Assembly (NCBI GenBank): GCA_903875465.1
Contig: CAIQWB010000062.1
Location: 1 to 64,000, forward strand
DNA from: an uncultured Verrucomicrobia subdivision 3 bacterium
GTDB lineage: Bacteria; Verrucomicrobiota; Verrucomicrobiia; Limisphaerales; UBA11358
Length of the DNA: 64,000 nucleotides
Direction of reading: 5' to 3'
In this document: one piece after another, positions 1-64,000 of the stretch
How the letters are laid out: each line of letters starts with the position of its first letter
Numbering within the stretch: position 1 is the first letter of the stretch
Translations under genes and position numbers: made by a program
Notes under the pieces: generated by a model
Seen by the model: the letters and a program-made list of their open reading frames with translations, nothing else
Told to the model about the DNA's origin: nothing
Database searches by the model: none

Positions 1-64
1 AGCCGGTTCCTCGCTGGTTTCGGTGGCATTCGGGTTGGCTTGGGCCGTCGGCTGCTGGATTGCC

Positions 65-284
65 GAATCCCAACGGGATTCCGTCCGCCAGGCCAGGGTG
101 GTCCCGGCAGCGGGACTACCCTGGGCAGGCTGACGCATTTTTAGGCAACCCCAACGGGGTTGTGGCATGGGGCTGGGCCGGCCAACGGGCACAACCCCGT
201 TGGGGTTGGCGGTCGTTGGGGGAATACCCAAGCTAGCTCGTGCCTCGAAACCTTGGGCTAGCGGGCGCAATCCCGTTGGGATTG
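65..284. repeat. Cluster of four 17-bp palindromic repeats
   Basis: Four near-identical palindromes of the form CAAYCCC-N3-GGGRTTG lie at 65-81, 146-162, 192-208 and 268-284. The core alternates between CAACGGG and CCGTTGGG, so successive copies are inverted versions of one motif. Spacing is irregular (46 to 81 bp start to start). A small inverted pair, CCCAAG and CTTGGG, sits between the last two copies. The stretch 1-480 holds no gene I can support. A minus-strand frame from an ATG at 138 is open to the left edge, but it runs straight through a repeat. The repeats could be transcribed hairpins or protein-binding sites; function is unknown. Confidence 0.6.
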
Positions 285-480
285 AAGCAGCAATTCCCCA
301 ACCGCTCAAATGGTCAGCTCGATTCACATGCCACCGAAAACAGCGAGGAACCTTAAAACAGTCTCTAAGCGTTTCTGCTCCAATATCTTGACGCATCCCA
401 GCCATTTTAATTTCGGAGTTCGGGCTAGATGGGGAAAAGTCCGTATGGAATGGTTGGGCTATCAAGGAGATGATAAATCA

Positions 481-1350
481 ATGATGAAAACCCCTAAATT
501 CTCGCTACAACCGCCATTTATCCGTAATTGGCAGACATTCACTGGTCAAGCCCGCGCCAAGCTGTCCAGGATGAACTATAAACTGGCGGCGAGCGGTACG
601 CTGCTGGTGCTGGCGGGCTGGTTGCCGACCAGCCAGGCGGGGGTTGACCTGGGTTCGTCGGCCGACTTTGCCGTGCTGGGCGGAGCGGCGGTGACCAGTT
701 CCGGTAACACGGTGGTAAATGGCAGTCTGGGAGTGAGCCCGGGCACAGCAATCACCGGGTTTGGACCGGGCACGGTGAACGGCGCGATTTACTCGAGTGG
801 ACCCGTGGCTGGGCAGGCGGTCAGCGATGCGCGAACGGCTTTCTCAGGGATTTTCAAGCAAGCCTCCGCCCAGAACCTGAGTGGCACGGACATCGGAGGG
901 CGCACTTTTTTTTCCGGCGTGCGGAACTATGACGCCGCCGCCCAATTGACGGGCACGGTCACCTTGGATGCACAGGGTAATGCGAATGCGATATTTGTGT
1001 TTCAAATTGGGACGGCGCTCACGACCGCCAGTGCCGCCAAGGTGGAGCTCATCAATGGAGCGGTGGCGGCCAACATATTCTGGGAAGTGGGCTCCTCGGC
1101 CACCCTGGGCACGGGGACAGACTTTTACGGCACTATTTTGGCAGATCAGAGCATTACCCTGAACACGGGCACCAGCCTGATGGGACATGCATTCGCCTTA
1201 AATGGGGCGGTTACTTTGAATGACAGCTTTGTTTCCATTTCTGCGGTGCCAGAAGCGAACACCGCATTGGCCGGCGCCTTCTGTGTGCTTGTTGCCGGGC
1301 TGGGCAGGGGCCTGGCGAAGCGGCAAAAGAGTGCGAAGAAGTCCGCCTGA
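481..1350 (+). CDS. Exported ice-binding-like (DUF3494) protein
   Basis: A 289-residue exported protein. The start at 481 is chosen because AAGGAG (464-469) lies 11 nt upstream; an in-frame ATG at 571 would place the signal peptide (basic start, then LLVLAGWLPTSQA) right at the N-terminus. The body from about residue 54 has the pattern of the DUF3494 ice-binding-like beta-solenoid family: DLGSSADFAVLGG at the start, then a GSLGVSPG turn, NAIFVFQIG and IFWEVGSSATLG. The last 34 residues (VPEA, a hydrophobic stretch, then RQK) resemble a PEP-CTERM sorting tail, with A in place of the second P. Family members bind ice or act as surface adhesins; which applies here cannot be told from sequence. 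Confidence 0.85.
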   Translation: MMKTPKFSLQPPFIRNWQTFTGQARAKLSRMNYKLAASGTLLVLAGWLPTSQAGVDLGSSADFAVLGGAAVTSSGNTVVNGSLGVSPGTAITGFGPGTVNGAIYSSGPVAGQAVSDARTAFSGIFKQASAQNLSGTDIGGRTFFSGVRNYDAAAQLTGTVTLDAQGNANAIFVFQIGTALTTASAAKVELINGAVAANIFWEVGSSATLGTGTDFYGTILADQSITLNTGTSLMGHAFALNGAVTLNDSFVSISAVPEANTALAGAFCVLVAGLGRGLAKRQKSAKKSA

Positions 1351-1373
1351 AGCGGGTAGGACCTTCCTAGCGG

Positions 1374-1793
1374 TTACCAAGGGGGAGCTGCAATCAACAG
1401 GGTTAGCTGGGCTGTCAGTGGGGCGGGGATGCGTTTGGGTTTTTCCGAGGTGGTGGTGCAGGCATGAAAGGTTTCCGCCAGCACCATCACTTTTTTATCC
1501 GCAGAGAGAATACGGTGCCCGAAATTTACCCGAACGCCTTGTGCCAGGGTGGGCCAGACCTCAATGGTCAGAAGCTCGTCATAGCGGGCGGGCGCTTGAT
1601 AGCGCAACCGGGCCTCAATTACCGGAAAAATGGTATCGGCCGCCTGCCACGCGGCCACTGTGGTCCCCAGACTGCGGAGGAATTCGCCGCGGGCGGTTTC
1701 GAGAAAATCCAAATAGCGGGCATGATAAACGTGGTTGCCGACCGTGCATTCGGCATAGTTTACCCGATGTTGGTGATAAAAAACACTGGCCAT
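1374..1793 (-). CDS. Acyl-CoA thioesterase, YbgC/4-HBA-CoA hotdog family
   Basis: A 139-residue single hotdog-fold protein. The N-terminal helix signature GNHVYHARYLDFLETAR matches the YbgC/FcbC thioesterases, which hydrolyse acyl-CoA thioesters in the cytoplasm. Aligned by eye to E. coli YbgC, the catalytic aspartate (D18 there) falls on Thr17 here, while Glu15 and Cys16 replace the preceding D-T pair; the VYH histidine is kept. So the fold is clear but the usual catalytic residue is not where expected. It converges with the upstream exported protein, leaving 23 bp between stops. Substrate unknown. Confidence 0.8.
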   Translation of the reverse strand: MASVFYHQHRVNYAECTVGNHVYHARYLDFLETARGEFLRSLGTTVAAWQAADTIFPVIEARLRYQAPARYDELLTIEVWPTLAQGVRVNFGHRILSADKKVMVLAETFHACTTTSEKPKRIPAPLTAQLTLLIAAPPW

Positions 1794-1932
1794 GGCCGTA
1801 GCGTAGGGGGCGGAGGAAAAAGTTCAACGCCCAAATTTCACGGTTGCACAAATTTGGTTTAAGGTTATGTTCCTGTGGTAACGCGGTATATAAGGCTGGT
1901 TCGCCAGCATGGCGGCAAAATCAGGATTTATC

Positions 1933-2346
1933 ATGGCTGTAACCAAAGTTAGTTCAAAGGTTCATTTTTCATCACACGGAACCTTAGATGCCAACCACGA
2001 CAGTGCGCCCAACGGCCGCTGGGTGCCGAACACTGACGTCTACGCCACTCCGCAAGGCCTGGTCATCAAGGTCGAGCTGGCGGGGATGAAGAGTGATAGC
2101 TTGGAAATCATCACCGAAGGAAGCCGCCTGCGTATTTCGGGATCGCGACCCGACTGCTGCCGGGAGCATCATTGCAATTTTTTAAAGATGGCCATCACCT
2201 ACGGGCCTTTTGAGGCGGTGCTCGACCTGCCGCCGGGCTATGATTTGTGCCAGGCCAAAGCCATCTATGTGAATGGATTCCTGCGTATTGATGTGCCCAT
2301 GGCGCATCCCATCCAGCCGAAGACGACCAAAATTCCGATTAATTGA
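1933..2346 (+). CDS. Hsp20/alpha-crystallin small heat-shock protein
   Basis: A 137-residue small heat-shock protein. The ATG at 1933 is preferred over one at 1909 because AGGA (1923-1926) is correctly spaced before it. The alpha-crystallin domain fills residues 30-125: it opens with WVPNTDVYATPQGLVIKVEL, carries LRISGSR in the middle and ends with the VNGFLRIDVP strand. The C-terminal tail has a KIPI motif of the I-x-I/V type used for oligomer contacts. These proteins hold unfolding clients in a refoldable state. The gene lies 72 bp upstream of lon on the same strand, so the pair forms a proteostasis unit. Confidence 0.9.
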   Translation: MAVTKVSSKVHFSSHGTLDANHDSAPNGRWVPNTDVYATPQGLVIKVELAGMKSDSLEIITEGSRLRISGSRPDCCREHHCNFLKMAITYGPFEAVLDLPPGYDLCQAKAIYVNGFLRIDVPMAHPIQPKTTKIPIN

Positions 2347-2418
2347 CGGTTACTTTGCAAAAACGGGTCAGAGAAAAAAAGACTGTGAACTTTTTTATCT
2401 CCGGGGCATCTAATTAGC

Positions 2419-4824
2419 GTGGAAACGACGATACCATCGCCAGAGACGGAATTTATCAGCATTCTTGGGGTGGAGAAATCCGAGGTGCCACCCCGCATTT
2501 CCTCCCGCTCCCTGCCGGATATTTTGCCAATCTTGGGGCTTTCGGACATTGTTATTTTCCCCGGGGCCGTGGTTCCTTTACTCGTGGAAACGGGCCCCAG
2601 TTTAAAGTTGATTGATGATGTGGTGGCCGGGGACCGGCTGCTGGGGGCGGTTTTGCAGCGCCAGGCGGAGGTAGCCGAGCCCGGTCCGCAAGACCTGCAT
2701 AGCGTGGGGTGTGTGTCGCGGTTGTCAAAGATGGTCAAATTTCCCGATGGCACGGTGCGGCTTCTGGTGGAGGGGTTGTGGCGCATTCGGTTGGGCAATT
2801 ACCAACTGCCGGCCCCTTACCTGAAGGCCTCTTATGAGTTATTGCGGGATGAGACGGAGGACAGCGTGGAATTGCAGGCCATGCTGCGCAATGCGCACAA
2901 GCAATTTCTCGATATCACGAAGCTCTCCACCGCCCTGGCCGAGCAGGTCAAAATTGCCGCGCTGAACACGGAGCATCCGGGGCACTTTGCGGACCTGATT
3001 GCGGCGAATTTAAACCTGTCGCTGGAAGACCGGCAGAAATTGCTGGAGATGGTTTCTGTGCGCGAGCGGTTGCAAACGTTGCTGCCCATGCTCAACCGTG
3101 AGCAGGAAGTGCTGACGCTGAGCACCAAGATTCAGAGCGACGTCAATTCCTCGTTTGCGAAAAGCCAGCGGGATTTTTTCCTGCGGGAACAAATCCGCGT
3201 GATTCAGCGGGAGCTGGGGGATGCCGATGCCAATGCCGGGGAGATCAAGTCTTTCCTCGATAAAATTGAGGGCAACCCCATGCCGGCCGAGGCACGCAAG
3301 GCGGCGAAGCAGGAATTGGAGCGCTTGCAACAAACGCCACCGGCGGCGGCTGAATACGGGGTCACGCGGAATTATCTGGACTGGATTGTCAGTCTCCCCT
3401 GGGAAAAATCCACGGAGGACAAACTCAATCTCGCGGCGGCCGAAAAGATTTTGGACGAGCAGCATTTTGGACTGGCGAAAGTCAAGGACCGGCTGTTGGA
3501 ATTTCTGGCGGTAATGCAGCGGCGCAAGGAGATCAAGGGGCCGATACTGTGCCTGGTGGGACCGCCTGGAGTGGGCAAGACTTCCCTGGGCAAGAGCGTG
3601 GCGGAGGCCTTGGGGCGCAAGTTTGCGCGCATCGCGCTGGGTGGCATGCGGGATGAGGCGGAGATTCGCGGGCACCGGCGCACCTATGTGGGGGCCATGC
3701 CGGGTCGGCTGATCCAGACGCTCCGCCGGGTGGAGAGCCGGAATCCGGTGATTTTGCTGGATGAAATTGACAAGGTGGGCGCGGATGGGCGCGGCGACCC
3801 CGCAGCCGCCCTGCTGGAAGTGCTGGACCCCGCGCAGAACCACACCTTTGTGGACCATTATCTGGACCTGCCGTTTGATCTGTCGCGCGTGCTGTTTATT
3901 GCCACGGCCAACTGGCTGGAGCCTATTCCGGCCGCGTTGCGCGACCGGCTGGAGGTGATTGAATTGCCCAGCTATACGGAATCGGAAAAACTACAAATTT
4001 CCCGGCGGTTCCTGGTGCCCCGGCAACTGGCGGAGCACGGGCTGACCCGCCAGGAGGTGACGATTACCGACCCGGCCCTGCGCAAATTAATCCGCGAATA
4101 CACCCGTGAAGCCGGAGTGCGGCAATTGGAGCGGGAGATTGCGGGCTTGTCCCGCAAATCGGCGCGGAAACTGATCAGCCAGGAGGGCAAGCTCAAACGC
4201 CTCAAAGTGGAGGCCGCGGATGTGGCGGGTTTGCTCGGGCACGCACCGCATTTGGCGGAAAGTGCGGAAAAAATCACCGAAATTGGCATTGCCACCGGAC
4301 TGGCCTGGACACCGGTGGGCGGGGATATTTTGTTCATTGAAGCCACGCGCATGCGCGGGCGGGGGCAATTGCTGCTGACGGGTTCGCTCGGCGAGGTGAT
4401 GAAGGAGAGCGCGCAGACCGCCGTGAGCTATTTGCGCAGCCACAGCAAAAAGCTGGCCGTGGACCTGGAAGACCATGGGAAATACGACTGGCACATCCAC
4501 GTGCCGGGTGGGGCCACGCCCAAGGATGGACCCAGTGCCGGGGTGGCCATTGTGGCCGCGCTAGCCTCGCTGCTGACCAAACGCCGGGTGCGTTCCACGG
4601 TGGCGATGACGGGCGAGATCAGCCTGCGCGGCCGGGTCTTGCGGGTGGGTGGCATCAAGGAAAAGGTGCTGGCGGCGGCGCGGAATGGAATGAGGGAGGT
4701 CATCTTGCCCGACCAAAACAAATCCGACTGGGAGGACGTGCCCGTAGAGGTTCGTCAGCGCCTCAAAGCGCATTTTGTCCGGCAAATTGCGGAGATTTTT
4801 CCGCTGGCACTGGAGGCCGTATGA
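2419..4824 (+). CDS. lon: ATP-dependent Lon protease
   Basis: An 801-residue LonA-type protease beginning at a GTG. The N-terminal LON substrate domain covers about residues 33-235. The AAA+ module has Walker A GPPGVGKTS near 381-389 and Walker B ILLDEIDKVG near 446-455. The C-terminal protease domain has the catalytic serine in KDGPSAG (Ser706) and the catalytic lysine in GGIKEK (Lys749); the 43-residue spacing equals that of E. coli S679/K722. It degrades misfolded and short-lived regulatory proteins in the cytoplasm. All motifs are intact, so it should be active. The next gene starts inside its stop codon (ATGA), so the two are probably cotranslated. Confidence 0.97.
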   Translation: METTIPSPETEFISILGVEKSEVPPRISSRSLPDILPILGLSDIVIFPGAVVPLLVETGPSLKLIDDVVAGDRLLGAVLQRQAEVAEPGPQDLHSVGCVSRLSKMVKFPDGTVRLLVEGLWRIRLGNYQLPAPYLKASYELLRDETEDSVELQAMLRNAHKQFLDITKLSTALAEQVKIAALNTEHPGHFADLIAANLNLSLEDRQKLLEMVSVRERLQTLLPMLNREQEVLTLSTKIQSDVNSSFAKSQRDFFLREQIRVIQRELGDADANAGEIKSFLDKIEGNPMPAEARKAAKQELERLQQTPPAAAEYGVTRNYLDWIVSLPWEKSTEDKLNLAAAEKILDEQHFGLAKVKDRLLEFLAVMQRRKEIKGPILCLVGPPGVGKTSLGKSVAEALGRKFARIALGGMRDEAEIRGHRRTYVGAMPGRLIQTLRRVESRNPVILLDEIDKVGADGRGDPAAALLEVLDPAQNHTFVDHYLDLPFDLSRVLFIATANWLEPIPAALRDRLEVIELPSYTESEKLQISRRFLVPRQLAEHGLTRQEVTITDPALRKLIREYTREAGVRQLEREIAGLSRKSARKLISQEGKLKRLKVEAADVAGLLGHAPHLAESAEKITEIGIATGLAWTPVGGDILFIEATRMRGRGQLLLTGSLGEVMKESAQTAVSYLRSHSKKLAVDLEDHGKYDWHIHVPGGATPKDGPSAGVAIVAALASLLTKRRVRSTVAMTGEISLRGRVLRVGGIKEKVLAAARNGMREVILPDQNKSDWEDVPVEVRQRLKAHFVRQIAEIFPLALEAV

Positions 4825-5588
4825 AGCATTTAAAACTAAACCCGGGGCGGTCAATGCGGTTGGCCTGGCCATGGGCCGTCGTGCTGGTCGCCTTGGGTGT
4901 CGCGCTGGCGGATGAGGCCGGGGATCCGGTTCAGCAGGGGCGAGAACTGGCCGAACACCTCCAGGCACAACGGCCGGCCGAGGCATACAGCAGCAGTGGG
5001 ATCTTGAAAATCAAGGGCACTGGCGGTTACCGGCAGGAGGCGCAACTGCGTTGTGATATCATCTGCACGGCCACAAACTGGACCACCACCTACACGGTGG
5101 GGACGGGCGTTTGCGAGACGTTGGTGATCGTTCACGCCGAGGGTGTGCCCAATCGTTATCAACACCAGTTGCCGAATAACCCGGTCAAGGAGTTGGCCGG
5201 TGCGGACTTGATGACGCCGTTAAGCGGTTCGGATTTCTGGCTGGCGGATTTGGGCTTGGAATTTCTGTACTGGCCGCAGCAGAAGGTATTGCGCAAAGAG
5301 GTCAAACGCAGTCAGGGCTGCACGGTGCTGGAAAGCACCAATCCGCATCCTGCCGCGAATGGGTATGCGCGGGTGGTGTCGTGGGTAGACACCGAGAATG
5401 GAGGCCTGGTGCAGGCGTTTGCTTACGATGCCAGCAACCAGTTGTTCAAGGAATTTTATCCCAAAGATATCAAGAAAGTGAACGGCCAGTGGCAGGTGGG
5501 CAAACTGGAAATGAACAATGATCTGACTGGCTCACGCACGACCTTGGAGCTCAATCCCAGCCCGTCTCCTGACCTACCACAGAAATGA
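4821..5588 (+). CDS. Exported LolA-like outer-membrane lipoprotein-sorting family protein
   Basis: A 255-residue exported protein with a signal peptide (LAWPWAVVLVALGVALA, cut near residue 31). The body has the order seen in the lipoprotein-sorting (LolA-like, TP_0789/COG2834) family: an N-terminal helix (QQGRELAEHLQAQRPAE), a beta-rich half-barrel with SGSDFWLADLGLEFLYWP, then QKVLRKEVKRSQGC and a C-terminal strand that describes slopes of the form FKEFYPKDIKKVNGQW. It overlaps the lon stop codon by 4 nt. A periplasmic lipid or lipoprotein carrier role is inferred from the family only. Its 3' end overlaps the convergent gene at 5574 by 15 bp. Confidence 0.65.
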   Translation: MKHLKLNPGRSMRLAWPWAVVLVALGVALADEAGDPVQQGRELAEHLQAQRPAEAYSSSGILKIKGTGGYRQEAQLRCDIICTATNWTTTYTVGTGVCETLVIVHAEGVPNRYQHQLPNNPVKELAGADLMTPLSGSDFWLADLGLEFLYWPQQKVLRKEVKRSQGCTVLESTNPHPAANGYARVVSWVDTENGGLVQAFAYDASNQLFKEFYPKDIKKVNGQWQVGKLEMNNDLTGSRTTLELNPSPSPDLPQK

Positions 5589-6047
5589 TTGCTGGGAACC
5601 CAGCAGCTGGTCGCCGGACCAAATGCTGGTGCGCCACGCGACCACTGGTCCCAACTTGACAAAGTCCTCGCCGGTCAACGGAATTTCGGTCCAATGATGG
5701 AACCTACCCGGGGTAACGGAGGCTTCGAGCGTCTGCTGGCGCGGACCGCCATCCGGTCCCACCGCCTTGAGCTCCACCTTGATTTTCACCGGCTGCCCGG
5801 AAGTGCCGGCGGCTTTCCACAAGACATCGTAGCGAATCCCGGAAATTTCGTTGGTATGGGCCCGCAAATAAAACTGGTAGGCGTCGCGGTCAAAGAGGCT
5901 GGGGGAGAGCGCATCATGTCCCGTGCGATTAAGCAGCAGCGGGAGAACTTTTACAATCGACCCGGTAGGGACGGTTTCCGTGGCCCAGGTTTGCGTGGCC
6001 GAACCCAGGGAACCAAGCAGAACCAGTAATAAGCAAATCCGGTGCAT
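5574..6047 (-). CDS. Small exported protein of unknown function
   Basis: A 157-residue protein with a clear signal peptide (ICLLLVLLGSLGSATQTWA). The mature part has a short conserved-looking motif, LFDRDAYQFYLRAHTNEISG, then alternating strands that suggest an immunoglobulin-like or jelly-roll beta domain (GIRYDVLWKA, KIKVELKAVGPDG, WTEIPLTG). It follows gspK by 37 bp on the same strand, so it may be the last gene of the secretion operon. I do not recognise the family. Confidence 0.65.
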   Translation of the reverse strand: MHRICLLLVLLGSLGSATQTWATETVPTGSIVKVLPLLLNRTGHDALSPSLFDRDAYQFYLRAHTNEISGIRYDVLWKAAGTSGQPVKIKVELKAVGPDGGPRQQTLEASVTPGRFHHWTEIPLTGEDFVKLGPVVAWRTSIWSGDQLLGSQQSFLW

Positions 6048-6084
6048 GGAGGGATAATAATTTTAAACGGGGTGAATTCAACAC

Positions 6085-7164
6085 TCATTTCCACCAAAAG
6101 CCGACGACTTCCACATCCGTGGGGCCGTTACGGACGAGCAAGGCGATGTATTCGCGATGGTAATTGCCAATTTCGGCGCTGACATGCACTTCGAACGTCC
6201 GACTTTTCACATCGCAGACCTGGCTGATTTGACCCATGAGCTGGGGATTGATGCCGGCGGCGGCAAGCTGGCCGATGTTGTGCAAGGGCAGGTCATCCTC
6301 GGTGCCATCCTGGCCATCCGGGCCGGAACGCAATTTGATGATGTCGGCTGCCACGTTGGCGTCCACGCCGGGAATGATTTGCAGGACATTGGCATCGGCT
6401 GTGTTGACGTTGATACGACCAATGGAAATCGGCGTGAAAATATCCTTCAAGCCAAAGGGATAATTCGGGGCCTCGCCCGGGGAGTTGCCAAAACCCAGTT
6501 TGTGCTGGAAGGCCGCCGGGGCGTGGTCACCGGCCGAGCCTCCCCAGAACATTTCCGGGGTGACTCCCTTGACCAGCAGAAGTTCAGACAAATCATCCAC
6601 CGGGGCGTTTTTGGCGAAAAATGGCGGGGTCTGGCCTTGGTAATAGTCACTCTCCGCACCGGCTGGCTTGGGTGAATCATCCGGATCAATCCAGTCGGCA
6701 ATGGAATCCGCCACCACATTGATGCTGTCCGCATTAACGCCCATCACGGTGAGTGCCTGTTGGATCAGCATGGGATTGGCGCTATTGATGTTCATTTTTC
6801 GCTCCTGATCAATGATCTTCAGGGAGTATTTTCCCTCGCCCATTTGAATGTCTTTGAGGGAGAAGCCGGACAAATCACTGTTGGTTTCGCCGCCGCTGCC
6901 GGGGCCGCCGGCCCAGATTTGATTGAGCGAATCATAGCCCTGATAGCCAGCGCGCATTTCCTCGGCCAGCACCCACCGGGCGGTCTCCACCCCAGCGCGG
7001 CCGAGCCAGAGCATTTGCTGGTCCGAATCCGCATTGATCGCCAGGCGGGTCTCGATCTTCATGGAAAAGGCAAAGGCCGCCGCCAGCACGGTGAGGACGG
7101 CAATGGCGATCATCGCCACAATGAGGGCGATACCGGCCTTGGGTGTGGCGGTAGTCAGTTTCAT
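6085..7164 (-). CDS. gspK: Type II secretion minor pseudopilin GspK
   Basis: A 359-residue GspK-type minor pseudopilin. The start at 7164 overlaps the gspJ stop codon as ATGA; the frame is open further upstream, but only as antisense of gspJ. A short prepilin leader and hydrophobic N-terminal helix (IALIVAMIAIAVLTVLAAAFAF) begin at residue 11. NINSANP and the later GRINVNTADANVLQIIPGVD are the helix-hairpin-helix segments typical of the GspK SAM-like domains. In known systems GspK caps the pseudopilus tip with GspI and GspJ. It lacks the usual Glu at +5, as GspK proteins do. Confidence 0.88.
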   Translation of the reverse strand: MKLTTATPKAGIALIVAMIAIAVLTVLAAAFAFSMKIETRLAINADSDQQMLWLGRAGVETARWVLAEEMRAGYQGYDSLNQIWAGGPGSGGETNSDLSGFSLKDIQMGEGKYSLKIIDQERKMNINSANPMLIQQALTVMGVNADSINVVADSIADWIDPDDSPKPAGAESDYYQGQTPPFFAKNAPVDDLSELLLVKGVTPEMFWGGSAGDHAPAAFQHKLGFGNSPGEAPNYPFGLKDIFTPISIGRINVNTADANVLQIIPGVDANVAADIIKLRSGPDGQDGTEDDLPLHNIGQLAAAGINPQLMGQISQVCDVKSRTFEVHVSAEIGNYHREYIALLVRNGPTDVEVVGFWWK

Positions 7165-7922
7165 GGGTGCAGACCGGAGACGGGGGGACGCTGGAGCACT
7201 GGGGGCGGGAGTTGGCCGCCGCCCATGCCCCCGCCGGGCACGCCGCCGGCTACTTGGAGGGCGCCGGGCAGGGTGTTGCAGGGCAGGGCAATCACGCGGG
7301 ACAGGGATAGCTCCGGTCCGTCCAGCCCGTTTTCCATGCGGCTCCCCAGCGTAAAGGCGACGCGGACCAGCGGCGGGATCGAGTTGGTGTTGTCCCAAGC
7401 CTTGACCCACGCCATTTGATTGGTATCCCAGCATTCCACGCTAAATTCTTTCACATTGCGGGCGAGCACCAGCGGGGAGTTTTTTTCATCCTCATCCAAC
7501 TCCATGAGAATGGGCCGCTGGCGCAGCACCAGGTTTTTCATCTGGTCCTCACCGGGTTCCACGCTGTAGGTCAGACGGCGCACGCTAAAGTCGCCAAATT
7601 TGCCATTGCGGGGAAAAACGTCCGGCAGGCGGGCGGTGAAGCTGAAAGCCGCCTCGGTCCCGTCGCCCACCTCGAAGCTGTAATATTTCATGGAAGCCTG
7701 GAAAGACTGCACGCACATCAGCGAGGTTTCGATCGTGCGGATGGCAATGCGCTCGCGCTGGGCCTGGGCCGCGGCTTGTTGGGCGACCACCGAAGAGCGC
7801 ACAATCAATATCCAAGTGGAATAAATCGTTGCCACCACCAGGGCGAAAATGGCCAGAGCCACCATTAACTCCAGCAAGGAGAAGGCGCGGGGGGGGCGGG
7901 GGGATGGCGGTTGGAGAAACAT
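7161..7922 (-). CDS. gspJ: Type II secretion minor pseudopilin GspJ
   Basis: A 253-residue protein with a type IV prepilin-like leader, PRAFSLLELMVALAIFAL: cleavage before F, and Glu at +5. Position in the operon, length and the following beta-rich domain fit GspJ. Its ATG is one base downstream of the gspI stop, and its own stop overlaps gspK. The C-terminus is a short Gly/Pro-rich tail (residues about 225-253) not usual for the family. A second conserved stretch (LMELDEDEKNSPLVLARNV) lies near residue 165. Confidence 0.82.
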   Translation of the reverse strand: MFLQPPSPRPPRAFSLLELMVALAIFALVVATIYSTWILIVRSSVVAQQAAAQAQRERIAIRTIETSLMCVQSFQASMKYYSFEVGDGTEAAFSFTARLPDVFPRNGKFGDFSVRRLTYSVEPGEDQMKNLVLRQRPILMELDEDEKNSPLVLARNVKEFSVECWDTNQMAWVKAWDNTNSIPPLVRVAFTLGSRMENGLDGPELSLSRVIALPCNTLPGALQVAGGVPGGGMGGGQLPPPVLQRPPVSGLHP

Positions 7923-7923
7923 G

Positions 7924-8481
7924 TTAATGGATGCCCATGCCGCCCCCGTCCAGACTTCCCGGCGGGGATTCGGGGCGGAACAGCCGGGTGCTGATTTTGG
8001 AAAATACCGGGTTGCCCCGGGCCGGGCTGTAAATCGTGAAATCCACTTGAAAGAGTTTATTGGACTCCACCTCGATGCTGCGGGATTCCCACTTGTAACC
8101 CCGGTAAGTGTCGCCCAGCAAATCGCCCAGATCCCCACTATCAGTGCCCTCCACGATTTTATTGGTAATCGAGAGTGCGCTGGCCACCGCGCCCGCATCG
8201 ACCTGGGGCCGTTGCAGCATCCGTGCATTACGCAAGGCTCCGGATACCAGCGTTAAAATCGCAAAGGCCGCAGTGAAGAAGATGGCAATGGCCACCATCA
8301 CTTCCAGCAGGGAAAAGGCGGCGCTCGAGGTTCCCGGGGTGCGGCGTTCACGCCGCCTCCAGGTAGATGCGTAGAATGGACAGCCGAACCGCTGCCAGTG
8401 CTTTGCACGCTGATGGGCACTCATGGGCAGGGGCCGGTGCGCGGGCGAGGCCGGTGTCGAGATTTTCGGTGGCAAGTTCAT
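7924..8481 (-). CDS. gspI: Type II secretion minor pseudopilin GspI-like
   Basis: A 185-residue protein with a prepilin signal SAAFSLLEVMVAIAIFFTAAFA beginning near residue 53; Glu is at +5 after the predicted cleavage site. The leader is unusually long and basic if translation starts at 8481, but that ATG overlaps the gspH stop codon as ATGA, which supports it. A shorter start at 8424 remains possible. The assignment to GspI rests on gene order (H-I-J-K), size and the signal; the C-terminal domain itself is weakly diagnostic. Confidence 0.72.
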   Translation of the reverse strand: MNLPPKISTPASPAHRPLPMSAHQRAKHWQRFGCPFYASTWRRRERRTPGTSSAAFSLLEVMVAIAIFFTAAFAILTLVSGALRNARMLQRPQVDAGAVASALSITNKIVEGTDSGDLGDLLGDTYRGYKWESRSIEVESNKLFQVDFTIYSPARGNPVFSKISTRLFRPESPPGSLDGGGMGIH

Positions 8482-8975
8482 CGAGTTACATCATCCACCA
8501 CCGTGGGCAGGCCGGTGGAAAATTCCAGGGTGATTTTGCGCCACTGATCCCGGGCATGCAGCACAATGGTCATTTCATCGCTGGTGCCATCGGGAAAAAA
8601 CCGAACCTTGCTCCATTCGGACGCGCTGAAATCCATGAGGTTGATGTCCAGCATGGCAAAGTCCACTCCCGCAGGCAGTATTGAGGAAGTCACTTTTCCG
8701 TCGCTGACGCCGGCACCCCCGCCTTCGGTTTCGAACCGGCGTTCGCCTGGATGGAACACCACCGCCACGGTCCGGTTTTGCATAATGGCCTGGCCGCGCG
8801 CCTGGAAGCACACATCCTGCAAATCACTCACTGCCTTGCGCATGCCATCCTTCTTGATGGCCGCGAGAATGGAGGGCACCCCCATGGCCATGATCAGGCC
8901 CATGATGGCCACCACGACCATGATTTCGATGAGCGTGAAGCCGCGGTGGCGTATATTTGACCCGGCCACATTCAT
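8478..8975 (-). CDS. gspH: Type II secretion pseudopilin GspH/FimT-like
   Basis: A 165-residue protein with the prepilin motif RGFTLIEIMVVVAIMGLIMA at residue 11, the best-preserved of the pseudopilin signals here. The remainder is a beta-rich GspH/FimT-type domain (AVVFHPGERRFE, KVRFFPDGTSDEM, ITLEFSTGLPTV). GspH links the major pseudopilin to the tip complex. Its ATG overlaps the gspF stop as TAATG, so translation is probably coupled. A GspG role is less likely because GspG lacks this C-terminal region. Confidence 0.82.
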   Translation of the reverse strand: MNVAGSNIRHRGFTLIEIMVVVAIMGLIMAMGVPSILAAIKKDGMRKAVSDLQDVCFQARGQAIMQNRTVAVVFHPGERRFETEGGGAGVSDGKVTSSILPAGVDFAMLDINLMDFSASEWSKVRFFPDGTSDEMTIVLHARDQWRKITLEFSTGLPTVVDDVTR

Positions 8976-10249
8976 TAGTGAATCTGAGAGATCAACCGGA
9001 ACATCGGGAGCAACAGGCTTAGCAGCAGGAAGCCGACGACCAGAGCGATCATGATGATCATGATGGGCTCGATTAGCTGGGTCATTACCCGCAGGCCAAT
9101 CTCCAGCTCGCCCTCGTAAGTGTCCGCGATGTTATTCAACGCCCCCGGCACGTCACCCGTTTCCTCGCCGATCCGGACCAGGTCCACCATGAGTTGGGGA
9201 AACACCTTGCTGGCGGCCAGCGGCTGCGCCAGCGTTTTGCCGTCGGTGACGGCCTCGCGGGTTTTGGCGATGGCTTCTTTCACGATGCGGTTGGGCAGCA
9301 CCTGTTCGGTAATTTTCAAGGCCGTCAGCACGGGCACTCCGTTCTGCAGCAGCGTGCCGAGGGTGCGGGCGAATTGGCCAAACAGGTTCAATTTCACCAC
9401 CTTGCCCACGACGGGTAGTTTCATCCGCAACTCATCCAGCTTGCGCGCGCCGGATTCGCTGGAGGAAAAGCGCTTGAACATGATGACCGCGAAGATGATC
9501 AGCAAACCCAGCAACCACCAGAATTTCAGAAGGAAATTACTGAAGCCCATCAGCATCTTGGTGGGCAGCGGCAGTTCCACGCCAAAGCCGCTGAAAATAT
9601 TCATGAAGCGGGGCATCATGAAAAACATAAAAAAAGCAATAATGCCAGCCCCGACGATCATCACCAACAGCGGATAAATCATGGCCGAAGTAAATTTGGC
9701 CTGCACTTCAGCAAATTGCGACAAATGGCCGGCCATGCGCCGCAACACTTGCACCAGCGAGCCGCTTTGCTCGCCCGCCCGGATCATGTTGACATAGAGG
9801 TCGGAAAATATATGCGGCTGCTTGGCCATGGCATCGGACAAACCCCGGCCCTCGGTTACTTCGGTTTTGAGGTCGCGGCTGACCTCGGCGGGAATGCCTT
9901 TGCTCTCCAAGTGCGTCATGCTACCCAGGGCGGTGGTGAGGGGCATGCCCGATTGCAGCAGGTTGGCGAGCTGAGTGGTGTAGGTTGCGAGTTCCTGCAT
10001 CTTCGGCTTGCGCTTCTCCTTGAGCCTGGCGCGCAGGGCGGGGGGCAGGAAGGCCATTAAATCCAGGGCCGGGCCCTTCACCTGGCCATCCGCAGTTACG
10101 ATGGTTCCGGCCTTCGCCGCGTCCACCGCCAGGGGAAACAACCCCAGACGCTGAATCTGGGCGAGGGCGGCCGGGCGGTCGGCGACCTCCAGGATCCCTT
10201 GGACCAGTTCTCCCGAACGACGGCGGGCGCGATAAGAAAATTGCGGCAT
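8975..10249 (-). CDS. gspF: Type II secretion inner-membrane platform protein GspF
   Basis: A 424-residue polytopic protein opening with PQFSYRARRRSGELVQGILE, the standard GspF/PilC start. Two T2SSF domains are visible: residues about 84-205 (ATYTTQLANLLQSGMPLTTAL) and about 285-410 (FARTLGTLLQNGVPVLTALKI). Each is followed by transmembrane helices (MIYPLLVMIVGAGIIAFFMF, FWWLLGLLIIFAVIMF and a C-terminal helix from IEPIMIIMIALVVG). GspF anchors the GspE ATPase and the pseudopilus platform. The window carries only F, H, I, J and K; the major pseudopilin, ATPase and secretin must be elsewhere. Confidence 0.92.
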   Translation of the reverse strand: MPQFSYRARRRSGELVQGILEVADRPAALAQIQRLGLFPLAVDAAKAGTIVTADGQVKGPALDLMAFLPPALRARLKEKRKPKMQELATYTTQLANLLQSGMPLTTALGSMTHLESKGIPAEVSRDLKTEVTEGRGLSDAMAKQPHIFSDLYVNMIRAGEQSGSLVQVLRRMAGHLSQFAEVQAKFTSAMIYPLLVMIVGAGIIAFFMFFMMPRFMNIFSGFGVELPLPTKMLMGFSNFLLKFWWLLGLLIIFAVIMFKRFSSSESGARKLDELRMKLPVVGKVVKLNLFGQFARTLGTLLQNGVPVLTALKITEQVLPNRIVKEAIAKTREAVTDGKTLAQPLAASKVFPQLMVDLVRIGEETGDVPGALNNIADTYEGELEIGLRVMTQLIEPIMIIMIALVVGFLLLSLLLPMFRLISQIH

Positions 10250-10285
10250 ATTCCCCTAATTAATAACCGTGGGTGGTCAAAAGTT

Positions 10286-11128
10286 TCAAGCGTTGCGGCG
10301 GGCAGTCGTCGGGAGGACCTCATTTACACTGCCCCGGCGGTACCCTTGCAAATCCAGGGTGACATGCTGGTAACCCAGCTTGGCGATGGCGGCGGAAACC
10401 CGGGCCAGGGTTTCGCCCGCCAATAATCGGGGGATCTCGGCGAGGGCAATTTCGATGCGGGCCAGTTTGCTCTGGGTGGCCGAGCCCTCATGATGGCGCA
10501 CGCGCACCTCGTAAAAGCCAGCGTCGCGCAGCACGTTTTCCGCGGCTTCAATCATGGCCAATTTTTCCGGCGACACTGCCTCGCCGTAAGGAATACGGGA
10601 GCTCAAGCAGGCCATTTGCGGCTTATCAGCAGTGGGCAGGCCCAGTTGCGCGGATAATTCACGAATCTCCGCCTTGGTCAACCCCGCTGCTTTCAAGGGG
10701 GCGCGCACGGCAAATTCCGTTGCGGCCTGCGAACCGGGGCGGAAATCACCCACATCACTGGCATTCTCCCCGTAAGCGATCACGGCAAAACCTTCTTTCC
10801 GGGCGATGGGGGTGAGGTGCTCAAAGAGTTCGTGCTTGCAAAAATAGCAGCGGTTGGCGGGATTGGCGAGATAACTGGGATTGTCGAACTCGGCGGTTTT
10901 GACCACGCGCACGGGAAAACCAAACCGCACCCCCAGTTCCAGTGCCTCGGCCAGTTCGCGGCGGGGCAGGCTGGCGGAATCCGCAATAACGGCCAGCGAC
11001 CGCTCCCCGAGCACATCGTGCGCCACCCGCGCGAGAAACACGGAATCCACCCCGCCCGAATAGGCCACCAGACAGGAGCCGTAACCCGCGAGGGTACTTT
11101 GGAGTATTTCAAATTTGCTGGTCGTCAC
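10286..11128 (-). CDS. larE: ATP-dependent sacrificial sulfur transferase LarE
   Basis: A 280-residue PP-loop enzyme. The ATP-binding SGGVDS loop is at residues 24-29, and RCYFCK is at 93-98. The sulfur-donating cysteine expected in LarE is present in MACLSSRIPYG (Cys174). LarE adds sulfur to the pyridinium biscarboxylate made by LarB; LarC then inserts nickel to give the pincer cofactor of lactate racemase-type enzymes. No larB or larC is nearby, so the other steps must be encoded elsewhere. The gene stands alone on the minus strand, 36 bp upstream (in coordinates downstream) of gspF. Confidence 0.88.
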   Translation of the reverse strand: MTTSKFEILQSTLAGYGSCLVAYSGGVDSVFLARVAHDVLGERSLAVIADSASLPRRELAEALELGVRFGFPVRVVKTAEFDNPSYLANPANRCYFCKHELFEHLTPIARKEGFAVIAYGENASDVGDFRPGSQAATEFAVRAPLKAAGLTKAEIRELSAQLGLPTADKPQMACLSSRIPYGEAVSPEKLAMIEAAENVLRDAGFYEVRVRHHEGSATQSKLARIEIALAEIPRLLAGETLARVSAAIAKLGYQHVTLDLQGYRRGSVNEVLPTTARRNA

Positions 11129-11230
11129 GCCCTCAAGTTGGCATTTTTTGTTTGCTTTGTCGAGGAGGGACGCAGATGGGGCAAATCCAGACTTGACGCG
11201 GGGAGGATTTTCAGTTGGTCTTATTCATGT

Positions 11231-11632
11231 ATGAAACGATTGATTTTAGCAGTACTGGCCGGGGCCGCGATCATTGCCACCGGGTGTGTGCACACGGTGA
11301 ATGATTCCCATACGGGTGCCATTTGGTTCGGCAACGACAAGTTTGAGGGACGTTACAACCGTTCCGTGGACCAAGTCTACAATGCCTCGGTGCGCGTGGT
11401 GAGCCTGAACGGTGCGCTGGTGTCTGAATTCATTCCGCATGACAGCACCAATGCCGTCCGCTCCTTGCAGGCCAGTGTGAACAATCGCAATGTCTGGATC
11501 CGGGTGGAAGCCGTTTCCACCTCACCCGAAGTTACTTCCGTACTGGTTCAGGCCCGCAGCCATCTGGGTACCCGCGACGAATTGCTGGCCCATGAACTGG
11601 AAAAGGAAATCGCCCTGGCCCTGGTGCGCTGA
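11231..11632 (+). CDS. Small DUF3568-like lipoprotein
   Basis: A 133-residue protein with a lipoprotein signal peptide: KRLILAVLAGAAIIATGC, with Cys19 as the lipidation site. The mature part has two strand-helix units (DKFEGRYNRSVDQVYNAS and VRSLQASVNNRNVWIRVE), as in the DUF3568 family of small periplasmic lipoproteins. The start at 11231 is the only one that gives a signal peptide. It is divergent from larE and is followed by a strong terminator at about 11667, so it is probably transcribed alone. Function unknown. Confidence 0.7.
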   Translation: MKRLILAVLAGAAIIATGCVHTVNDSHTGAIWFGNDKFEGRYNRSVDQVYNASVRVVSLNGALVSEFIPHDSTNAVRSLQASVNNRNVWIRVEAVSTSPEVTSVLVQARSHLGTRDELLAHELEKEIALALVR

Positions 11633-11666
11633 TCGCCCGGCCGCCCTATTTACGCGGCTGATTTTT

Positions 11667-11720
11667 GGCTCGTTTTCGTTGGCTAAACCGTTTCGGTTTA
11701 AAGACGGAAACGAGCTTTTA
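11667..11720 (+). terminator. Rho-independent terminator after the small lipoprotein gene
   Basis: The sequence GGCTCGTTTTCG pairs with CGGAAACGAGCT (allowing one G-U), enclosing a second small hairpin TAAACCG/CGGTTTA. It is followed by TTTTATAAT. The stem lies 35 bp after the stop codon of the 11231 gene. Confidence 0.7.
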
Positions 11721-11833
11721 TAATACTTCCGCCGCCCGGTGCCCGCCGTTGCAAAATCATTTGCCGTCGGCCGGGTCTCCCCCTAAAGTCGGATCGCGGA
11801 CCGGTGAAAAAACCAAATCGGAATTAAGGTGCA

Positions 11834-13147
11834 ATGAATTATCTCTGGCTGGCGCTCATGGTGGGAGCCGTGCTCATCGGCGGTTATCAAGGCCATTTGC
11901 AGGAAGTGGCCGACAAAAGTTTTGAAATGACCGAATTTGCGGTGGTCAAGACGGCCTTTCCGTTGATTGGAATTATGGCCATGTGGCTGGGGATCATGCG
12001 CCTGGCCGAACGGGCCGGACTGGTGGCCCTGCTGGCCCGGGCATTACGGCCATTGTTGCGGCGGCTGTTTCCCGATGTGCCGCCCGAACATCCGGCGATG
12101 GGCTCGATGGTGATGAACATCGCGGCGAACATGCTGGGTTTGGGCAACGCCGCCACCCCGCTCGGATTGCGGGCCATGAAGGACTTGGAATCCATCAACC
12201 GCAATCCTGGAACGGCCACCAATGCGATGTGCACGTTCCTTGCCATCAACACCAGTTCCGTGCAATTGGTTCCGGTCACGGCCATGGCCATACTGGCCGC
12301 GAATCATTCCACCAATCCCTCGGCGATAGTAGGCACCTCCCTGGTGGCCACCGCCTGTGCCTGCATCTGCGGAGTGACCACCGCCAAATTAATGGCGCGG
12401 CTGCCCTGCTTCAAGTTGCCACCCCCCGACATTTCGCCTGGGGCCGCCATGGCGGGGGATGGGGCCACCACCACTTCGCCCGTGCGACAGGCAGTGCTGA
12501 AACCCTTGCAATGGTGGGGGATGCTGATTTTGGCAGCCTTCTTTCTATTTTTTGGCGGCTTGTTCGTTCATGCGGTGCTTGTGCCACCCACGACCGGGGT
12601 GCCAACCTCACCGCTCGTGCGCGTGGTAAATGCGATTTCGCTGCTGCTGGTGCCATGGTTACTGGCGGGTTTTCCTTTGTATGCGGCCTTGCGCGGGGTC
12701 AAGGTCTACGAGGAATTTGTGGATGCGGCCAAAGAGGGGTTTGACGTGGCGATCCGGATCATTCCCTTTTTGCTGGCGATGCTGGTGGCGATTGGCATGT
12801 TTCGCGCGGCCGGGGGGATTGATATTTTAACGGGCTGGCTGGCACCAGCTCTCCACTGGCTCGGTTTTCCGGTAGAACTCCTGCCGATGGTGCTGCTGCG
12901 GCCGCTGAGCGGCAGTGGCACCCTCGGATTATTCACGGAATTGACGAAACAGTTTGGGCCGGACAGTTTGATCGCCCGGACGGCAGGGACCATTTATGGC
13001 AGCACGGAAACGACGTTCTATGTGCTGGCAGTTTATTTTGGGTCGGTGGCAGTGCGGCGGACGCGTTATGCGGTCATCGCCGGACTCACGGCGGATGGCG
13101 TGAGCGTGATCGTTGCCATAGTGGTGTGTCGGGCAGTGTTTGGTTGA
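11834..13147 (+). CDS. SpmA-SpmB fusion, nucleoside-recognition (Gate) membrane protein
   Basis: A 437-residue polytopic protein that joins two Gate-domain halves. Residues 1-205 match SpmA (FAVVKTAFPLIGIMAMWLGI, then MNIAANMLGLGNAATPLGLR and FLAINTSSVQLVP). Residues about 225-437 match SpmB (VYEEFVDAAKEGFDVAIRII, LRPLSGSGTLG, TAGTIYGSTETTFYVLAVYF). In Bacillus the two are separate spore-maturation proteins; the fused form is common in non-sporulating Gram-negatives, where its substrate is not known. It ends 8 bp before the stop codon of the convergent kinase gene. Confidence 0.85.
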   Translation: MNYLWLALMVGAVLIGGYQGHLQEVADKSFEMTEFAVVKTAFPLIGIMAMWLGIMRLAERAGLVALLARALRPLLRRLFPDVPPEHPAMGSMVMNIAANMLGLGNAATPLGLRAMKDLESINRNPGTATNAMCTFLAINTSSVQLVPVTAMAILAANHSTNPSAIVGTSLVATACACICGVTTAKLMARLPCFKLPPPDISPGAAMAGDGATTTSPVRQAVLKPLQWWGMLILAAFFLFFGGLFVHAVLVPPTTGVPTSPLVRVVNAISLLLVPWLLAGFPLYAALRGVKVYEEFVDAAKEGFDVAIRIIPFLLAMLVAIGMFRAAGGIDILTGWLAPALHWLGFPVELLPMVLLRPLSGSGTLGLFTELTKQFGPDSLIARTAGTIYGSTETTFYVLAVYFGSVAVRRTRYAVIAGLTADGVSVIVAIVVCRAVFG

Positions 13148-13155
13148 GGGACGGC

Positions 13156-16100
13156 TTATGAATTATCCAGAGTGGCCCGAACTTTTTCGAGAAAATTCTG
13201 GATGGTGAACGGTTTTTGCAGGAAATGCAGGCCGGGCTCCAGAGCACCATGCTGGGCGATGATTTCGGAGGTATAACCGGACATGAACAGGGCTTTCATA
13301 AGTGGCTGGCTGGCGGTTAATTGTTCGGCCAACGTTTTCCCATTCATGCCGGGCATGACAATATCGGTAATGAGCAGGTCGATCTGGCCCGGGTGCAACT
13401 CGGCCACAGCCACAGCGGTTTCCGGGGCAACGGCACCAATCACCCGGTAACCATTTTTCTTCAAAGTGAGGGCGACTAAATCCAGAATGTTTTGCTCGTC
13501 TTCGACGACGATTATGGTTTCCGTGCCATGCAGCGGCAGTTGGCTGGGGGGGGGGAGGGAGTGCGTCAAATTAATATCGCTGGAACGGGGGAAGTAGAGG
13601 CGGAAAGTGGTGCCCTGACCGGGGGTGGAATCAACTTGGATCATGCCCCGGTTCTGTTTGACAATTCCAAAGACGGTGGCCAAACCCAGGCCAGTGCCCT
13701 TGCCGATTTCCTTGGTGGTGAAGAAAGGCTCAAAGAGATGTTCCATGACCTCGGGGGTCATCCCCTGGCCGCTATCCTGGATGGAAAGCTGGACATAATC
13801 CCCGGGGAGCACCTCGGCATCGGCGCCGGTTTGCTGCGCCGACAAAACCACGTTGGCGAGCGTGATGGTGAGACGGCCCTGACCCTGGATGGCATCGCGC
13901 GCGTTGACGGCGAGATTGGTCAGGATTTGCGTGATTTGGGAGGGATCCATGAGGACCGGCCACAATCCGGGGCCGGGTTGCCAGACCAGTTGAATGTTTT
14001 CGCCAATCATACGCTGCAGCATTTTAGTGATGGCAGCCACAACTTCATTGAGGTCCAGCTCACGAGCGCGGAAAATCTGTTTGCGCGCAAAGGTCAGGAG
14101 CTGGCTGGTTAGTTCTGCGGAGCGGGTGGCGGATTTCTGAATTTCCTTTAATTCCGCCTGCAGGAGACTTCCAGGGATGGCGTCTTCCAAGGCCAAATCG
14201 GCATTGCCGAGGATGACCTGGAGCATATTGTTGAAATCGTGCGCGATGCCGCCGGCGAGCCGGCCGACGGATTCCATTTTTTGTGACTGCAACAATTGCG
14301 CCTGCAAGCGCTCGCTGGCCAGTTCGGCCGCTTTCTGATCAGTGAGATCGCGGGCGATGGTGGAGAAGAAACGGTCGGCATTTGAAAATCCGGCATGGAC
14401 CATGATGGTTTGGTGTACCGGAATCCCATGGCCATCCCGGTGGCGCAGGGTAGTCTCGCCCACCCAACTTCCTTGTAACTGGGCGGCGGGAAAGGATTCT
14501 TGCTCAAACCGCGTGACGGCCTCAGGTGGTAACAGGCTGGCAAGGGTCAGATGGGACACGTCCTGAACGGGTTCCAAGCCAATTAGTTTTCGGCCGGCAG
14601 GATTAACATGGAGGAGGCGGCCTTGATAATCTGCAAATGCGACCAAATCACGCGTGGCCTCCATGACCACGGCGAGGCGGGCACGTTCTTGTTCCAGAGC
14701 GCGTTGTTGCTCCAGGCGGGCGATGCGGCGTTTTAGCCGGAGGTGGGTAATTTGCCAGGCCGCCAAGCCACCGCCAATACCCACAGTCAACAAACCCAGT
14801 AGACGAAAGGAATTCGTCTGCCAAAAATAGGGGGTTCTGATGAGGTTCAGGGTGACCGGAGTTTGGGTCCACTTCTGATCATTATTGCACGCTTTGATTT
14901 GTAATTGGTAATTGCCGGGAGGCAGATAATGCCAGGAGAAGCTCCGGCGGTTGAGGATATGGACCCAGTTGTCCTCAAAACCTGGCAGGCGATAGGCAAA
15001 GTGGTTTTTGCTCGGCGCGCTATAACTTAAAGCCACTAAATTGACGGACAGATCAAGGCTGTCGGGCGGGAGACGCAGGGCTTCGGTCCCCGGACTATCG
15101 AGTTGCTCAAGGCGGTTGTGTGATTCTTTGAAGCTGACCCGTTCAATCATGACCGGGGGGGGATTCGTGTTCAACTGGATGCGGTCCGGGTCCACGGTCA
15201 CCAAGCCATTCATAGTGGCGAACCAGAGATGGCCGGTGGAGTCACACAGCGCGGCGGGTTGCGTCCCTTGGTAACAGCCGGCGGAATAAAGTCCATCACT
15301 GGCATCAAAAATGCCCCATTGCGGAGGCGGGCCGGAGGCCTGGACCATTTGCTGCAACTCGCCCAACCGGGCTCGCAGAATGCCCTTGTCCGTGTTGAAC
15401 CAGAGCCAGCCGCGACCATCTTCGACCATGGAGCCGACGACGCTGGCGGGGAAGCCCTGGCTGTGGCCAAGGAGGGTGATTTTATCCTGGTGCAAACAGG
15501 CCAGGCCTTTGCCGATCACGCCGAACCACAAAAAGCCGGCCGGGTCCCTATAAATGGAATTGACACGATTTGCCGGGAGGCCCTGCCGCAAACCGTAATG
15601 TTTCAAACGCAAACCATTGAGGCGGCAAAGCCCTTGATCAAAAGTTCCAAACCACAGGCTGCCCGAGTTAGTTTCTTCGGCAAGACTGCTCAAGCTGGTG
15701 CTGGTCAGGCCACATTGGGCACCCCAATTGATGGCCGCATCGCCGGTCACCAGACCCAGACCGGTTCCGGTGCCCAGCCAGATGCGATGGTGGCTGTCCT
15801 CGAACAGGCAGTTTACGGATTTGCCCAGGCTGTCAGCGAGGGTGAATTTGCGCTGGTGGTTGTTTTCCTCAACCAACAACCCCCCTTGGGTGGTGCCGGT
15901 CCAGATGCGGCCTTGGGAATCTTTTAACAGGCAGCAGACATAATCTTGCAGGCGGTCCGGCGGGGGCGGCAAGGACGCCACCTTGCCCGCTTGAATGAGG
16001 GCGCTGCCGTGGCCATGGGTGCCGACTATAAGGTTGCCGGGAGACAACTCGGCCACAGTACTGACGATTTGACTGGGCAAACCTTGTTCCACCCCGATGG

Positions 16101-17058
16101 TTTGAAAGATGCGTGGCCGCAAGCGGGTCAGGCCGCTGCAACTACCGCCAAGCCAGACATTGCCCTCGACATCCTCCAACAGCCCCCAAGCGCTGTTTTG
16201 AATCAAGCCGTTCGTTTCATTCACCGTGGCGTCGACTGGCTTGCCCGGCAGAAAGCGCATAAAACCGCGCGAGGTGGATCCCAGCCAAATGGCCCCAGCC
16301 CGATCCTCCATCAGCACGCGAGGGTTTTCGATATCCGGGGCGGTAAATTCCGACCGCCGACCATTTGTGCCATACCACACCAACTGTCCCGGGGTATAGG
16401 TCCAGATGCCGCCCTGACGGGCACTAGTGGCGAGGAGAGAATTGCTGATAGTAACCGGGGGACCCAGCCGAACCCAGCCCGAGGGGGTCCGCCGCCCGAC
16501 AAAACCCCGGTTAGCCAGCCAGAGGGCTCCATCATGGTGATCGGTGAGGCAAAATATTCCGCTGGGAGTCAGGCCGGCTGGCTGGGGGGCGGGAAGGAGT
16601 TGGTCTTTTTGGATGGTGAACAGGCGTCCATCATATGTCCCCAGCCAGACTTGGCCAGCGGCGTCCTCCGCCATGGAGCGCGCGGGAATGTTCGTACTCA
16701 CAATGGCCCGCCAGCGTTTGTTTTCGTAGACACCGAGGCCCAAATCCGTGCTGGCCCACAAACGCCCTTCATGATCGGCAAATAAGCAAGGGACATGGCT
16801 GTCCAAAATGGCGTGTTTCAACCCTTGGCCGAAAGACTTGAATTCATTGCCATTGAAGCGATAAACCCCCTCGCTGGTGCCAATCCACAAATAACCATCC
16901 GGGGTCTGGGCCAGACTATAAGCGGAACTTTCGGGGAGACCGTCGCCTTCCAGCCAGTTTTCGATGAGGAAGTCGGGATTTACAGTTCGGATTTGGCCGG
17001 CCCGGGCCACCCCCAGCTGGCTGGTGATAATTAGCAGCACCCACGCCAGCCGCGACAT
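13156..17058 (-). CDS. Hybrid two-component sensor: propeller, PAS, kinase and receiver
   Basis: A 1300-residue hybrid kinase. The start at 17058 follows GAGG at good spacing and opens a signal peptide (SRLAWVLLIITSQLGVARA). Residues 25-700 are two-component regulator propeller repeats (GYLWIGTSEGVYRFNG and many similar W-I/F-G-T units), then a Y_Y_Y domain (FAYRLPGFEDNWVHI) and one transmembrane helix near 770. Inside the cell follow PAS (about 810-930), HisKA with phospho-His940 in GGIAHDFNN, HATPase (NLAVNARDAIQ) and a receiver with Asp1232 in LLITDIVMPG. In Bacteroidetes such proteins sense glycans in the periplasm; the ligand here is unknown. It is divergent from the 17281 kinase and may share its control region. 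Confidence 0.92.
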   Translation of the reverse strand: MSRLAWVLLIITSQLGVARAGQIRTVNPDFLIENWLEGDGLPESSAYSLAQTPDGYLWIGTSEGVYRFNGNEFKSFGQGLKHAILDSHVPCLFADHEGRLWASTDLGLGVYENKRWRAIVSTNIPARSMAEDAAGQVWLGTYDGRLFTIQKDQLLPAPQPAGLTPSGIFCLTDHHDGALWLANRGFVGRRTPSGWVRLGPPVTISNSLLATSARQGGIWTYTPGQLVWYGTNGRRSEFTAPDIENPRVLMEDRAGAIWLGSTSRGFMRFLPGKPVDATVNETNGLIQNSAWGLLEDVEGNVWLGGSCSGLTRLRPRIFQTIGVEQGLPSQIVSTVAELSPGNLIVGTHGHGSALIQAGKVASLPPPPDRLQDYVCCLLKDSQGRIWTGTTQGGLLVEENNHQRKFTLADSLGKSVNCLFEDSHHRIWLGTGTGLGLVTGDAAINWGAQCGLTSTSLSSLAEETNSGSLWFGTFDQGLCRLNGLRLKHYGLRQGLPANRVNSIYRDPAGFLWFGVIGKGLACLHQDKITLLGHSQGFPASVVGSMVEDGRGWLWFNTDKGILRARLGELQQMVQASGPPPQWGIFDASDGLYSAGCYQGTQPAALCDSTGHLWFATMNGLVTVDPDRIQLNTNPPPVMIERVSFKESHNRLEQLDSPGTEALRLPPDSLDLSVNLVALSYSAPSKNHFAYRLPGFEDNWVHILNRRSFSWHYLPPGNYQLQIKACNNDQKWTQTPVTLNLIRTPYFWQTNSFRLLGLLTVGIGGGLAAWQITHLRLKRRIARLEQQRALEQERARLAVVMEATRDLVAFADYQGRLLHVNPAGRKLIGLEPVQDVSHLTLASLLPPEAVTRFEQESFPAAQLQGSWVGETTLRHRDGHGIPVHQTIMVHAGFSNADRFFSTIARDLTDQKAAELASERLQAQLLQSQKMESVGRLAGGIAHDFNNMLQVILGNADLALEDAIPGSLLQAELKEIQKSATRSAELTSQLLTFARKQIFRARELDLNEVVAAITKMLQRMIGENIQLVWQPGPGLWPVLMDPSQITQILTNLAVNARDAIQGQGRLTITLANVVLSAQQTGADAEVLPGDYVQLSIQDSGQGMTPEVMEHLFEPFFTTKEIGKGTGLGLATVFGIVKQNRGMIQVDSTPGQGTTFRLYFPRSSDINLTHSLPPPSQLPLHGTETIIVVEDEQNILDLVALTLKKNGYRVIGAVAPETAVAVAELHPGQIDLLITDIVMPGMNGKTLAEQLTASQPLMKALFMSGYTSEIIAQHGALEPGLHFLQKPFTIQNFLEKVRATLDNS

Positions 17059-17280
17059 AAGGAAATGCCTCAGGCCGCGAGCCGGTCGGGCTGGCGGAGA
17101 GTCATTTACCCTGAAATAATTTAGCAACCCAGTTTTGATGTGCAAAAAATGCAGCTCAATTTTACAGGGCCGGACCATTTTTTCAATCATTGATCCAGAT
17201 TGATTTGCGCGATTAGAAGCATGATTTCTTTAAAAGGTGGCTTTTACATTCCCGGTCGGAACTGTTACTTGAGAGTGAAT

Positions 17281-19758
17281 ATGACCAAGTGCGCAAGAAA
17301 CGTTCAGCTGTGGGGACGGGTGCGGCCCGGCCTGATGGTTTGGCTGGTGTTTTTATGCGGTCCAGTTGTGGCGGCGGTGGGCGGGGTGCCGCTGAGATTG
17401 ATCCAGACCGCCGCCGAGGTGCGGGGATTGTCCTCCACGGAGGCGAATCAGCATTATCCGGTCCGTTTGCGGGGGGTGGTGACATTTTATGACCGGGCCA
17501 TGTTCTGTCATTTTATCCAAGATGGGACGGCGGGGATTTATTTGCAGCAAACCAACCTGCCCAAACTTCTGCCCGGGCAATTAGTGGAGGTGGAGGGGGT
17601 GACCAGTGGCGGTGAATTTGCGCCGGTGGTGGCCCCCCGCCGCATTCAATTATTGGGCGTGGAACCGCTTCCGGTGGCGCGGCCAGTCGCCTATGAACAA
17701 TTGACCAGCGGGGAGGAAGACAGCCAGCGGGTGGAGGTACAGGGCATTGTCCGGGCGGTTGCGGTCGATCCATTCACCAAGTACGATGTGCTGGAAATTG
17801 CCGCCGGGGGGGGGCGATTCAAAGCTATGATGGCCCCGCGAGCGTTCGGTGGCCGGGAGCCGTTAGTGGACAGCACAGTGGTGATTCGGGGGGTGTGCGC
17901 CAGCCATTTTAATTTGCAACGGCAATTGTTTGATGTGCGTTTGCTGGTGGCCCAAGCAAAGGATTTGACCGTGCTGCAGGCGGCGCCCACCGAACCCTTT
18001 ATGTTGCCCACCTATTCCATCGAACAATTATTGCAATTCACCCCGCATGGTCCATTTGGGCACCGGGTGAAGGTTCAGGGGGTGGTGAGTTACTGGCTCG
18101 ACAATGTCTTGTACCTGCAGGACGGGCAAGAGGGTTTGTATGCGGAAACAACGCCTTCCCGGTCCCTCAGGCCTGGCGATCAAGTGCAAGTGGTAGGTTT
18201 CCCGGCCAAGGGGGACTACACGCCCATGTTGCAGGACGCCATTTTTCGGAAGTTGGGGCACCGGCCCCCGCCGGTACCGGTGGGGGTGACGGTGGATGAC
18301 GCGCTCAAGGGGATTTATGACTGCCGGTTGGTGCGGATCCAAGCCACCTTGCTGGACCGGGCCCGGCACAGCCGGGAACAATTTCTAGTGCTGCAAGCCG
18401 GTGGATTTATTTTTCACGCCTATTTGGAACGGACTAACATCGGCGTGGATTTCGCTTATTTGGAAAATAACAGCCGGGTGGCGGTGGTCGGGGTGTGCCG
18501 AATCGAGCCGGGCAATGTCTGGCAGCCGGGCACGGACTGGCGGGCCAAATCATTCCGGCTGCTCATGCGGACCCCGGCGGATATTACGGTGCTGGCGGAA
18601 CCCCCTTGGTGGAATGTCGAGCGGATGCTTTGGGCGGTGGAAGTCTCGGGCGGAGTGGGTTTCATTGCATTGGCCTGGGTGGGGATCCTGCGCCGGCGGG
18701 TGCACAAACAAACCGCGATTATCCGGCAACAATTGGAAGCGGAAGCGGCTTTGAAAGAGCGATATGAAAATCTCTTCGAGAATGCCAGTGATGTGGTGTT
18801 CACTCACGATTGCAGCGGGGTGATCACTTCCATCAACCGGGTGGGGGAGCAATTACTGCGGCGGCGCCGGGAGGAGGTTTTGGGCCACCATCTGCGCGAA
18901 TTCGTGGCGGAGGAACAGCGGGAGGCCGTCGGGCTGTGGCTGGCGCAGGCCAATGGCGGTCGGGAATTAGCGTTGGTGGAATGGGATTTTATCAATGGGG
19001 ACGGCCAGCGGATCCGGCTGGAAATCAGCGCGCGGCTGATTGAGCAGGCGGGCCGGGAGCCGGAAGTGGAAAGCGTGGCGCGGGATATCACCGAGCGCAA
19101 GGGTCTGGAGCGGGAGATTTTGGAAATCAGCAATCGAGAACAGCGGCGGATTGGGCATGATTTACACGACGGGGTCTGCCAGCAGTTGGCGGCGATTGCC
19201 TATCGGATGGACATTCTGGGTGACCAACTCCAGGAAAAAGGGGTGGCGGAATCCGCCGAGGCGGGGCGCATTGGCGAGTTGGTGCAGGCGGCGATGCAGC
19301 AAACCCGCGGGGTGGCCCGCGGCTTGTTTCCAGTCCGCCTGGATGAGAGTGGCCTGACCTCGGCGCTGGGTGAACTGGCGGCAAACACGAGCGAATTTTT
19401 CGGCATGCAGTGCCAATTTCAAGGGGAGGAGCTCGGGTGGGCGCTGGACAAGTCGGTGTTGCTGCATTTGTATTACATTGCGCAGGAGGCGGTGTCCAAT
19501 GCCATCAAGCATGGACACGCCAGCGTGGTGACGGTCACCCTCACGGAGACGCGGGAACGCTTGTTACTAACGGTACAGGATAATGGCCGCGGCTGCCAAT
19601 CGCTGGTAGCGAATCCCACGGGCATGGGGATCAGGATCATGCGCTACCGGGCCCGCATGATCGGGGGGACATTGGATTTAAAAAGCCAGGCACCGGGCGG
19701 CACCCAAATTACCTGCGCGCTTTACACCGCTGCCGAAAAACCTCATGTTATTAGTTAA
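17281..19758 (+). CDS. NarL-type sensor histidine kinase with OB-like N-terminus
   Basis: An 825-residue kinase if translation starts at 17281, where a signal peptide (MVWLVFLCGPVVAAVGG) begins shortly after; an ATG at 17221 and a TTG at 17200 are alternatives. The extracytoplasmic part (about 35-440) has two repeats of the form VRLRGVVTFYD...FIQDGTAGIYLQ and VKVQGVVSYWLDNVLYLQDG, an OB-fold-like pattern. A transmembrane helix (VGFIALAWVGI) precedes PAS (about 495-600) and a HisKA_3 domain with the likely phospho-acceptor His629 in GHDLHDG; HATPase follows (AVSNAIKHG, DNGRGC). The cognate response regulator is the next gene, starting 0 bp after the stop. The signal is unknown. Confidence 0.88.
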   Translation: MTKCARNVQLWGRVRPGLMVWLVFLCGPVVAAVGGVPLRLIQTAAEVRGLSSTEANQHYPVRLRGVVTFYDRAMFCHFIQDGTAGIYLQQTNLPKLLPGQLVEVEGVTSGGEFAPVVAPRRIQLLGVEPLPVARPVAYEQLTSGEEDSQRVEVQGIVRAVAVDPFTKYDVLEIAAGGGRFKAMMAPRAFGGREPLVDSTVVIRGVCASHFNLQRQLFDVRLLVAQAKDLTVLQAAPTEPFMLPTYSIEQLLQFTPHGPFGHRVKVQGVVSYWLDNVLYLQDGQEGLYAETTPSRSLRPGDQVQVVGFPAKGDYTPMLQDAIFRKLGHRPPPVPVGVTVDDALKGIYDCRLVRIQATLLDRARHSREQFLVLQAGGFIFHAYLERTNIGVDFAYLENNSRVAVVGVCRIEPGNVWQPGTDWRAKSFRLLMRTPADITVLAEPPWWNVERMLWAVEVSGGVGFIALAWVGILRRRVHKQTAIIRQQLEAEAALKERYENLFENASDVVFTHDCSGVITSINRVGEQLLRRRREEVLGHHLREFVAEEQREAVGLWLAQANGGRELALVEWDFINGDGQRIRLEISARLIEQAGREPEVESVARDITERKGLEREILEISNREQRRIGHDLHDGVCQQLAAIAYRMDILGDQLQEKGVAESAEAGRIGELVQAAMQQTRGVARGLFPVRLDESGLTSALGELAANTSEFFGMQCQFQGEELGWALDKSVLLHLYYIAQEAVSNAIKHGHASVVTVTLTETRERLLLTVQDNGRGCQSLVANPTGMGIRIMRYRARMIGGTLDLKSQAPGGTQITCALYTAAEKPHVIS

Positions 19759-20460
19759 ATGACGGATCATACCAGCCCGACCAGCAGCGCCCCGAAACCC
19801 GGTGTGCCCGCCAAGAGCCGGATATATATTGTGGACGATCACACCATGTTTCGCGAGGGCATGAAACATCTGATTGAGCGGGAGCCGGACCTGACGGTGT
19901 GTGGGGACGCGGCGGGGGTGGAGGAGGCCTTAAACAGCATCCCAGAATTGAAGCCGGATCTCGTGATTGTGGACCTCTCCTTGTCCGGCAGTCCCGGCCT
20001 GGATTTGATCAAAAATTTGAAAACCCAATACAGCGGGCTGCCGGTGCTGGTGGTTTCCATGCATGAGGAATCCCTTTACGCGGAGCGGGCGCTTTACGCC
20101 GGCGCTTCGGGGTATGTAATGAAGCAGGAGCCGGCAAAAACTGTGAAGGTGGCCATTCGCAAGGTGCTGGGCGGAGATATGCATCTTAGCGAGAAAATGA
20201 CCACCGCCCTGCTGGGCAAGGCCATGCGCCGGGGGGCGGCGTCCCCGCCGCTTTCGCCTATGGAAAAATTGAGCGACCGTGAACTGGAGGTCTACCGGAT
20301 GCTGGGCCAGGGCAAAATGACCCGGCAGATCGCCGAGGAACTGAATCTCACCATTGCGACCATTAATTCATTCCGCAACCGCATCAAGGAAAAGCTGGAG
20401 TTCAAGAATTCGGCCGAGATGGTTTTGAACGCCATTCAATGGTCACGGGAGGGATCCTGA
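19759..20460 (+). CDS. NarL/FixJ-family response regulator
   Basis: A 233-residue regulator. The receiver domain (about 20-140) has the acidic pair Asp26-Asp27, phospho-acceptor Asp72 in VIVDLSLSG and the conserved lysine in GYVMKQEP. A LuxR-type helix-turn-helix follows (LSDRELEVYRMLGQGKMTRQ, then LNLTIATINSFRNRIKEKL), with a slightly unusual recognition helix starting T-I-N-S-F. The gene abuts the kinase stop codon, so the two form one system. Its 3' end runs close to the carbonic anhydrase gene 29 bp downstream. Confidence 0.93.
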   Translation: MTDHTSPTSSAPKPGVPAKSRIYIVDDHTMFREGMKHLIEREPDLTVCGDAAGVEEALNSIPELKPDLVIVDLSLSGSPGLDLIKNLKTQYSGLPVLVVSMHEESLYAERALYAGASGYVMKQEPAKTVKVAIRKVLGGDMHLSEKMTTALLGKAMRRGAASPPLSPMEKLSDRELEVYRMLGQGKMTRQIAEELNLTIATINSFRNRIKEKLEFKNSAEMVLNAIQWSREGS

Positions 20461-20489
20461 TCCCGAGGGGCGGCCCGGGAAGATTACGT

Positions 20490-21134
20490 ATGGAAAATCT
20501 CAGCCATTTGTTTGCCAAAAACCAGGCGTGGTCCGGTGAAATCCGGCAGCGCGACCCAGATTTTTTTCTAAAATTATCCCGCCAGCAATTGCCGGGCTAT
20601 TTGTGGATCGGGTGCTCCGACAGCCGGGTGCCGGCCAATGAGATTGTGGGCTTGCTGCCAGGAGAACTATTTGTCCACCGCAATATTGCCAACGTGGTGG
20701 TGCATACGGATTTGAACTGCCTTTCGGTGATGCAATTCGCGGTGGATATTTTAAAGGTGCGCCACATCATGGTGGTGGGACATTATGGTTGCAGCGGCGT
20801 CCAGGCGGCCTTGCGGGGCGACCGCGTGGGGCTGAGCGACAACTGGCTGCGACATGTGCAGGACGTGCGGCAGAAGCACCAGGCCGCCATCACCAAACTG
20901 GGGTCCGACATCCTGGCCGCCGACCGTTTGTGCGAACTGAATGTGATTGAGCAGGTGGCCAATGTCTGCGAGACCACGATTGCCCGGGATGCCTGGGAAC
21001 GTGGCCAGCCACTGACGGTGCATGGCTGGGTTTATGGACTTAAGGATGGACTGATCCGCGATTTGAAAACCTCGGTGAATAATTTTACGGCGACACCGGC
21101 GGTATATAAGGCGGCAGTGGCAGCGCTGGGATGA
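20490..21134 (+). CDS. Beta-class carbonic anhydrase
   Basis: A 214-residue beta-carbonic anhydrase that interconverts CO2 and bicarbonate. Zinc ligands are Cys42 and the HxxC pair in VVGHYGCSGV; the Asp44-Arg46 dyad sits in GCSDSRVP. Further family marks are FVHRNIANVV and VHGWVYGLKDG. An in-frame ATG further upstream lies inside the regulator gene, and the 20490 start gives the standard length. It could be cotranscribed with the two-component system, though the functional link is not evident. It could also help to supply or remove bicarbonate from the urease reaction, but it is not in that operon. Confidence 0.93.
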   Translation: MENLSHLFAKNQAWSGEIRQRDPDFFLKLSRQQLPGYLWIGCSDSRVPANEIVGLLPGELFVHRNIANVVVHTDLNCLSVMQFAVDILKVRHIMVVGHYGCSGVQAALRGDRVGLSDNWLRHVQDVRQKHQAAITKLGSDILAADRLCELNVIEQVANVCETTIARDAWERGQPLTVHGWVYGLKDGLIRDLKTSVNNFTATPAVYKAAVAALG

Positions 21135-21520
21135 CCATGACTGGTTTCCCAAGCCGAGAATAACCTGAGCCGGATAGAAGGTGGGGCAGGCGATTTAATC
21201 CGCGAATTTCGCAAATGGGCGAGTGATTTTGGGCCAGCCAGCCTTTCGGTACTCTCCGAAAAACACGACCTAACTGGATCTGGTTCAATCGATTGCCCGC
21301 AAGCCACCGAGGCGGAGATCATGGCTCCAATGCCGCAGACCGTTTCTTTGCATTCCCGGTTGCTCGCTGAGCCAGGCTACAAAGGCCAATCGGACTGTCA
21401 AAAAATCACGGTACAAACTATCCAACAAATCCTTGCCAAACGCCAATTCCCTTCCAAAATCAGCTGCGTTTCCGGCGGTCGGCAAATAAAATCGGCCCGG
21501 CCTTGGGTCCAACATTGACA
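21135..21520. other. Intergenic stretch, 386 bp
   Basis: No convincing gene on either strand. A small inverted repeat TTTCGG/CCGAAA at about 21244-21261 is the only structure I see. The stretch precedes the carbohydrate cluster and should hold its promoter, but no good -35/-10 pair stands out. Confidence 0.4.
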
Positions 21521-22360
21521 ATGATGAATTCATCCGCAGTGCATAAACGCCTGGCAGTCTGCTCCTGGTCGCTGCAACCGGCCGATCCGCAAGATTTGGC
21601 GGACAAAGTACTGGCCACCGGGCTGCAGCGCGTTCAACTCGCACTTGACCCGTTGCGGACCATGCCTGCCCAATGGGGGCAAACGCCTGCGGTCTTGGGT
21701 GAAGCGGGCATCGCGATGGTTTCTGGCATGTTTGGTTGTGTGGGAGAGGACTATGCCACACTCGACTCGATTCGTGCCACTGGTGGCATCGCCCCCGATT
21801 CGACCTGGTCGCAAAACTTGGCTAATATAAAGGCCACCGCCGGGCTGGCGGCTGATCTGGGATTAAACCTGGTCACCTTTCACGCTGGCTTTGTGCCGCA
21901 TGATCCAACCGATGCCACTCATGCGAAAATGCAGAATCGTCTGGCTGCGGTGGCGGACATTTTCGCCGCCAAAAACGTGCGGCTTGGTTTGGAAACCGGC
22001 CAGGAAACTGCTGCCTCACTGGTCGCCTTCCTGGCGGCCCTCAACCACCCCAATTTGTGCGTTAATTTCGATCCCGCCAATCTCATACTTTATGGTCAGG
22101 GTGACCCGGTGGCGGCAGTGTTGCAGTTGGGCTCGGCCATCCATCAGGTTCATATTAAAGATGCCCGGCACACACAGGTTCCCGGGTCCTGGGGCGAAGA
22201 GCTCCCCGTGGGCGCCGGCGAGGTGGATTGGCCGGGCTTTTTTCAGGCGCTCAGACAATGCAATTTTACTGGCGATTATGTGATTGAACGCGAGGCTGGC
22301 ACCCAGCGCAGCCCGGATGTTTGTCAGGCGCGGGAGTTGGTGCTGAAATTGGCTCCTTAA
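21521..22360 (+). CDS. Sugar phosphate isomerase/epimerase (xylose isomerase-like TIM barrel)
   Basis: A 279-residue AP_endonuc_2-type TIM barrel. The start at the double ATG (21521/21524) is preferred over an upstream TTG. Conserved family features: an N-terminal strand LAVCSWSL, NLVTFHAGFVP at strand 4, RLGLETGQE (metal-binding Glu), LCVNFDPANLI (Asp) and IHQVHIKDAR (His-x-His-type strand), with GEVDWPGFFQALRQ at the end. Such enzymes isomerise or epimerise keto sugars and inositol derivatives. It starts a five-gene cluster with two Gfo/Idh/MocA dehydrogenases and a DUF1080 protein, so a 3-keto sugar or inositol-like substrate is likely. Confidence 0.82.
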   Translation: MMNSSAVHKRLAVCSWSLQPADPQDLADKVLATGLQRVQLALDPLRTMPAQWGQTPAVLGEAGIAMVSGMFGCVGEDYATLDSIRATGGIAPDSTWSQNLANIKATAGLAADLGLNLVTFHAGFVPHDPTDATHAKMQNRLAAVADIFAAKNVRLGLETGQETAASLVAFLAALNHPNLCVNFDPANLILYGQGDPVAAVLQLGSAIHQVHIKDARHTQVPGSWGEELPVGAGEVDWPGFFQALRQCNFTGDYVIEREAGTQRSPDVCQARELVLKLAP

Positions 22361-22367
22361 ATTTTAC

Positions 22368-23417
22368 ATGTCAAAAACTTCACCTCCAATTTCAGAGGCC
22401 CCCGTCAAGGTGGCGGTCGTTGGGCTAGGCTTTATGGGGGTGACGCACCTGCGCGCCTATCTGGATAATCCCCGCGCCCGGGTGGTTGCCGTGTGTGCCA
22501 CAGGCCGGGGACCCGTGAATGGAGTTTTGGCGGGGGTCGCGGGTAATATCCAAAAATCGGCGGACATCCATTTGGGTTCGGCGGTGAAAGTTTATCATCA
22601 ATTTGCAGATGTACTGGCTGATCCGGAGGTGCAACTTGTGGACTTATGCACGCCCACGCCGGTGCATCCCGAACAGGCGATTGCCGCGCTGCGGTCAGGT
22701 CGTCATGTGCTTTGTGAAAAGCCCCTGGCCCGGACGGCCGCCGCGGCCCGCCAAGTGCTGGCAGTGGCGGCACAATCCCCGGGTCAGCTCATGCCGGCCA
22801 TGTGCATGCGATTTTGGCCCGGGTGGAGCGGGCTTAAGCAGGTCGTGGCCGAAGGGATTTATGGCAGGGTGCTCGCCGCACGGTTCCGGCGGGTTTCCGA
22901 AATGCCGGCCTGGAGCCGTTCCGGTACTTACGCCGGGGGGGCGGATTTGGGGGGTGCGTTATTCGATTTGCACATTCATGATACTGATTTTATAAACCAC
23001 CTCTTTGGCCGCCCGGCCAGTGTATTCACCACGGGAGTTGTCGATGCCGGTGGGGTGAACAACCACGTTTTTACGCAATATCAGTTTCCCGATGGTCCCG
23101 CGGTGTGCGCTGAGGGCAGTTGGCTGCTCGGGCAAGGTTTTACCATGACCTGCACCCTCTATTGCGAACGTGGCACACTGGATTACGATCTTGCCCGCGG
23201 GGCGGAGGCGCTGCAGGTGACTGAGCCCGGCCAGCCGGCGCGAGTTGTCACGCTGGTTGCTGGGGATGGTTACACAGGCGAGATCGATTACTTTTTGGAC
23301 TGTGTAGCGAACGATCGCCCCCCGTTAATGGTCACCGGGTGGGATGCCCTCACGGCTCTGGAAATCTGCGAAGCGGAGGAAGCATCCCTGCGCAGCGGCA
23401 AACTTGTGAAACTCTGA
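22368..23417 (+). CDS. Gfo/Idh/MocA family NAD-dependent oxidoreductase
   Basis: A 349-residue oxidoreductase. Rossmann fold with VAVVGLGFMGVTHLRAY at residue 14; the family marker VLCEKPLARTAAAARQVL follows at about 113. The C-terminal substrate domain has GGADLGGALFDLHIHDTDFI, where the conserved G..D.H.D motif carries the catalytic histidine. It starts 7 bp after the isomerase stop and has no signal peptide, so it is cytoplasmic, unlike the second oxidoreductase at 26173. It would oxidise or reduce a sugar ring carbon using NAD(P). Confidence 0.9.
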   Translation: MSKTSPPISEAPVKVAVVGLGFMGVTHLRAYLDNPRARVVAVCATGRGPVNGVLAGVAGNIQKSADIHLGSAVKVYHQFADVLADPEVQLVDLCTPTPVHPEQAIAALRSGRHVLCEKPLARTAAAARQVLAVAAQSPGQLMPAMCMRFWPGWSGLKQVVAEGIYGRVLAARFRRVSEMPAWSRSGTYAGGADLGGALFDLHIHDTDFINHLFGRPASVFTTGVVDAGGVNNHVFTQYQFPDGPAVCAEGSWLLGQGFTMTCTLYCERGTLDYDLARGAEALQVTEPGQPARVVTLVAGDGYTGEIDYFLDCVANDRPPLMVTGWDALTALEICEAEEASLRSGKLVKL

Positions 23418-23457
23418 CTTTCCATTTATAGCGCGAACAGACACCTTTCTCCCTGCC

Positions 23458-24762
23458 ATGAGCAACTCGCACCGGTTCAAACTGTTCGTGATGATGGTCC
23501 TGGAATTTTTCATCTGGGGCGCGTGGCTGCCGCTTATCTTCGGTTACCTGCCGAGCCTGGGCTTTACGCCGGCGGAACAGGCTTGGATCCTTAACGCTTT
23601 TCCCATCGCGGCGGTGGCGGGCATGTTTTTTAGCAACCAGTTTTGCGATCGCCACTTTGCGGCCGAGAAGTTCCTGGCTTTCAGCCATTTCGTTGGCGGT
23701 CTGGCGATGCTGGGCCTGGTTTTTACCAAGAGTTTCTGGCCTTTCTTTGGCCTGATGCTTACCCATTGTTTACTCTATGTCCCCACGCTTTCCATCGCCA
23801 ATTCCATCGCCTTCACGCACATGCGGGATCCTCAAAAAGAATTTGGCCTGGTCCGTGTGGGCGGGACTCTGGGTTGGATTCTGGCGGCCTGGCCGTTCAC
23901 GCTCATTCTTGTGGACTGGCCGAAAGTTCACGCAGCGCATCCGCAAGGACTGGTAGATTGGCTGGGCACGGCCTTGAATTCCGGGCTGACGGGCGAGGCG
24001 CTGAAATCGGCCACCGTCTGGACTTTTGTGGTGGCAGGGGTGGCTTCGCTGACCCTGGCTACTTTCAGTTTTTTCCTGCCGCACACCCCGCCGAAACCAG
24101 CCGGTGCGGGGGCGGGCGAAAAACTGGCCTGGCTGAAAGCCCTCAAATGGCTAAAGCATCCGTTTGTACTTGTCTTGTGGGGCATTGCCTTGGTGGATGC
24201 ATTCGTGCAAAACGTTTACTTTAACTGGACGGGATCCTTCCTTGGCGCGGCCCATCAGGATGGCGGGGTGGGCGTGGCCGGTAATTGGATCATGCCGGTG
24301 ATGAGTCTGGGCCAAGTGGCGGAAGTCCTTACGATGTTTATTCTAGGTGGTACCCTCAAACGGTTCGGCTGGCGTGTCACGTTGACCATCGGCATTCTTG
24401 GCCAGGCGGCCCGATTCGCGACTTATTCCCTGTTTCCGGAACACCGGGAACTGATCATCCTTGTCCAACTGCTGCATGGCATTTGTTATGCCTTTTTCTT
24501 TGCGACAGTTTATATTTTTGTGGATGCCTATTTTCCCGCGGACGCCCGCTCCAGCGCCCAGGGTTTGTTTAACGTCATGATTTTGGGCGCGGGGGCCATG
24601 CTGGCGAACACCCTTTGTCCCTGGTTGATGCAAAACGTCTTTACGCATGCCGGCCGCGTGGATTTCCGCGGTTTGTTTCTGGTTCCCACGATTTGTTCCG
24701 TGGTCGCGGCATTGATTCTGGCGCTGTTTTTTCATCCGCCGAAAGTGCCCGTCAGGTCTTGA
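23458..24762 (+). CDS. MFS transporter, nucleoside/sugar H+ symporter-like
   Basis: A 434-residue major facilitator with about 12 hydrophobic helices. The start (FKLFVMMVLEFFIWGAWLPL) and the RVGGTLGWILAAW segment after helix 4 are typical of the NupG/nucleoside:H+ symporter branch, which in PVC and Bacteroidetes genomes often sits with sugar oxidoreductases. A cytoplasmic loop (about 195-225) separates the two six-helix halves. Placed within the carbohydrate cluster, so it probably imports the substrate of the neighbouring enzymes. Confidence 0.85.
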   Translation: MSNSHRFKLFVMMVLEFFIWGAWLPLIFGYLPSLGFTPAEQAWILNAFPIAAVAGMFFSNQFCDRHFAAEKFLAFSHFVGGLAMLGLVFTKSFWPFFGLMLTHCLLYVPTLSIANSIAFTHMRDPQKEFGLVRVGGTLGWILAAWPFTLILVDWPKVHAAHPQGLVDWLGTALNSGLTGEALKSATVWTFVVAGVASLTLATFSFFLPHTPPKPAGAGAGEKLAWLKALKWLKHPFVLVLWGIALVDAFVQNVYFNWTGSFLGAAHQDGGVGVAGNWIMPVMSLGQVAEVLTMFILGGTLKRFGWRVTLTIGILGQAARFATYSLFPEHRELIILVQLLHGICYAFFFATVYIFVDAYFPADARSSAQGLFNVMILGAGAMLANTLCPWLMQNVFTHAGRVDFRGLFLVPTICSVVAALILALFFHPPKVPVRS

Positions 24763-24792
24763 AATGCAAATGAATCCTTCCACCCACCACTC

Positions 24793-26157
24793 ATGATCCC
24801 CCCAATCCATCTCCGGAAGCCTCCGTTTCGCTGGTTGATTCTATTCACCGCCTGCCTGGGCTTGTCCGCAACTGGCCAGGAATCAAAATCCACGGATGCT
24901 GAAAGTCGGGATAACCATCCGCCGGCCGGATTCACGGCCCTATGGAACGGCCAGGATCTGACTGGGTGGTGGGGGGCTACCACCGAAAATCCCCGCCAAT
25001 ATGAGGCCCTGGCTCCTGCTGACTTTGAGCAAAAGCGGCGGGCGAGTCTTGATGATATCCACCAACATTGGTCCGTGCAGCAGGGCGAGTTGGTGAATGA
25101 TGGGCAGGGACTGTTTCTCACCTCGGAAAAATTCTATGGGGATATTGAAATGCTGGCGGATTACAAAACGGTTCCCCTGGCCGACAGTGGCATTTATTTG
25201 CGCGGTTGTCCGCAGGTGCAAATTTGGGATTCCACGGAGCAATCCAAATTTGACCTCGGCGCGGACAAAGGCTCTGGGGGCTTGTGGAATAACAGCCCGG
25301 GGGCACCCGGCAAGGATCCACTGGTGCTGGCCGACCGCCCTTTCGGCACATGGAACCATTTTCGCATCATCATGGCCGGGTCGCGGGTCTGGGTTTGGTT
25401 GAATGGCCGGCAGACGGTCAATGGCGCGGTGCTGGAGAATTATTTCGACCGCAAGCTGCCGGTACCACCGCGCGGTCCGGTGCAACTCCAGACGCACGGT
25501 GGTGAAATCCGCTGGCGCAACGTCTTTATTCGCGAACTGGGCAGTGACGAGGCCAATACTTTGCTGCGGGGCACCGATCCGGAAGGGTTTAACGCCGTTT
25601 TCAATGGCCAGGATTTCACCGGTTGGGCCGGGCCCTTGGATTGTTGTCGCGTGACGAATTCCGCAATTCTCTGGCAGCACAACAAAGGGGGGACGATTTA
25701 CACGGTGGCGGAGTATACCAACTTTGTGGCCCGCCTGGAATTCAAGCTCCCGCCCGGCGGTAATAACGGTTTGGCCATCCGCTATCCAGGCGACGGTGAC
25801 ACCGCCTACGTGGGCATGTGCGAATGCCAGGTGCTGGATGATAATTATGAAAAAGCCACCGGCCAACAGATTGACCCGCGCCAGGCGCACGGCTCAGCTT
25901 ACGGCATGTTTCCGGCCTTGCGTGGTTATCAACATCCGATTGGCGAATGGAATTACGAGGAGGTTACCGTGGTGGGGCCGACCATCAAGGTGGAATTGAA
26001 CGGTACGCAAATTCTGGATGCGGACCTCAGTCATGTCAGCGAGTTCATGCACAATTCGGCGCATCCGGGCAAGGACCGCACCAGCGGGCATTTCGGTTTT
26101 GCCGGCCACAACGACCCGGTGATGTTTCGCAATATTTCACTGAAGGCGCTGAATTAA
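24793..26157 (+). CDS. Exported protein with two DUF1080 domains
   Basis: A 454-residue exported protein with a signal peptide (LILFTACLGLSATGQ). Two DUF1080 (3-keto-disaccharide hydrolase) domains are arranged in tandem. Both open with a similar phrase: GFTALWNGQDLTGWWG near residue 42 and GFNAVFNGQDFTGWAG near residue 263; each contains a lectin-like jelly roll (DIEMLADYKTVPLADSGIYLRG; LEFKLPPGGNNGLAIRYPG). DUF1080 enzymes are now known to cleave 3-keto-glycosides. The second domain keeps the GNNGLAIR and EYxNF-type motifs well. It acts in the periplasm, upstream of the transporter. Confidence 0.88.
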   Translation: MIPPIHLRKPPFRWLILFTACLGLSATGQESKSTDAESRDNHPPAGFTALWNGQDLTGWWGATTENPRQYEALAPADFEQKRRASLDDIHQHWSVQQGELVNDGQGLFLTSEKFYGDIEMLADYKTVPLADSGIYLRGCPQVQIWDSTEQSKFDLGADKGSGGLWNNSPGAPGKDPLVLADRPFGTWNHFRIIMAGSRVWVWLNGRQTVNGAVLENYFDRKLPVPPRGPVQLQTHGGEIRWRNVFIRELGSDEANTLLRGTDPEGFNAVFNGQDFTGWAGPLDCCRVTNSAILWQHNKGGTIYTVAEYTNFVARLEFKLPPGGNNGLAIRYPGDGDTAYVGMCECQVLDDNYEKATGQQIDPRQAHGSAYGMFPALRGYQHPIGEWNYEEVTVVGPTIKVELNGTQILDADLSHVSEFMHNSAHPGKDRTSGHFGFAGHNDPVMFRNISLKALN

Positions 26158-26172
26158 ACCTTGCTGGCCACA

Positions 26173-27498
26173 ATGAAAAATCATCCTCATTCCCGCCGGT
26201 CGTTTCTTGGCACCCTCAGCGCGGCGGCACTGGCCGCTCCGTTTGTCACCTCCCGTCTCCTCGCCGAGCCGCCGAGCCAGCGACTGCGGCATGCGAGCTT
26301 TGGGGCGGCGGGCATGGCGTGGGCTGACTTGTCACAGATTGCCAATTGCGCGAATGTGGAGATCGTGGCCATCTGCGATGTGGATCTCAATCGCATGGAC
26401 GAGGCCAAAAAGCGGTTTCCGAACGCGCGCTATTATCAGGATTGGCGGGCGTTGCTGGATAAAGAGGCGAAGAATATTGATTCCGTCAACGTCTCCACCC
26501 CCGACCACATGCATGCGCCCATTGGTTTGAGTGCCATGCAACTTGGCAAGCACGTCTATGGGCAGAAGCCGCTCGCCCATGATATTTACGAGGTCCGCCG
26601 GATGACGGAACGGGCCCGCAGCAGTGGGGTGGTCACCCAAATGGGCATTCAAATCCATGCGGATGTTTATTATCGGCTGGCGGTGCGATTGGTGCAGGAT
26701 GGGGTGATTGGCAAGGTCAAAGAAGTGCATTCCTGGTGCGATAAATCCTGGGGTGACGTGACGGGCCGGCCGGAGCGCACTGACCCGGTGCCGGAGGGGT
26801 TTGATTGGAATCTCTGGCTGGGTGTTTGTGCGGAACGTCCGTTTCTCGGAAACAACTATTACCATCCCGGCAACTGGCGCAAGCGGCTCGACTTTGGCAC
26901 CGGCACCTTTGGGGACATGGGTTGTCACATTTTTGATCCAATTTTTGAGAGCATCGGCCTGAAGGCTCCCATGGCGCTTCGTTCTGAGGGGCCGACTCCG
27001 AACCGATGGAACTGGTCGCTCAATGGTCGGGTTCAGTTCACGTTCGCGGGCAATGAGCGCACGGCTGGGAAAACCCTGCCGGTCACCTGGTATGACGGCA
27101 CGGCCAAACCGGCGGCGGAAATCCTGGCGTTGATTGAGGGGGCGGATTTTCCCTCCGGTGCGGGTTCACTATTGATTGGCACCGAAGGTGTATTGCTGGT
27201 GCCGCACATGACCGATCGCCCGTCGCTGTATCCGAAGGCGAAATTCGCGGGTTTCAAATTTCCCCGCGTTAGCGGCTTCAAACACTGGGAGCAGTTTGTG
27301 GAGGCCTGCCGGGGCAATGGCCGGACCATGGCGGATTTTGCCTACGCTGGTCCGCTCACTGAAACTATATTATTGGGCGGCATTGCTTCGCGCTTTCCCC
27401 ACACAACTCTGGATTGGGATAGTCCGCGGTTAAAATTCCAACAAACGGAAGCCAACCATTTTGTTCGCCGGGAATATCGTCCGGGGTGGACGGTCTGA
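26173..27498 (+). CDS. Tat-exported Gfo/Idh/MocA oxidoreductase
   Basis: A 441-residue oxidoreductase with a Tat signal (SRRSFLGTLSAAALAAPFV), so it is probably folded with its cofactor in the cytoplasm and then exported. The NAD-binding start is RHASFGAAGMAWADL, which lacks the classic GxGxxG (it reads GAAGMA). EKP is replaced by YGQKPLAHDIYEVRRM, as in exported PVC members. The FGDMGCHIFDPIF motif supplies the substrate-site residues. It follows the DUF1080 gene by 15 bp. Together they suggest periplasmic oxidation of a glycoside to the 3-keto form and its hydrolysis. Confidence 0.88.
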   Translation: MKNHPHSRRSFLGTLSAAALAAPFVTSRLLAEPPSQRLRHASFGAAGMAWADLSQIANCANVEIVAICDVDLNRMDEAKKRFPNARYYQDWRALLDKEAKNIDSVNVSTPDHMHAPIGLSAMQLGKHVYGQKPLAHDIYEVRRMTERARSSGVVTQMGIQIHADVYYRLAVRLVQDGVIGKVKEVHSWCDKSWGDVTGRPERTDPVPEGFDWNLWLGVCAERPFLGNNYYHPGNWRKRLDFGTGTFGDMGCHIFDPIFESIGLKAPMALRSEGPTPNRWNWSLNGRVQFTFAGNERTAGKTLPVTWYDGTAKPAAEILALIEGADFPSGAGSLLIGTEGVLLVPHMTDRPSLYPKAKFAGFKFPRVSGFKHWEQFVEACRGNGRTMADFAYAGPLTETILLGGIASRFPHTTLDWDSPRLKFQQTEANHFVRREYRPGWTV

Positions 27499-27830
27499 AA
27501 CGAGGTTTAGTTCAGTCATAAAGAACGGCGACTGGTTGACCTGGTCGTTTAAGCCAACAGGAAATTCACGGGCAGCCGACATTGCTTCTTACCTAGAGTC
27601 AACCACGCTGGCGAATAAGGCAGGAGAAACTTGCAAGCGAGGTTGCACGCCTTTTTTGGGTGGAAAATCAAGATTGGCGTCCCAATTGCTAAGTAACTTT
27701 ACACGGCAATTGGGAATTTGGCTTTTTGGCATTTACTTTTGCTCAAGCAAGGTGCGCGCTCCTCGATCACCTCTGGTGCCGCATGAAATAGTTGAATATA
27801 TTTAAAATTACCTTGGAATGAGATTCATCA
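27499..27830. other. Intergenic stretch upstream of the LysR-UrtA regulator, 332 bp
   Basis: No gene supported. A 9-bp inverted repeat, CCCAATTGC (27681-27689) and GCAATTGGG (27706-27714), with a 16-nt spacer, is followed by AATTTGGCTTTTT. It could end the carbohydrate operon or be an operator. A perfect palindrome ATTCAT-CA-ATGAAT (27823-27836) covers the start codon of the next gene. Confidence 0.45.
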
Positions 27831-29978
27831 ATGAATGCAACCCTTGACAGCCGGCAATTGAAAGCCTTTACGGTCCTGGCTAAAACCGAGAGCCAAACCG
27901 AAACGGGACGTCAACTTTATCTGACGCCCTCGGCCATTTCCCATGCCATGCGCCAGCTAGAGGAGGATGTGGGGTGTCGGCTTTTGACCAAAGCGGGCAA
28001 AAAGATTGCCCTTACCGAGGCGGGCGAAGCGCTCCTATACCACGCCCAGCGGGCCCTCGAGGAATTGGAACAGGCACGTCGCACATTAACCTATTTAAAT
28101 AAATGGGGGACACGGAGATTGCGATTTGCGGCGGATGCGGTTTTTCTTTCAGCGTTCCTCGCACCGGTATTATTGAAATTCCACAAGGAATATCCCAACA
28201 GCCTGTTACAAGTGGAATCTTTTGATTCGGATGAATCTTTCAGTCGGCTGGAAAGTAATCATGTGGATGTGATTTTTACGGAAAAGCCAGCGGACCACGA
28301 AGCTGTGGACTTTTTCCCAATACTTACCGACCAGTTTTGCCTGATCGCTAAACCAGCGCATCCGCTCACCTTTAAGAGCAGTACACTGCGGGATGACGCT
28401 GGTAAATATCCCTGCTTCTTGATCAAGGGGTCCAGCCGGCAACGGAAGCAAGTGGAGGATTTTATGGCCAAGCAAAAAATTAATTTGCAAATCCTTGGTG
28501 AGATTGAAAATTTGGGCATCATCAAGGAACTGGTCAATCGTGGCATGGCCATTAGCTTTCTGCCGAGGTGGAGCATCATCAGGGAATTGGAAGAGCATTC
28601 GCTGGTTGCCCTGCCTTATGGGCGCGGCAGTTTTGAGCGCACCTGGGGTTTTGTGCATTCCCAGAATCGCACACTTAACCTGACCGAATCGACGTTGTTG
28701 AAACTCTGCCGGAAGCGCGCGGAGGAAACCGATCTGGAAGCTCAAGACACTGTCAAAGTCGGAGTGCTCCACTCCTTGAGCGGGACGATGGCTATTAGCG
28801 AGACCTCCTTGCGCGATATTTTGTTGTTTGCCTTTGATGAGATTAATAATGCCGGCGGCATCAAAGTGGGCGGAAAGTCCTTTAAAATTGACCCGGTTGT
28901 GGTCGATGGCGCCTCCAATTGGCCATTGTTTGCCGAGAAAGCCCGCGAGCTACTGGTGGAGGACAAGGTGGCGGTCACTTTTGGCTGCTGGACATCGGTC
29001 AGCCGAAAGTCTGTGCAGCCAGTTTTTGAAACGGAAAATGGATTGCTATTTTATCCAGTGCAATATGAAGGGGAAGAAATGTCCAAGAGCATTTTTTATA
29101 TTGCCGAAACTGTCAACCAACAGGCCATACCCGCCGTGGATTACCTACTGGCCCGCGGCCGGAAAAGATTCTACCTGATTGGCACTGATTACGTTTATCC
29201 CCAAACCACCAATTTGATCCTCTACAAATATCTGTTGTTGCATGGGGTTCTGCCTGAGGATATTGGTGGCGGTTTGCGCAAGGATGAATCTGGCAAGGTG
29301 ATTGCGGCGGGCAGGTATGTTCCTTTCGGCCACACTGATTTTCAGCACATTGTGGCGGATATTGCACGATTTGTGGCCGCCGGTGATGCTTGTGTCATTA
29401 ATACGATTAACGGCGATTCGAACATCCCCTTCCTTAAGAAAATCATCGCCGCAGGTTTGCCGTCGGAGGACTGTCCATTGGTTTCATTCAGCCTGGCGGA
29501 AGATGAGCTGCGCAGCCTGCCAACCAGAAAACTGGCCGGCCAGCTTGGGTGCTGGAGTTATTTCATGTCACTCAAAACACCGCAGAATAAGAGCTTCCTG
29601 AAAAATTGGCACGACTGGCTGAAAATTGAAAGCTACCCGGGTGTCATCAAGGAAAAGCGGGCCGTGGACAGCCCCATTGTGCTGTCTTACAATGGCGTTT
29701 ATCTCTGGAAGAAGGCAGTTGAAAAAGCCGGTACATTTGACGTCGACACAGTGCGCGCAGTGCTTGAATCCGGTGACATTAGCTTTAACGGGCCGGGCGG
29801 GAAGATTACGGTTCAGGCCAATCATCATTGCACCAAAAATATTTACATTGGAGAAACCAATAGTCATGGTCAGTTCAAGATTCTGGAAACGTTCCCGCAG
29901 GTGGTGGCGGAGCCCTTCGTTGCCGAGCCTTTCCTCATGAAAGAACTCAATCAAAAACTGGCGGTTAAAAATTATTAG
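27831..29978 (+). CDS. LysR-type regulator fused to a complete UrtA-like urea-binding domain
   Basis: A 715-residue fusion. Residues 8-67 are a LysR winged helix ([40 protein letters not shown]). Residues 93-297 are a LysR effector domain ([39 protein letters not shown]). From Asp306 to the end runs a full periplasmic-type receptor ([48 protein letters not shown]) that is about three quarters identical by eye to the UrtA encoded at 31766. There is no signal peptide, so the receptor part is cytoplasmic. It lies directly upstream of the urea operon on the same strand. Inference: it senses intracellular urea or an amide and controls urt-ure expression. Confidence 0.93.
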
Positions 29979-30270
29979 TTCGCAACCCGCTGCCATCGAT
30001 GTTGCCGCTTTCGTTGTGAGGTCATACACAAGTAATCACTCAGGTTGGTGGTGCGGGCAGGGCGTGCATTGATTGTCGGTCGTCGCTGCCTGAAATGTTT
30101 TGTCCAGCTTGGTAAAAAGACGACATGATAACTATGTTTGCCAAGCAGGGGCGATAAACCACGCAGCCGGGGCGACCCACAAAACAAGCCTCGCCAGCAG
30201 CATGCCGACCGGTTTTTTGGGTGGTCCCGAAGCAAGCTTTCAACTTTCCATGAGGCCGGTTGCATTCATT

Positions 30271-30287
30271 ATTGAAAAGAATTCAAT
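30271..30287. promoter_or_regulatory. Candidate LysR-type operator
   Basis: Perfect inverted repeat ATTGAA-N5-TTCAAT, which contains the T-N11-A spacing typical of LysR boxes (T30273 and A30285). Further half-sites ATTCA (30264) and TTCAAT (30304-30309) flank it. It lies about 75 bp upstream of the predicted transcription start of the urea operon, where an activator would bind. Assignment to the LysR-UrtA regulator is inference. Confidence 0.45.
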
Positions 30288-30336
30288 CCAACGCTTAAAA
30301 ATATTCAATTATTGCCAAGGGGGTGGCGAACCAGGC

Positions 30337-30352
30337 TGGCATCTGACCTGCT
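30337..30352 (+). promoter_or_regulatory. Candidate sigma-54 (-24/-12) promoter of the urea operon
   Basis: TGGCATCTGACCTGCT has GG and GC exactly 10 nt apart, with TGGCA at the -24 element and TGCT at the -12. Two positions of the -24 and one of the -12 consensus differ. Predicted start is about 30363, 70 bp before the porin gene. Sigma-54 control of urea use would fit nitrogen regulation, but sigma-54 is not normally partnered with LysR proteins. Confidence 0.35.
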
Positions 30353-30432
30353 GGTGATCCAATCGTGCGGGCATTGGGCAAAAATCGCCCAAGACCATTT
30401 AATTAATCAAAGATCGACGTTATTGACATTTA

Positions 30433-31710
30433 ATGAAAAAAACTATGAAGAAAACCTTTGGATCCAAACCGGTCAACCGGGGCTTGGCAATCGGCGGGGT
30501 GCTTATGAGCGGTGCCGCCATGGTGCTCGCCCAAGATACGGGCACCTTGGAGAAGGAAAATCAGGATCTGAAAGCGCGCGTTATGGCGTTGGAAGAACTG
30601 GCCCAGAAGCAAGGCATTATGCCCAGTGGCACACCGGCCCCTAAACTGGTTTCCGCCGTCACGGACATGACCATTAGCGGATATGTGCAAGCCTCCTACT
30701 TCGGGAATCTTGATCATCCCGCCTCCGGCCGAAACGGTGGTTACCTGTGGAACAACAAGGATAACAGCTTTTCCATAAACAAGGTGAAAATATCTTTTGC
30801 CAGTCCGGCGGTCGTGCGGAGCGAAACTGACTGGTCCGCGGGTTATCGTGTTTCGCTGCTGGCGGGCGAAGACGCTCCCGTTTTGAATTCGGGCAGCAGC
30901 ACCACTGGTTTTGATTACTTGCGCGAAGGGTATGTTGAACTCAACGCCCCCATCGGTAAAGGGTTGAAGATTGAAGCCGGCGAGTTAATTTCCCTGTTGA
31001 ATTGGGAATCGGGCGATGGCGGCGCGGCCAATCCGAATTTCTCCCAGGGCTACCAATGGTTTTATACCGGCAATGGGCCGGCAGCCGGCGTGCAACTCGA
31101 TTATGCCTTCACCGACTGGCTGGATGCCAAATTTCGGGTCAGCAATGGGCTGTATCAAGGTCCGGTGGATGCCAATCAGGGCAAATCCATCATGGGCAGC
31201 CTGAATTTCACCCCTTGCAAGGATGCTTGGTTTAACGTCATTGGCTTTGCCGGAGACGGCTCTGGCAGTACTTTGAGTGTTAATGGCGCCTCCATCATTG
31301 GTGGTTATCAGGTAACTTCACAGCTCGGCACGGGCTTCGAGGCCGACTATTTTGACTTCCATAAGGATAACAGCACGAGTGCCGAACTCTGGTCAGTGGG
31401 TGGTTGGGCTTGGTACGACTTTACCTCCAAGGTGGGGGTTGCTCTCCGCGCGGAATTCCTGAATGACCAGGATGGTTGGGGACTGAATACCACCTTTGGA
31501 GCCCCGACTCCTTTCGGTACCGGCTCAGGCATCACCTCGACCGGCAGTCAGGGAGAATTGGAAAGCTTCACCTTCACTTTCAATCTCCATCCTACAGCGG
31601 CCCTCAAAATCCAGCCGGAAATCCGTTACAACCACACCTCCTATGCCGGTGGATTTGGCGGCAAGCGCGACCAGGTCATCATCGGTGCCGGGGCTTCCTA
31701 TCTGTTCTAA
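30433..31710 (+). CDS. Outer-membrane beta-barrel porin (BBP2-like)
   Basis: A 425-residue outer-membrane protein. Signal peptide (RGLAIGGVLMSGAAMVLAQ, cut near residue 34), then a short coiled-coil (LEKENQDLKARVMALEELAQ) as in S-layer-anchored or trimeric porins, then a barrel of alternating strands starting TISGYVQASYFGNLD and ending in IGAGASYLF with a terminal phenylalanine. It resembles the putative beta-barrel porin-2 family. As the first gene of the urt-ure operon it probably provides a diffusion channel for urea or related small amides. A second in-frame ATG at 30445 is possible. Confidence 0.82.
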   Translation: MKKTMKKTFGSKPVNRGLAIGGVLMSGAAMVLAQDTGTLEKENQDLKARVMALEELAQKQGIMPSGTPAPKLVSAVTDMTISGYVQASYFGNLDHPASGRNGGYLWNNKDNSFSINKVKISFASPAVVRSETDWSAGYRVSLLAGEDAPVLNSGSSTTGFDYLREGYVELNAPIGKGLKIEAGELISLLNWESGDGGAANPNFSQGYQWFYTGNGPAAGVQLDYAFTDWLDAKFRVSNGLYQGPVDANQGKSIMGSLNFTPCKDAWFNVIGFAGDGSGSTLSVNGASIIGGYQVTSQLGTGFEADYFDFHKDNSTSAELWSVGGWAWYDFTSKVGVALRAEFLNDQDGWGLNTTFGAPTPFGTGSGITSTGSQGELESFTFTFNLHPTAALKIQPEIRYNHTSYAGGFGGKRDQVIIGAGASYLF

Positions 31711-31765
31711 AACTTAAATCGAAATTTCAAAACCAATTCTATTTAAACCATATTTCAGTCATTTT

Positions 31766-33049
31766 ATGAATAAATATCTGCACAGTTTAATGGGCCTGAC
31801 GGCAGGCCTGAGCCTGACCAGCAGTGTCCTCGCCGATGACACGGTCAAAGTCGGCGTGTTGCACTCCTTGAGTGGCACCATGGCCATTAGCGAAACCTCG
31901 CTGCGGGACGTCCTGCTCTATGCCTTCGACGAAATTAACACGGCCGGCGGCATCAAAGTGGGGGACAAATCTTACAAAATCGAACCGGTGGTGGTGGACG
32001 GCGCCTCCAACTGGCCGCTCTTTGCCGAAAAAGCCAAGCAACTGCTCGAAGAGGACAAAGTGGCGGTGACCTTTGGCTGCTGGACCTCGGTGAGCCGGAA
32101 ATCTGTGCTGCCCGTGTATGAAAAGGATAACGGACTGCTCTTTTACCCGGTGCAATACGAGGGTGAAGAGCTGTCCAAGAACATTTTCTATACGGCCGAA
32201 GCCGTGAATCAACAGGCCACGCCGGCGGTTGATTACCTGCTCGCCCAGGGCAAGAAGAAGTTTTACCTGATCGGCACGGACTACGTGTACCCCCAAACCA
32301 CTGATCTTATTCTTTACAAATACCTGTTGTTGCACGGGATCACCATTGAAAATATTGGCGGCGGTTTGCGCAAAGACGCAGATGGCAAGGTCATTTCCGC
32401 CGGCAAATACGTTCCGTTTGGTCACACCGACTTCCAGCAGATTGTCGCGGAAATCAAGCAGTTCGCCGCCAGTGGGGATGCGTGCGTGATCAACACCATC
32501 AATGGTGATTCAAACGTGCCCTTCTTCAAGGAAATCGTTGCCGCCGGCCTGACCCCGAGCGATTGCCCGGTGGTTTCATTCAGTCTCGCGGAGGACGAAT
32601 TGCGCAGCATGCCCACCAAGGACATGGTTGGTGAATTAGGTTGCTGGACCTATTTCATGTCCCTCACCACGCCGGAAAACACCGCCTTCATGAAAAGTTG
32701 GTTTGACTGGCTGGGCACCCAAACCCATCCCGGTGTAATCAAGGAAAAGCGGGCGGTGGACAGCCCCATGGTGCTTTCCTACGACGGCGTTTATTTGTGG
32801 AAACAAGCGGTGGAAAAAGCCGGCTCCTTCGACGTGGACAAAGTGCGTGCCGCTTTGGAAACGGGCACGGATAGTTTTGCCGGTCCCGGTGGAAAAATTA
32901 CGATGCAAGCCAACCACCATGCCACAAAGAACGTATACATTGGGGAAACCAAGGCTAATGGCCAGTTCAAGATTGTCCAAACCTTTGACCAGGTTTACGG
33001 CGAGCCCTTCATGTTGAAGGGCTTGGACGCGAAGCTGGGGGCGAAATAA
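31766..33049 (+). CDS. urtA: Urea ABC transporter substrate-binding protein
   Basis: A 427-residue periplasmic receptor. Signal peptide of 24 residues ending SVLA, mature start [20 protein letters not shown]. UrtA signatures include [60 protein letters not shown] and a long CHPGVIKE-type segment ([15 protein letters not shown]). It belongs to the leucine/amide-binding family that includes AmiC. It hands urea to UrtBC. It is a close paralogue of the C-terminal half of the upstream regulator. A terminator-like hairpin follows before urtB, which may give it a higher transcript level than the permease genes. Confidence 0.96.
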
Positions 33050-33053
33050 TTAG

Positions 33054-33093
33054 TGTTAGTTGTTTGTTCCGAAATGTTGATTGTTAGTTGTTT
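33054..33093 (+). repeat. 12-bp direct repeat between urtA and urtB
   Basis: TGTTAGTTGTTT occurs at 33054-33065 and again at 33082-33093, directly after the urtA stop and before the hairpin at 33104. No function assigned. Confidence 0.5.
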
Positions 33094-33103
33094 AACTTGT
33101 TTG

Positions 33104-33131
33104 GGGGCGGAGCCAGGGCTCCGCCCCTTTT
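33104..33131 (+). terminator. Attenuator-like hairpin between urtA and urtB
   Basis: GGGGCGGAGCC (33104-33114) pairs with GGCTCCGCCCC (33117-33127), followed by TTTT (33128-33131). The urtB ATG is only 9 nt after it. The stem is strong enough for a rho-independent terminator and also covers the place where a ribosome-binding site would be expected. Confidence 0.65.
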
Positions 33132-33139
33132 ATAATAGG

Positions 33140-34891
33140 ATGAAATCTCTGCGCAAATATCTGGCCATATTAACGTGGTGTGCCGCTGCGGGTCTGGCCC
33201 TGGCCGCCGACTCGGGCGGGCCGGACTCACCCGCTATTCGCAAAGAATTGGTGCAGGTGATTCTGGGCATCGATGGTGACCGGCAAACATTGCTCAATGA
33301 TTTGAGCGAGACGGGTTCTAAACTGGTCGGAGATACGCTCCTGGCCTGGACCCGCGGCAGTATTTATCTGTATCCATCGCCCGATGGCACCAAGCAGCCC
33401 GTGCTGTTGGAGGATGCCCAGGACGCGACTGGCAAAGCCCGGGCCATTCGCCTCAGTGACGGTGAATTTTTGAAAGATGCCGCCGGCAAGGAATTGCGCT
33501 TTGGGGATAACGATTTGATTGCCGCCGATACTGATATGCGTTTACGCAGTGCCATTAGGCAGACTGTAGACACCCTGGCGCTGGCCAGTCCGGACAAAGA
33601 CGCGCGCTTCTCCGCCGTTACCAAGCTGGGCAACTCCCAGAAGAGCATGTACGTACCCATCCTGCAGGCGCGTCTCACCAAAGAAACCGATTCAACAGTC
33701 AAGCGTGCCATTCTGGAAGGCATTGCCTCCCTGCAAATCGGCGATCGGGATCCCCAAGTTCAAATTGCTGCCGTCGGGCATTTGGCGGCGCTGCATTCCA
33801 TTGGCAATCTTGAGACACTGCAAAAACTTGCGGCCTCGCCCAAAACGGATCCCCAACTGATCAAAGCGGCCAACGCGGCCGTGGGGTCGATTCAGAGCCA
33901 CATCTGGTGGGTCAATTTTTTTGGCACTATTTTCCGCGGCATCAGCTTGGGTTCGATTTTGTTGGTGGTCGCCCTGGGGTTGGCCATTACCTTCGGCTTG
34001 ATGGGGGTCATCAACATGGCCCACGGCGAAATGATCGCCATAGGTGCCTACACTAGCTATGTGGTGCAAAACTTATTTGGCACCGGTTTTGCGTTTGCCA
34101 TTAACCTGCCGTTCAGCTTCATGGGCAAACAACTTGGCTTCAGCCTCAGCCTCCCAGGCTTGAATGCCACTGGTTGGTTCTATCAAAGCTACTTTCTCTT
34201 TGTGTTGCCCCTTAGCTTTCTGGCGGCTGCGCTCGCCGGCTTGGTTCTGGAGCGGGCGGTGATTCAGTTTCTCTACCGTCGGCCGCTCGAATCCCTCCTG
34301 GCCACCTGGGGTGTTTCCCTCGTCATGCAACAGTTGTTCCGGATGGTTTTTGGTGCCAACAACGTCCAAGTTAATTCCCCCACCTGGTTGCTCGGCCATT
34401 GTACTTTGAATGATGTTTCCTTTGGTTATAACCGCCTGTTTGTAATTGGTTTTGCGATCATGATCGTGCTCGGCACCTGGCTTTTGCTTGCCAAGACGCC
34501 GCTGGGTTTGTTGATTCGTGCGGTGATGCAGAACCGCTCCATGGCCTCCTGCATGGGCGTGCGCACCACCCGGGTAAACATGTTAACTTTTGCCTTTGGT
34601 TCGGGCCTGGCGGGCCTGGCCGGAGCCTTCCTTTCGCAAATCGGCAATGTCGGCCCGAGTCTGGGGCAAAGTTATATCGTGGACAGTTTCATGACCGTGG
34701 TGGTGGGAGGCGTGGGCAGCATTATTGGCACCGTTTATTCTGCGCTTGGCATCGGCACTGCTGACCAAGTGCTACAACAGTTGCTGGGCTCGCCGGTGCT
34801 GGGAAAAATTATTGTTCTGACGTGCATCATTCTGTTCCTCCAATGGAAACCCGGCGGGCTGTTTGCCATTCGGGGCCGTAGTCTTGATTAG
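33140..34891 (+). CDS. urtB: Urea ABC transporter permease UrtB
   Basis: A 583-residue permease. The start at 33140 opens a signal sequence (YLAILTWCAAAGLALAADS); a GTG at 33053 is in frame but lies across the hairpin. Residues 25-275 form the helical extracytoplasmic region normal for UrtB, with HEAT-like segments (FSAVTKLGNSQKSMYVPILQ). From residue 290 the permease domain has about eight helices and the LivH/UrtB marks GLMGVINMAHGEMIAIGAYT and RTTRVNMLTFAFGSGLAGLA. It pairs with UrtC to form the urea channel in the inner membrane. No Shine-Dalgarno sequence is visible; see the hairpin at 33104. Confidence 0.93.
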   Translation: MKSLRKYLAILTWCAAAGLALAADSGGPDSPAIRKELVQVILGIDGDRQTLLNDLSETGSKLVGDTLLAWTRGSIYLYPSPDGTKQPVLLEDAQDATGKARAIRLSDGEFLKDAAGKELRFGDNDLIAADTDMRLRSAIRQTVDTLALASPDKDARFSAVTKLGNSQKSMYVPILQARLTKETDSTVKRAILEGIASLQIGDRDPQVQIAAVGHLAALHSIGNLETLQKLAASPKTDPQLIKAANAAVGSIQSHIWWVNFFGTIFRGISLGSILLVVALGLAITFGLMGVINMAHGEMIAIGAYTSYVVQNLFGTGFAFAINLPFSFMGKQLGFSLSLPGLNATGWFYQSYFLFVLPLSFLAAALAGLVLERAVIQFLYRRPLESLLATWGVSLVMQQLFRMVFGANNVQVNSPTWLLGHCTLNDVSFGYNRLFVIGFAIMIVLGTWLLLAKTPLGLLIRAVMQNRSMASCMGVRTTRVNMLTFAFGSGLAGLAGAFLSQIGNVGPSLGQSYIVDSFMTVVVGGVGSIIGTVYSALGIGTADQVLQQLLGSPVLGKIIVLTCIILFLQWKPGGLFAIRGRSLD

Positions 34892-34899
34892 AGTAATCT

Positions 34900-36057
34900 A
34901 TGCATAAACCGACAAATTACGAGCTTTGGTTCGTGGCGGTCGCCGCCTTGTTTCTCCTGTTCATTCTGCCGGGACTCAACGCGTTCACCGCGCCAGGTTC
35001 CGTTCTTCATGTCAGCGATTTCACCATTAATCTTTATGGGAAGTACCTATGTTATGGCATCGTGGCCATTAGTGTGGATTTGCTCTGGGGTTATACCGGA
35101 CTGCTGAGTCTTGGCCAGTGCCTCTTTTTTGCGCTCGGCGGGTACATGATGGGCATGTATCTCATGCGCATGATTGGCGACTTGGGGCAGTACCACCAAC
35201 CCATCCCGGACTTTCTGGTGTTTCTGGGCTGGAGCAAATTGCCGGCCTTTTGGCAGCCTTTTTCCAGCTTTAAGTTCGCCACGATGATGGCAATTCTGCT
35301 GCCCGCCGTGGTGGCTTTGGGATTTGGTTTTCTGGCCTTTCGTTCCCGGATTAAGGGGGTTTATTTTTCCATTCTCACACAGGCCCTGACATATGCCGGG
35401 TGCCTTTTGTTTTTTCGCAATGACATGCTCATGGGGGGGAATAACGGTTTCACCGATTTCAAATTTATTGCCGGTCACGACCTGCGCCTGCCAGCTACCC
35501 AGCGCGAACTTTATATTTGCAGCGTCCTGTTACTCCTCGCCACTTATGGCCTGTGTAAATGGCTGACCAACTCGAAATTTGGCAAGGTGCAATGTGCCAT
35601 ACGCGATAGTGAAAATCGCGTGCTTTTTTCCGGCTATGCCACCGCGCATTTCAAGCTTTTCGTCTTTGTCCTGGCCGCCATCATTGCCGGCCTGGCCGGG
35701 GCGCTTTACGTTCCCCAGGTGGGCATCATCAACCCCAGTGAAATGGCCACGGATAAATCACTGGAAGCCATTGTCTGGGTTTCGGTGGGCGGCCGTGGCA
35801 CGCTCATCGGTCCGGTCATCGGGGCTTTTGCCGTTAACGCCATGAAAAGCTGGGCCACCCGCGCTTATCCAGATCTCTGGCTCATGTTCCTCGGCTTAAC
35901 CTTTATTTTGGTCACCCTCTTCATGCCCAAGGGCATCGTTGGCCTCCCGGCCCAGATCGGGGCCCTGAGGCGCCGTTTTCAACAGCCCAAAACTGATGCC
36001 TCCGAAGTGGCCAATTCCAAGCGGGTCGAGGAGCAGATTAAGCCAAATCTTAAGTGA
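34900..36057 (+). CDS. urtC: Urea ABC transporter permease UrtC
   Basis: A 385-residue permease of the LivM/UrtC type with about ten helices. Family marks: [20 protein letters not shown] followed by [50 protein letters not shown]; and [20 protein letters not shown]. It follows urtB by 8 bp. Length and motifs are standard, so the transporter should be complete. Confidence 0.96.
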
Positions 36058-36821
36058 CCATGCCGCCATCCAAAAAATTCATACTGACCTTGGAGGAGGT
36101 TAATAAATCCTTTGAGGGGTTCAGGGCCATTTCCAATCTGACCTTTTACATGGACGAAGGCGAGTTGCGCGTCATTATCGGCCCCAATGGCGCCGGCAAG
36201 AGCAGCATGATGGATTTGATCACCGGCCGCACCAAGCCGGACAGCGGAAAAATCGAATTTGGTTTCGACACTGACCTGACCAAACTGAATGAGGCCCAAA
36301 TTACGCGCCTCGGTATTGGACGTAAATTCCAGACTCCCTCCGTTTACATCGAGCACACCGTGTTTGAAAATATCTGGCTCTCGCTGGAAGGCAGCCGTAG
36401 TGTGTGGACCACCCTGTTTTCTCGTGTCACCAAAGAGCGCCGGGACAGAATTTACGATGTGCTTAAAATCGTTTCGCTTGAGGGGAAAGCAGATTGGAAG
36501 GCCGGCGCGCTCAGTCATGGCCAGAAACAATGGCTGGAAATTGGCATGCTGCTGGCCCTGAACCCCAAGCTCCTGCTGGTGGATGAGCCCGCCGCCGGCA
36601 TGACCGACGAGGAAACCCACAAAACGGGCGAACTGCTCCTCAGCCTGGAGGGCAAACACAGCATTGTAGTTATTGAACACGACATGACTTTCGTCCGCCA
36701 GATTGCCCGTAAAGTGACGGTTTTGCACCAGGGTTCCGTTTTGTGCGAAGGCACCGTGGACGAGGTGCAAAATAGCGAAAAAGTCATGGAGGTATACCTC
36801 GGACGCAAAAAGAAACACTAA
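36054..36821 (+). CDS. urtD: Urea ABC transporter ATP-binding protein UrtD
   Basis: A 255-residue ABC ATPase. It starts at a GTG that overlaps the urtC stop as GTGA; an ATG two codons further is an alternative. Walker [10 protein letters not shown], signature [12 protein letters not shown], Walker [12 protein letters not shown] and the switch histidine in VVIEHDM are all present. UrtD is one of two ATPases that drive UrtBC. Confidence 0.96.
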
Positions 36822-36823
36822 TC

Positions 36824-37519
36824 ATGCTGCAACTTTCCAACATCACGGTCTCGTTGCAAGGTTCCCGAATTTTGCGCGGGGTCAATCTCACTGTGCCCGA
36901 GCGCAGCCTGGTCTGTCTGATGGGGCGCAACGGGGTTGGCAAAACCACCACCCTCAAGTCGATTGTGGGCCTGATTAAAACCGACACTGGCTCGGTCAAG
37001 CTCGCCGGCACTGAATTAATGGGCATGGCGCCCGATGCCCGCGCACGCCAAGGCATCGGTTACGTGCCCCAGGGACGCGACATTTTTCCGCATCTGACCG
37101 TTTGGGAAAATTTGAAAATCGGCCTTGTCGTTCATGGGGTTCGCAATGTCGAGCCTGTGGAGCGCGTGCTGGAGTTGTTCCCCATCCTTAAGGAATTCCT
37201 GCAGCGCAAAGGTGGCGTGCTCAGTGGCGGGCAGCAACAGCAACTCGCCATGGCCCGGGCCTTGCTGACCAATCCCAAGATCTTGATTCTCGACGAACCC
37301 ACCGAAGGGATTCAGCCCAATATCATCGACCTAATTGGCGACACCCTGGTAAAAATTAAAAAGGAAGGCAAAATCAGCATCCTGCTGGTTGAACAATATC
37401 TCGACTTTTGCCTCAGCGTAGGGGACAGTTTTTACATCATGGATCGCGGTGCGGTGGTTGCCGAAGGCCCCATTGCGCACCTCAACGATGACGTGGTAAA
37501 GAAACACCTGACTGTTTGA
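36824..37519 (+). CDS. urtE: Urea ABC transporter ATP-binding protein UrtE
   Basis: A 231-residue ABC ATPase of the LivF/UrtE type. Walker A GRNGVGKTTT, GYVPQGRDIFPHLTVWENL (Q-loop), signature LSGGQQQQLAMARAL and Walker B LILDEPTEGIQPN. Two bases separate it from urtD, and ureD follows 3 bp after its stop, so transport and urease assembly genes are one transcription unit. Confidence 0.96.
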   Translation: MLQLSNITVSLQGSRILRGVNLTVPERSLVCLMGRNGVGKTTTLKSIVGLIKTDTGSVKLAGTELMGMAPDARARQGIGYVPQGRDIFPHLTVWENLKIGLVVHGVRNVEPVERVLELFPILKEFLQRKGGVLSGGQQQQLAMARALLTNPKILILDEPTEGIQPNIIDLIGDTLVKIKKEGKISILLVEQYLDFCLSVGDSFYIMDRGAVVAEGPIAHLNDDVVKKHLTV

Positions 37520-37522
37520 ATC

Positions 37523-38365
37523 GTGGTTTCCCTGAACAACACCATTCTGCCCACAACCAGTTGCGCGGCACTGGCGGTGGATTCAGTATTGGGCGCAAGC
37601 ACCGTCACCTCCGCGTTCGCCAGCACCCCGCTTAAACTCCTCACTCCCCGTGCGCGGGGCCGCAGTGTGTGGAGTTATCTTAGCAGTTTCGGCGGCGGCT
37701 TTGTGGCGGGTGACCAAACCCGGCTGGACCTGAGCCTCGGGCCCAACACCCGTTGCTTTTTTGGGACCCAGGCGGCCACCAAAATATATCGCAATCAAGG
37801 TTTGCGCCCCTGCGGACACGTCACTGCGGCCGCGGTTGCCGATCAGGCCACGCTCATTTTCGCACCGGATGCCGTCTCCGCTTATGCCGGTTCCACTTAC
37901 CTTCAGCGCCAGGAATTCCGACTCGCCCCGAGTGCGGGGCTTGCGTTGGTGGATTGGCTGAGCGCCGGTCGTTCCGCCCGGGGCGAGCGTTGGGCCTTCC
38001 AACGTTTTTCCAGTCGCAACGAGGTGTTCGTCAACGGTAAACGGGTGTTTTTAGACGCACTTTCCCTTGGGGCTGGTGATGCGCTGGCCGCCTCACCCCA
38101 TCGCTTGGGCCGCTTTGATTGCCTTGGGCTGCTTTTATTGATTGGACCAACCATGCAGGCTGCCGCCGCCGCCTTGCTGGCGGAGATCGCCACGCGTCCG
38201 GTACATCGCCAGGGGCCCCTCATTACCAGTGCCAGTCCGCTGGCGGACGGCGCGTTATTGCGCGTGGCCGGTGAGTCCGTCGAGGCAGTTGGGCGTGAAT
38301 TGCGCCAGCATTTGCTCTTTGCCCGCGAAATATTGGGCGATGATCCTTGGGCTCGTAAATGGTGA
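37523..38365 (+). CDS. ureD: Urease accessory protein UreD
   Basis: A 280-residue UreD/UreH protein with a GTG start 3 bp after urtE. Marks: [20 protein letters not shown], then [20 protein letters not shown] and [19 protein letters not shown]. UreD binds the urease apoprotein and, with UreF and UreG, carries nickel to the active site through a tunnel. Placement before ureAB is the common order. Confidence 0.93.
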
Positions 38366-38369
38366 ATAT

Positions 38370-39128
38370 ATGCATCTTGCTCCCCGCGAAATTGACAAAC
38401 TATTGCTGCACAACGCCGGGTTTCTGGCGCAGAAACGCCTCGCCCGCGGACTGCGGTTGAACCACCCCGAGACCGTGGCCCTCATTGCCACCCAATTGCT
38501 CGAATTCATCCGCGATGGTCGCACGGTGGCCGAGTTAATGAACCTGGGCCGCCAGTTTCTGGGTTTCAACCAGGTCATGTCCGGTGTATCCGAGATGATC
38601 TATGATGTGCAGGTCGAAGGTACTTTCCCCGACGGGTCCAAGCTGGTTACGGTGCACCATCCCATCGCGAATGAAAATGGTGATCTCGCGCTGGCCTTGC
38701 ACGGCAGCTTTTTACCAGTGCCGGCGCTCAGTGTCTTCCAATCTGTGCCCGATGATGGGGTGCCCGGAGCCTGTGAAATCAAAGCCGGCGACATTGAACT
38801 TAATGCCGGTCGCGCCACGGCCAGCCTCCCGGTGACCAACTTGGGCGACCGTCCCATTCAGGTCGGCAGTCACTATCATTTCATCGAGACGAACGGATCC
38901 TTGAAATTTGATCGTGGTCTCGCATACGGCAAGCGGCTCGATATTCCCGCAGGCACGGCGGTGCGCTTTGAACCCGGCGAAACCAAAACAGTGAAACTGG
39001 TGGACATTGCCGGCCGGCGGATCATTCGCGGTGGCAACAACCTGGCCAGTGGCAAGGTTTCCGCCGCTGGCAAAAAGGCCGCCTTGAAACGTATTGTCCA
39101 ACGCGGTTTCGCCCACCAACCTTCCTGA
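38370..39128 (+). CDS. ureAB: Urease gamma-beta fusion subunit
   Basis: A 252-residue fusion of the two small subunits. Residues 1-100 are the gamma subunit ([60 protein letters not shown]). After a linker of about 30 residues, 135-240 are the beta subunit ([43 protein letters not shown]). Fused gamma-beta subunits are known in Helicobacter and some other bacteria. The start follows ureD by 4 bp. The gene ends 1 bp before the ureC start. Confidence 0.93.
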
Positions 39129-39129
39129 T

Positions 39130-40845
39130 ATGTCGCACACCATGAAACGTTCCCATTATGCCAATATGTTTGGCCCCACCACCGGGGACAAAGTCCGGCT
39201 TGGCGACACGTCGCTCATTTTAGAGGTCGAACGCGATTACACGGTTTATGGTGACGAATGCAAATTTGGCGGCGGCAAAGTCATCCGCGAAGGCATGGGG
39301 CAGGCCGCCGGCATTGGGGACGCCGACGCGCTGGATTGCGTCATCACCAATGCGCTGGTCATGGACTACACCGGCATTTACAAGGCTGACCTCGGCATTA
39401 AAAACGGGCTCATCTCCGGTATCGGGAAAGCCGGTAATCCCGACGTCATGGCTGGTGTGGCCAAGAACTTGATCATCGGCGTCAATACCGAGGTCATCGC
39501 GGGCGAGGGCCTCATTGTCACTGCCGGCGGCCTCGATACGCACATCCATTTCATCTGTCCGCAGCAAGCCCACGAAGCCATCGCAGCCGGGCTTACCACC
39601 ATGGTAGGCGGTGGCACCGGGCCGGCCGTCGGTACTTGCGCCACCACCTGCACCCCGGGTTCTTTTTACCTGGAGATGATGCTAAAGGCCGTGGACCAAC
39701 TGCCGCTCAATTTTGGTTTCACCGGCAAGGGGAACACCGCCCAGCCTGCCGGCTTGCCTGAGCAAATTCTGGCGGGGGCCATTGGCCTGAAACTACATGA
39801 AGATTGGGGCACCACCCCGGCGGCCATTGACTGCTGCCTCAGCATGGCGGATAAATACGATATTCAGGTGACCATTCACACTGACACCTTGAACGAATCC
39901 GCTTTTGTGGAAGGCACCATCGCCGCGTTCAAAGGGCGCACGATTCATACTTACCATAGCGAGGGTGCCGGCGGGGGCCACGCGCCGGATATCATTCGCA
40001 TTTGCGGTGAGCCTAATGTCCTGCCCAGTTCCACCAATCCGACCAAGCCCTACACGGTCAACACCATTGATGAACATCTGGACATGCTCATGGTGTGCCA
40101 TCATCTTGACCCCAATTTGCCGGAGGATGTGGCCTTTGCCGAAAGCCGCATCCGCGGTGAAACCATCGCCGCCGAGGATATCCTGCACGACCTTGGCGCC
40201 ATCAGTATGATGAGTTCGGATTCCCAGGCCATGGGCCGGATTGGCGAGGTTATTACCCGCTCATGGCAGACGGCCGACAAAATGAAACAGCAGCGCGGCC
40301 GGCTGCCGGAAGAGCAGGGGGACAATGATAACCTCCGCATCAAACGTTATCTCTCCAAATACACCATCAACCCGGCGCTGGCGCATGGTATGGCACATAT
40401 CATTGGCTCCGTGGAAGTCGGCAAGCTCGCCGACCTGGTGCTCTGGAAGCCGGCTTTCTTTGGGGCTAAACCGGAAATGGTCATCAAAGGCGGCGTGATT
40501 GCCTGGGCCCAGATGGGTGATCCCAATGCCAGCATCCCCACGCCGCAGCCAGTCTACATGCGGCCCATGTTTGGCAGTTTTGGCCAGGCCACGGGTCCGT
40601 GTTCCATTGCCTTTGTGAGCCAGTTGTGTCAATCCAAAGGTGTCGCCAAAAAATATGGCCTCAACAAACGCATCGAAGCGGTCAAAGGCTGCCGCCAGGT
40701 GGGAAAAAAAGACCTCAAGTGGAACAATGCCATGCCCAAAATCACGGTGGACCCCGAAACTTACGAAGTCCGGGCCGATGGCGAGCTCCTCACCTGCGAA
40801 CCCGCCAAAAAACTCCCCCTGGCCCAGCGCTACTATTTATTTTGA
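39130..40845 (+). CDS. ureC: Urease alpha (catalytic) subunit
   Basis: A 571-residue alpha subunit, normal length. Nickel ligands are His138 and His140 (DTHIHF), the carbamylated Lys221 (GLKLHEDWG), His250 and His276 and Asp364 (SSDSQAMGR). The flap with its cysteine and catalytic histidine is MVCHHLDPN. All lie four residues further than in Klebsiella urease. It hydrolyses urea to ammonia and carbamate in the cytoplasm. The start at 39130 is favoured by its single-base spacing from ureAB; an ATG at 39142 ([11 protein letters not shown]) would match the family start equally well. Confidence 0.97.
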
Positions 40846-40997
40846 TGAAGCGCGCTGGTTTTCAATTTCAATATCCGTTTCAAATTGGAGTTGCACGCCC
40901 CATCGGCAGCCACCGAGTGTATCCACCGAAATTTGGAACTTGGTTAGCCTCTGGATGTTGGAGGTCGGTTGTGGGATCTTTTCCTGGCATTCCATGA
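40845..40997 (+). CDS. Candidate 50-residue small protein bridging ureC and ureF
   Basis: The ATG overlaps the ureC stop as TGATG, and the stop overlaps the ureF start as ATGA, so the frame fills the gap exactly. The product ([15 protein letters not shown]...) is basic and aromatic-rich with one pair of cysteines at 38 and none elsewhere besides; it resembles no family I know. It may serve only to carry ribosomes from ureC to ureF, in the place where ureE would usually be. It could also be chance. Confidence 0.3.
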   Translation: MKRAGFQFQYPFQIGVARPIGSHRVYPPKFGTWLASGCWRSVVGSFPGIP

Positions 40998-41692
40998 ATC
41001 GCCCCGCTACGCAAATTCAGTTGGATCCCAGCGCCGCGATGGCTCCCGTTGCCTCCAGCCAGGACTGGCTCCTCTGGCAACTCATGGACTCGGCTTTTCC
41101 CACCGGTGGCTTTGCCCATTCCGCCGGACTTGAGGCCGCCTGGCAACATGGCGAGATTCGCCACCGAGACCATCTCATTTCTTTCATTGAGGCCGGCCTG
41201 GATCAACTCGGCCACGCCGTCCTGCCATTGGTCACCACCGCCCATGCGGAGGGGGAACGCCTCGCCGAATTGGACCAACTCTGCGACGCCTTCACCACCA
41301 ATCATGTGGCCAACCGTGCCAGCCGTTTGCAAGGCCGGGCTTTCCTGGCCGCCGCCCAAAAGATATTCGCCGTCGCGCTGCCGGAATCACCCTGCCGCCA
41401 CTTCGCCCCGGTTTTCGGCGCCAGCATGGGGCACTTGCGAATCTCCGCCGAAACCACTGGCCGCCTGTTTTTCTTCAGCCACCTGCGCAGTGTCCTGGCC
41501 GCTGCCGTGCGCTTGAATATTGTCGGTCCCATGGAAGCCCAAATCCAGCAACACCGGCTGGCGCCCGCGGCGGAACGAGTGTTCACCGAGTGCCAGTCCT
41601 TGACCATTGATAATTTGGCCCAAACGTCGCCTTTGCTGGACTTGTGGCAGGGCGCGCAAGATCGACTTTACTCCCGCCTTTTCCAAAGCTAA
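40994..41692 (+). CDS. ureF: Urease accessory protein UreF
   Basis: A 232-residue UreF. Marks: DWLLWQLMDSAFPTGGFAHS, then GLEAAWQHGEI, and HLRSVLAAAVRLNIVGP near the C-terminus. UreF joins UreD and the urease apoprotein and recruits UreG. The ATG at 40994 gives the standard N-terminus; no other start fits. No Shine-Dalgarno is evident, which fits coupling from the small frame before it. Confidence 0.92.
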   Translation: MNRPATQIQLDPSAAMAPVASSQDWLLWQLMDSAFPTGGFAHSAGLEAAWQHGEIRHRDHLISFIEAGLDQLGHAVLPLVTTAHAEGERLAELDQLCDAFTTNHVANRASRLQGRAFLAAAQKIFAVALPESPCRHFAPVFGASMGHLRISAETTGRLFFFSHLRSVLAAAVRLNIVGPMEAQIQQHRLAPAAERVFTECQSLTIDNLAQTSPLLDLWQGAQDRLYSRLFQS

Positions 41693-41707
41693 GGGCGATT
41701 AACCACT

Positions 41708-42469
41708 ATGAAAAATTCCTTGCACCTCCATTCCGGTTCGCATGATGGTAATGGTCATGTCCATGATCTCATGGATCATCCCGGCCACTTTCATGATCGC
41801 GACGCCCCCCTCGACCGCGATTTCCGGCAGCGCGCTTTCACCGTTGGTGTGGGTGGCCCGGTGGGAAGCGGCAAAACCGCCCTGATGCTCCAGCTTTGCC
41901 TGCACTTGCGCGGCAAAATGAACATTGCCGTGGTCACGAACGACATCTTCACCCGCGAGGACGGCGAATTTCTCACCCGCCACCAGGCCTTGCCTGCCGA
42001 ACGCATTCGCGCCGTGGAAACGGGCGGTTGTCCCCATGCCGCCATTCGCGAAGATATTTCGGCCAATTTGCTGGCGCTGGAAGAATTGCATCGTGCTTTT
42101 CATCCCCAAATCCTGTTCATCGAATCCGGCGGTGACAATCTGGCGGCCTGCTTCAGCCGGGAACTGGCGGATTACACGATTCAGGTGATTGACGTGGCTG
42201 GTGGTGACAAAATTCCGCGCAAAGGCGGTCCTGGCATCACCCAGTCAGACTTGCTGGTCATTAATAAAACTGACCTTGCCTTGGCGGTCGGTGCGGATTT
42301 AAAAGTGATGGAGCGAGACACCCGCAATATGCGGGGCAGCGGACCCTATGTTTTTGCGCAGGTCAAACACGGGTTGGGCGTGGACGCCATCATCCAGCAT
42401 ACGTTGCACGCCTGGCAACATTCCTGTGGCATTGCTCATGTCCACGGCGGGCCAGGCTTATCAGTTTAG
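41708..42469 (+). CDS. ureG: Urease accessory GTPase UreG with His-rich N-terminus
   Basis: A 253-residue SIMIBI GTPase, about 45 longer than usual. The extension holds eight histidines within residues 6-29 (as in [16 protein letters not shown]). The P-loop [12 protein letters not shown] is at about 47-58. The metal-binding CPH motif is in [13 protein letters not shown], and the guanine-specificity NKTD is in LVINKTDLA. UreG delivers nickel in a GTP-dependent step. No ureE is present in the operon, so the His-rich tail may take on nickel storage or delivery, as proposed for other His-rich UreG proteins. Confidence 0.95.
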
Positions 42470-42655
42470 TTCGAATTGGCAGCCTGGCTGGTGGCACCCC
42501 GCACGACGGTTTCCAAATCCTATCGGCACGTAGTGTCAGGTGTATAAAATTTGGGCATACGCTAACCATCAAACAAATCCCCGGCAAAATTTGCGGATGG
42601 CTGATTGGTCCATTTTAGCGCTCAGTGATAAGCTGGCTGTCACTGGTCGAATCAA
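42470..42655. other. Intergenic stretch after ureG
   Basis: No gene. A short palindrome near GGCAAAATTTGCGG (about 42590-42605) is the only structure that could end the urease transcript; it lacks a T-run. Confidence 0.35.
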
Positions 42656-42824
42656 AACCAGCCACGAAAGATCGAAATGAACCAGCCACTGACTTTGCAT
42701 AGGCGAAATGAGCATTTTCACTCCAAAAACCTCCATAGCAGCGCGTTACGGGAGTTTTTTGGAATGAAAATGATCAGTTACGTGAATTGACTGGCTGGTT
42801 CATTTCGACCCTGGCTGGCTGGTT
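42656..42824. repeat. 169-bp imperfect palindrome (MITE-like)
   Basis: The two halves are near reverse complements over about 85 nt each. The best-kept blocks are AACCAGCCA at the tips, TCGAAATGAACCAGCCA (about 42677) against TGGCTGGTTCATTTCGA (about 42792), and CATTTTCACTCCAAAAACCTCC against GGAGTTTTTTGGAATGAAAATG. The structure would form a long hairpin with a short GC-rich loop. It has no coding capacity. It looks like a non-autonomous element, but no target duplication could be fixed. Confidence 0.55.
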
Positions 42825-43040
42825 CTTGGTGACTCCTGACAAGCTGGCACGAAGACTAGGACAGCATATTATTTTCTCGTATTTCCGGAAGTATTTCCCG
42901 ACACCCCAGTTTGATTGTTACCGAAAAATCCCCTTTGTTGCGGCAACAGTGGCTCGGAAGAGGCGCAGTGAAAGCAGTTCTAAATTTATTTTAAAAACAC
43001 GGGAGTTCAACCAACCACAGCTTTCCTTGATTGAAAAGAG
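42825..43040. other. Intergenic stretch between palindrome and tRNA fragment
   Basis: No gene supported. The short palindrome TGTTGC-G-GCAACA at about 42935 is noted. This is the chromosome side of the attachment site. Confidence 0.35.
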
Positions 43041-43087
43041 TGGTGCACCCAAGAGGAGTTGAACCTCTAACCTGCTGATCCGTAGTC
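43041..43087 (-). tRNA. 3' fragment of tRNA-Arg(ACG), integration attachment site
   Basis: Read on the minus strand the sequence is the 3' part of a tRNA: anticodon loop CTACGGA (anticodon ACG), 3' anticodon stem TCAGC, variable AGGTT, T arm AGAGG-TTCAACT-CCTCT, acceptor strand TGGGTGC, A73 and encoded CCA. The 5' half is missing; the sequence diverges at 43088. This is the usual form of an attachment site left at one end of an element integrated in a tRNA gene. The element must lie to the right, where the recombinase begins 70 bp away. Confidence 0.85.
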
Positions 43088-43122
43088 CCGCCCTTGACGA
43101 CTGTTTTAAGTTGTGTCAAATT

Positions 43123-43132
43123 GCTTTAAAGC
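43123..43132. promoter_or_regulatory. Palindrome upstream of the recombinase
   Basis: GCTTTAAAGC, a perfect 10-bp palindrome 25 bp before the recombinase ATG; a TTGACG sits at 43094. It could be an operator for recombinase control. Confidence 0.25.
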
Positions 43133-43157
43133 ACGGTAAAAACAACCTGAAAAGCCA

Positions 43158-44624
43158 ATGAAAACAATAATAGAAAGCAATCTGGCACAACCCGAAACCA
43201 CCCTCGAAAACCGGCAAAGTGGCTCAGAAGTGGCTCAGAAAAATGTCGCTGCGCCACTTTTGAAAAGCCCACCGGAATCACGCAAAGCCAAGCGCACACT
43301 TTCCCGGACACACTCCGATTACTGGAAAGCCCGGTTGTTTCGCCGGTCCTACGATTACGATGGTCGGCAAAAAGAGGTCAACGACCTGTACGTTCGGATT
43401 CAACATGGCGGCCGCCGCGAGTTTTTTGGGCTAAACACCACCAACCAGGATAGTGCCGCCATCAAGGCCCGCGATATCTTCACCTTCCTCAAAGCCAATG
43501 GCTGGGACGCCACCCTGGCCAAGTTTAGGCCGGATGCCGATAGCCATCCTAAACTCGACGTCACCGTGGGTGATTATCTGGCCGCCGTGGACCTTACGCG
43601 TAAAATCCGCGCTCGCACCTTTGACAACTACCGCCGATGCTTCCGGACCGTCATCGCCGAATCATTTGGCATCACGCTCAAGAAAGGCGAAAGCAAATAT
43701 GATTACCGCACCGGTGGCCACACGGTTTGGGCGCAACGGATTGACGAGATCCGGCTGGAACGCGTCACCCCTGACCGGGTGAACAAATGGAAGCGCGACC
43801 GCGTGGCCATCGCCGGTCATGCCGCCGCCGCCATTGCGTCCGCCCGGCGCACCGTGAACACCTACATTCGTTGCGCCCGGTCGCTATTCAGCCCGGGCCT
43901 GCTCCGTGAGATCAAGGGATTAAAGCTCCCGGCAGTGCTGCCTTTCGCTGGTGTGGAACTGGAAGAATCCGGCTCACAGAAATACGTCAGCAAGATCGAC
44001 GCGAAAGCCCTTATTGCGGCCGCCCGAAACGATTTGCGGGAATCCGACCCGGAAGTCTACAAAGCCTTTTTACTTGGCCTGTTCGCCGGGATGCGGAAGG
44101 CGGAAATTGATTCTGCTGAATGGCGGATGTTAAATTTTAACGACCATATCCTGCGACTGGAAGAAACCGAATGGCTTCACCTCAAAACTCGCGACTCGGC
44201 TGCGGACATCACGATTGACCCGGAAGTCACCGCTGAACTCCAGGCATTGCAGCCCGCTCCGACGGGTAAACCGGAGCCTTGGTCGCAATTCATCCTTAAA
44301 AGCCCGCACGCACCCCAACCAGAGGCGCTACGGGCGTTCTACCGCTGCGAAGACACTTTCGACCGTCTCAACATCTGGCTACGGGGCAAGGGGATCAAGG
44401 CCAACAAGCCCCTCCATGAACTGCGCAAGGAAGTGGGCGCAATCATCGCCACCGAACAGGGCATCTACGCCGCCTCCAAGTTCCTGCGGCATTCGGACAT
44501 CACCACCACCGCCCGGCACTATGCCGACCAGAAGGCGCGTATTAATGTCGGCCTGGGCAAGTTTCTTGACACCACCATCAAGCCGGTTGAACCTCAGACA
44601 GTTCAGGAATCAAAAGTTGCCTGA
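43158..44624 (+). CDS. Tyrosine recombinase (integrase)
   Basis: A 488-residue site-specific recombinase. The N-terminal arm- and core-binding region covers about 50-270. The catalytic domain holds the conserved Arg in LFAGMRKAEI, the HxxR box in PLHELRKEVGA, the second His in LRHSDITTTARHY and the nucleophile tyrosine in that same motif. The N-terminal 40 residues are Ser/Gln-rich and poorly ordered. It lies next to the tRNA-Arg fragment, so it almost surely catalysed integration there. Confidence 0.9.
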   Translation: MKTIIESNLAQPETTLENRQSGSEVAQKNVAAPLLKSPPESRKAKRTLSRTHSDYWKARLFRRSYDYDGRQKEVNDLYVRIQHGGRREFFGLNTTNQDSAAIKARDIFTFLKANGWDATLAKFRPDADSHPKLDVTVGDYLAAVDLTRKIRARTFDNYRRCFRTVIAESFGITLKKGESKYDYRTGGHTVWAQRIDEIRLERVTPDRVNKWKRDRVAIAGHAAAAIASARRTVNTYIRCARSLFSPGLLREIKGLKLPAVLPFAGVELEESGSQKYVSKIDAKALIAAARNDLRESDPEVYKAFLLGLFAGMRKAEIDSAEWRMLNFNDHILRLEETEWLHLKTRDSAADITIDPEVTAELQALQPAPTGKPEPWSQFILKSPHAPQPEALRAFYRCEDTFDRLNIWLRGKGIKANKPLHELRKEVGAIIATEQGIYAASKFLRHSDITTTARHYADQKARINVGLGKFLDTTIKPVEPQTVQESKVA

Positions 44625-44640
44625 GCGGAAGCGAGTACGC

Positions 44641-45753
44641 GTGGAAACTACCATCCAGACGCCTGGACAACTTGACTTGTCGGCTGCTTTGAAAAAGGTA
44701 AACGCCATGTTTCGCCGCAAAGAGCGATTGGCAAGGAAACCGGCCACCGACTCCCAGCTCGCCCTGATCTGGCCAGCTTGGAACGCATTACCCGACGATT
44801 TGCTGCCGGACGAAAAGCGGACAATTCTGACTTTGGCTGATTACAAATTAAAACACGAATCCACCATTCATGTTGAATTCGCCAAAAAGCTTCGCAAGCA
44901 ATTCAAATACCTGCCGCTGGACTGGTTTGAATTTTATCACGCGTTGATTGCCGCGTGCCGCTGGTCCAGCTTGATGGATTACATTGCCACAACAACGAAG
45001 AACCATCGTGACCTGGTTGCCAGAAATTGGGGATTTGCTGACGCCAACCGCCATGCCGCCGGTCGCGTGGTTATTTTTCGCGTGGCTGCGGAGATCGGGC
45101 AAATTCACCCGGGCCTGTTGGAATGCAAATCCCCCACTCTGGCGCAAATTCAAATACTCATAAACTGCCAAAATGGCTACACCGTCGCCCGGGCCAATGC
45201 ATTCGAGGTCTTAAGCAAATACCTCTACCAGGTTCCCGACATGCGCAGCGACACCAGGCTGCCATATCTTGAGCGGGCGCGCGGGGTGCCAAATCCTCCA
45301 TACCTCTTGCGGGCGCGTGTGCCCCATTACCTTTATCTGGCGAGATTGGCCGCGCTCAATATATGCAATCAAAAGGCAATGGATGAGTTTATGCGGAAAG
45401 AATATCCGAAGCTCACCTGGCAAAAGAAACTGAAATTTAAAGCCATGAGCCGCAAACCCAAGTTTGGTAAGAATCCATACCTCGGTTTTCTGGTTTGGAT
45501 TCATGATAATCGCCCCATCTTTGAAAACCCAAAGTTCGATTGGCGATGGAAAGATATTGTGAGAGCAGCGCAGGCTAGGAAAATTGACTGTCCCAAGACC
45601 GGGCTCAAGCAATGGTCACACCGCAGCAAAGCCAAACTCAAATTAAAAATTGGCCAGCTTGGCTATGACACCAGTGGCATGGAGTTATCGTCGATACTGC
45701 TATCACCTGCTCCTGTTTTTGGCGACCTGCTTAATCCTGATTCGATTCACTAA
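44641..45753 (+). CDS. Unknown protein following the integrase
   Basis: A 370-residue protein starting at a GTG 16 bp after the recombinase stop (an ATG at 44707 is possible). I do not recognise it. It is basic and aromatic-rich; a central region (YLPLDWFEFYHALIAACRW) suggests helical repeats, and the C-terminal third is rich in Lys and Trp (LTWQKKLKFKAMSRKPKFGK). There are no clear catalytic motifs, signal peptide or membrane segments. Position suggests a role in the element's life cycle. Confidence 0.6.
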   Translation: METTIQTPGQLDLSAALKKVNAMFRRKERLARKPATDSQLALIWPAWNALPDDLLPDEKRTILTLADYKLKHESTIHVEFAKKLRKQFKYLPLDWFEFYHALIAACRWSSLMDYIATTTKNHRDLVARNWGFADANRHAAGRVVIFRVAAEIGQIHPGLLECKSPTLAQIQILINCQNGYTVARANAFEVLSKYLYQVPDMRSDTRLPYLERARGVPNPPYLLRARVPHYLYLARLAALNICNQKAMDEFMRKEYPKLTWQKKLKFKAMSRKPKFGKNPYLGFLVWIHDNRPIFENPKFDWRWKDIVRAAQARKIDCPKTGLKQWSHRSKAKLKLKIGQLGYDTSGMELSSILLSPAPVFGDLLNPDSIH

Positions 45754-45891
45754 TTACAGCTCGGTTTCATCCCCTCCTCCAATCGTTACCCTCGACTTTG
45801 CGCGTTCTGCGCCGAGTTGCGTTAAATTGTTTGCGTCAGTTAAACACTGATCCACGTTGCACGGTGCAGCGCCGGAAACAATAGGTGAGTC

Positions 45892-46137
45892 ATGAGTGAA
45901 GTGGAATTAAAGTCGAGTAAAAAGACAAAGCGGAAGCTGAAATTGCATCGGACCGATGGCTCGTTCGGCTTTACACCGCATCAAATCGCGAGCCGCTGGG
46001 GGTGGCATGTGGAATCCGTCCGCCGCGCCATTCGTGAGCGCCGGTTCGCCTCTATTATAATTTCCCGTCGGCGCTTGGTGCCGGTTGAGGAAATCCACCG
46101 AGTTGAAAGTGAAGGTCTTATTACCCGTGCCAATTAA
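45892..46137 (+). CDS. Small helix-turn-helix protein (excisionase-like)
   Basis: An 81-residue basic protein with one helix-turn-helix: FTPHQIASRWGWHVESVRRA, then IRERRFASIIISRRRLVPVE. The pattern (helix, W-x-W, recognition helix, then a strand that reads R-R-L-V-P) is that of MerR-like excisionases and AlpA-type regulators. It could direct excision or control the genes that follow. Confidence 0.7.
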   Translation: MSEVELKSSKKTKRKLKLHRTDGSFGFTPHQIASRWGWHVESVRRAIRERRFASIIISRRRLVPVEEIHRVESEGLITRAN

Positions 46138-46148
46138 TTTATCGGCCT

Positions 46149-46634
46149 ATGAAAAACCGAATCCACGAATCCAATCTCAATAACCTGGCACGGTTTGACC
46201 TCACCCAGGGCAATTGGGATTTGACGTTTTATGATGGGCTGTTGCGGAAACTGATCATTGGTTGGGTTGACCCGCCCCTCGGCACAGGGCTAATCCTCGG
46301 GTTTGCCACCGACGGCGAGCGAATTTTTCAAGTGAGCTGGCCTGCAAAGGAACGAGCGTCATTGGTTCACGCCCTTCATGCCGGGATTTCCGCCTTGAAC
46401 CTTTCTGGTGCGAACCCAGTTGAATCGCGGATTTCTATTTCGATTGATCCTGAAAGAGACCAGCCGGCATCCTTCGCGATGGTGGCAACCTCGGACGGGA
46501 CATTTTTGGGAATGCACTTTACCAAAGCAAGTTTATCGGTCCGCATTTTGATCGACCGGCGACGCGCCGAAGCTTTGGCTTCTCGACTGGAGGTATTGAA
46601 GCCCGGCTTTCAAAATATTCGCATGATCGTATGA
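46149..46634 (+). CDS. Unknown protein
   Basis: A 161-residue protein that overlaps the next gene by ATGA. It has mixed alpha-beta character (FDLTQGNWDLTFYDGLLRKL, then GTGLILGFATDGERIFQVSW). No family recognised. It is probably cotranslated with the winged-helix gene. Confidence 0.55.
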   Translation: MKNRIHESNLNNLARFDLTQGNWDLTFYDGLLRKLIIGWVDPPLGTGLILGFATDGERIFQVSWPAKERASLVHALHAGISALNLSGANPVESRISISIDPERDQPASFAMVATSDGTFLGMHFTKASLSVRILIDRRRAEALASRLEVLKPGFQNIRMIV

Positions 46635-47452
46635 GTCCGCCATTTTTTCAAAAAAGCAATGCTATCGCGCCCGGGGATGCTCCCAGCCTGCCCACAACAC
46701 CGCCACCGGCTCAGGACGGCCGCCAGCATTACGGTGCTGCCTTCATCCACTCCGCCTTGGATGATTACGGACTCAGCCCGGCGGAGTTCCGCGTCTATGG
46801 TCACATCTCGCGCCGTGCCGGCAGCGGCGTTGCCTTTGCCGCCGTCGCCAGCATGGCGCGGGTTTGCCAACTGCACCCGCAGACGGTGCGCAAGGCCTTG
46901 AAACTCCTGGTGAAACGCGGGTTGATCAGCCGGGAGACACGCCCTGGTATGACCCCGTTTTATCGGCTCACCCCTATGTGGCATTGGTGCCCGCAATCAG
47001 CCGGCGGCAGCAACCCCTCCGGTTCCAATACCCCTCCATCCGTTTCGGTGTCCACCCCTGCGAAAGAGATGCAGGGCCACCCCTGCGAAACCAATGTAGC
47101 CGAAGGTAATCCCCTTCAAGGAGATCCCAAGAAGGAAAACATACATAATACAGGGGCTTCTGAAATTCCTTGCAATGAAGTTGAAGCAGTGGAGCAAGCC
47201 AAAGAGGCGGGAATCCCGCCGGAGTTTGCCCGGGTGGAATATCTCCGCCTTGATTCAGTCGGATGGGTAAATGGCGTGGGCAATCCCGTCCGCAAGTGGT
47301 TGCCCCACCTGCGCAAGAGGTGGACGGATGAGCAAAACCAGCAATCCCGCCGTGCCAGCCAAAATGGCGCGCGCCCTGGTCGCTCTGGTGGGTTTGTCCC
47401 GCCACGCAAATTTGATTCCTCAAATTATAAACAACAAATAGATACGTTCTGA
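46631..47452 (+). CDS. Winged-helix DNA-binding protein (replication-initiator-like)
   Basis: A 273-residue protein. A winged helix spans about 38-115: LSPAEFRVYGHISRRAGSG, ARVCQLHPQTVRKALKLLVK and RGLISRETRPGMTPFYRLTP. The middle is a low-complexity Ser/Pro linker, and the C-terminal part is basic (RKWLPHLRKRW, RRASQNGARPGRSGG). The order winged-helix then DnaC-like ATPase is like phage or plasmid replication modules (DnaD/RepA-like plus helicase loader). I infer a replication or regulatory role. Confidence 0.65.
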   Translation: MSPPFFQKSNAIAPGDAPSLPTTPPPAQDGRQHYGAAFIHSALDDYGLSPAEFRVYGHISRRAGSGVAFAAVASMARVCQLHPQTVRKALKLLVKRGLISRETRPGMTPFYRLTPMWHWCPQSAGGSNPSGSNTPPSVSVSTPAKEMQGHPCETNVAEGNPLQGDPKKENIHNTGASEIPCNEVEAVEQAKEAGIPPEFARVEYLRLDSVGWVNGVGNPVRKWLPHLRKRWTDEQNQQSRRASQNGARPGRSGGFVPPRKFDSSNYKQQIDTF

Positions 47453-47453
47453 T

Positions 47454-48377
47454 ATGCAAAAACAAGACAGCCAATATAAAATTAATGCTGAACGGTTCGT
47501 GGAGCAAATCCAACTTCAGCCCGGCGAGGACAAGTTCGCCCGATATCGGGCCTGGGGGAAGGAGAAGCTTGCGGTGCCGTACACCTGCAAGCGGCACCCG
47601 CAAACCCAACTCGTTTACACAACATATGAAAGTGACGGTATCTTCGATGTGTTCCCCGTGGTTCGTCAATATGGTGTGGAACCAAAGCCGCTGCCAAATG
47701 TTTTTTCATTCCGAATGTCGCTCAAATGTCCGTCCTGCCGTTGTGCCTATGCCTTATTGCCCCCGGAGTATCACACGACGAGTTTTGAAACCTTCGAGAC
47801 CGCCACGCCGGAGCGTGCGAACGCCCTTAAACTTTGCCGGGAATTCGCCGGCCAGATCAATAAAGTGGGCAGTGGCTTTGCCCTGTTCGTGGGCAAGCCG
47901 GGCAATGGTAAAACGCGGCTGGCGGCAAACATTGTTCGCAAACTTGATAATGCAGACGCGCGTTACGTTCGCCAGGGCGAGTTGACAACCGCCCTGCGCG
48001 CCACTTACCGGCACAAGGAAATTGTCCTTCGTCGCGCTTATCAAGCGCACGAAGACCAAGAGAATGATGACGCGCCGCCCTCACCCCTTGAGGTTACACA
48101 AAATGTCCGTTTTCTGGTACTGGATGAACTGGGTTGCTCCCCCTTGGCCAACGATGAACGCTTGTTACTGGATGAATTGCTTAAACACCGTTACGACCAG
48201 CGTAAGCCCACAATCATTATTAGCAACCTCGCACTGGACCAGCTTAAGGAATTCCTGGGCGACGCGCTCATAGACCGGATCAAACATGCTACTGGTAATG
48301 GTCGCTTTATCTTGCAATTTGATGGTGAAAGCTTCCGGCGAGCCACTGGTGAAGATTACCTGGCAGGGTTGAAATAA
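47454..48377 (+). CDS. DnaC/IstB-like AAA+ ATPase, probable helicase loader
   Basis: A 307-residue ATPase. A zinc-binding-like segment CPSCRCAY precedes the AAA+ core. Walker A is FVGKPGNGKTRL (about 143-152), Walker B is FLVLDELGCS, sensor 1 is IIISNL and sensor 2 region is DRIKHATGNGRF. DnaC-type proteins load replicative helicases; IstB helps transposition, but there is no transposase gene next to it. It follows the winged-helix gene by one base. Confidence 0.85.
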   Translation: MQKQDSQYKINAERFVEQIQLQPGEDKFARYRAWGKEKLAVPYTCKRHPQTQLVYTTYESDGIFDVFPVVRQYGVEPKPLPNVFSFRMSLKCPSCRCAYALLPPEYHTTSFETFETATPERANALKLCREFAGQINKVGSGFALFVGKPGNGKTRLAANIVRKLDNADARYVRQGELTTALRATYRHKEIVLRRAYQAHEDQENDDAPPSPLEVTQNVRFLVLDELGCSPLANDERLLLDELLKHRYDQRKPTIIISNLALDQLKEFLGDALIDRIKHATGNGRFILQFDGESFRRATGEDYLAGLK

Positions 48378-48960
48378 ATCGAAAGTGTTGCGTCATTTCG
48401 GATGGGTCGCCGCCAAGTGAAGTCCCAAGCCACCCCGGCCTTGGCCGCGTCCACATGTCTGAACTGGCTGATACCAGGATTGCCAGTGGTCCCATCCGAG
48501 GCCCTAGCGCCCGGCCACGGCCCGGCAATCGCCACCGTGGTCGCCAATGTAGCCCGTCCATCAGAACCGCCAGCGAGCACTGCTGCCGGCGCTTTTGGCA
48601 ATGCTTTTCCCGCGCCCCAACCCATCTGGAGTCCTGTTTTTCAGCCTGCTACTTTTCAGTGATGGTATTCGGATGGCCTGCCGAATCCAGACCCCTCATC
48701 TTTTTATCGAGGGGGCCATATCTCCCTGAAAGCAAACATCTTGCCATCATGCCAAGCCTCGTGGCCGATCCCAGCGCCATCCCGCGCGCCCCGGTTCATT
48801 TCCTGCATTATTGCCTGGTCCAAAATCGCTTAATCCAAAAAACCGCGCCCGGCCGCCAAAGATTGCCTTGCCGTGCCGCGTCCGCCGCTCTAAAACATCC
48901 GGGACGGAATAAAAATGATGCAGCACTGAAACAAACCAATTTTGCGTAGCTAAATACGGT
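48378..48960. other. Stretch without a supported gene, 583 bp
   Basis: Several overlapping open frames exist on both strands, but their products are Pro/Ala/Arg-rich with no recognisable domain and lack ribosome-binding sites. I see no gene to report. It precedes the folded RNA at 48961. Confidence 0.4.
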
Positions 48961-49098
48961 CTCGATAGAAAACCGCGAATTTTCACAGCAGAGAACCGTC
49001 TGGCACGCGCCCCATCGGGCGCGGCTTGACGTATTTCTCTGCCCAGGCGCTTCGCGGTGCCTCTATCGAGGGTGCGTCGAGTTCGCGCCTCTTTTATT
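48961..49098 (+). ncRNA. Candidate structured RNA with terminator
   Basis: A rod of nested perfect stems. P1 CTCGATAGA (48961) pairs with TCTATCGAG (49062); P2 ACCGCGAA (48972) with TTCGCGGT (49051); P3 GCAGAGAA (48988) with TTCTCTGC (49035); a 4-bp CGTC/GACG; and P4 CGCGCCC/GGGCGCG around loop CATC (49013-49016). P2 and P3 enclose a symmetric 8 x 8 internal loop. Downstream, GAGGGTGCG (49068) can pair with CGCGCCTC (49084), followed by TTTTATT: a terminator whose left arm shares the last three bases of P1. So it may be a separate RNA with its own end, or a leader that switches between two folds ahead of the gene at 49123. No known RNA family recognised. Confidence 0.5.
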
Positions 49099-49122
49099 CC
49101 CGGTAAGGCTCCGCCAACCCCC

Positions 49123-49602
49123 ATGCGAATGAGCCCAATTCCCAATGCAAATGAAATCGGTGCCAGCAAGCCAATCCTTTATCTTGCCATCAAGGCGGCC
49201 ATAACCGTCGCGTATTTGGCCATCCTGTGGTGGCTTTGGAAGCCGGTCGGAGCCTATGTGACAATCATGATGGTCGGCGGCTATTGCACCTGGGTCATAT
49301 CAAGTCGTTACATTTTCTGGCATCCGACCCGTACAACCATCGTCGCAGCCCTTTTTGGGACTTTCATGGCCGCACTCGTGTGCCTTTCAACCATCGTGTC
49401 CGTTAAGTCTTGGTGGGCCAAATTGCTCCTAGGCTTTTGGGGATTAATTGCAGTCGCCTACATCGGCTCGCCTTCCCATACCTCCAACTATCGCGCAACA
49501 ACCATCAGCAAAGACCAGCTCCAATACATCGCTGGCGCGGCGATTTGCACCTACCTGCTGGTTTCAGCGTGTATCTGGTTGATTCTCTGGCTTCATTCGT
49601 AA
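49123..49602 (+). CDS. Small membrane protein
   Basis: A 159-residue protein with about four transmembrane segments: LYLAIKAAITVAYLAILWWL, VGAYVTIMMVGGYCTWVI, IVAALFGTFMAALVCLSTIV and YIAGAAICTYLLVSACIWLI. Start is ambiguous between two close ATGs (49123 and 49129). No family recognised. It lies 24 bp after the putative terminator of the structured RNA, so its expression may depend on read-through. Confidence 0.6.
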   Translation: MRMSPIPNANEIGASKPILYLAIKAAITVAYLAILWWLWKPVGAYVTIMMVGGYCTWVISSRYIFWHPTRTTIVAALFGTFMAALVCLSTIVSVKSWWAKLLLGFWGLIAVAYIGSPSHTSNYRATTISKDQLQYIAGAAICTYLLVSACIWLILWLHS

Positions 49603-49615
49603 TCGGCTGCCCCCC

Positions 49616-50113
49616 ATGAGCCAATCCATCACCAGCAATGATCTGACGACCGCCTTCGTCCAGTTCGCCAGTGGCTTTGACGGCCTGCCCGCCAGAAGGC
49701 GTTACCTTGAAGCACACCCGGAATTGCTGTCCCAGCCGGCCATTGACGCCGCGAATGCCTTTATCCTCGATTGGCGCGACCGGGGATTCCCTCAGGCCAG
49801 CCTCATCAGCCTGCGCCTATTTAGGAATTTGCTCCAGCGAGCGATGGCGGTTGGCGTGGGTGCTGCCTGCCAAGAGTTTGACCCCGCACCGCCGGCGGTG
49901 GTGGATGCGGTGGCAAAATTCCTCCGGGCCGGCCCTGGTTACGATAGTTTCAGCGCGCTCATTGGCGAGCGCCCGCAGTTGACCTCACCCCATGCCAGCG
50001 GTGCCTTCAATTTCTTGCGGGCCAAGTTTGAGGATGATCCCGATCAACTACGGATCATTGAGGCCTGCTGGGATGCCATCGGCATGTTCCGGGATGGGGC
50101 AACCCCTCATTAA
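49616..50113 (+). CDS. Unknown helical protein
   Basis: A 165-residue soluble protein, predicted to be mostly helical (LPARRRYLEAHPELLSQPAI, ANAFILDWRDRGFPQASLIS). The repeated helix pairs resemble TPR-like folds found in CHAT-type and other multi-domain proteins. It follows the membrane-protein gene by 13 bp, and the two may be an operon. No function assigned. Confidence 0.55.
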   Translation: MSQSITSNDLTTAFVQFASGFDGLPARRRYLEAHPELLSQPAIDAANAFILDWRDRGFPQASLISLRLFRNLLQRAMAVGVGAACQEFDPAPPAVVDAVAKFLRAGPGYDSFSALIGERPQLTSPHASGAFNFLRAKFEDDPDQLRIIEACWDAIGMFRDGATPH

Positions 50114-50194
50114 ATCGCTTTCCATGGTCGCTTTCCGTTTGGCGTTTGGAACGCTTTGAAATAAACTCCCGCTTGATTCAATTGGGATTTTAAT

Positions 50195-50314
50195 ATGCAA
50201 TGGGAACCTCAGCCGGTAATGGATGCCGCCACCAAATCACTCGGGAAACGTTTTCATGCCCTTGGCGGGCACTTCGATGCCACCACCGGCCATAGCCACT
50301 CATTCGCTCGCTGA
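50195..50314 (+). CDS. Candidate 39-residue small ORF ahead of hsdM
   Basis: An ATG at 50195 opens a 39-codon frame (start MQWEPQPVMDAATKSLG) rich in His and Ser at the end, whose stop (50312-50314) lies 3 nt before the hsdM ATG. hsdM has no visible Shine-Dalgarno sequence, so translation of this frame might bring ribosomes to it. No homology recognised; it could be chance. Confidence 0.3.
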   Translation: MQWEPQPVMDAATKSLGKRFHALGGHFDATTGHSHSFAR

Positions 50315-50317
50315 CTC

Positions 50318-52987
50318 ATGCCACGCCTTTCCCTTGCCAAACTTGAACGCCACCTGTATTCCGCCGCCGACCGGCTGCGCCAGGAGGGGCTCGATGCGGC
50401 CACCTACAAGGATTACATCTTCGGGATGCTCTTCCTGAAACGCTGCTCGGACGTTTTCGATGCCGAACGCGAAAAAATCGTCGCTCAGAAGACCGCCCAA
50501 GGCATGGCGTTAAACGATGCCACCAAGGAATTTGGGGAGAACTCCGATTATTACGATGGCTTTTTTGTGCCGGAACGAGCCCGGTGGAAATTCCTCCAGG
50601 ACAAGCTCGGTGATGCCGCCGAGGTTTATGGCGCGGTACTGGACAAGGCGCTCGGGGCCTTGAGCGAGGCCAATCCCGCGTTGGAACATGTCCTTGACCA
50701 TATCAGCTTCATGCGCTCCCAGGGCACGAAGCGCATTGTTTCGGACGATTGCTGCAAAGATCTGGTCCGCGACCATTTCAGCCGCTACCGGCTGCGCAAC
50801 GAGGATTTCCAGTTTTCCGACCTGCTGGGGGCGGCCTACGAATTCCTCATTAACATGTTCGCCGAGTCGGCGGGCAAAAAAGGCGGCGACTTTTACACCC
50901 CGCGCGACGTAATCCGCCTGATGGTCCGCATCCTCAAGCCCGCGCCGGGCATGAGCGTGTATGACCCCACGTGCGGTTCCGGCGGGATGCTGATCATCAG
51001 CCGGGAATACATCGAGCAATCCGGTGGGGATGTGACCAACCTTCGCTTATGCGGCCAAGTCAATGACGCTTCGGCGTGGTCCATCTGCCGGCTGAACATG
51101 CTGCTTCACGGGGTCACTGGGGCGGATATTCAATTGCAGGACACCCTGCTGCACCCGTTGCACCGGGACGGGGGCGAGTTGGAACGTTTTGACCGCGTCG
51201 TCGCCAATCCGCCGTTCAGCCAGAACTACACCCGCAGCAACATGGAGTTCCCCGAGCGGTTTCGCTGGGGCTGGTGCCCGCCCACGGGCAAAAAGGCCGA
51301 CCTCATGTTTGCCCAGCACATGCTGGCCGTCTGCAAACCCGGCGGCATGGTCGCCACCGTCATGCCTCATGGCGTGCTGTTTCGCGGCGGGGCGGAAAAG
51401 GAAATCCGCCGCAAGTTCTTGGAGCAAGACCTCATCGAGGCGGTCATCGGTCTGCCGCAAAACCTGTTCTATGGCGCGGGCATCCCAGCCTGCATCCTGG
51501 TCATGCGGCCCAATCTCACCGGCCAGGCACCGAACCCGAACAAAGCAGCCGACCGCCGGGGCCAGGTGCTCTTCATCAATGCCGATGCCGAGTTCCACGC
51601 CGGCCGGGCGCAAAACTACCTGCGCCCGGAACACGTCGAGAAGGTGGTTTCCACCTTCGAACGCTACCAGGCCATCCCCGGCTATGCCCGGATTGTCCCG
51701 CTGGCGGAAATTACCGGTGAGGCCAATGATTTCAACCTCAACATCCGGCGGTACGTGGACAATTCGCCGCCTCCGGAACCGCAGGACGTGCGCGCCCACC
51801 TCGTGGGTGGCGTGCCCGTGGCGGAAGTGGCGGACAAGCGCGCTTTGTTTGACGCGCTCGGCTTCGCCCAGTTCCATGCCTTCGCGGAGCGAAAAAGCGA
51901 TCCCAAGTATTACGACTTCGCCGCCACGCTGCCCGACCGGGCGGCCATACGTCCGCTGATCGAAAATGACGCGGGTGTGCAAGCCCGGCTTGCCATAGTG
52001 CGGGAAAGGCTGGCCACGTGGTGGTTGCAGCAATCTCCTAACCTGGCCGATTTACCGAACCGTCGCGATCTCAATCGCGTCCGAACTGAATTTTTGGATA
52101 CGTTTGTCACTGCTCTGCTTCAGGGAAATACCACCGGTGGCTCACCGGTGGTGGACCGGTTCAAACTGGCGGGCGTCATCGCCACTTGGTGGACCGAAAC
52201 GCTGCCCGACTTCAAGACCCTGCTCGAAAATGGCTTTCCTGGAGTCATTGACGGCTGGGTGGACGCCATTGCCGATGCGGTGGAGGATGACGAAGCCGCC
52301 GGACCTGTGCTCGACCCCTTCGCGCACAAACTGGTCCGCCATACCATGGCGGATTATCTGGATCGGATCACCGCCGCCAAGGCTGACATCGCCCGGCTCA
52401 AGGGCGAGAAGGAAGCCTTTGAGGGCAGCAACGCGCCCGACGACCTCGACGAGGAAGAGTTGGCGAATTGGCATTACCCCAAGGACATTGAACGGCAGAT
52501 GCGGGAACTAAAATCTGAAAACAAGGACGCGCTCAAGAGTCTGGCCAAATTGGAAAAAGCCGCCGCCAAAACCCGCGCCACTGCCTCCGAGATCCGTGCG
52601 CATGAAGAGGCAAAAGCGGAACTGCAATCCATCTTGGACGAGTTGCATAATTTGGAAGTCTCCCTGCAACCCTACGAACGGATTAAGGAACACCTCGCCG
52701 AAGCTCGCGCCCGTTTTCGCAATCTGACCGATGAGTTCGTGAACGAACTCGAATCTCGTTGTGACAAGATGAATGGCGACCAGAAGCGCGCCCTCGTTCT
52801 CGAACTGTTCGCGCAGGACGTGCAGGCCGGCCTCGAAAAGGCCGTGGCCGAGAAGCGGCAGGAACTGGTGCGTTTCATCGAAGGTCTGTGGGACAAATAC
52901 CACGTCACGTTGACTGTCCTGCGCGGAGAACGCGCCACCGTTGAAAAACAGTTGGAGAAATTCTTTGAAGCGTTGACTTACCAATGA
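50318..52987 (+). CDS. hsdM: Type I restriction-modification methyltransferase subunit
   Basis: An 889-residue HsdM. The N-terminal HsdM_N helical bundle spans about 1-145 (LSLAKLERHLYSAADRLRQE, YIFGMLFLKRCSDVFDAERE). The N6-adenine methyltransferase domain has motif I DPTCGSGGML near 216 and catalytic motif IV NPPF near 297. Beyond residue 520 lies a long extension with coiled-coil character (about 660-850), which makes it far longer than E. coli HsdM (529); long HsdM forms are known. It methylates the host recognition site as part of HsdM2S and HsdR2M2S. Its stop overlaps hsdS as ATGA. Confidence 0.95.
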   Translation: MPRLSLAKLERHLYSAADRLRQEGLDAATYKDYIFGMLFLKRCSDVFDAEREKIVAQKTAQGMALNDATKEFGENSDYYDGFFVPERARWKFLQDKLGDAAEVYGAVLDKALGALSEANPALEHVLDHISFMRSQGTKRIVSDDCCKDLVRDHFSRYRLRNEDFQFSDLLGAAYEFLINMFAESAGKKGGDFYTPRDVIRLMVRILKPAPGMSVYDPTCGSGGMLIISREYIEQSGGDVTNLRLCGQVNDASAWSICRLNMLLHGVTGADIQLQDTLLHPLHRDGGELERFDRVVANPPFSQNYTRSNMEFPERFRWGWCPPTGKKADLMFAQHMLAVCKPGGMVATVMPHGVLFRGGAEKEIRRKFLEQDLIEAVIGLPQNLFYGAGIPACILVMRPNLTGQAPNPNKAADRRGQVLFINADAEFHAGRAQNYLRPEHVEKVVSTFERYQAIPGYARIVPLAEITGEANDFNLNIRRYVDNSPPPEPQDVRAHLVGGVPVAEVADKRALFDALGFAQFHAFAERKSDPKYYDFAATLPDRAAIRPLIENDAGVQARLAIVRERLATWWLQQSPNLADLPNRRDLNRVRTEFLDTFVTALLQGNTTGGSPVVDRFKLAGVIATWWTETLPDFKTLLENGFPGVIDGWVDAIADAVEDDEAAGPVLDPFAHKLVRHTMADYLDRITAAKADIARLKGEKEAFEGSNAPDDLDEEELANWHYPKDIERQMRELKSENKDALKSLAKLEKAAAKTRATASEIRAHEEAKAELQSILDELHNLEVSLQPYERIKEHLAEARARFRNLTDEFVNELESRCDKMNGDQKRALVLELFAQDVQAGLEKAVAEKRQELVRFIEGLWDKYHVTLTVLRGERATVEKQLEKFFEALTYQ

Positions 52988-54234
52988 ACGAGGGACTTTC
53001 AACTGTCGGTCTTGACGAACTGGTTGAGTTGCGACCGGAAAAAGTTGCAACCAACAAAGACCCCAATCTTCCCTACATCGGTCTTGAACATATTGCGCAA
53101 GGCCAACCCCACTTGTTGGGATCTTTGCCCAGCAGTGCTTCGGTAAGCATCAACTGCTACTTTTCCAAAGACGACATTTTGTTCGGCAAGCTTCGCCCAA
53201 ATCTTCGAAAGAGCCTGAAAGCACCCTTCGCTGGTTACTGTTCAACGGACATAATTGTGCTCCGTGCTCGCGACGGTGTGCTTCCAAGTTATGCCGCGCA
53301 CGTTTTTCAATGGGAGCGAGTCTTTGCAGCCGCTTCGGCTACTGCGGTTGGGACGAAAATGCCCCGCACATCTTGGAACGAACTAAGGCGTTATCGGGTT
53401 TTCAAAACTGATTCGGATATCGAACAATCCAGCATCGCGGCGGTGCTGGATACGGTGGACGAGGCCATAGCGAAGACGGAGGCGGTGATCGCGAAACTGC
53501 GACAGGTGCGCGCCGGCCTGCTCCACGACCTCCTCACCCGCGGCCTTGACCGCCATGGCCAACTCCGCGACCCCATCGCCTACCCCGAACAATTCCGAGA
53601 CTCACCTCTCGGCCGTATACCTCGCGAGTGGCGGCCGATGAAATTTGCGGACGCATGCACCAAGGTCGGCGTCGGGATCGCGACATCAACGACCAGCCAT
53701 TTTGTCACGAAAGGAGTTCCGATGTTGAGGAATCAAAACATCACGGAACGTGGCATTTCTCTCGACGACCTCGTCCACATTTCCGAGGCCTTCGCAGAAG
53801 TGAATCGAACAAAAAGCCTTGAGCGCGGAGATATTGTCACGGTGCGAACAGGCTACCCCGGCCTTAGCGCTGTCGTGACAGAAAGGGAGGAAGGCTGGCA
53901 AACATTCACGACGCTCATAAGCCGCCCCAGATTTGACCTTTTCGATTCGGAGTTTCTTGTTCTGCAATTGAACTCAGTGATGTGCAAACGCCAGATTGCC
54001 TGTCTCCAAGCGGGCGGAGCGCAACAGAACCTAAACTCTCAAGTCCTGGAGACTCTTGATGTGCTGTGGATGCCTAAACCTGAGCAGGAACAGGTTCGTG
54101 CACACGTGAATGCCAGCGAGGGAGACTTGCGTTCGGAGGAGAGTGTTCTCGCCAAACAAGTTCTTTTGAAATCCGGCCTGATGGCCGACCTGCTCACCGG
54201 ACGCGTCCGCGTCAAAGTTGGAGGCGCTGCGTGA
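52984..54234 (+). CDS. hsdS: Type I restriction-modification specificity subunit
   Basis: A 416-residue HsdS with two target-recognition domains: about 1-175 (PYIGLEHIAQGQPHLLGSLP, FGKLRPNLRK) and about 210-400 (PMLRNQNITERGISLDDLV, RTGYPGLSAVV). Conserved helices separate and follow them (AVLDTVDEAIAKTEAVIAKL and VNASEGDLRSEESVLAKQV). Each TRD reads half of a bipartite DNA site. The base composition falls here compared with hsdM, which is common because specificity genes are exchanged. It overlaps the next gene as GTGA. Confidence 0.93.
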   Translation: MNEGLSTVGLDELVELRPEKVATNKDPNLPYIGLEHIAQGQPHLLGSLPSSASVSINCYFSKDDILFGKLRPNLRKSLKAPFAGYCSTDIIVLRARDGVLPSYAAHVFQWERVFAAASATAVGTKMPRTSWNELRRYRVFKTDSDIEQSSIAAVLDTVDEAIAKTEAVIAKLRQVRAGLLHDLLTRGLDRHGQLRDPIAYPEQFRDSPLGRIPREWRPMKFADACTKVGVGIATSTTSHFVTKGVPMLRNQNITERGISLDDLVHISEAFAEVNRTKSLERGDIVTVRTGYPGLSAVVTEREEGWQTFTTLISRPRFDLFDSEFLVLQLNSVMCKRQIACLQAGGAQQNLNSQVLETLDVLWMPKPEQEQVRAHVNASEGDLRSEESVLAKQVLLKSGLMADLLTGRVRVKVGGAA

Positions 54235-56075
54235 GCGCAGCTCCTTCCAAACCCGGCTATGGTGTCACGGCAGAAGATGTTCGTGCCTACGATTGGCAGG
54301 CGGTAGTGGATGGAGCGCAGTCACGCGAATGTCAGGCTTATTGCGATGCGCTTGGCAAGCACGCAAAGTCTTTCAAAGAGGCTGGCGACGACCGAGGCAG
54401 CCGGGTATTTCGCCTGCTCTCCGACGTTGCTTCCTATTGGCCAAATTACGATGGAAACACATCGCCGTATCGGCCGTGGATGGTTATGGACGGCAAGCGG
54501 TCGGCCATCCCGGAAGATTTGACACCCGCAGACCTTGTCACGCTTGGTGGTATTCTTGTTGAGATTCGAGATCCCGAATTTCGCGCGCGCGTGGCGGATG
54601 TGCTGTGGATTTGTCCTCCCAAGAATTACAAGGCCGCCCAGGTGGCAGTGGATGCCTACATCGAATCGGCCCTCGCCTTGGAGTCCGGGGAATTCTGGTC
54701 ACCGTTCGCGGAACGCCTTCAGCGGGCGCGCCAAGTCGGTGGCCAACTTGGCCGCTTGAACTCGTTTCATAAAAAAGCCATCCAAGCTATCGAGGACGCC
54801 ATCACCCGGCACGAAGCCACCGAGGATTCTTTGCGCTGCGCGCGGCTGATGCACATGTTGCTGGCTGATGGCGTGGGCGACTCCAAACGATATGCACAGT
54901 TGGCGGAAACGCTGGCGCAGAAGATGGAGACTGTTCCCAATTGGCATTTCGCACGGGATTATTGGCAATTAAAAGGCGGGTGGAATGCCCGAGGCGGCAA
55001 AATGGACGAGGCCCGCGACGCGCAACTGAAGATTGCCAATACCTATGAAAAGTTGGCGGAAGGATTCACGACCGCAGCCAAACCCTCATACCTTGGCGCT
55101 TCACATTGGATGGCCAAAACCGTTCACGCCTTGCGTGAAGCCAAGGCGGATGCCGCAGAAATTGAAAAAGCCCATCAGCGCCTGCTCGAATTTCAAAAGC
55201 GCGGCATGAGCGAGATGGAGACAATACGAATTCCGCGAGAGGGTTCTGACCTCGAAAGCAAGCTGAAGGAGTCGGCCGAGGCCGCAGCGTCGCTGGTCAA
55301 GGGCCAGTGCTTTGAGAACGCCATATTACGCCTCGCCTATGTGGCTGACCCGTCCAAGCCATCGGAACTTCGCAAGCGTATTGAGGATAATCAGTCGGGT
55401 GGTGTCTTCACTCAAATTTTCGGGGCGGCCACTGTGCGATCAGACGGGCAAATCTCGGACACGAAGCCGCCGTTGGCCTCGGAAGACCCAAAAGAACGCG
55501 AGGAGGCGGTCGTGAAGGAAATGTATTCACAGGCCCGCACCATAGACTGGCCGGCGCGCGTGCAATTTTTGATTGATCCAGCGCGTCAACAAGTAATAGC
55601 CGAACACGCCGCTCGACGGGTTGATCTGATGTTTCTGTTGCAAGATAACCCGTTCGTGCCTATCGGTCGCGAGGGCTTGTTCCTGCGCGGCCTGCATGCC
55701 GGATTGCATGGCGATGTTGTGCTGGCACTCCATCTGTTGATGCCACAGATAGAAAATTCCATTCGCGAGATTTTTACAGAAAGGGGCATCGTCACGTCGA
55801 AACTCGAATCTGACACCACGCAGGATGAGCGTGATTTGGGTTGGATGCTCACGCATCCAGAGATGGCAAAGATTTTTGGCGACGGTATGGCGTTTGACTT
55901 GCGTGGCTTGCTTGTGGAGCGCTTCGGCCACAATCTGCGAAACGAAATCGCACACGGATTGCTGGCCGAGTCGCAAATGATAACGCCGGCCGCAATATAC
56001 GCATGGTGGCTCACGCTACGCTTGTGCTGCATGCCGATTGCAGTAGCGGCGGCCAGGAAGGAATCAAAGGTATGA
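54231..56075 (+). CDS. DUF4209-type protein with a HEPN-like RNxxxH motif
   Basis: A 614-residue protein that starts at a GTG inside the hsdS stop. Residues 1-380 are helical with a TPR-like look; the C-terminal part (about 455-600) matches DUF4209: QDNPFVPIGREGLFLRGLHA, VLALHLLMPQIENSIREIF and then NLRNEIAHGLL with Arg570 and His575. That R-x4-H is the catalytic motif of HEPN ribonucleases, found in many abortive-infection and toxin systems. Whether this one cuts RNA is not shown. It is cotranslated with hsdS and the AAA ATPase (overlaps on both sides), so it probably belongs to the defence unit. Confidence 0.75.
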   Translation: MSAAPSKPGYGVTAEDVRAYDWQAVVDGAQSRECQAYCDALGKHAKSFKEAGDDRGSRVFRLLSDVASYWPNYDGNTSPYRPWMVMDGKRSAIPEDLTPADLVTLGGILVEIRDPEFRARVADVLWICPPKNYKAAQVAVDAYIESALALESGEFWSPFAERLQRARQVGGQLGRLNSFHKKAIQAIEDAITRHEATEDSLRCARLMHMLLADGVGDSKRYAQLAETLAQKMETVPNWHFARDYWQLKGGWNARGGKMDEARDAQLKIANTYEKLAEGFTTAAKPSYLGASHWMAKTVHALREAKADAAEIEKAHQRLLEFQKRGMSEMETIRIPREGSDLESKLKESAEAAASLVKGQCFENAILRLAYVADPSKPSELRKRIEDNQSGGVFTQIFGAATVRSDGQISDTKPPLASEDPKEREEAVVKEMYSQARTIDWPARVQFLIDPARQQVIAEHAARRVDLMFLLQDNPFVPIGREGLFLRGLHAGLHGDVVLALHLLMPQIENSIREIFTERGIVTSKLESDTTQDERDLGWMLTHPEMAKIFGDGMAFDLRGLLVERFGHNLRNEIAHGLLAESQMITPAAIYAWWLTLRLCCMPIAVAAARKESKV

Positions 56076-58303
56076 TTCGGCAAATTGACCAACTTCGCGA
56101 CTTTGCGCTTTATCGCAATTTTCAGTGGGGCGGTCTGCCGGCGTTTGCCAAATGCAATTTGATCTACGGTTGGAATTACTCGGGCAAGACAACCCTCTCT
56201 CGCCTGTTTCAGTTGCTTGAGAAGCCCGACCTTCTTGCGCGCTGGCCAAATTCAGCTTTCCGAATTGTCATGGATGATGGCTCTGCGGTGACGCACACGT
56301 CGTTGCCGCTGAATCCGACGCCCAAGACGCGGGTTTTTAACCGCGAATTTGTGCAGGGCAACTTCGCCCAAGAACACACAGCCCCGGCGGTTTTCATTCT
56401 TGGCGCGCAGAATCTGGCACTTCGTCAGCGTCTCGAAATGCTGAATCATCGGCGGGAGCGCGTAATCCAGTTGGAGGCAATGCTGCAAGAAGGTGCGCGG
56501 CAGGCCCAAGGAGAGATTGACCAACTTGGCACAGACAAGGCGAGAGACGCGGGCAATCTGCTGGGCGACCGTAATTTTCGCCGTCCAAAGCTAATTCAGC
56601 GCATCGAGGAGGTGCGGCAGAACTATACCGCTTTTCTCCTTACTGAAGTCGAAGTGACTGCAAAGATTGAGGTTTGCCGAACCACAATTGCCTGGTCAGT
56701 GTTGAACGCTGTTCCGACGACGCTGCCAGATTTGGTAGTACTTTCTGCAAGCGTGTCGGCTTTAATGGAGCAGACCGCCTCAAACCGCGCGATTGAGCGT
56801 TTGAAGACGGACCGCAACTTGGAGGCATGGGTGCGCGCGGGCTTGGCGCTGCATCAAGACAAGCAAGAATGTGAATTTTGTGGTTCGCCAATCCCTCATG
56901 CGCGTCTGGAACTGCTGTGTGGGCATTTCTCCCAAGAATATGAGGCCCTCGTTCGGGAACTTGCCGCAAAGATTCAGGGCTGTCAGGAACTGCCGCTGGA
57001 TGTGCCCCTCCCCGATGAGCGAGATTTTGCCCCCGACCTCAAGGCTGAGTTCGCAGGATTACGCGACCGAATCCTTAATTGGAAGGAGTGGGTTGCGCAA
57101 TTGAAGGCGCGAATGGTTGAAGCTCTGACCCAAAAGCAAACACTGATCGAGACGGGGATTTCTTGGGAGGCTGACCTGTCCCGTGCTGCTGAAGGGCAGG
57201 CACAGCTTGAGCAGGTCAATGCACTGATCCAACGACACAACCAAGCTGCCAACGAGTTGACCCAAGCAAAAGCAAAGGCAAGGGCTGCGCTTGAGAACCA
57301 CTTCGCTGCGCTGCTTTTCCGCGACAATGATCTAACCGGGATAGAAAACCGCGTGTCAGAGGCCCGCCAACGCGCAACAGACGCGACGGGTCTACTAGTC
57401 CGGTTGGTCGCTCAAATCACAGGCGTCGAACTGCAAGTGCGCCAGCAATCCATTGGTGCAGTGAAGCTGAACGATGTGCTACGCTTTCTCTTGGCAGGAA
57501 ATAACATCGAGGTTGCTTCCGTTGGCGATGGGCTTTTTGAGTTTCGTCGGGATGGCGCAGCGGCTGCAAATCTAAGTGATGGGGAGAAGACCGCCATCGC
57601 CTTTGCCTATTTCCTCATCAGCCTCGAAGCGAACGGAGGAGTGCTGGCTGATACCATCGTGTTCTTGGACGACCCGATTTCCAGTTTGGACTCAAACCAC
57701 ATCTACGCAGTTTATGCGCTGCTCGTGGAGCGGTTCGGCGATTGTCGCCAGCTGTTTATCTCCACGCATAATAGCGAGCTTTTCAATTTGATGAAAGACC
57801 GCTGGTTTAGGTCGCGAGACCAATACTGCGATAATGCCAACGCATGCGCTTATTACGTTCGGCGCAGTTTGGACGGAAATACCCGCTGGATGACACATCT
57901 TGAAACTTTGCCGAAGCTGCTCAGAAAATATAAATCGGAATACCAATTCGTTTTCGAGCAATTGCATGCATTTTCTAACGCAGCAAATCCAACGCTCCAC
58001 GAGGCTTACACTTCACCCAACCTCCTCCGTAAGTTCCTTGAGGCTTATCTGGGTTTCCGAAAGCCCTGCGTCTCGCAATGGTCGGCAAAGTTGGATTTGA
58101 TTTTTGACACTCCGGAGGAGCAGCGAGAAATTCAGAAGTTTGCTGATGATGCATCGCATCTCCAAATTCTTAGTAGAGCTTTGGAACAACCAGACTTCGT
58201 TGCGAACGCTCAACTGTCAGTTCGCAAATTAATCAACGGACTGAAACTGAAAGATTTCAGCCACTACGCATCTCTTTGCAAAGTGATAGGAGTGCTGCCA
58301 TGA
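56072..58303 (+). CDS. AAA_13 ATPase, RloC/PrrC-like
   Basis: A 743-residue ABC-type ATPase of the AAA_13 family. Start at 56072 overlaps the upstream stop. Walker A is YGWNYSGKTTL (Lys39), the middle is coiled coil with a CEFCG pair (Cys267 and Cys270) that may be a zinc hook, the signature is NLSDGEKTAIAFAY, Walker B is VFLDDPISSLDS and the H-loop is FISTHNSEL. Length and the CxxC hook fit RloC, the anticodon nuclease relative of PrrC; like prrC it sits inside a type I R-M operon. I cannot place the R/E/H nuclease triad with confidence, so nuclease activity is open. Its stop overlaps hsdR. Confidence 0.82.
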   Translation: MIRQIDQLRDFALYRNFQWGGLPAFAKCNLIYGWNYSGKTTLSRLFQLLEKPDLLARWPNSAFRIVMDDGSAVTHTSLPLNPTPKTRVFNREFVQGNFAQEHTAPAVFILGAQNLALRQRLEMLNHRRERVIQLEAMLQEGARQAQGEIDQLGTDKARDAGNLLGDRNFRRPKLIQRIEEVRQNYTAFLLTEVEVTAKIEVCRTTIAWSVLNAVPTTLPDLVVLSASVSALMEQTASNRAIERLKTDRNLEAWVRAGLALHQDKQECEFCGSPIPHARLELLCGHFSQEYEALVRELAAKIQGCQELPLDVPLPDERDFAPDLKAEFAGLRDRILNWKEWVAQLKARMVEALTQKQTLIETGISWEADLSRAAEGQAQLEQVNALIQRHNQAANELTQAKAKARAALENHFAALLFRDNDLTGIENRVSEARQRATDATGLLVRLVAQITGVELQVRQQSIGAVKLNDVLRFLLAGNNIEVASVGDGLFEFRRDGAAAANLSDGEKTAIAFAYFLISLEANGGVLADTIVFLDDPISSLDSNHIYAVYALLVERFGDCRQLFISTHNSELFNLMKDRWFRSRDQYCDNANACAYYVRRSLDGNTRWMTHLETLPKLLRKYKSEYQFVFEQLHAFSNAANPTLHEAYTSPNLLRKFLEAYLGFRKPCVSQWSAKLDLIFDTPEEQREIQKFADDASHLQILSRALEQPDFVANAQLSVRKLINGLKLKDFSHYASLCKVIGVLP

Positions 58304-61300
58304 GCAAAATCCAATGGGAAAACGATTTGGTCGAGCGTCCCTTTTGCGAACAGCTCAAGGCGATGGGCTGGCAGTGGATTGTGGGCGACACTGACGTGCC
58401 GGAGTTGACCGAGCGAGCCAGTTTCCACGAGGTTCTGCTCAAAGGCCGGCTGGCGGCCGCCTTGCGGAAACATAACCTTCGTGACGGTCAGTCCTGGCTG
58501 GATGATGACCGCATTCGCCGGATTATTGAGAAGTTGGAGCAGGCCGGGGGCCATCGCCTGATGGAAATCAACGAATCGGCGACCACCCTCCTGCTCAAGG
58601 GCACGGACATTGAAGGTTTGCAGGATTGGAACGCCGGGCGCAACCAGCCGGTGCGGTTCATTGATTTCGAGCATCCCTTGAACAACGATTTCCTGGTCAT
58701 CAACCAGTTCAAGGTGGAACTCACGAGCGGGCGCGGCCATGTCATCCCCGATGCCGTGATGTTTGTGAATGGCATTCCGCTGTGTGTGGCGGAGTTCAAA
58801 AGCCCCGGCATCCAAAACCCATTGCACGAGGCCATCAACCAGTTGCTGCGGTACACCAACCAGCGAAAGGAGCTGTTTCCGACGCAATATTCGGAAAACG
58901 AGGGGGTGGAGCGGTTGTTTCATACCAATCAACTGCTCATTGCCAGTGATTTCTTCGAGGCACGTGCCGCCACCGTGGGCGCGCCGCCGGAGGCTTACCT
59001 GGAATGGGCGGACACCAGCCCGGTGCCCCTGACCACGGTGGCGCAGGAACTGGGCATCTTGCCTCCCTCGCCCGAGCAAGCGGAGGCAGCGCAGGAACTG
59101 GCGGTGCTTGGGCAGGAGGAGGGCGACCGCCCCGGCACGCCGCTATTCTTCCGCAAACCAGAGCAAAAACCCGCCGCCATGAGCGCTCCGGGCGCGACCA
59201 TCCAAAGCCAGCAGATTCTCGCCGCTGGTATGTTGCGACCGGCGCATCTGCTGGACCTCATTCGCAATTTCACGGTGTTCCAACAGGTGGACGGCAAAAC
59301 CCGCAAGGTGGTGGCCCGTTACCAACAGTTCCGGGCGGTTCACAAAACCATCACCAAGCTCAGGGATGGGCGCTCGAAGAGTCAAGGAGCGCCCCGCGAC
59401 GAGCGCGGCGGCATTGTCTGGAACACTCAGGGTTCCGGCAAGAGCCTCACCATGGTCTTCCTAGTCCGCAAGATGCGGATGACCGAGCGTCTGAACCGGT
59501 TCAAGGTAGTGGTGGTAACCGACCGCACAGATTTGCAGGATCAACTGGCGGCGACGGCCCAGTTGAGTGGGGAAGCGGTGCGGCCAACGGACGCGGATTT
59601 GAAATCGCGCCAGTCCCCAACGGCCTTGACCCAGCGAATTCTGGGCGAGCGCACCCCGGACATCGTCATGGCCATGCTGCAAAAGTACCAGCCGGTGGCT
59701 GGCAAGGAGGAAGGCAGGGGGGTGGACCTGCTGCCGCAAGTGGGCGGTGAGCCTGGCGACCAGGTAAGCATGACCATTCTCCGCAAGGAAAAGAAGCCGG
59801 GTAAACGTGAAGAGGTTGTTGAAAGACTGGTCACCTATACCGAAAGCATCAAGTTCGAGGAATTTCCGCTCCTCAATGACTCGGAAGAAATCCTGGTGCT
59901 GGTGGATGAAGCGCATCGGTCCCATACCCGCACGCTGCACCGTAATCTGCGCAAGGCACTGCCAAATGCGGCGATAATCGGGTTCACGGGCACGCCCATC
60001 CTCAGCAGTGAGAAGAAGGCGACCAAGGATATTTTTGGTGATTTCATTGATAAATACATCCTTCAGGACGCGGAATTGGATGGTGCGACGGTGCCGATCC
60101 TTTACGAGGGCCGCACGGCGGATGGCCTGGTGATAGATGCCACCAGCCTCGACGCGGTTTTCGAGGACATGTTCCGGGAATATAAGCCCGAAGAATTGGC
60201 GGTGATAAAGGCGAAGTATGCGACCGAAGGGGATGTGATGGAAGCGCCCCTGCTGATCGAGCAAAAGGCGCGCGACTTAATCCGGCATTACGCCGGGGTG
60301 GTCCTGCCGGAGGGATTCAAAGCGCAACTGGTGGCCACCAGCCGCCAGGCGGTGGTGACCTACATCGCCAAGCTGGAATTGGCGCGTGATGAATTGGTGG
60401 CGGAATTGGAGGCGGTACCTGCCGCGACGCTGGCCTTGCCGGATGACGAGGTCCTAAAGCTGGATGACCAGACGCGTTTCTTGGTTGAAATTCATCCCCA
60501 GCTCGACCGGCTCCGCGCTCTGGAAGTGGCCGGGGTGTTTTCCGGCAACCATAACGACCCGGAATCCTGGTGGGACTGGGCGGATAAGGACAAGCAGGAA
60601 GGTTACATTCGACGGTTCAAACGCAAGTTTTCCCCGGACAAAACGGAGAAAACCGACCCGCTCTGCATCCTCGTGGTAATGAACATGCTTTTGACGGGGT
60701 TTGATGCCCCGGTGGAACAGGTACTTTACCTGGACCGCAAAATTGTTGCCCATGATTTGTTGCAGGCGATTGCACGGGTAAACCGTACCTGCGGCAAAAA
60801 GAAGTGCGGGTACGTGGTGGATTACGTCGGCGTGGCCCGGCATTTGACCGAGGCTCTGGGCGAATATGACACGGAGGACACCAAGGGCTCTTTGATTGAC
60901 ATCAGCCTGGAGTTGCCGAAGTTGCTGGACCGGCGGGCGCGCGCGGTGGCGGTGTTCACCGACCAAGGAGTAACGGATTTACAAGGCCAGGTGGAGATGT
61001 GCGTCCAGTTGCTTGGAGACCTGAAAATTCGGGCGGATTTCATGAACAAGCTCCGGATGTTCTATGAAATGCTGGGGCTGCTGGAGCACCGGCCGGAAAT
61101 GCCGGGTGATGTCTTCCGCGACGCCAAGTTGCTCGGGTTCATCAACAAGGTGGCGGCCAACTTGTATCGGGACGCCACGCTCGACCTCTTGGGGGTGTCC
61201 GAAAAGGTGAAGGAACTCATCAATAAACATATTTCCGCGCGCGGGGTTGATCCCAAGATTCCGCCCACGCGCATCACGGACGCGGATTTTGAGAAAGTGC

Positions 61301-61830
61301 TGCAATCCCAGTCCAGCAATCGTGCCCGTGCGGCCCAGATGCAGCACGCGGCGCGCTACCATATCATCGGGTTTTCCAACCAGAATCCTTCGTTTGCCCG
61401 GAAAATGAGCGAGAAACTGGAGGAAATCCTGAAACGGTTCAAAGATGATTGGGACGCGCTCGAACGGGAACTGCGCAAGTTCCTGGATGAATTGCGCAAC
61501 GGGGACCGGAATGATTTCCCCGACCTTGACCCGAAGGCACAAGTGCCGTTCGTCCGGCTCGTCCTGGAGGAGTGTGGCAAAGGCCGGGAATTAACGACGG
61601 CCCAGCGCACGACCGCTCTGTCGGCGACGCTGGAGATGGTGGACCGCATCCGGCAGGAAATTCGCAAGGTCGGCTTTTGGAAAAACGATGATATGCGGGA
61701 ATTGTTGACCAAGACATTGGTGCGTGACCTGAATCGAGCCGGCATCTGCCGTGCGGGTGGCGAGCGCGACCTGGCCCAACGCATGGTGGCGTTGGCCAGG
61801 GAGAACCACGAGTACTTGGCCAAGTCATGA
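58300..61830 (+). CDS. hsdR: Type I restriction endonuclease subunit
   Basis: A 1176-residue HsdR. The N-terminal PD-(D/E)xK nuclease has Asp151 (HVIPDAVMFVN) and the ExK pair from Glu165 (VAEFKSPG). The SF2 translocase has Walker A NTQGSGKSL near 376, DEAH box LVDEAHRSH near 536, motif III FTGTP and motif VI QAIARVNRTC. The C-terminal region (about 980-1176) is helical and binds the methylase core. It cleaves unmodified DNA at a distance after translocation. All motifs are intact. Overlaps with both neighbours are 4 nt. Confidence 0.95.
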   Translation: MSKIQWENDLVERPFCEQLKAMGWQWIVGDTDVPELTERASFHEVLLKGRLAAALRKHNLRDGQSWLDDDRIRRIIEKLEQAGGHRLMEINESATTLLLKGTDIEGLQDWNAGRNQPVRFIDFEHPLNNDFLVINQFKVELTSGRGHVIPDAVMFVNGIPLCVAEFKSPGIQNPLHEAINQLLRYTNQRKELFPTQYSENEGVERLFHTNQLLIASDFFEARAATVGAPPEAYLEWADTSPVPLTTVAQELGILPPSPEQAEAAQELAVLGQEEGDRPGTPLFFRKPEQKPAAMSAPGATIQSQQILAAGMLRPAHLLDLIRNFTVFQQVDGKTRKVVARYQQFRAVHKTITKLRDGRSKSQGAPRDERGGIVWNTQGSGKSLTMVFLVRKMRMTERLNRFKVVVVTDRTDLQDQLAATAQLSGEAVRPTDADLKSRQSPTALTQRILGERTPDIVMAMLQKYQPVAGKEEGRGVDLLPQVGGEPGDQVSMTILRKEKKPGKREEVVERLVTYTESIKFEEFPLLNDSEEILVLVDEAHRSHTRTLHRNLRKALPNAAIIGFTGTPILSSEKKATKDIFGDFIDKYILQDAELDGATVPILYEGRTADGLVIDATSLDAVFEDMFREYKPEELAVIKAKYATEGDVMEAPLLIEQKARDLIRHYAGVVLPEGFKAQLVATSRQAVVTYIAKLELARDELVAELEAVPAATLALPDDEVLKLDDQTRFLVEIHPQLDRLRALEVAGVFSGNHNDPESWWDWADKDKQEGYIRRFKRKFSPDKTEKTDPLCILVVMNMLLTGFDAPVEQVLYLDRKIVAHDLLQAIARVNRTCGKKKCGYVVDYVGVARHLTEALGEYDTEDTKGSLIDISLELPKLLDRRARAVAVFTDQGVTDLQGQVEMCVQLLGDLKIRADFMNKLRMFYEMLGLLEHRPEMPGDVFRDAKLLGFINKVAANLYRDATLDLLGVSEKVKELINKHISARGVDPKIPPTRITDADFEKVLQSQSSNRARAAQMQHAARYHIIGFSNQNPSFARKMSEKLEEILKRFKDDWDALERELRKFLDELRNGDRNDFPDLDPKAQVPFVRLVLEECGKGRELTTAQRTTALSATLEMVDRIRQEIRKVGFWKNDDMRELLTKTLVRDLNRAGICRAGGERDLAQRMVALARENHEYLAKS

Positions 61831-62534
61831 TCGAGACCCTTCAGTTGGGTGGCCTGGTGTTTGAAGTGCGCCGGAGTGATCGCCGGAAATCGCTAGGTCT
61901 GACTGTGGACCGGGGTGGCGAATTGGTGGTGCACGTCCCGACGCTGACCGCCGCCGATGACATGGCCGGCTGGGTCAACAAGAAGCTACTCTGGGTGCAT
62001 CGCAAGCTGGCGCTAAAGGCCGAAGCCGCCCCCAAGCTGCGCGCTCCAGAATATATCTCCGGCGAGGGATTTTGCTACCTGGGCAAACGGTTCCAACTCA
62101 AGCTGGTCGAAAAGCAGCCCCAGCCTCTCAAATTTGACGGCACCCGCTTCCTGTTGCGCCGGGGTACGCGCGCCACGGAACAATATTTCAGCGACTGGTA
62201 TATGGCTGAAGGCACGACCTGGTTGCGCCAGCGGGTCGAGCAACTGTCGCAGAAAACCGGCAGAAAACCGGACAAGATTGAAGTGCGCGATTTGGGCTTT
62301 CGCTGGGGATCATGTGGCCGGAATGGCGTGATATTCTTCAATTGGAAGGTCCTCCAGCTTCCTGTTCGCCTGGTGGATTACGTCATCATGCACGAACTCG
62401 TGCACCTGCGCGAAGGCCATCACGGCCCCGCCTTCTGGAAGGCCCTAGGCCTGGCCATGCCCGACTGGAAAAGACGCAAAAGCGACTTGGCTGAGAAAGC
62501 GAAGGATTACCTGGTGTTTGGGCTGACGGTTTGA
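61827..62534 (+). CDS. YgjP-like zinc metallopeptidase (M48/SprT-type)
   Basis: A 235-residue protein. HELVHLREGHHGPAF at about 190 supplies HExxH and the third histidine. The upstream part is the typical YgjP beta region: RRSDRRKSLGLTVDRGGELV, and FRWGSCGRNGVIFFNWKVLQ just before the zinc motif. This gene commonly follows hsdR in type I R-M operons, where its role is not known. Its ATG overlaps the hsdR stop. Confidence 0.9.
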   Translation: MIETLQLGGLVFEVRRSDRRKSLGLTVDRGGELVVHVPTLTAADDMAGWVNKKLLWVHRKLALKAEAAPKLRAPEYISGEGFCYLGKRFQLKLVEKQPQPLKFDGTRFLLRRGTRATEQYFSDWYMAEGTTWLRQRVEQLSQKTGRKPDKIEVRDLGFRWGSCGRNGVIFFNWKVLQLPVRLVDYVIMHELVHLREGHHGPAFWKALGLAMPDWKRRKSDLAEKAKDYLVFGLTV

Positions 62535-62546
62535 CGTTGAACTACC

Positions 62547-63287
62547 ATGAAATCGGATTTGGCGATTTCGGATTATTTGAACGAGGTGCATACCGATTGG
62601 CTGGAAAGTCGGGAGTCATTTCCCAAAAACGTTTATTTAAAACACTATTGGCCAATCCCCTTTTTCGGCAACCCCGCGACCGCACTGGTGGCAACGGTGG
62701 GTGTAAATCCTTCGTCCGGTGAATTTGCCCAAGGTCGGAAGTGGAAAGATGTCCAATCCGCCAAGGATTGGAAACTCCGCCTCAAGAACTATTTCAAAGG
62801 CGAAGTGCCTGCACACCGATGGTTTGGCACGTGGAGCGCCGGTCTGGATTTGCTGGGAGTTTCCTACGCGGCAGGCACCGCAGCGCATGTTGACGTTTCC
62901 TATCGCCCCACAAAAGCCATGCTGCGGAATCGAACCACCGATCACGCGGAGTTTCGTCACATGATTGACCGAGACGTCGCCTGGTTGTTCCAGTTGCTGC
63001 CACTTTGCCCAAACCTGCGTGGCTTGCTCGTCTTTGGGCCGGTGGTTCGTTCCGACGGCACCACCGAGAGCCTTGCCGCCTTCTTCCGTAACAATGCGTC
63101 GCGCCATGGTGTCAAAGTTTCACCGGATAACGGCGTGTGCCGGGAAGTGAACGGCCAGCCAGACTGGAATTTTTTTATACATGAGGTTACGGCCCTGGAG
63201 ACAGAAGACGTCACCGATACTGTATTGGAGAATCTTACCCAGCATCGCCAAATACTATTAGGCAAACTTCATCTGAAGTCTAAGTGA
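62547..63287 (+). CDS. Unknown protein with a GxNPS motif
   Basis: A 246-residue protein, 12 bp after the metallopeptidase gene, so part of the R-M operon. The N-terminal third has ALVATVGVNPSSGEFAQGRK, which resembles motif 1 of uracil-DNA-glycosylase-like folds; LRGLLVFGPVVRSDG may be a second strand-loop. The fold assignment is weak, and no catalytic residues can be fixed. Restriction-associated and possibly a defence accessory. Confidence 0.6.
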   Translation: MKSDLAISDYLNEVHTDWLESRESFPKNVYLKHYWPIPFFGNPATALVATVGVNPSSGEFAQGRKWKDVQSAKDWKLRLKNYFKGEVPAHRWFGTWSAGLDLLGVSYAAGTAAHVDVSYRPTKAMLRNRTTDHAEFRHMIDRDVAWLFQLLPLCPNLRGLLVFGPVVRSDGTTESLAAFFRNNASRHGVKVSPDNGVCREVNGQPDWNFFIHEVTALETEDVTDTVLENLTQHRQILLGKLHLKSK

Positions 63288-63367
63288 CCCTTTTGCAAAT
63301 TTATTTTAGCGTTTTTATCGCTCGTTAGGGGCATGGTCATGGCCGCCTCAAATGGCCAGAATTGAGG
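63288..63367. other. Probable end of the accessory operon
   Basis: 80 bp with no gene and no copy of the tRNA-Arg attachment sequence. The change from defence genes to a glycoside hydrolase happens here, but no boundary repeat is visible. Confidence 0.35.
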
Positions 63368-64000
63368 ATGCCTCACTCAATTGTGCGATTTGCCAGACGC
63401 GTTGTCTCGGTCTGGATTTTTGCCATTTTCGTTGGTTCCCTGTTGGCTGGCGAATCCCTGCGCGAGCATTGTTCGCTGGATGCGAACTGGAAGTTTCATC
63501 TGGGCGAGGACTGGCCTTATGCCCTCAAACTGAATCGGGCGGGGGTAAGCACCGGGCCGGCATCGCCTGAATTTAATGACAGTGCCTGGCGCACAGTGGA
63601 TTTGCCGCATGATTGGGCGGTGGAACTGCCGTTTGATCGCACGGCGGAATGCAACCATGGCTTCAAGCCGGTTGGACCGAAATTTCCCCAAAATAGCATT
63701 GGCTGGTACCGCCGGACCTTTACGTTGCCCCCCGGGGATGCGGGCAAACGCGTTTCCCTCCAGTTCGACGGGGTGTTTCGGGATGCGACGGTCTGGGTAA
63801 ATGGCTGGCTGGTCATGCGTCACGAAAGTGGTTATTCACCCTTTGACATCGATATTACGGATTTGACCCATTTCGGCGGCCAGACCACGGTGACCGTGCG
63901 GGTGGATGCGAGCAAATCCGAAGGGTGGTTTTATGAGGGGGCGGGTATTTACCGGCATGTTTGGTTGAACAAAACCTCGCCCGTGGCCATTGCGCCGGAC
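63368..64000 (+). CDS. GH2-family beta-galactosidase-like protein, 5' part
   Basis: The first 211 codons of a gene cut by the window edge. A signal peptide (RVVSVWIFAIFVGSLLA) is followed by the GH2 sugar-binding domain: LDANWKFHLGED, WRTVDLPHDWAVELPF, NSIGWYRRTFTLP, VSLQFDGVFRDATVWVNGWL and GWFYEGAGIYRHVWLNK. This is the start of an exported beta-galactosidase or related glycoside hydrolase. The catalytic barrel lies outside the window. The ATG at 63368 is preferred because it opens the signal peptide directly. Confidence 0.88.
   Translation, partial: MPHSIVRFARRVVSVWIFAIFVGSLLAGESLREHCSLDANWKFHLGEDWPYALKLNRAGVSTGPASPEFNDSAWRTVDLPHDWAVELPFDRTAECNHGFKPVGPKFPQNSIGWYRRTFTLPPGDAGKRVSLQFDGVFRDATVWVNGWLVMRHESGYSPFDIDITDLTHFGGQTTVTVRVDASKSEGWFYEGAGIYRHVWLNKTSPVAIAPD

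Follow-up and report, generated by a model that had tools for sequence, protein, structure and literature searches.

The stretch of DNA analysed here (the window; 64,000 nucleotides) encodes between positions 43158 and 48377, all in one direction, a tyrosine integrase, a small HTH protein, a DnaD-like/HTH_36 protein and an IstB/DnaC-like ATPase, which together resemble a module serving integration and replication of an integrative element with type I restriction-modification genes as cargo. On the forward strand further downstream lie a gene for a small membrane protein of 159 aa (49123-49602), an orphan without a relative in 59 genomes and without a Pfam match, and a gene for a 165-aa protein (49616-50113), likewise without a Pfam match. 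These are followed by hsdM, encoding a type I restriction-modification DNA methyltransferase (50318-52987; Pfam N6_Mtase, 3.7e-94; HsdM_N, 4.9e-23), and by a gene for an HsdS-like specificity subunit (52984-54234; Methylase_S, E 4e-4, just under the curated cut-off). Elsewhere in the window, positions 39282-39577 on the reverse strand match the Rfam family RF02514 (5_ureB_sRNA; 118.8 bits, E 1e-30). This family has been described in Helicobacter, and the match is probably due to conservation of ureB as a coding region and not to a genuine sRNA.

The region preceding the membrane-protein gene folds into an unusually stable structure. For positions 48930-49122 of the forward strand, the minimum free energy was -85.1 kcal/mol, compared with -57.7 ± 4.3 kcal/mol in 200 dinucleotide shuffles (z = -6.4; 0/200 as low), which bears out the claim of an earlier note that the order here exceeds chance. 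The same fold contains all five nested stems of 9, 8, 8, 4 and 7 bp described in that note, as well as the 8 x 8 internal loop (48980-48987 x 49043-49050). We refer to this structure as fold A. Its rod (48961-49070) consists of the helices P1 (9 bp; 48961-48969/49062-49070), P2 (8 bp; 48972-48979/49051-49058), P3 (8 bp; 48988-48995/49035-49042), P3b (4 bp; 48997-49000/49028-49031) and P4 (49002-49012/49017-49026, including the 7-bp stem 49006-49012/49017-49023). An intrinsic terminator follows at 49070-49098, with a stem (49071-49076/49084-49089), a loop (49077-49083), a U-rich tail to 49098 and a possible outer pair 49070/49090. The proposed sharing of bases between the terminator and the outermost stem holds for G49070, which closes P1 and can also pair in the terminator (column 165 of the family alignment A1). 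Two features go beyond the earlier description, namely a second, mutually exclusive fold and a small hairpin 5' of the rod. This hairpin, H1 (48945-48958; consensus GCGUAGC-UUCG-GCUACG), exists in fold A only and is represented in the window by the pairs 48945-48948/48955-48958. The reverse strand of the element folds well too, but the antisense reading was rejected because the forward strand is favoured by promoter, terminator and gene direction alike.

To place the element in a family, we collected about 150 homologues in Verrucomicrobiota, with 1-8 copies per genome. BLASTN with the element found matches in 51 of 97 relatives and a second copy with 79% identity in the same genome. An exact pattern search of a species-genome collection returned 75 loci, mostly in records named Verrucomicrobia subdivision 3 or Limisphaerales; single matches in records named Planctomycetota, Acidobacteriia, Bacteroidia and Akkermansia all come from metagenome assemblies, which may be mis-named or mis-binned. 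The first covariance model, R1, rested on the alternative fold, whose role as an antiterminator was recognised only afterwards. The later model, R2, matched 35 of 59 relatives (1-8 matches per genome), and a covariance search across the phylum found matches in 52 of 240 sampled genomes. In the best distant matches the layout is unchanged, and many conserved letters recur (UUUGCG, GAAAACCGC, GCUUCGCGGU and the terminator). In one genome (G213), two weak model matches with equal scores and opposite orientations (C1:382417-382635 and C1:2504523-2504741) may represent an unrelated repeated hairpin. In one subfamily (L200 3044-3199, L201 3000-3158 and L202 3041-3198), the flanks GGACUCGAA ... GGUUCGAGUCC, followed by GGGCAAAA, have complementary potential and resemble a tRNA T arm, so that the entire element and its terminator could be closed off by an additional stem.

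No Rfam family overlapped the element at the gathering threshold in a scan of the whole window, nor under permissive settings in the local region. The known riboswitch families of Rfam 15 gave no match up to E 5 at 48800-49200, and nothing was found over the element in 11 further loci. BLASTN against INPHARED phage and PLSDB plasmid records yielded no match to the element, and a literature search whose coverage mostly excludes subscription papers did not find it described, so its novelty rests mainly on Rfam 15. We conclude that the element belongs to a new orphan-riboswitch-like family absent from Rfam, with switching as its inferred function.

Fold A is well supported by covariation. Across 82 aligned sequences, standard pairs occupied 91.8% of cells in the rod, H1 and terminator combined, 97.2% in the terminator stem and 92.9% in the six pairs of H1. 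Both sides had changed at 25 of the 48 pairs, and cells with double changes numbered 382 (136 expected from shuffles), while sliding one strand destroyed the pairing. At each of at least four positions in P1, all four Watson-Crick pairs were seen. The compensatory changes that the earlier note had proposed to look for in related elements are thus strong, and this variety of pairs at the same P1 positions argues against uncompensated decay of the stems.

The RNAalifold consensus of the family alignment chose a structure other than the rod. In this fold B, an antiterminator helix (AT; 49017-49036 with 49070-49090) joins the 3' strands of P4 and P3 to the entire terminator, including its loop as well as its two arms. 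Its 18 pairs were formed in 97.7% of cells (82 sequences), compared with 39-54% in slid controls, and the letters of the terminator loop, which have no partner in fold A, vary almost only in ways that preserve AT. When AT was enforced, the 5' half formed up to three helices in the sequences inspected. In the window, this domain Q (48943-49009) comprises Q1 (48943-48947/49005-49009 and 48949-48952/49001-49004), Q2 (48956-48963/48991-48999) and the hairpin Q3 (48968-48972/48980-48984; loop CCGCGAA). Q2 is kept with unrelated letters in divergent subfamilies (GGUCUC/GAGACC, GGGCU/AGCCC, CUGUCC/GGACAG, GCAUGAUGA/UCAUCAUGC and GGAUUUGG/CCAAAUCC), its strand being the P3 strand in a first class and an insert after UUUUC in a second. 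A further hairpin of fold B, AH (49045-49062; AGGCGCU-UCGC-GGUGCCU), lies inside the antiterminator. Part of it falls on letters that are unpaired in fold A, and these show compensatory changes in several lineages, with GGC/GCC replaced by GGG/CCC (L054, L091, L215, L216 and L219), GGU/ACC (L213) or AGG/CCU (L214). The AH loop is complementary to the Q3 loop, and a kissing pair between them in fold B is possible; in fold A these letters make up P2 instead. The loops CCGCGAA/UUCGCGG are common to most copies of the main subfamily, and their letters differ between subfamilies.

To separate co-evolution from composition, we exchanged strands between sequences with less than 60% identity in a chimera test on 121 sequences. 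The native combination was more stable than the chimera for Q2 (-13.9 vs -9.3 kcal/mol, with 86% of chimeras worse) and for the antiterminator (-35.9 vs -29.1 kcal/mol), while two control pairings showed little difference (48% and 55% of chimeras worse). Native strands thus won 86-87% of comparisons for Q2 and the antiterminator, an agreement to which shared ancestry, limited and still not removed by this test, could contribute in part. In an earlier test confined to the main subfamily the trend was the same, but the differences were smaller, and least marked for Q1 and Q2. Both folds recur with different letters in divergent relatives, and in two of them (L173 and L089) fold B is the minimum-energy fold. 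Taken together, covariation and these statistics show that two complete, mutually exclusive folds are conserved.

Of 79 nascent prefixes reaching up to the 5' arm of P4, 74 had Q2 in the predicted minimum-energy fold, 73 had Q1 and 62 had Q3. At full length, equilibrium favours fold A by about 20 kcal/mol (mean -84.3 vs -64.5), and fold B therefore needs folding kinetics or a bound partner.

The position of the element is that of a 5' leader, judged by its co-directional gene and the promoter-like sequence upstream. In the window, a consensus match to a promoter (48868-48896, forward strand) combines a -35-like TTGCCG (48868-48873), a 17-nt spacer and a -10-like TAAAAC (48891-48896), from which a transcript start near 48903 is predicted. 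A TTG plus a TA-like hexamer at 16-18 nt spacing occurred upstream in 56 of 114 loci (17% of shuffles), and the TTG columns were 93-96% conserved in a 69-locus alignment. According to a simple gene caller, the next gene is co-directional in 71 of 90 loci. Start codons cluster about 20-60 nt 3' of the element and terminator (the gene at 49123 starts 22 nt after the scored element), although for some copies no gene is present at this spacing. Of 97 loci, 84 have an ORF of 100 aa or longer whose start lies no more than 150 nt downstream; on the upstream side the count is 28 of 94. We presume that the window copy heads an operon from 49123 to the type I hsdM/hsdS genes, into which transcription would probably read through; a further promoter could be accommodated in the 204 nt preceding hsdM.

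The target genes are diverse. Among the first downstream proteins (n = 114), Pfam identified N6_N4_Mtase (9), MmeI (3), N6_Mtase (3) and EcoRI_methylase (2), so that DNA methyltransferases, of every restriction-modification type, make up about 17 of 114 first genes if none is double-counted; PADLOC agreed on the type II/III methyltransferases. Many other first genes encode Ig-like, NHL, lectin, RCC1 or other extracellular domains, and a hydropathy rule predicted an N-terminal signal peptide or membrane segment in 70 of 131 downstream proteins. The membrane protein at 49123 is not a typical target, the usual target of the family being something else. One divergent subgroup (L105, L143 and L157) precedes related proteins, of which that of L143 matches Pfam Formyl_trans_N. 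The nearest upstream proteins (n = 94) show no such bias, with one Eco57I match among otherwise scattered families. A search for conserved neighbours, such as a retron-like reverse transcriptase or a shared protein partner, found none, the largest protein clusters lying at varying positions. Since the downstream genes have no obvious common pathway, they suggest no ligand.

Copies also occur on viral contigs alongside genes for terminase, head protease or Mu-type transposase. There (L167, L168/L170, L169 and L171), the element is often flanked by a divergent gene 60-100 nt on its upstream side and, downstream, by a very short ORF, an arrangement resembling an early control region. No phage repressor was recognised next to the element on these contigs, the neighbours lacking an informative PHROGs match.

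In light of the two conserved folds, the position and the targets, the best explanation is that the element is a cis-acting transcription-attenuation leader of the transcript reading into the gene at 49123, to which we assign a probability of roughly 80%. It has the features of an attenuator, being the 5' leader of a co-directional gene with an intrinsic terminator and a conserved, mutually exclusive antiterminator, and it is apparently an uncatalogued RNA switch, found throughout the phylum, that folds to stop or pass transcription. Of the two functions suggested earlier, a switch for the gene at 49123 is thus supported by co-directional genes at near-constant distance and by conservation of both terminator and antiterminator. 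The other, a 6S-like small RNA, is not borne out. A stand-alone RNA of 6S-like or base-pairing type, whose terminator simply marks its own 3' end, would fit the promoter-like sequence, the rod shape and the predicted transcript of about 195 nt, and a terminated leader would likewise accumulate as a short RNA. Such an RNA would, however, have no use for a conserved antiterminator, nor does it explain why co-directional genes follow at near-constant distance, while the flanking genes are not conserved and copies are dispersed at 1-8 per genome. Moreover, another contig of the genome carries a distinct 6S RNA scoring above the Rfam cut-off (C33:45834-46013), the 6S model has no match at 48800-49200, and all 13 genomes searched with it contain a 6S match. 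We therefore consider a stand-alone RNA quite improbable. A base-pairing role in trans, in which the Q3/AH loops would let the terminated leader of one copy, or of a copy on a phage, bind nascent leaders of other copies, is improbable as well. The complementary loops in most main-subfamily copies and the presence of copies on phages with terminase or Mu-type transposase genes would suit it, but the loop letters vary between subfamilies and their conservation is equally explained by P2 in cis.

Two further readings were considered. That the hairpin is mobile DNA (MITE-like, attC-like or REP-like), selected as DNA with its stems giving the covariation, would account for its dispersal in unrelated neighbourhoods, often with restriction-modification genes, and for the integrase near the window copy. 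A DNA element would not be expected to have two exclusive RNA folds, a U-tract terminator, promoter-like sequences and a strand-specific site ahead of start codons, and we deem this reading very improbable. Ribosome-mediated attenuation of the trp type, with translation of a leader peptide instead of a ligand choosing the fold, follows the same terminator/antiterminator logic. Yet a short ORF accompanied by a Shine-Dalgarno-like sequence was found in the 5' part of just 10 of 88 elements, and these ORFs share no common start, frame or codons. As no conserved leader peptide emerged, this reading is the most doubtful of those considered.

Under cis-acting attenuation, the OFF state would be fold A, with H1, the rod P1-P4 and the terminator just ahead of the start codon, and the ON state fold B, with the Q1-Q2-Q3 domain, AH and the antiterminator occupying the whole terminator. 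Domain Q would form first during transcription. A signal (a small molecule, protein or RNA) that stabilised it would keep the 5' strands of P3 and P4 occupied, and their 3' strands could then pair with the terminator and let transcription continue. Without such stabilisation, the strands would zip into the more stable rod, the terminator would form and the transcript would end at about 195 nt. Both the ligand or protein holding Q and the fold that the signal favours are what we infer. Because Q is present in the nascent fold and the rod lies about 20 kcal/mol lower once complete, the decision would depend on Q being held long enough. Since the Q3 and AH loops could touch in fold B and become P2 in fold A, they are a natural starting point for the change. 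As both folds are defined pair by pair, the model is directly testable.

A bistable leader RNA of Verrucomicrobiota that is absent from Rfam would be among the few RNA switches tied to restriction-modification genes, whose regulation is usually ascribed to proteins, and it bears on the timing of newly acquired methyltransferases and restriction enzymes. That DNA-modification, surface-protein and phage genes all use it suggests a shared signal, which would be new for the phylum. Tentatively, and with the odds against it, the switch may read one general signal across the phylum, such as a second messenger or infection/stress, and gate restriction-modification, surface and phage genes with the same RNA. 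Host and phage would then read the same cue.

Several known systems resemble parts of this element. TRAP/trp, ANTAR/eut and the phage P4 CI RNA rely on exclusive antiterminator and terminator structures or on an RNA that forces termination in the leader, and pairing in trans would be like that of the P4 CI RNA of phage immunity. Unlike these systems, our element has no adjoining regulator gene, its antiterminator covers the terminator arms together with the loop, and the structures differ. With 6S RNA (RF00013) it shares the long rod with a symmetric internal bubble and a similar length, but it differs in its cis position, its alternative fold and its lack of an Rfam match. In the HMP-PP (thiS) riboswitch, a terminator-embedded aptamer, the sensor domain overlaps the terminator switch (PMC6478431); the same overlap is seen here in a longer element that has other targets and no Rfam match. 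A further parallel is offered by orphan riboswitch candidates with diverse targets, as ykkC and yybP-ykoY were before their ligands were discovered (PMC7266159). In contrast to these, our element lacks an Rfam match, targets mainly DNA methyltransferases and secreted proteins, and has a switching domain in which pairing, more than an extended invariant core, is the defining feature. What it shares with them is a 5' leader position in many species, conserved alternative folds, a terminator just before the gene and an eclectic set of targets.
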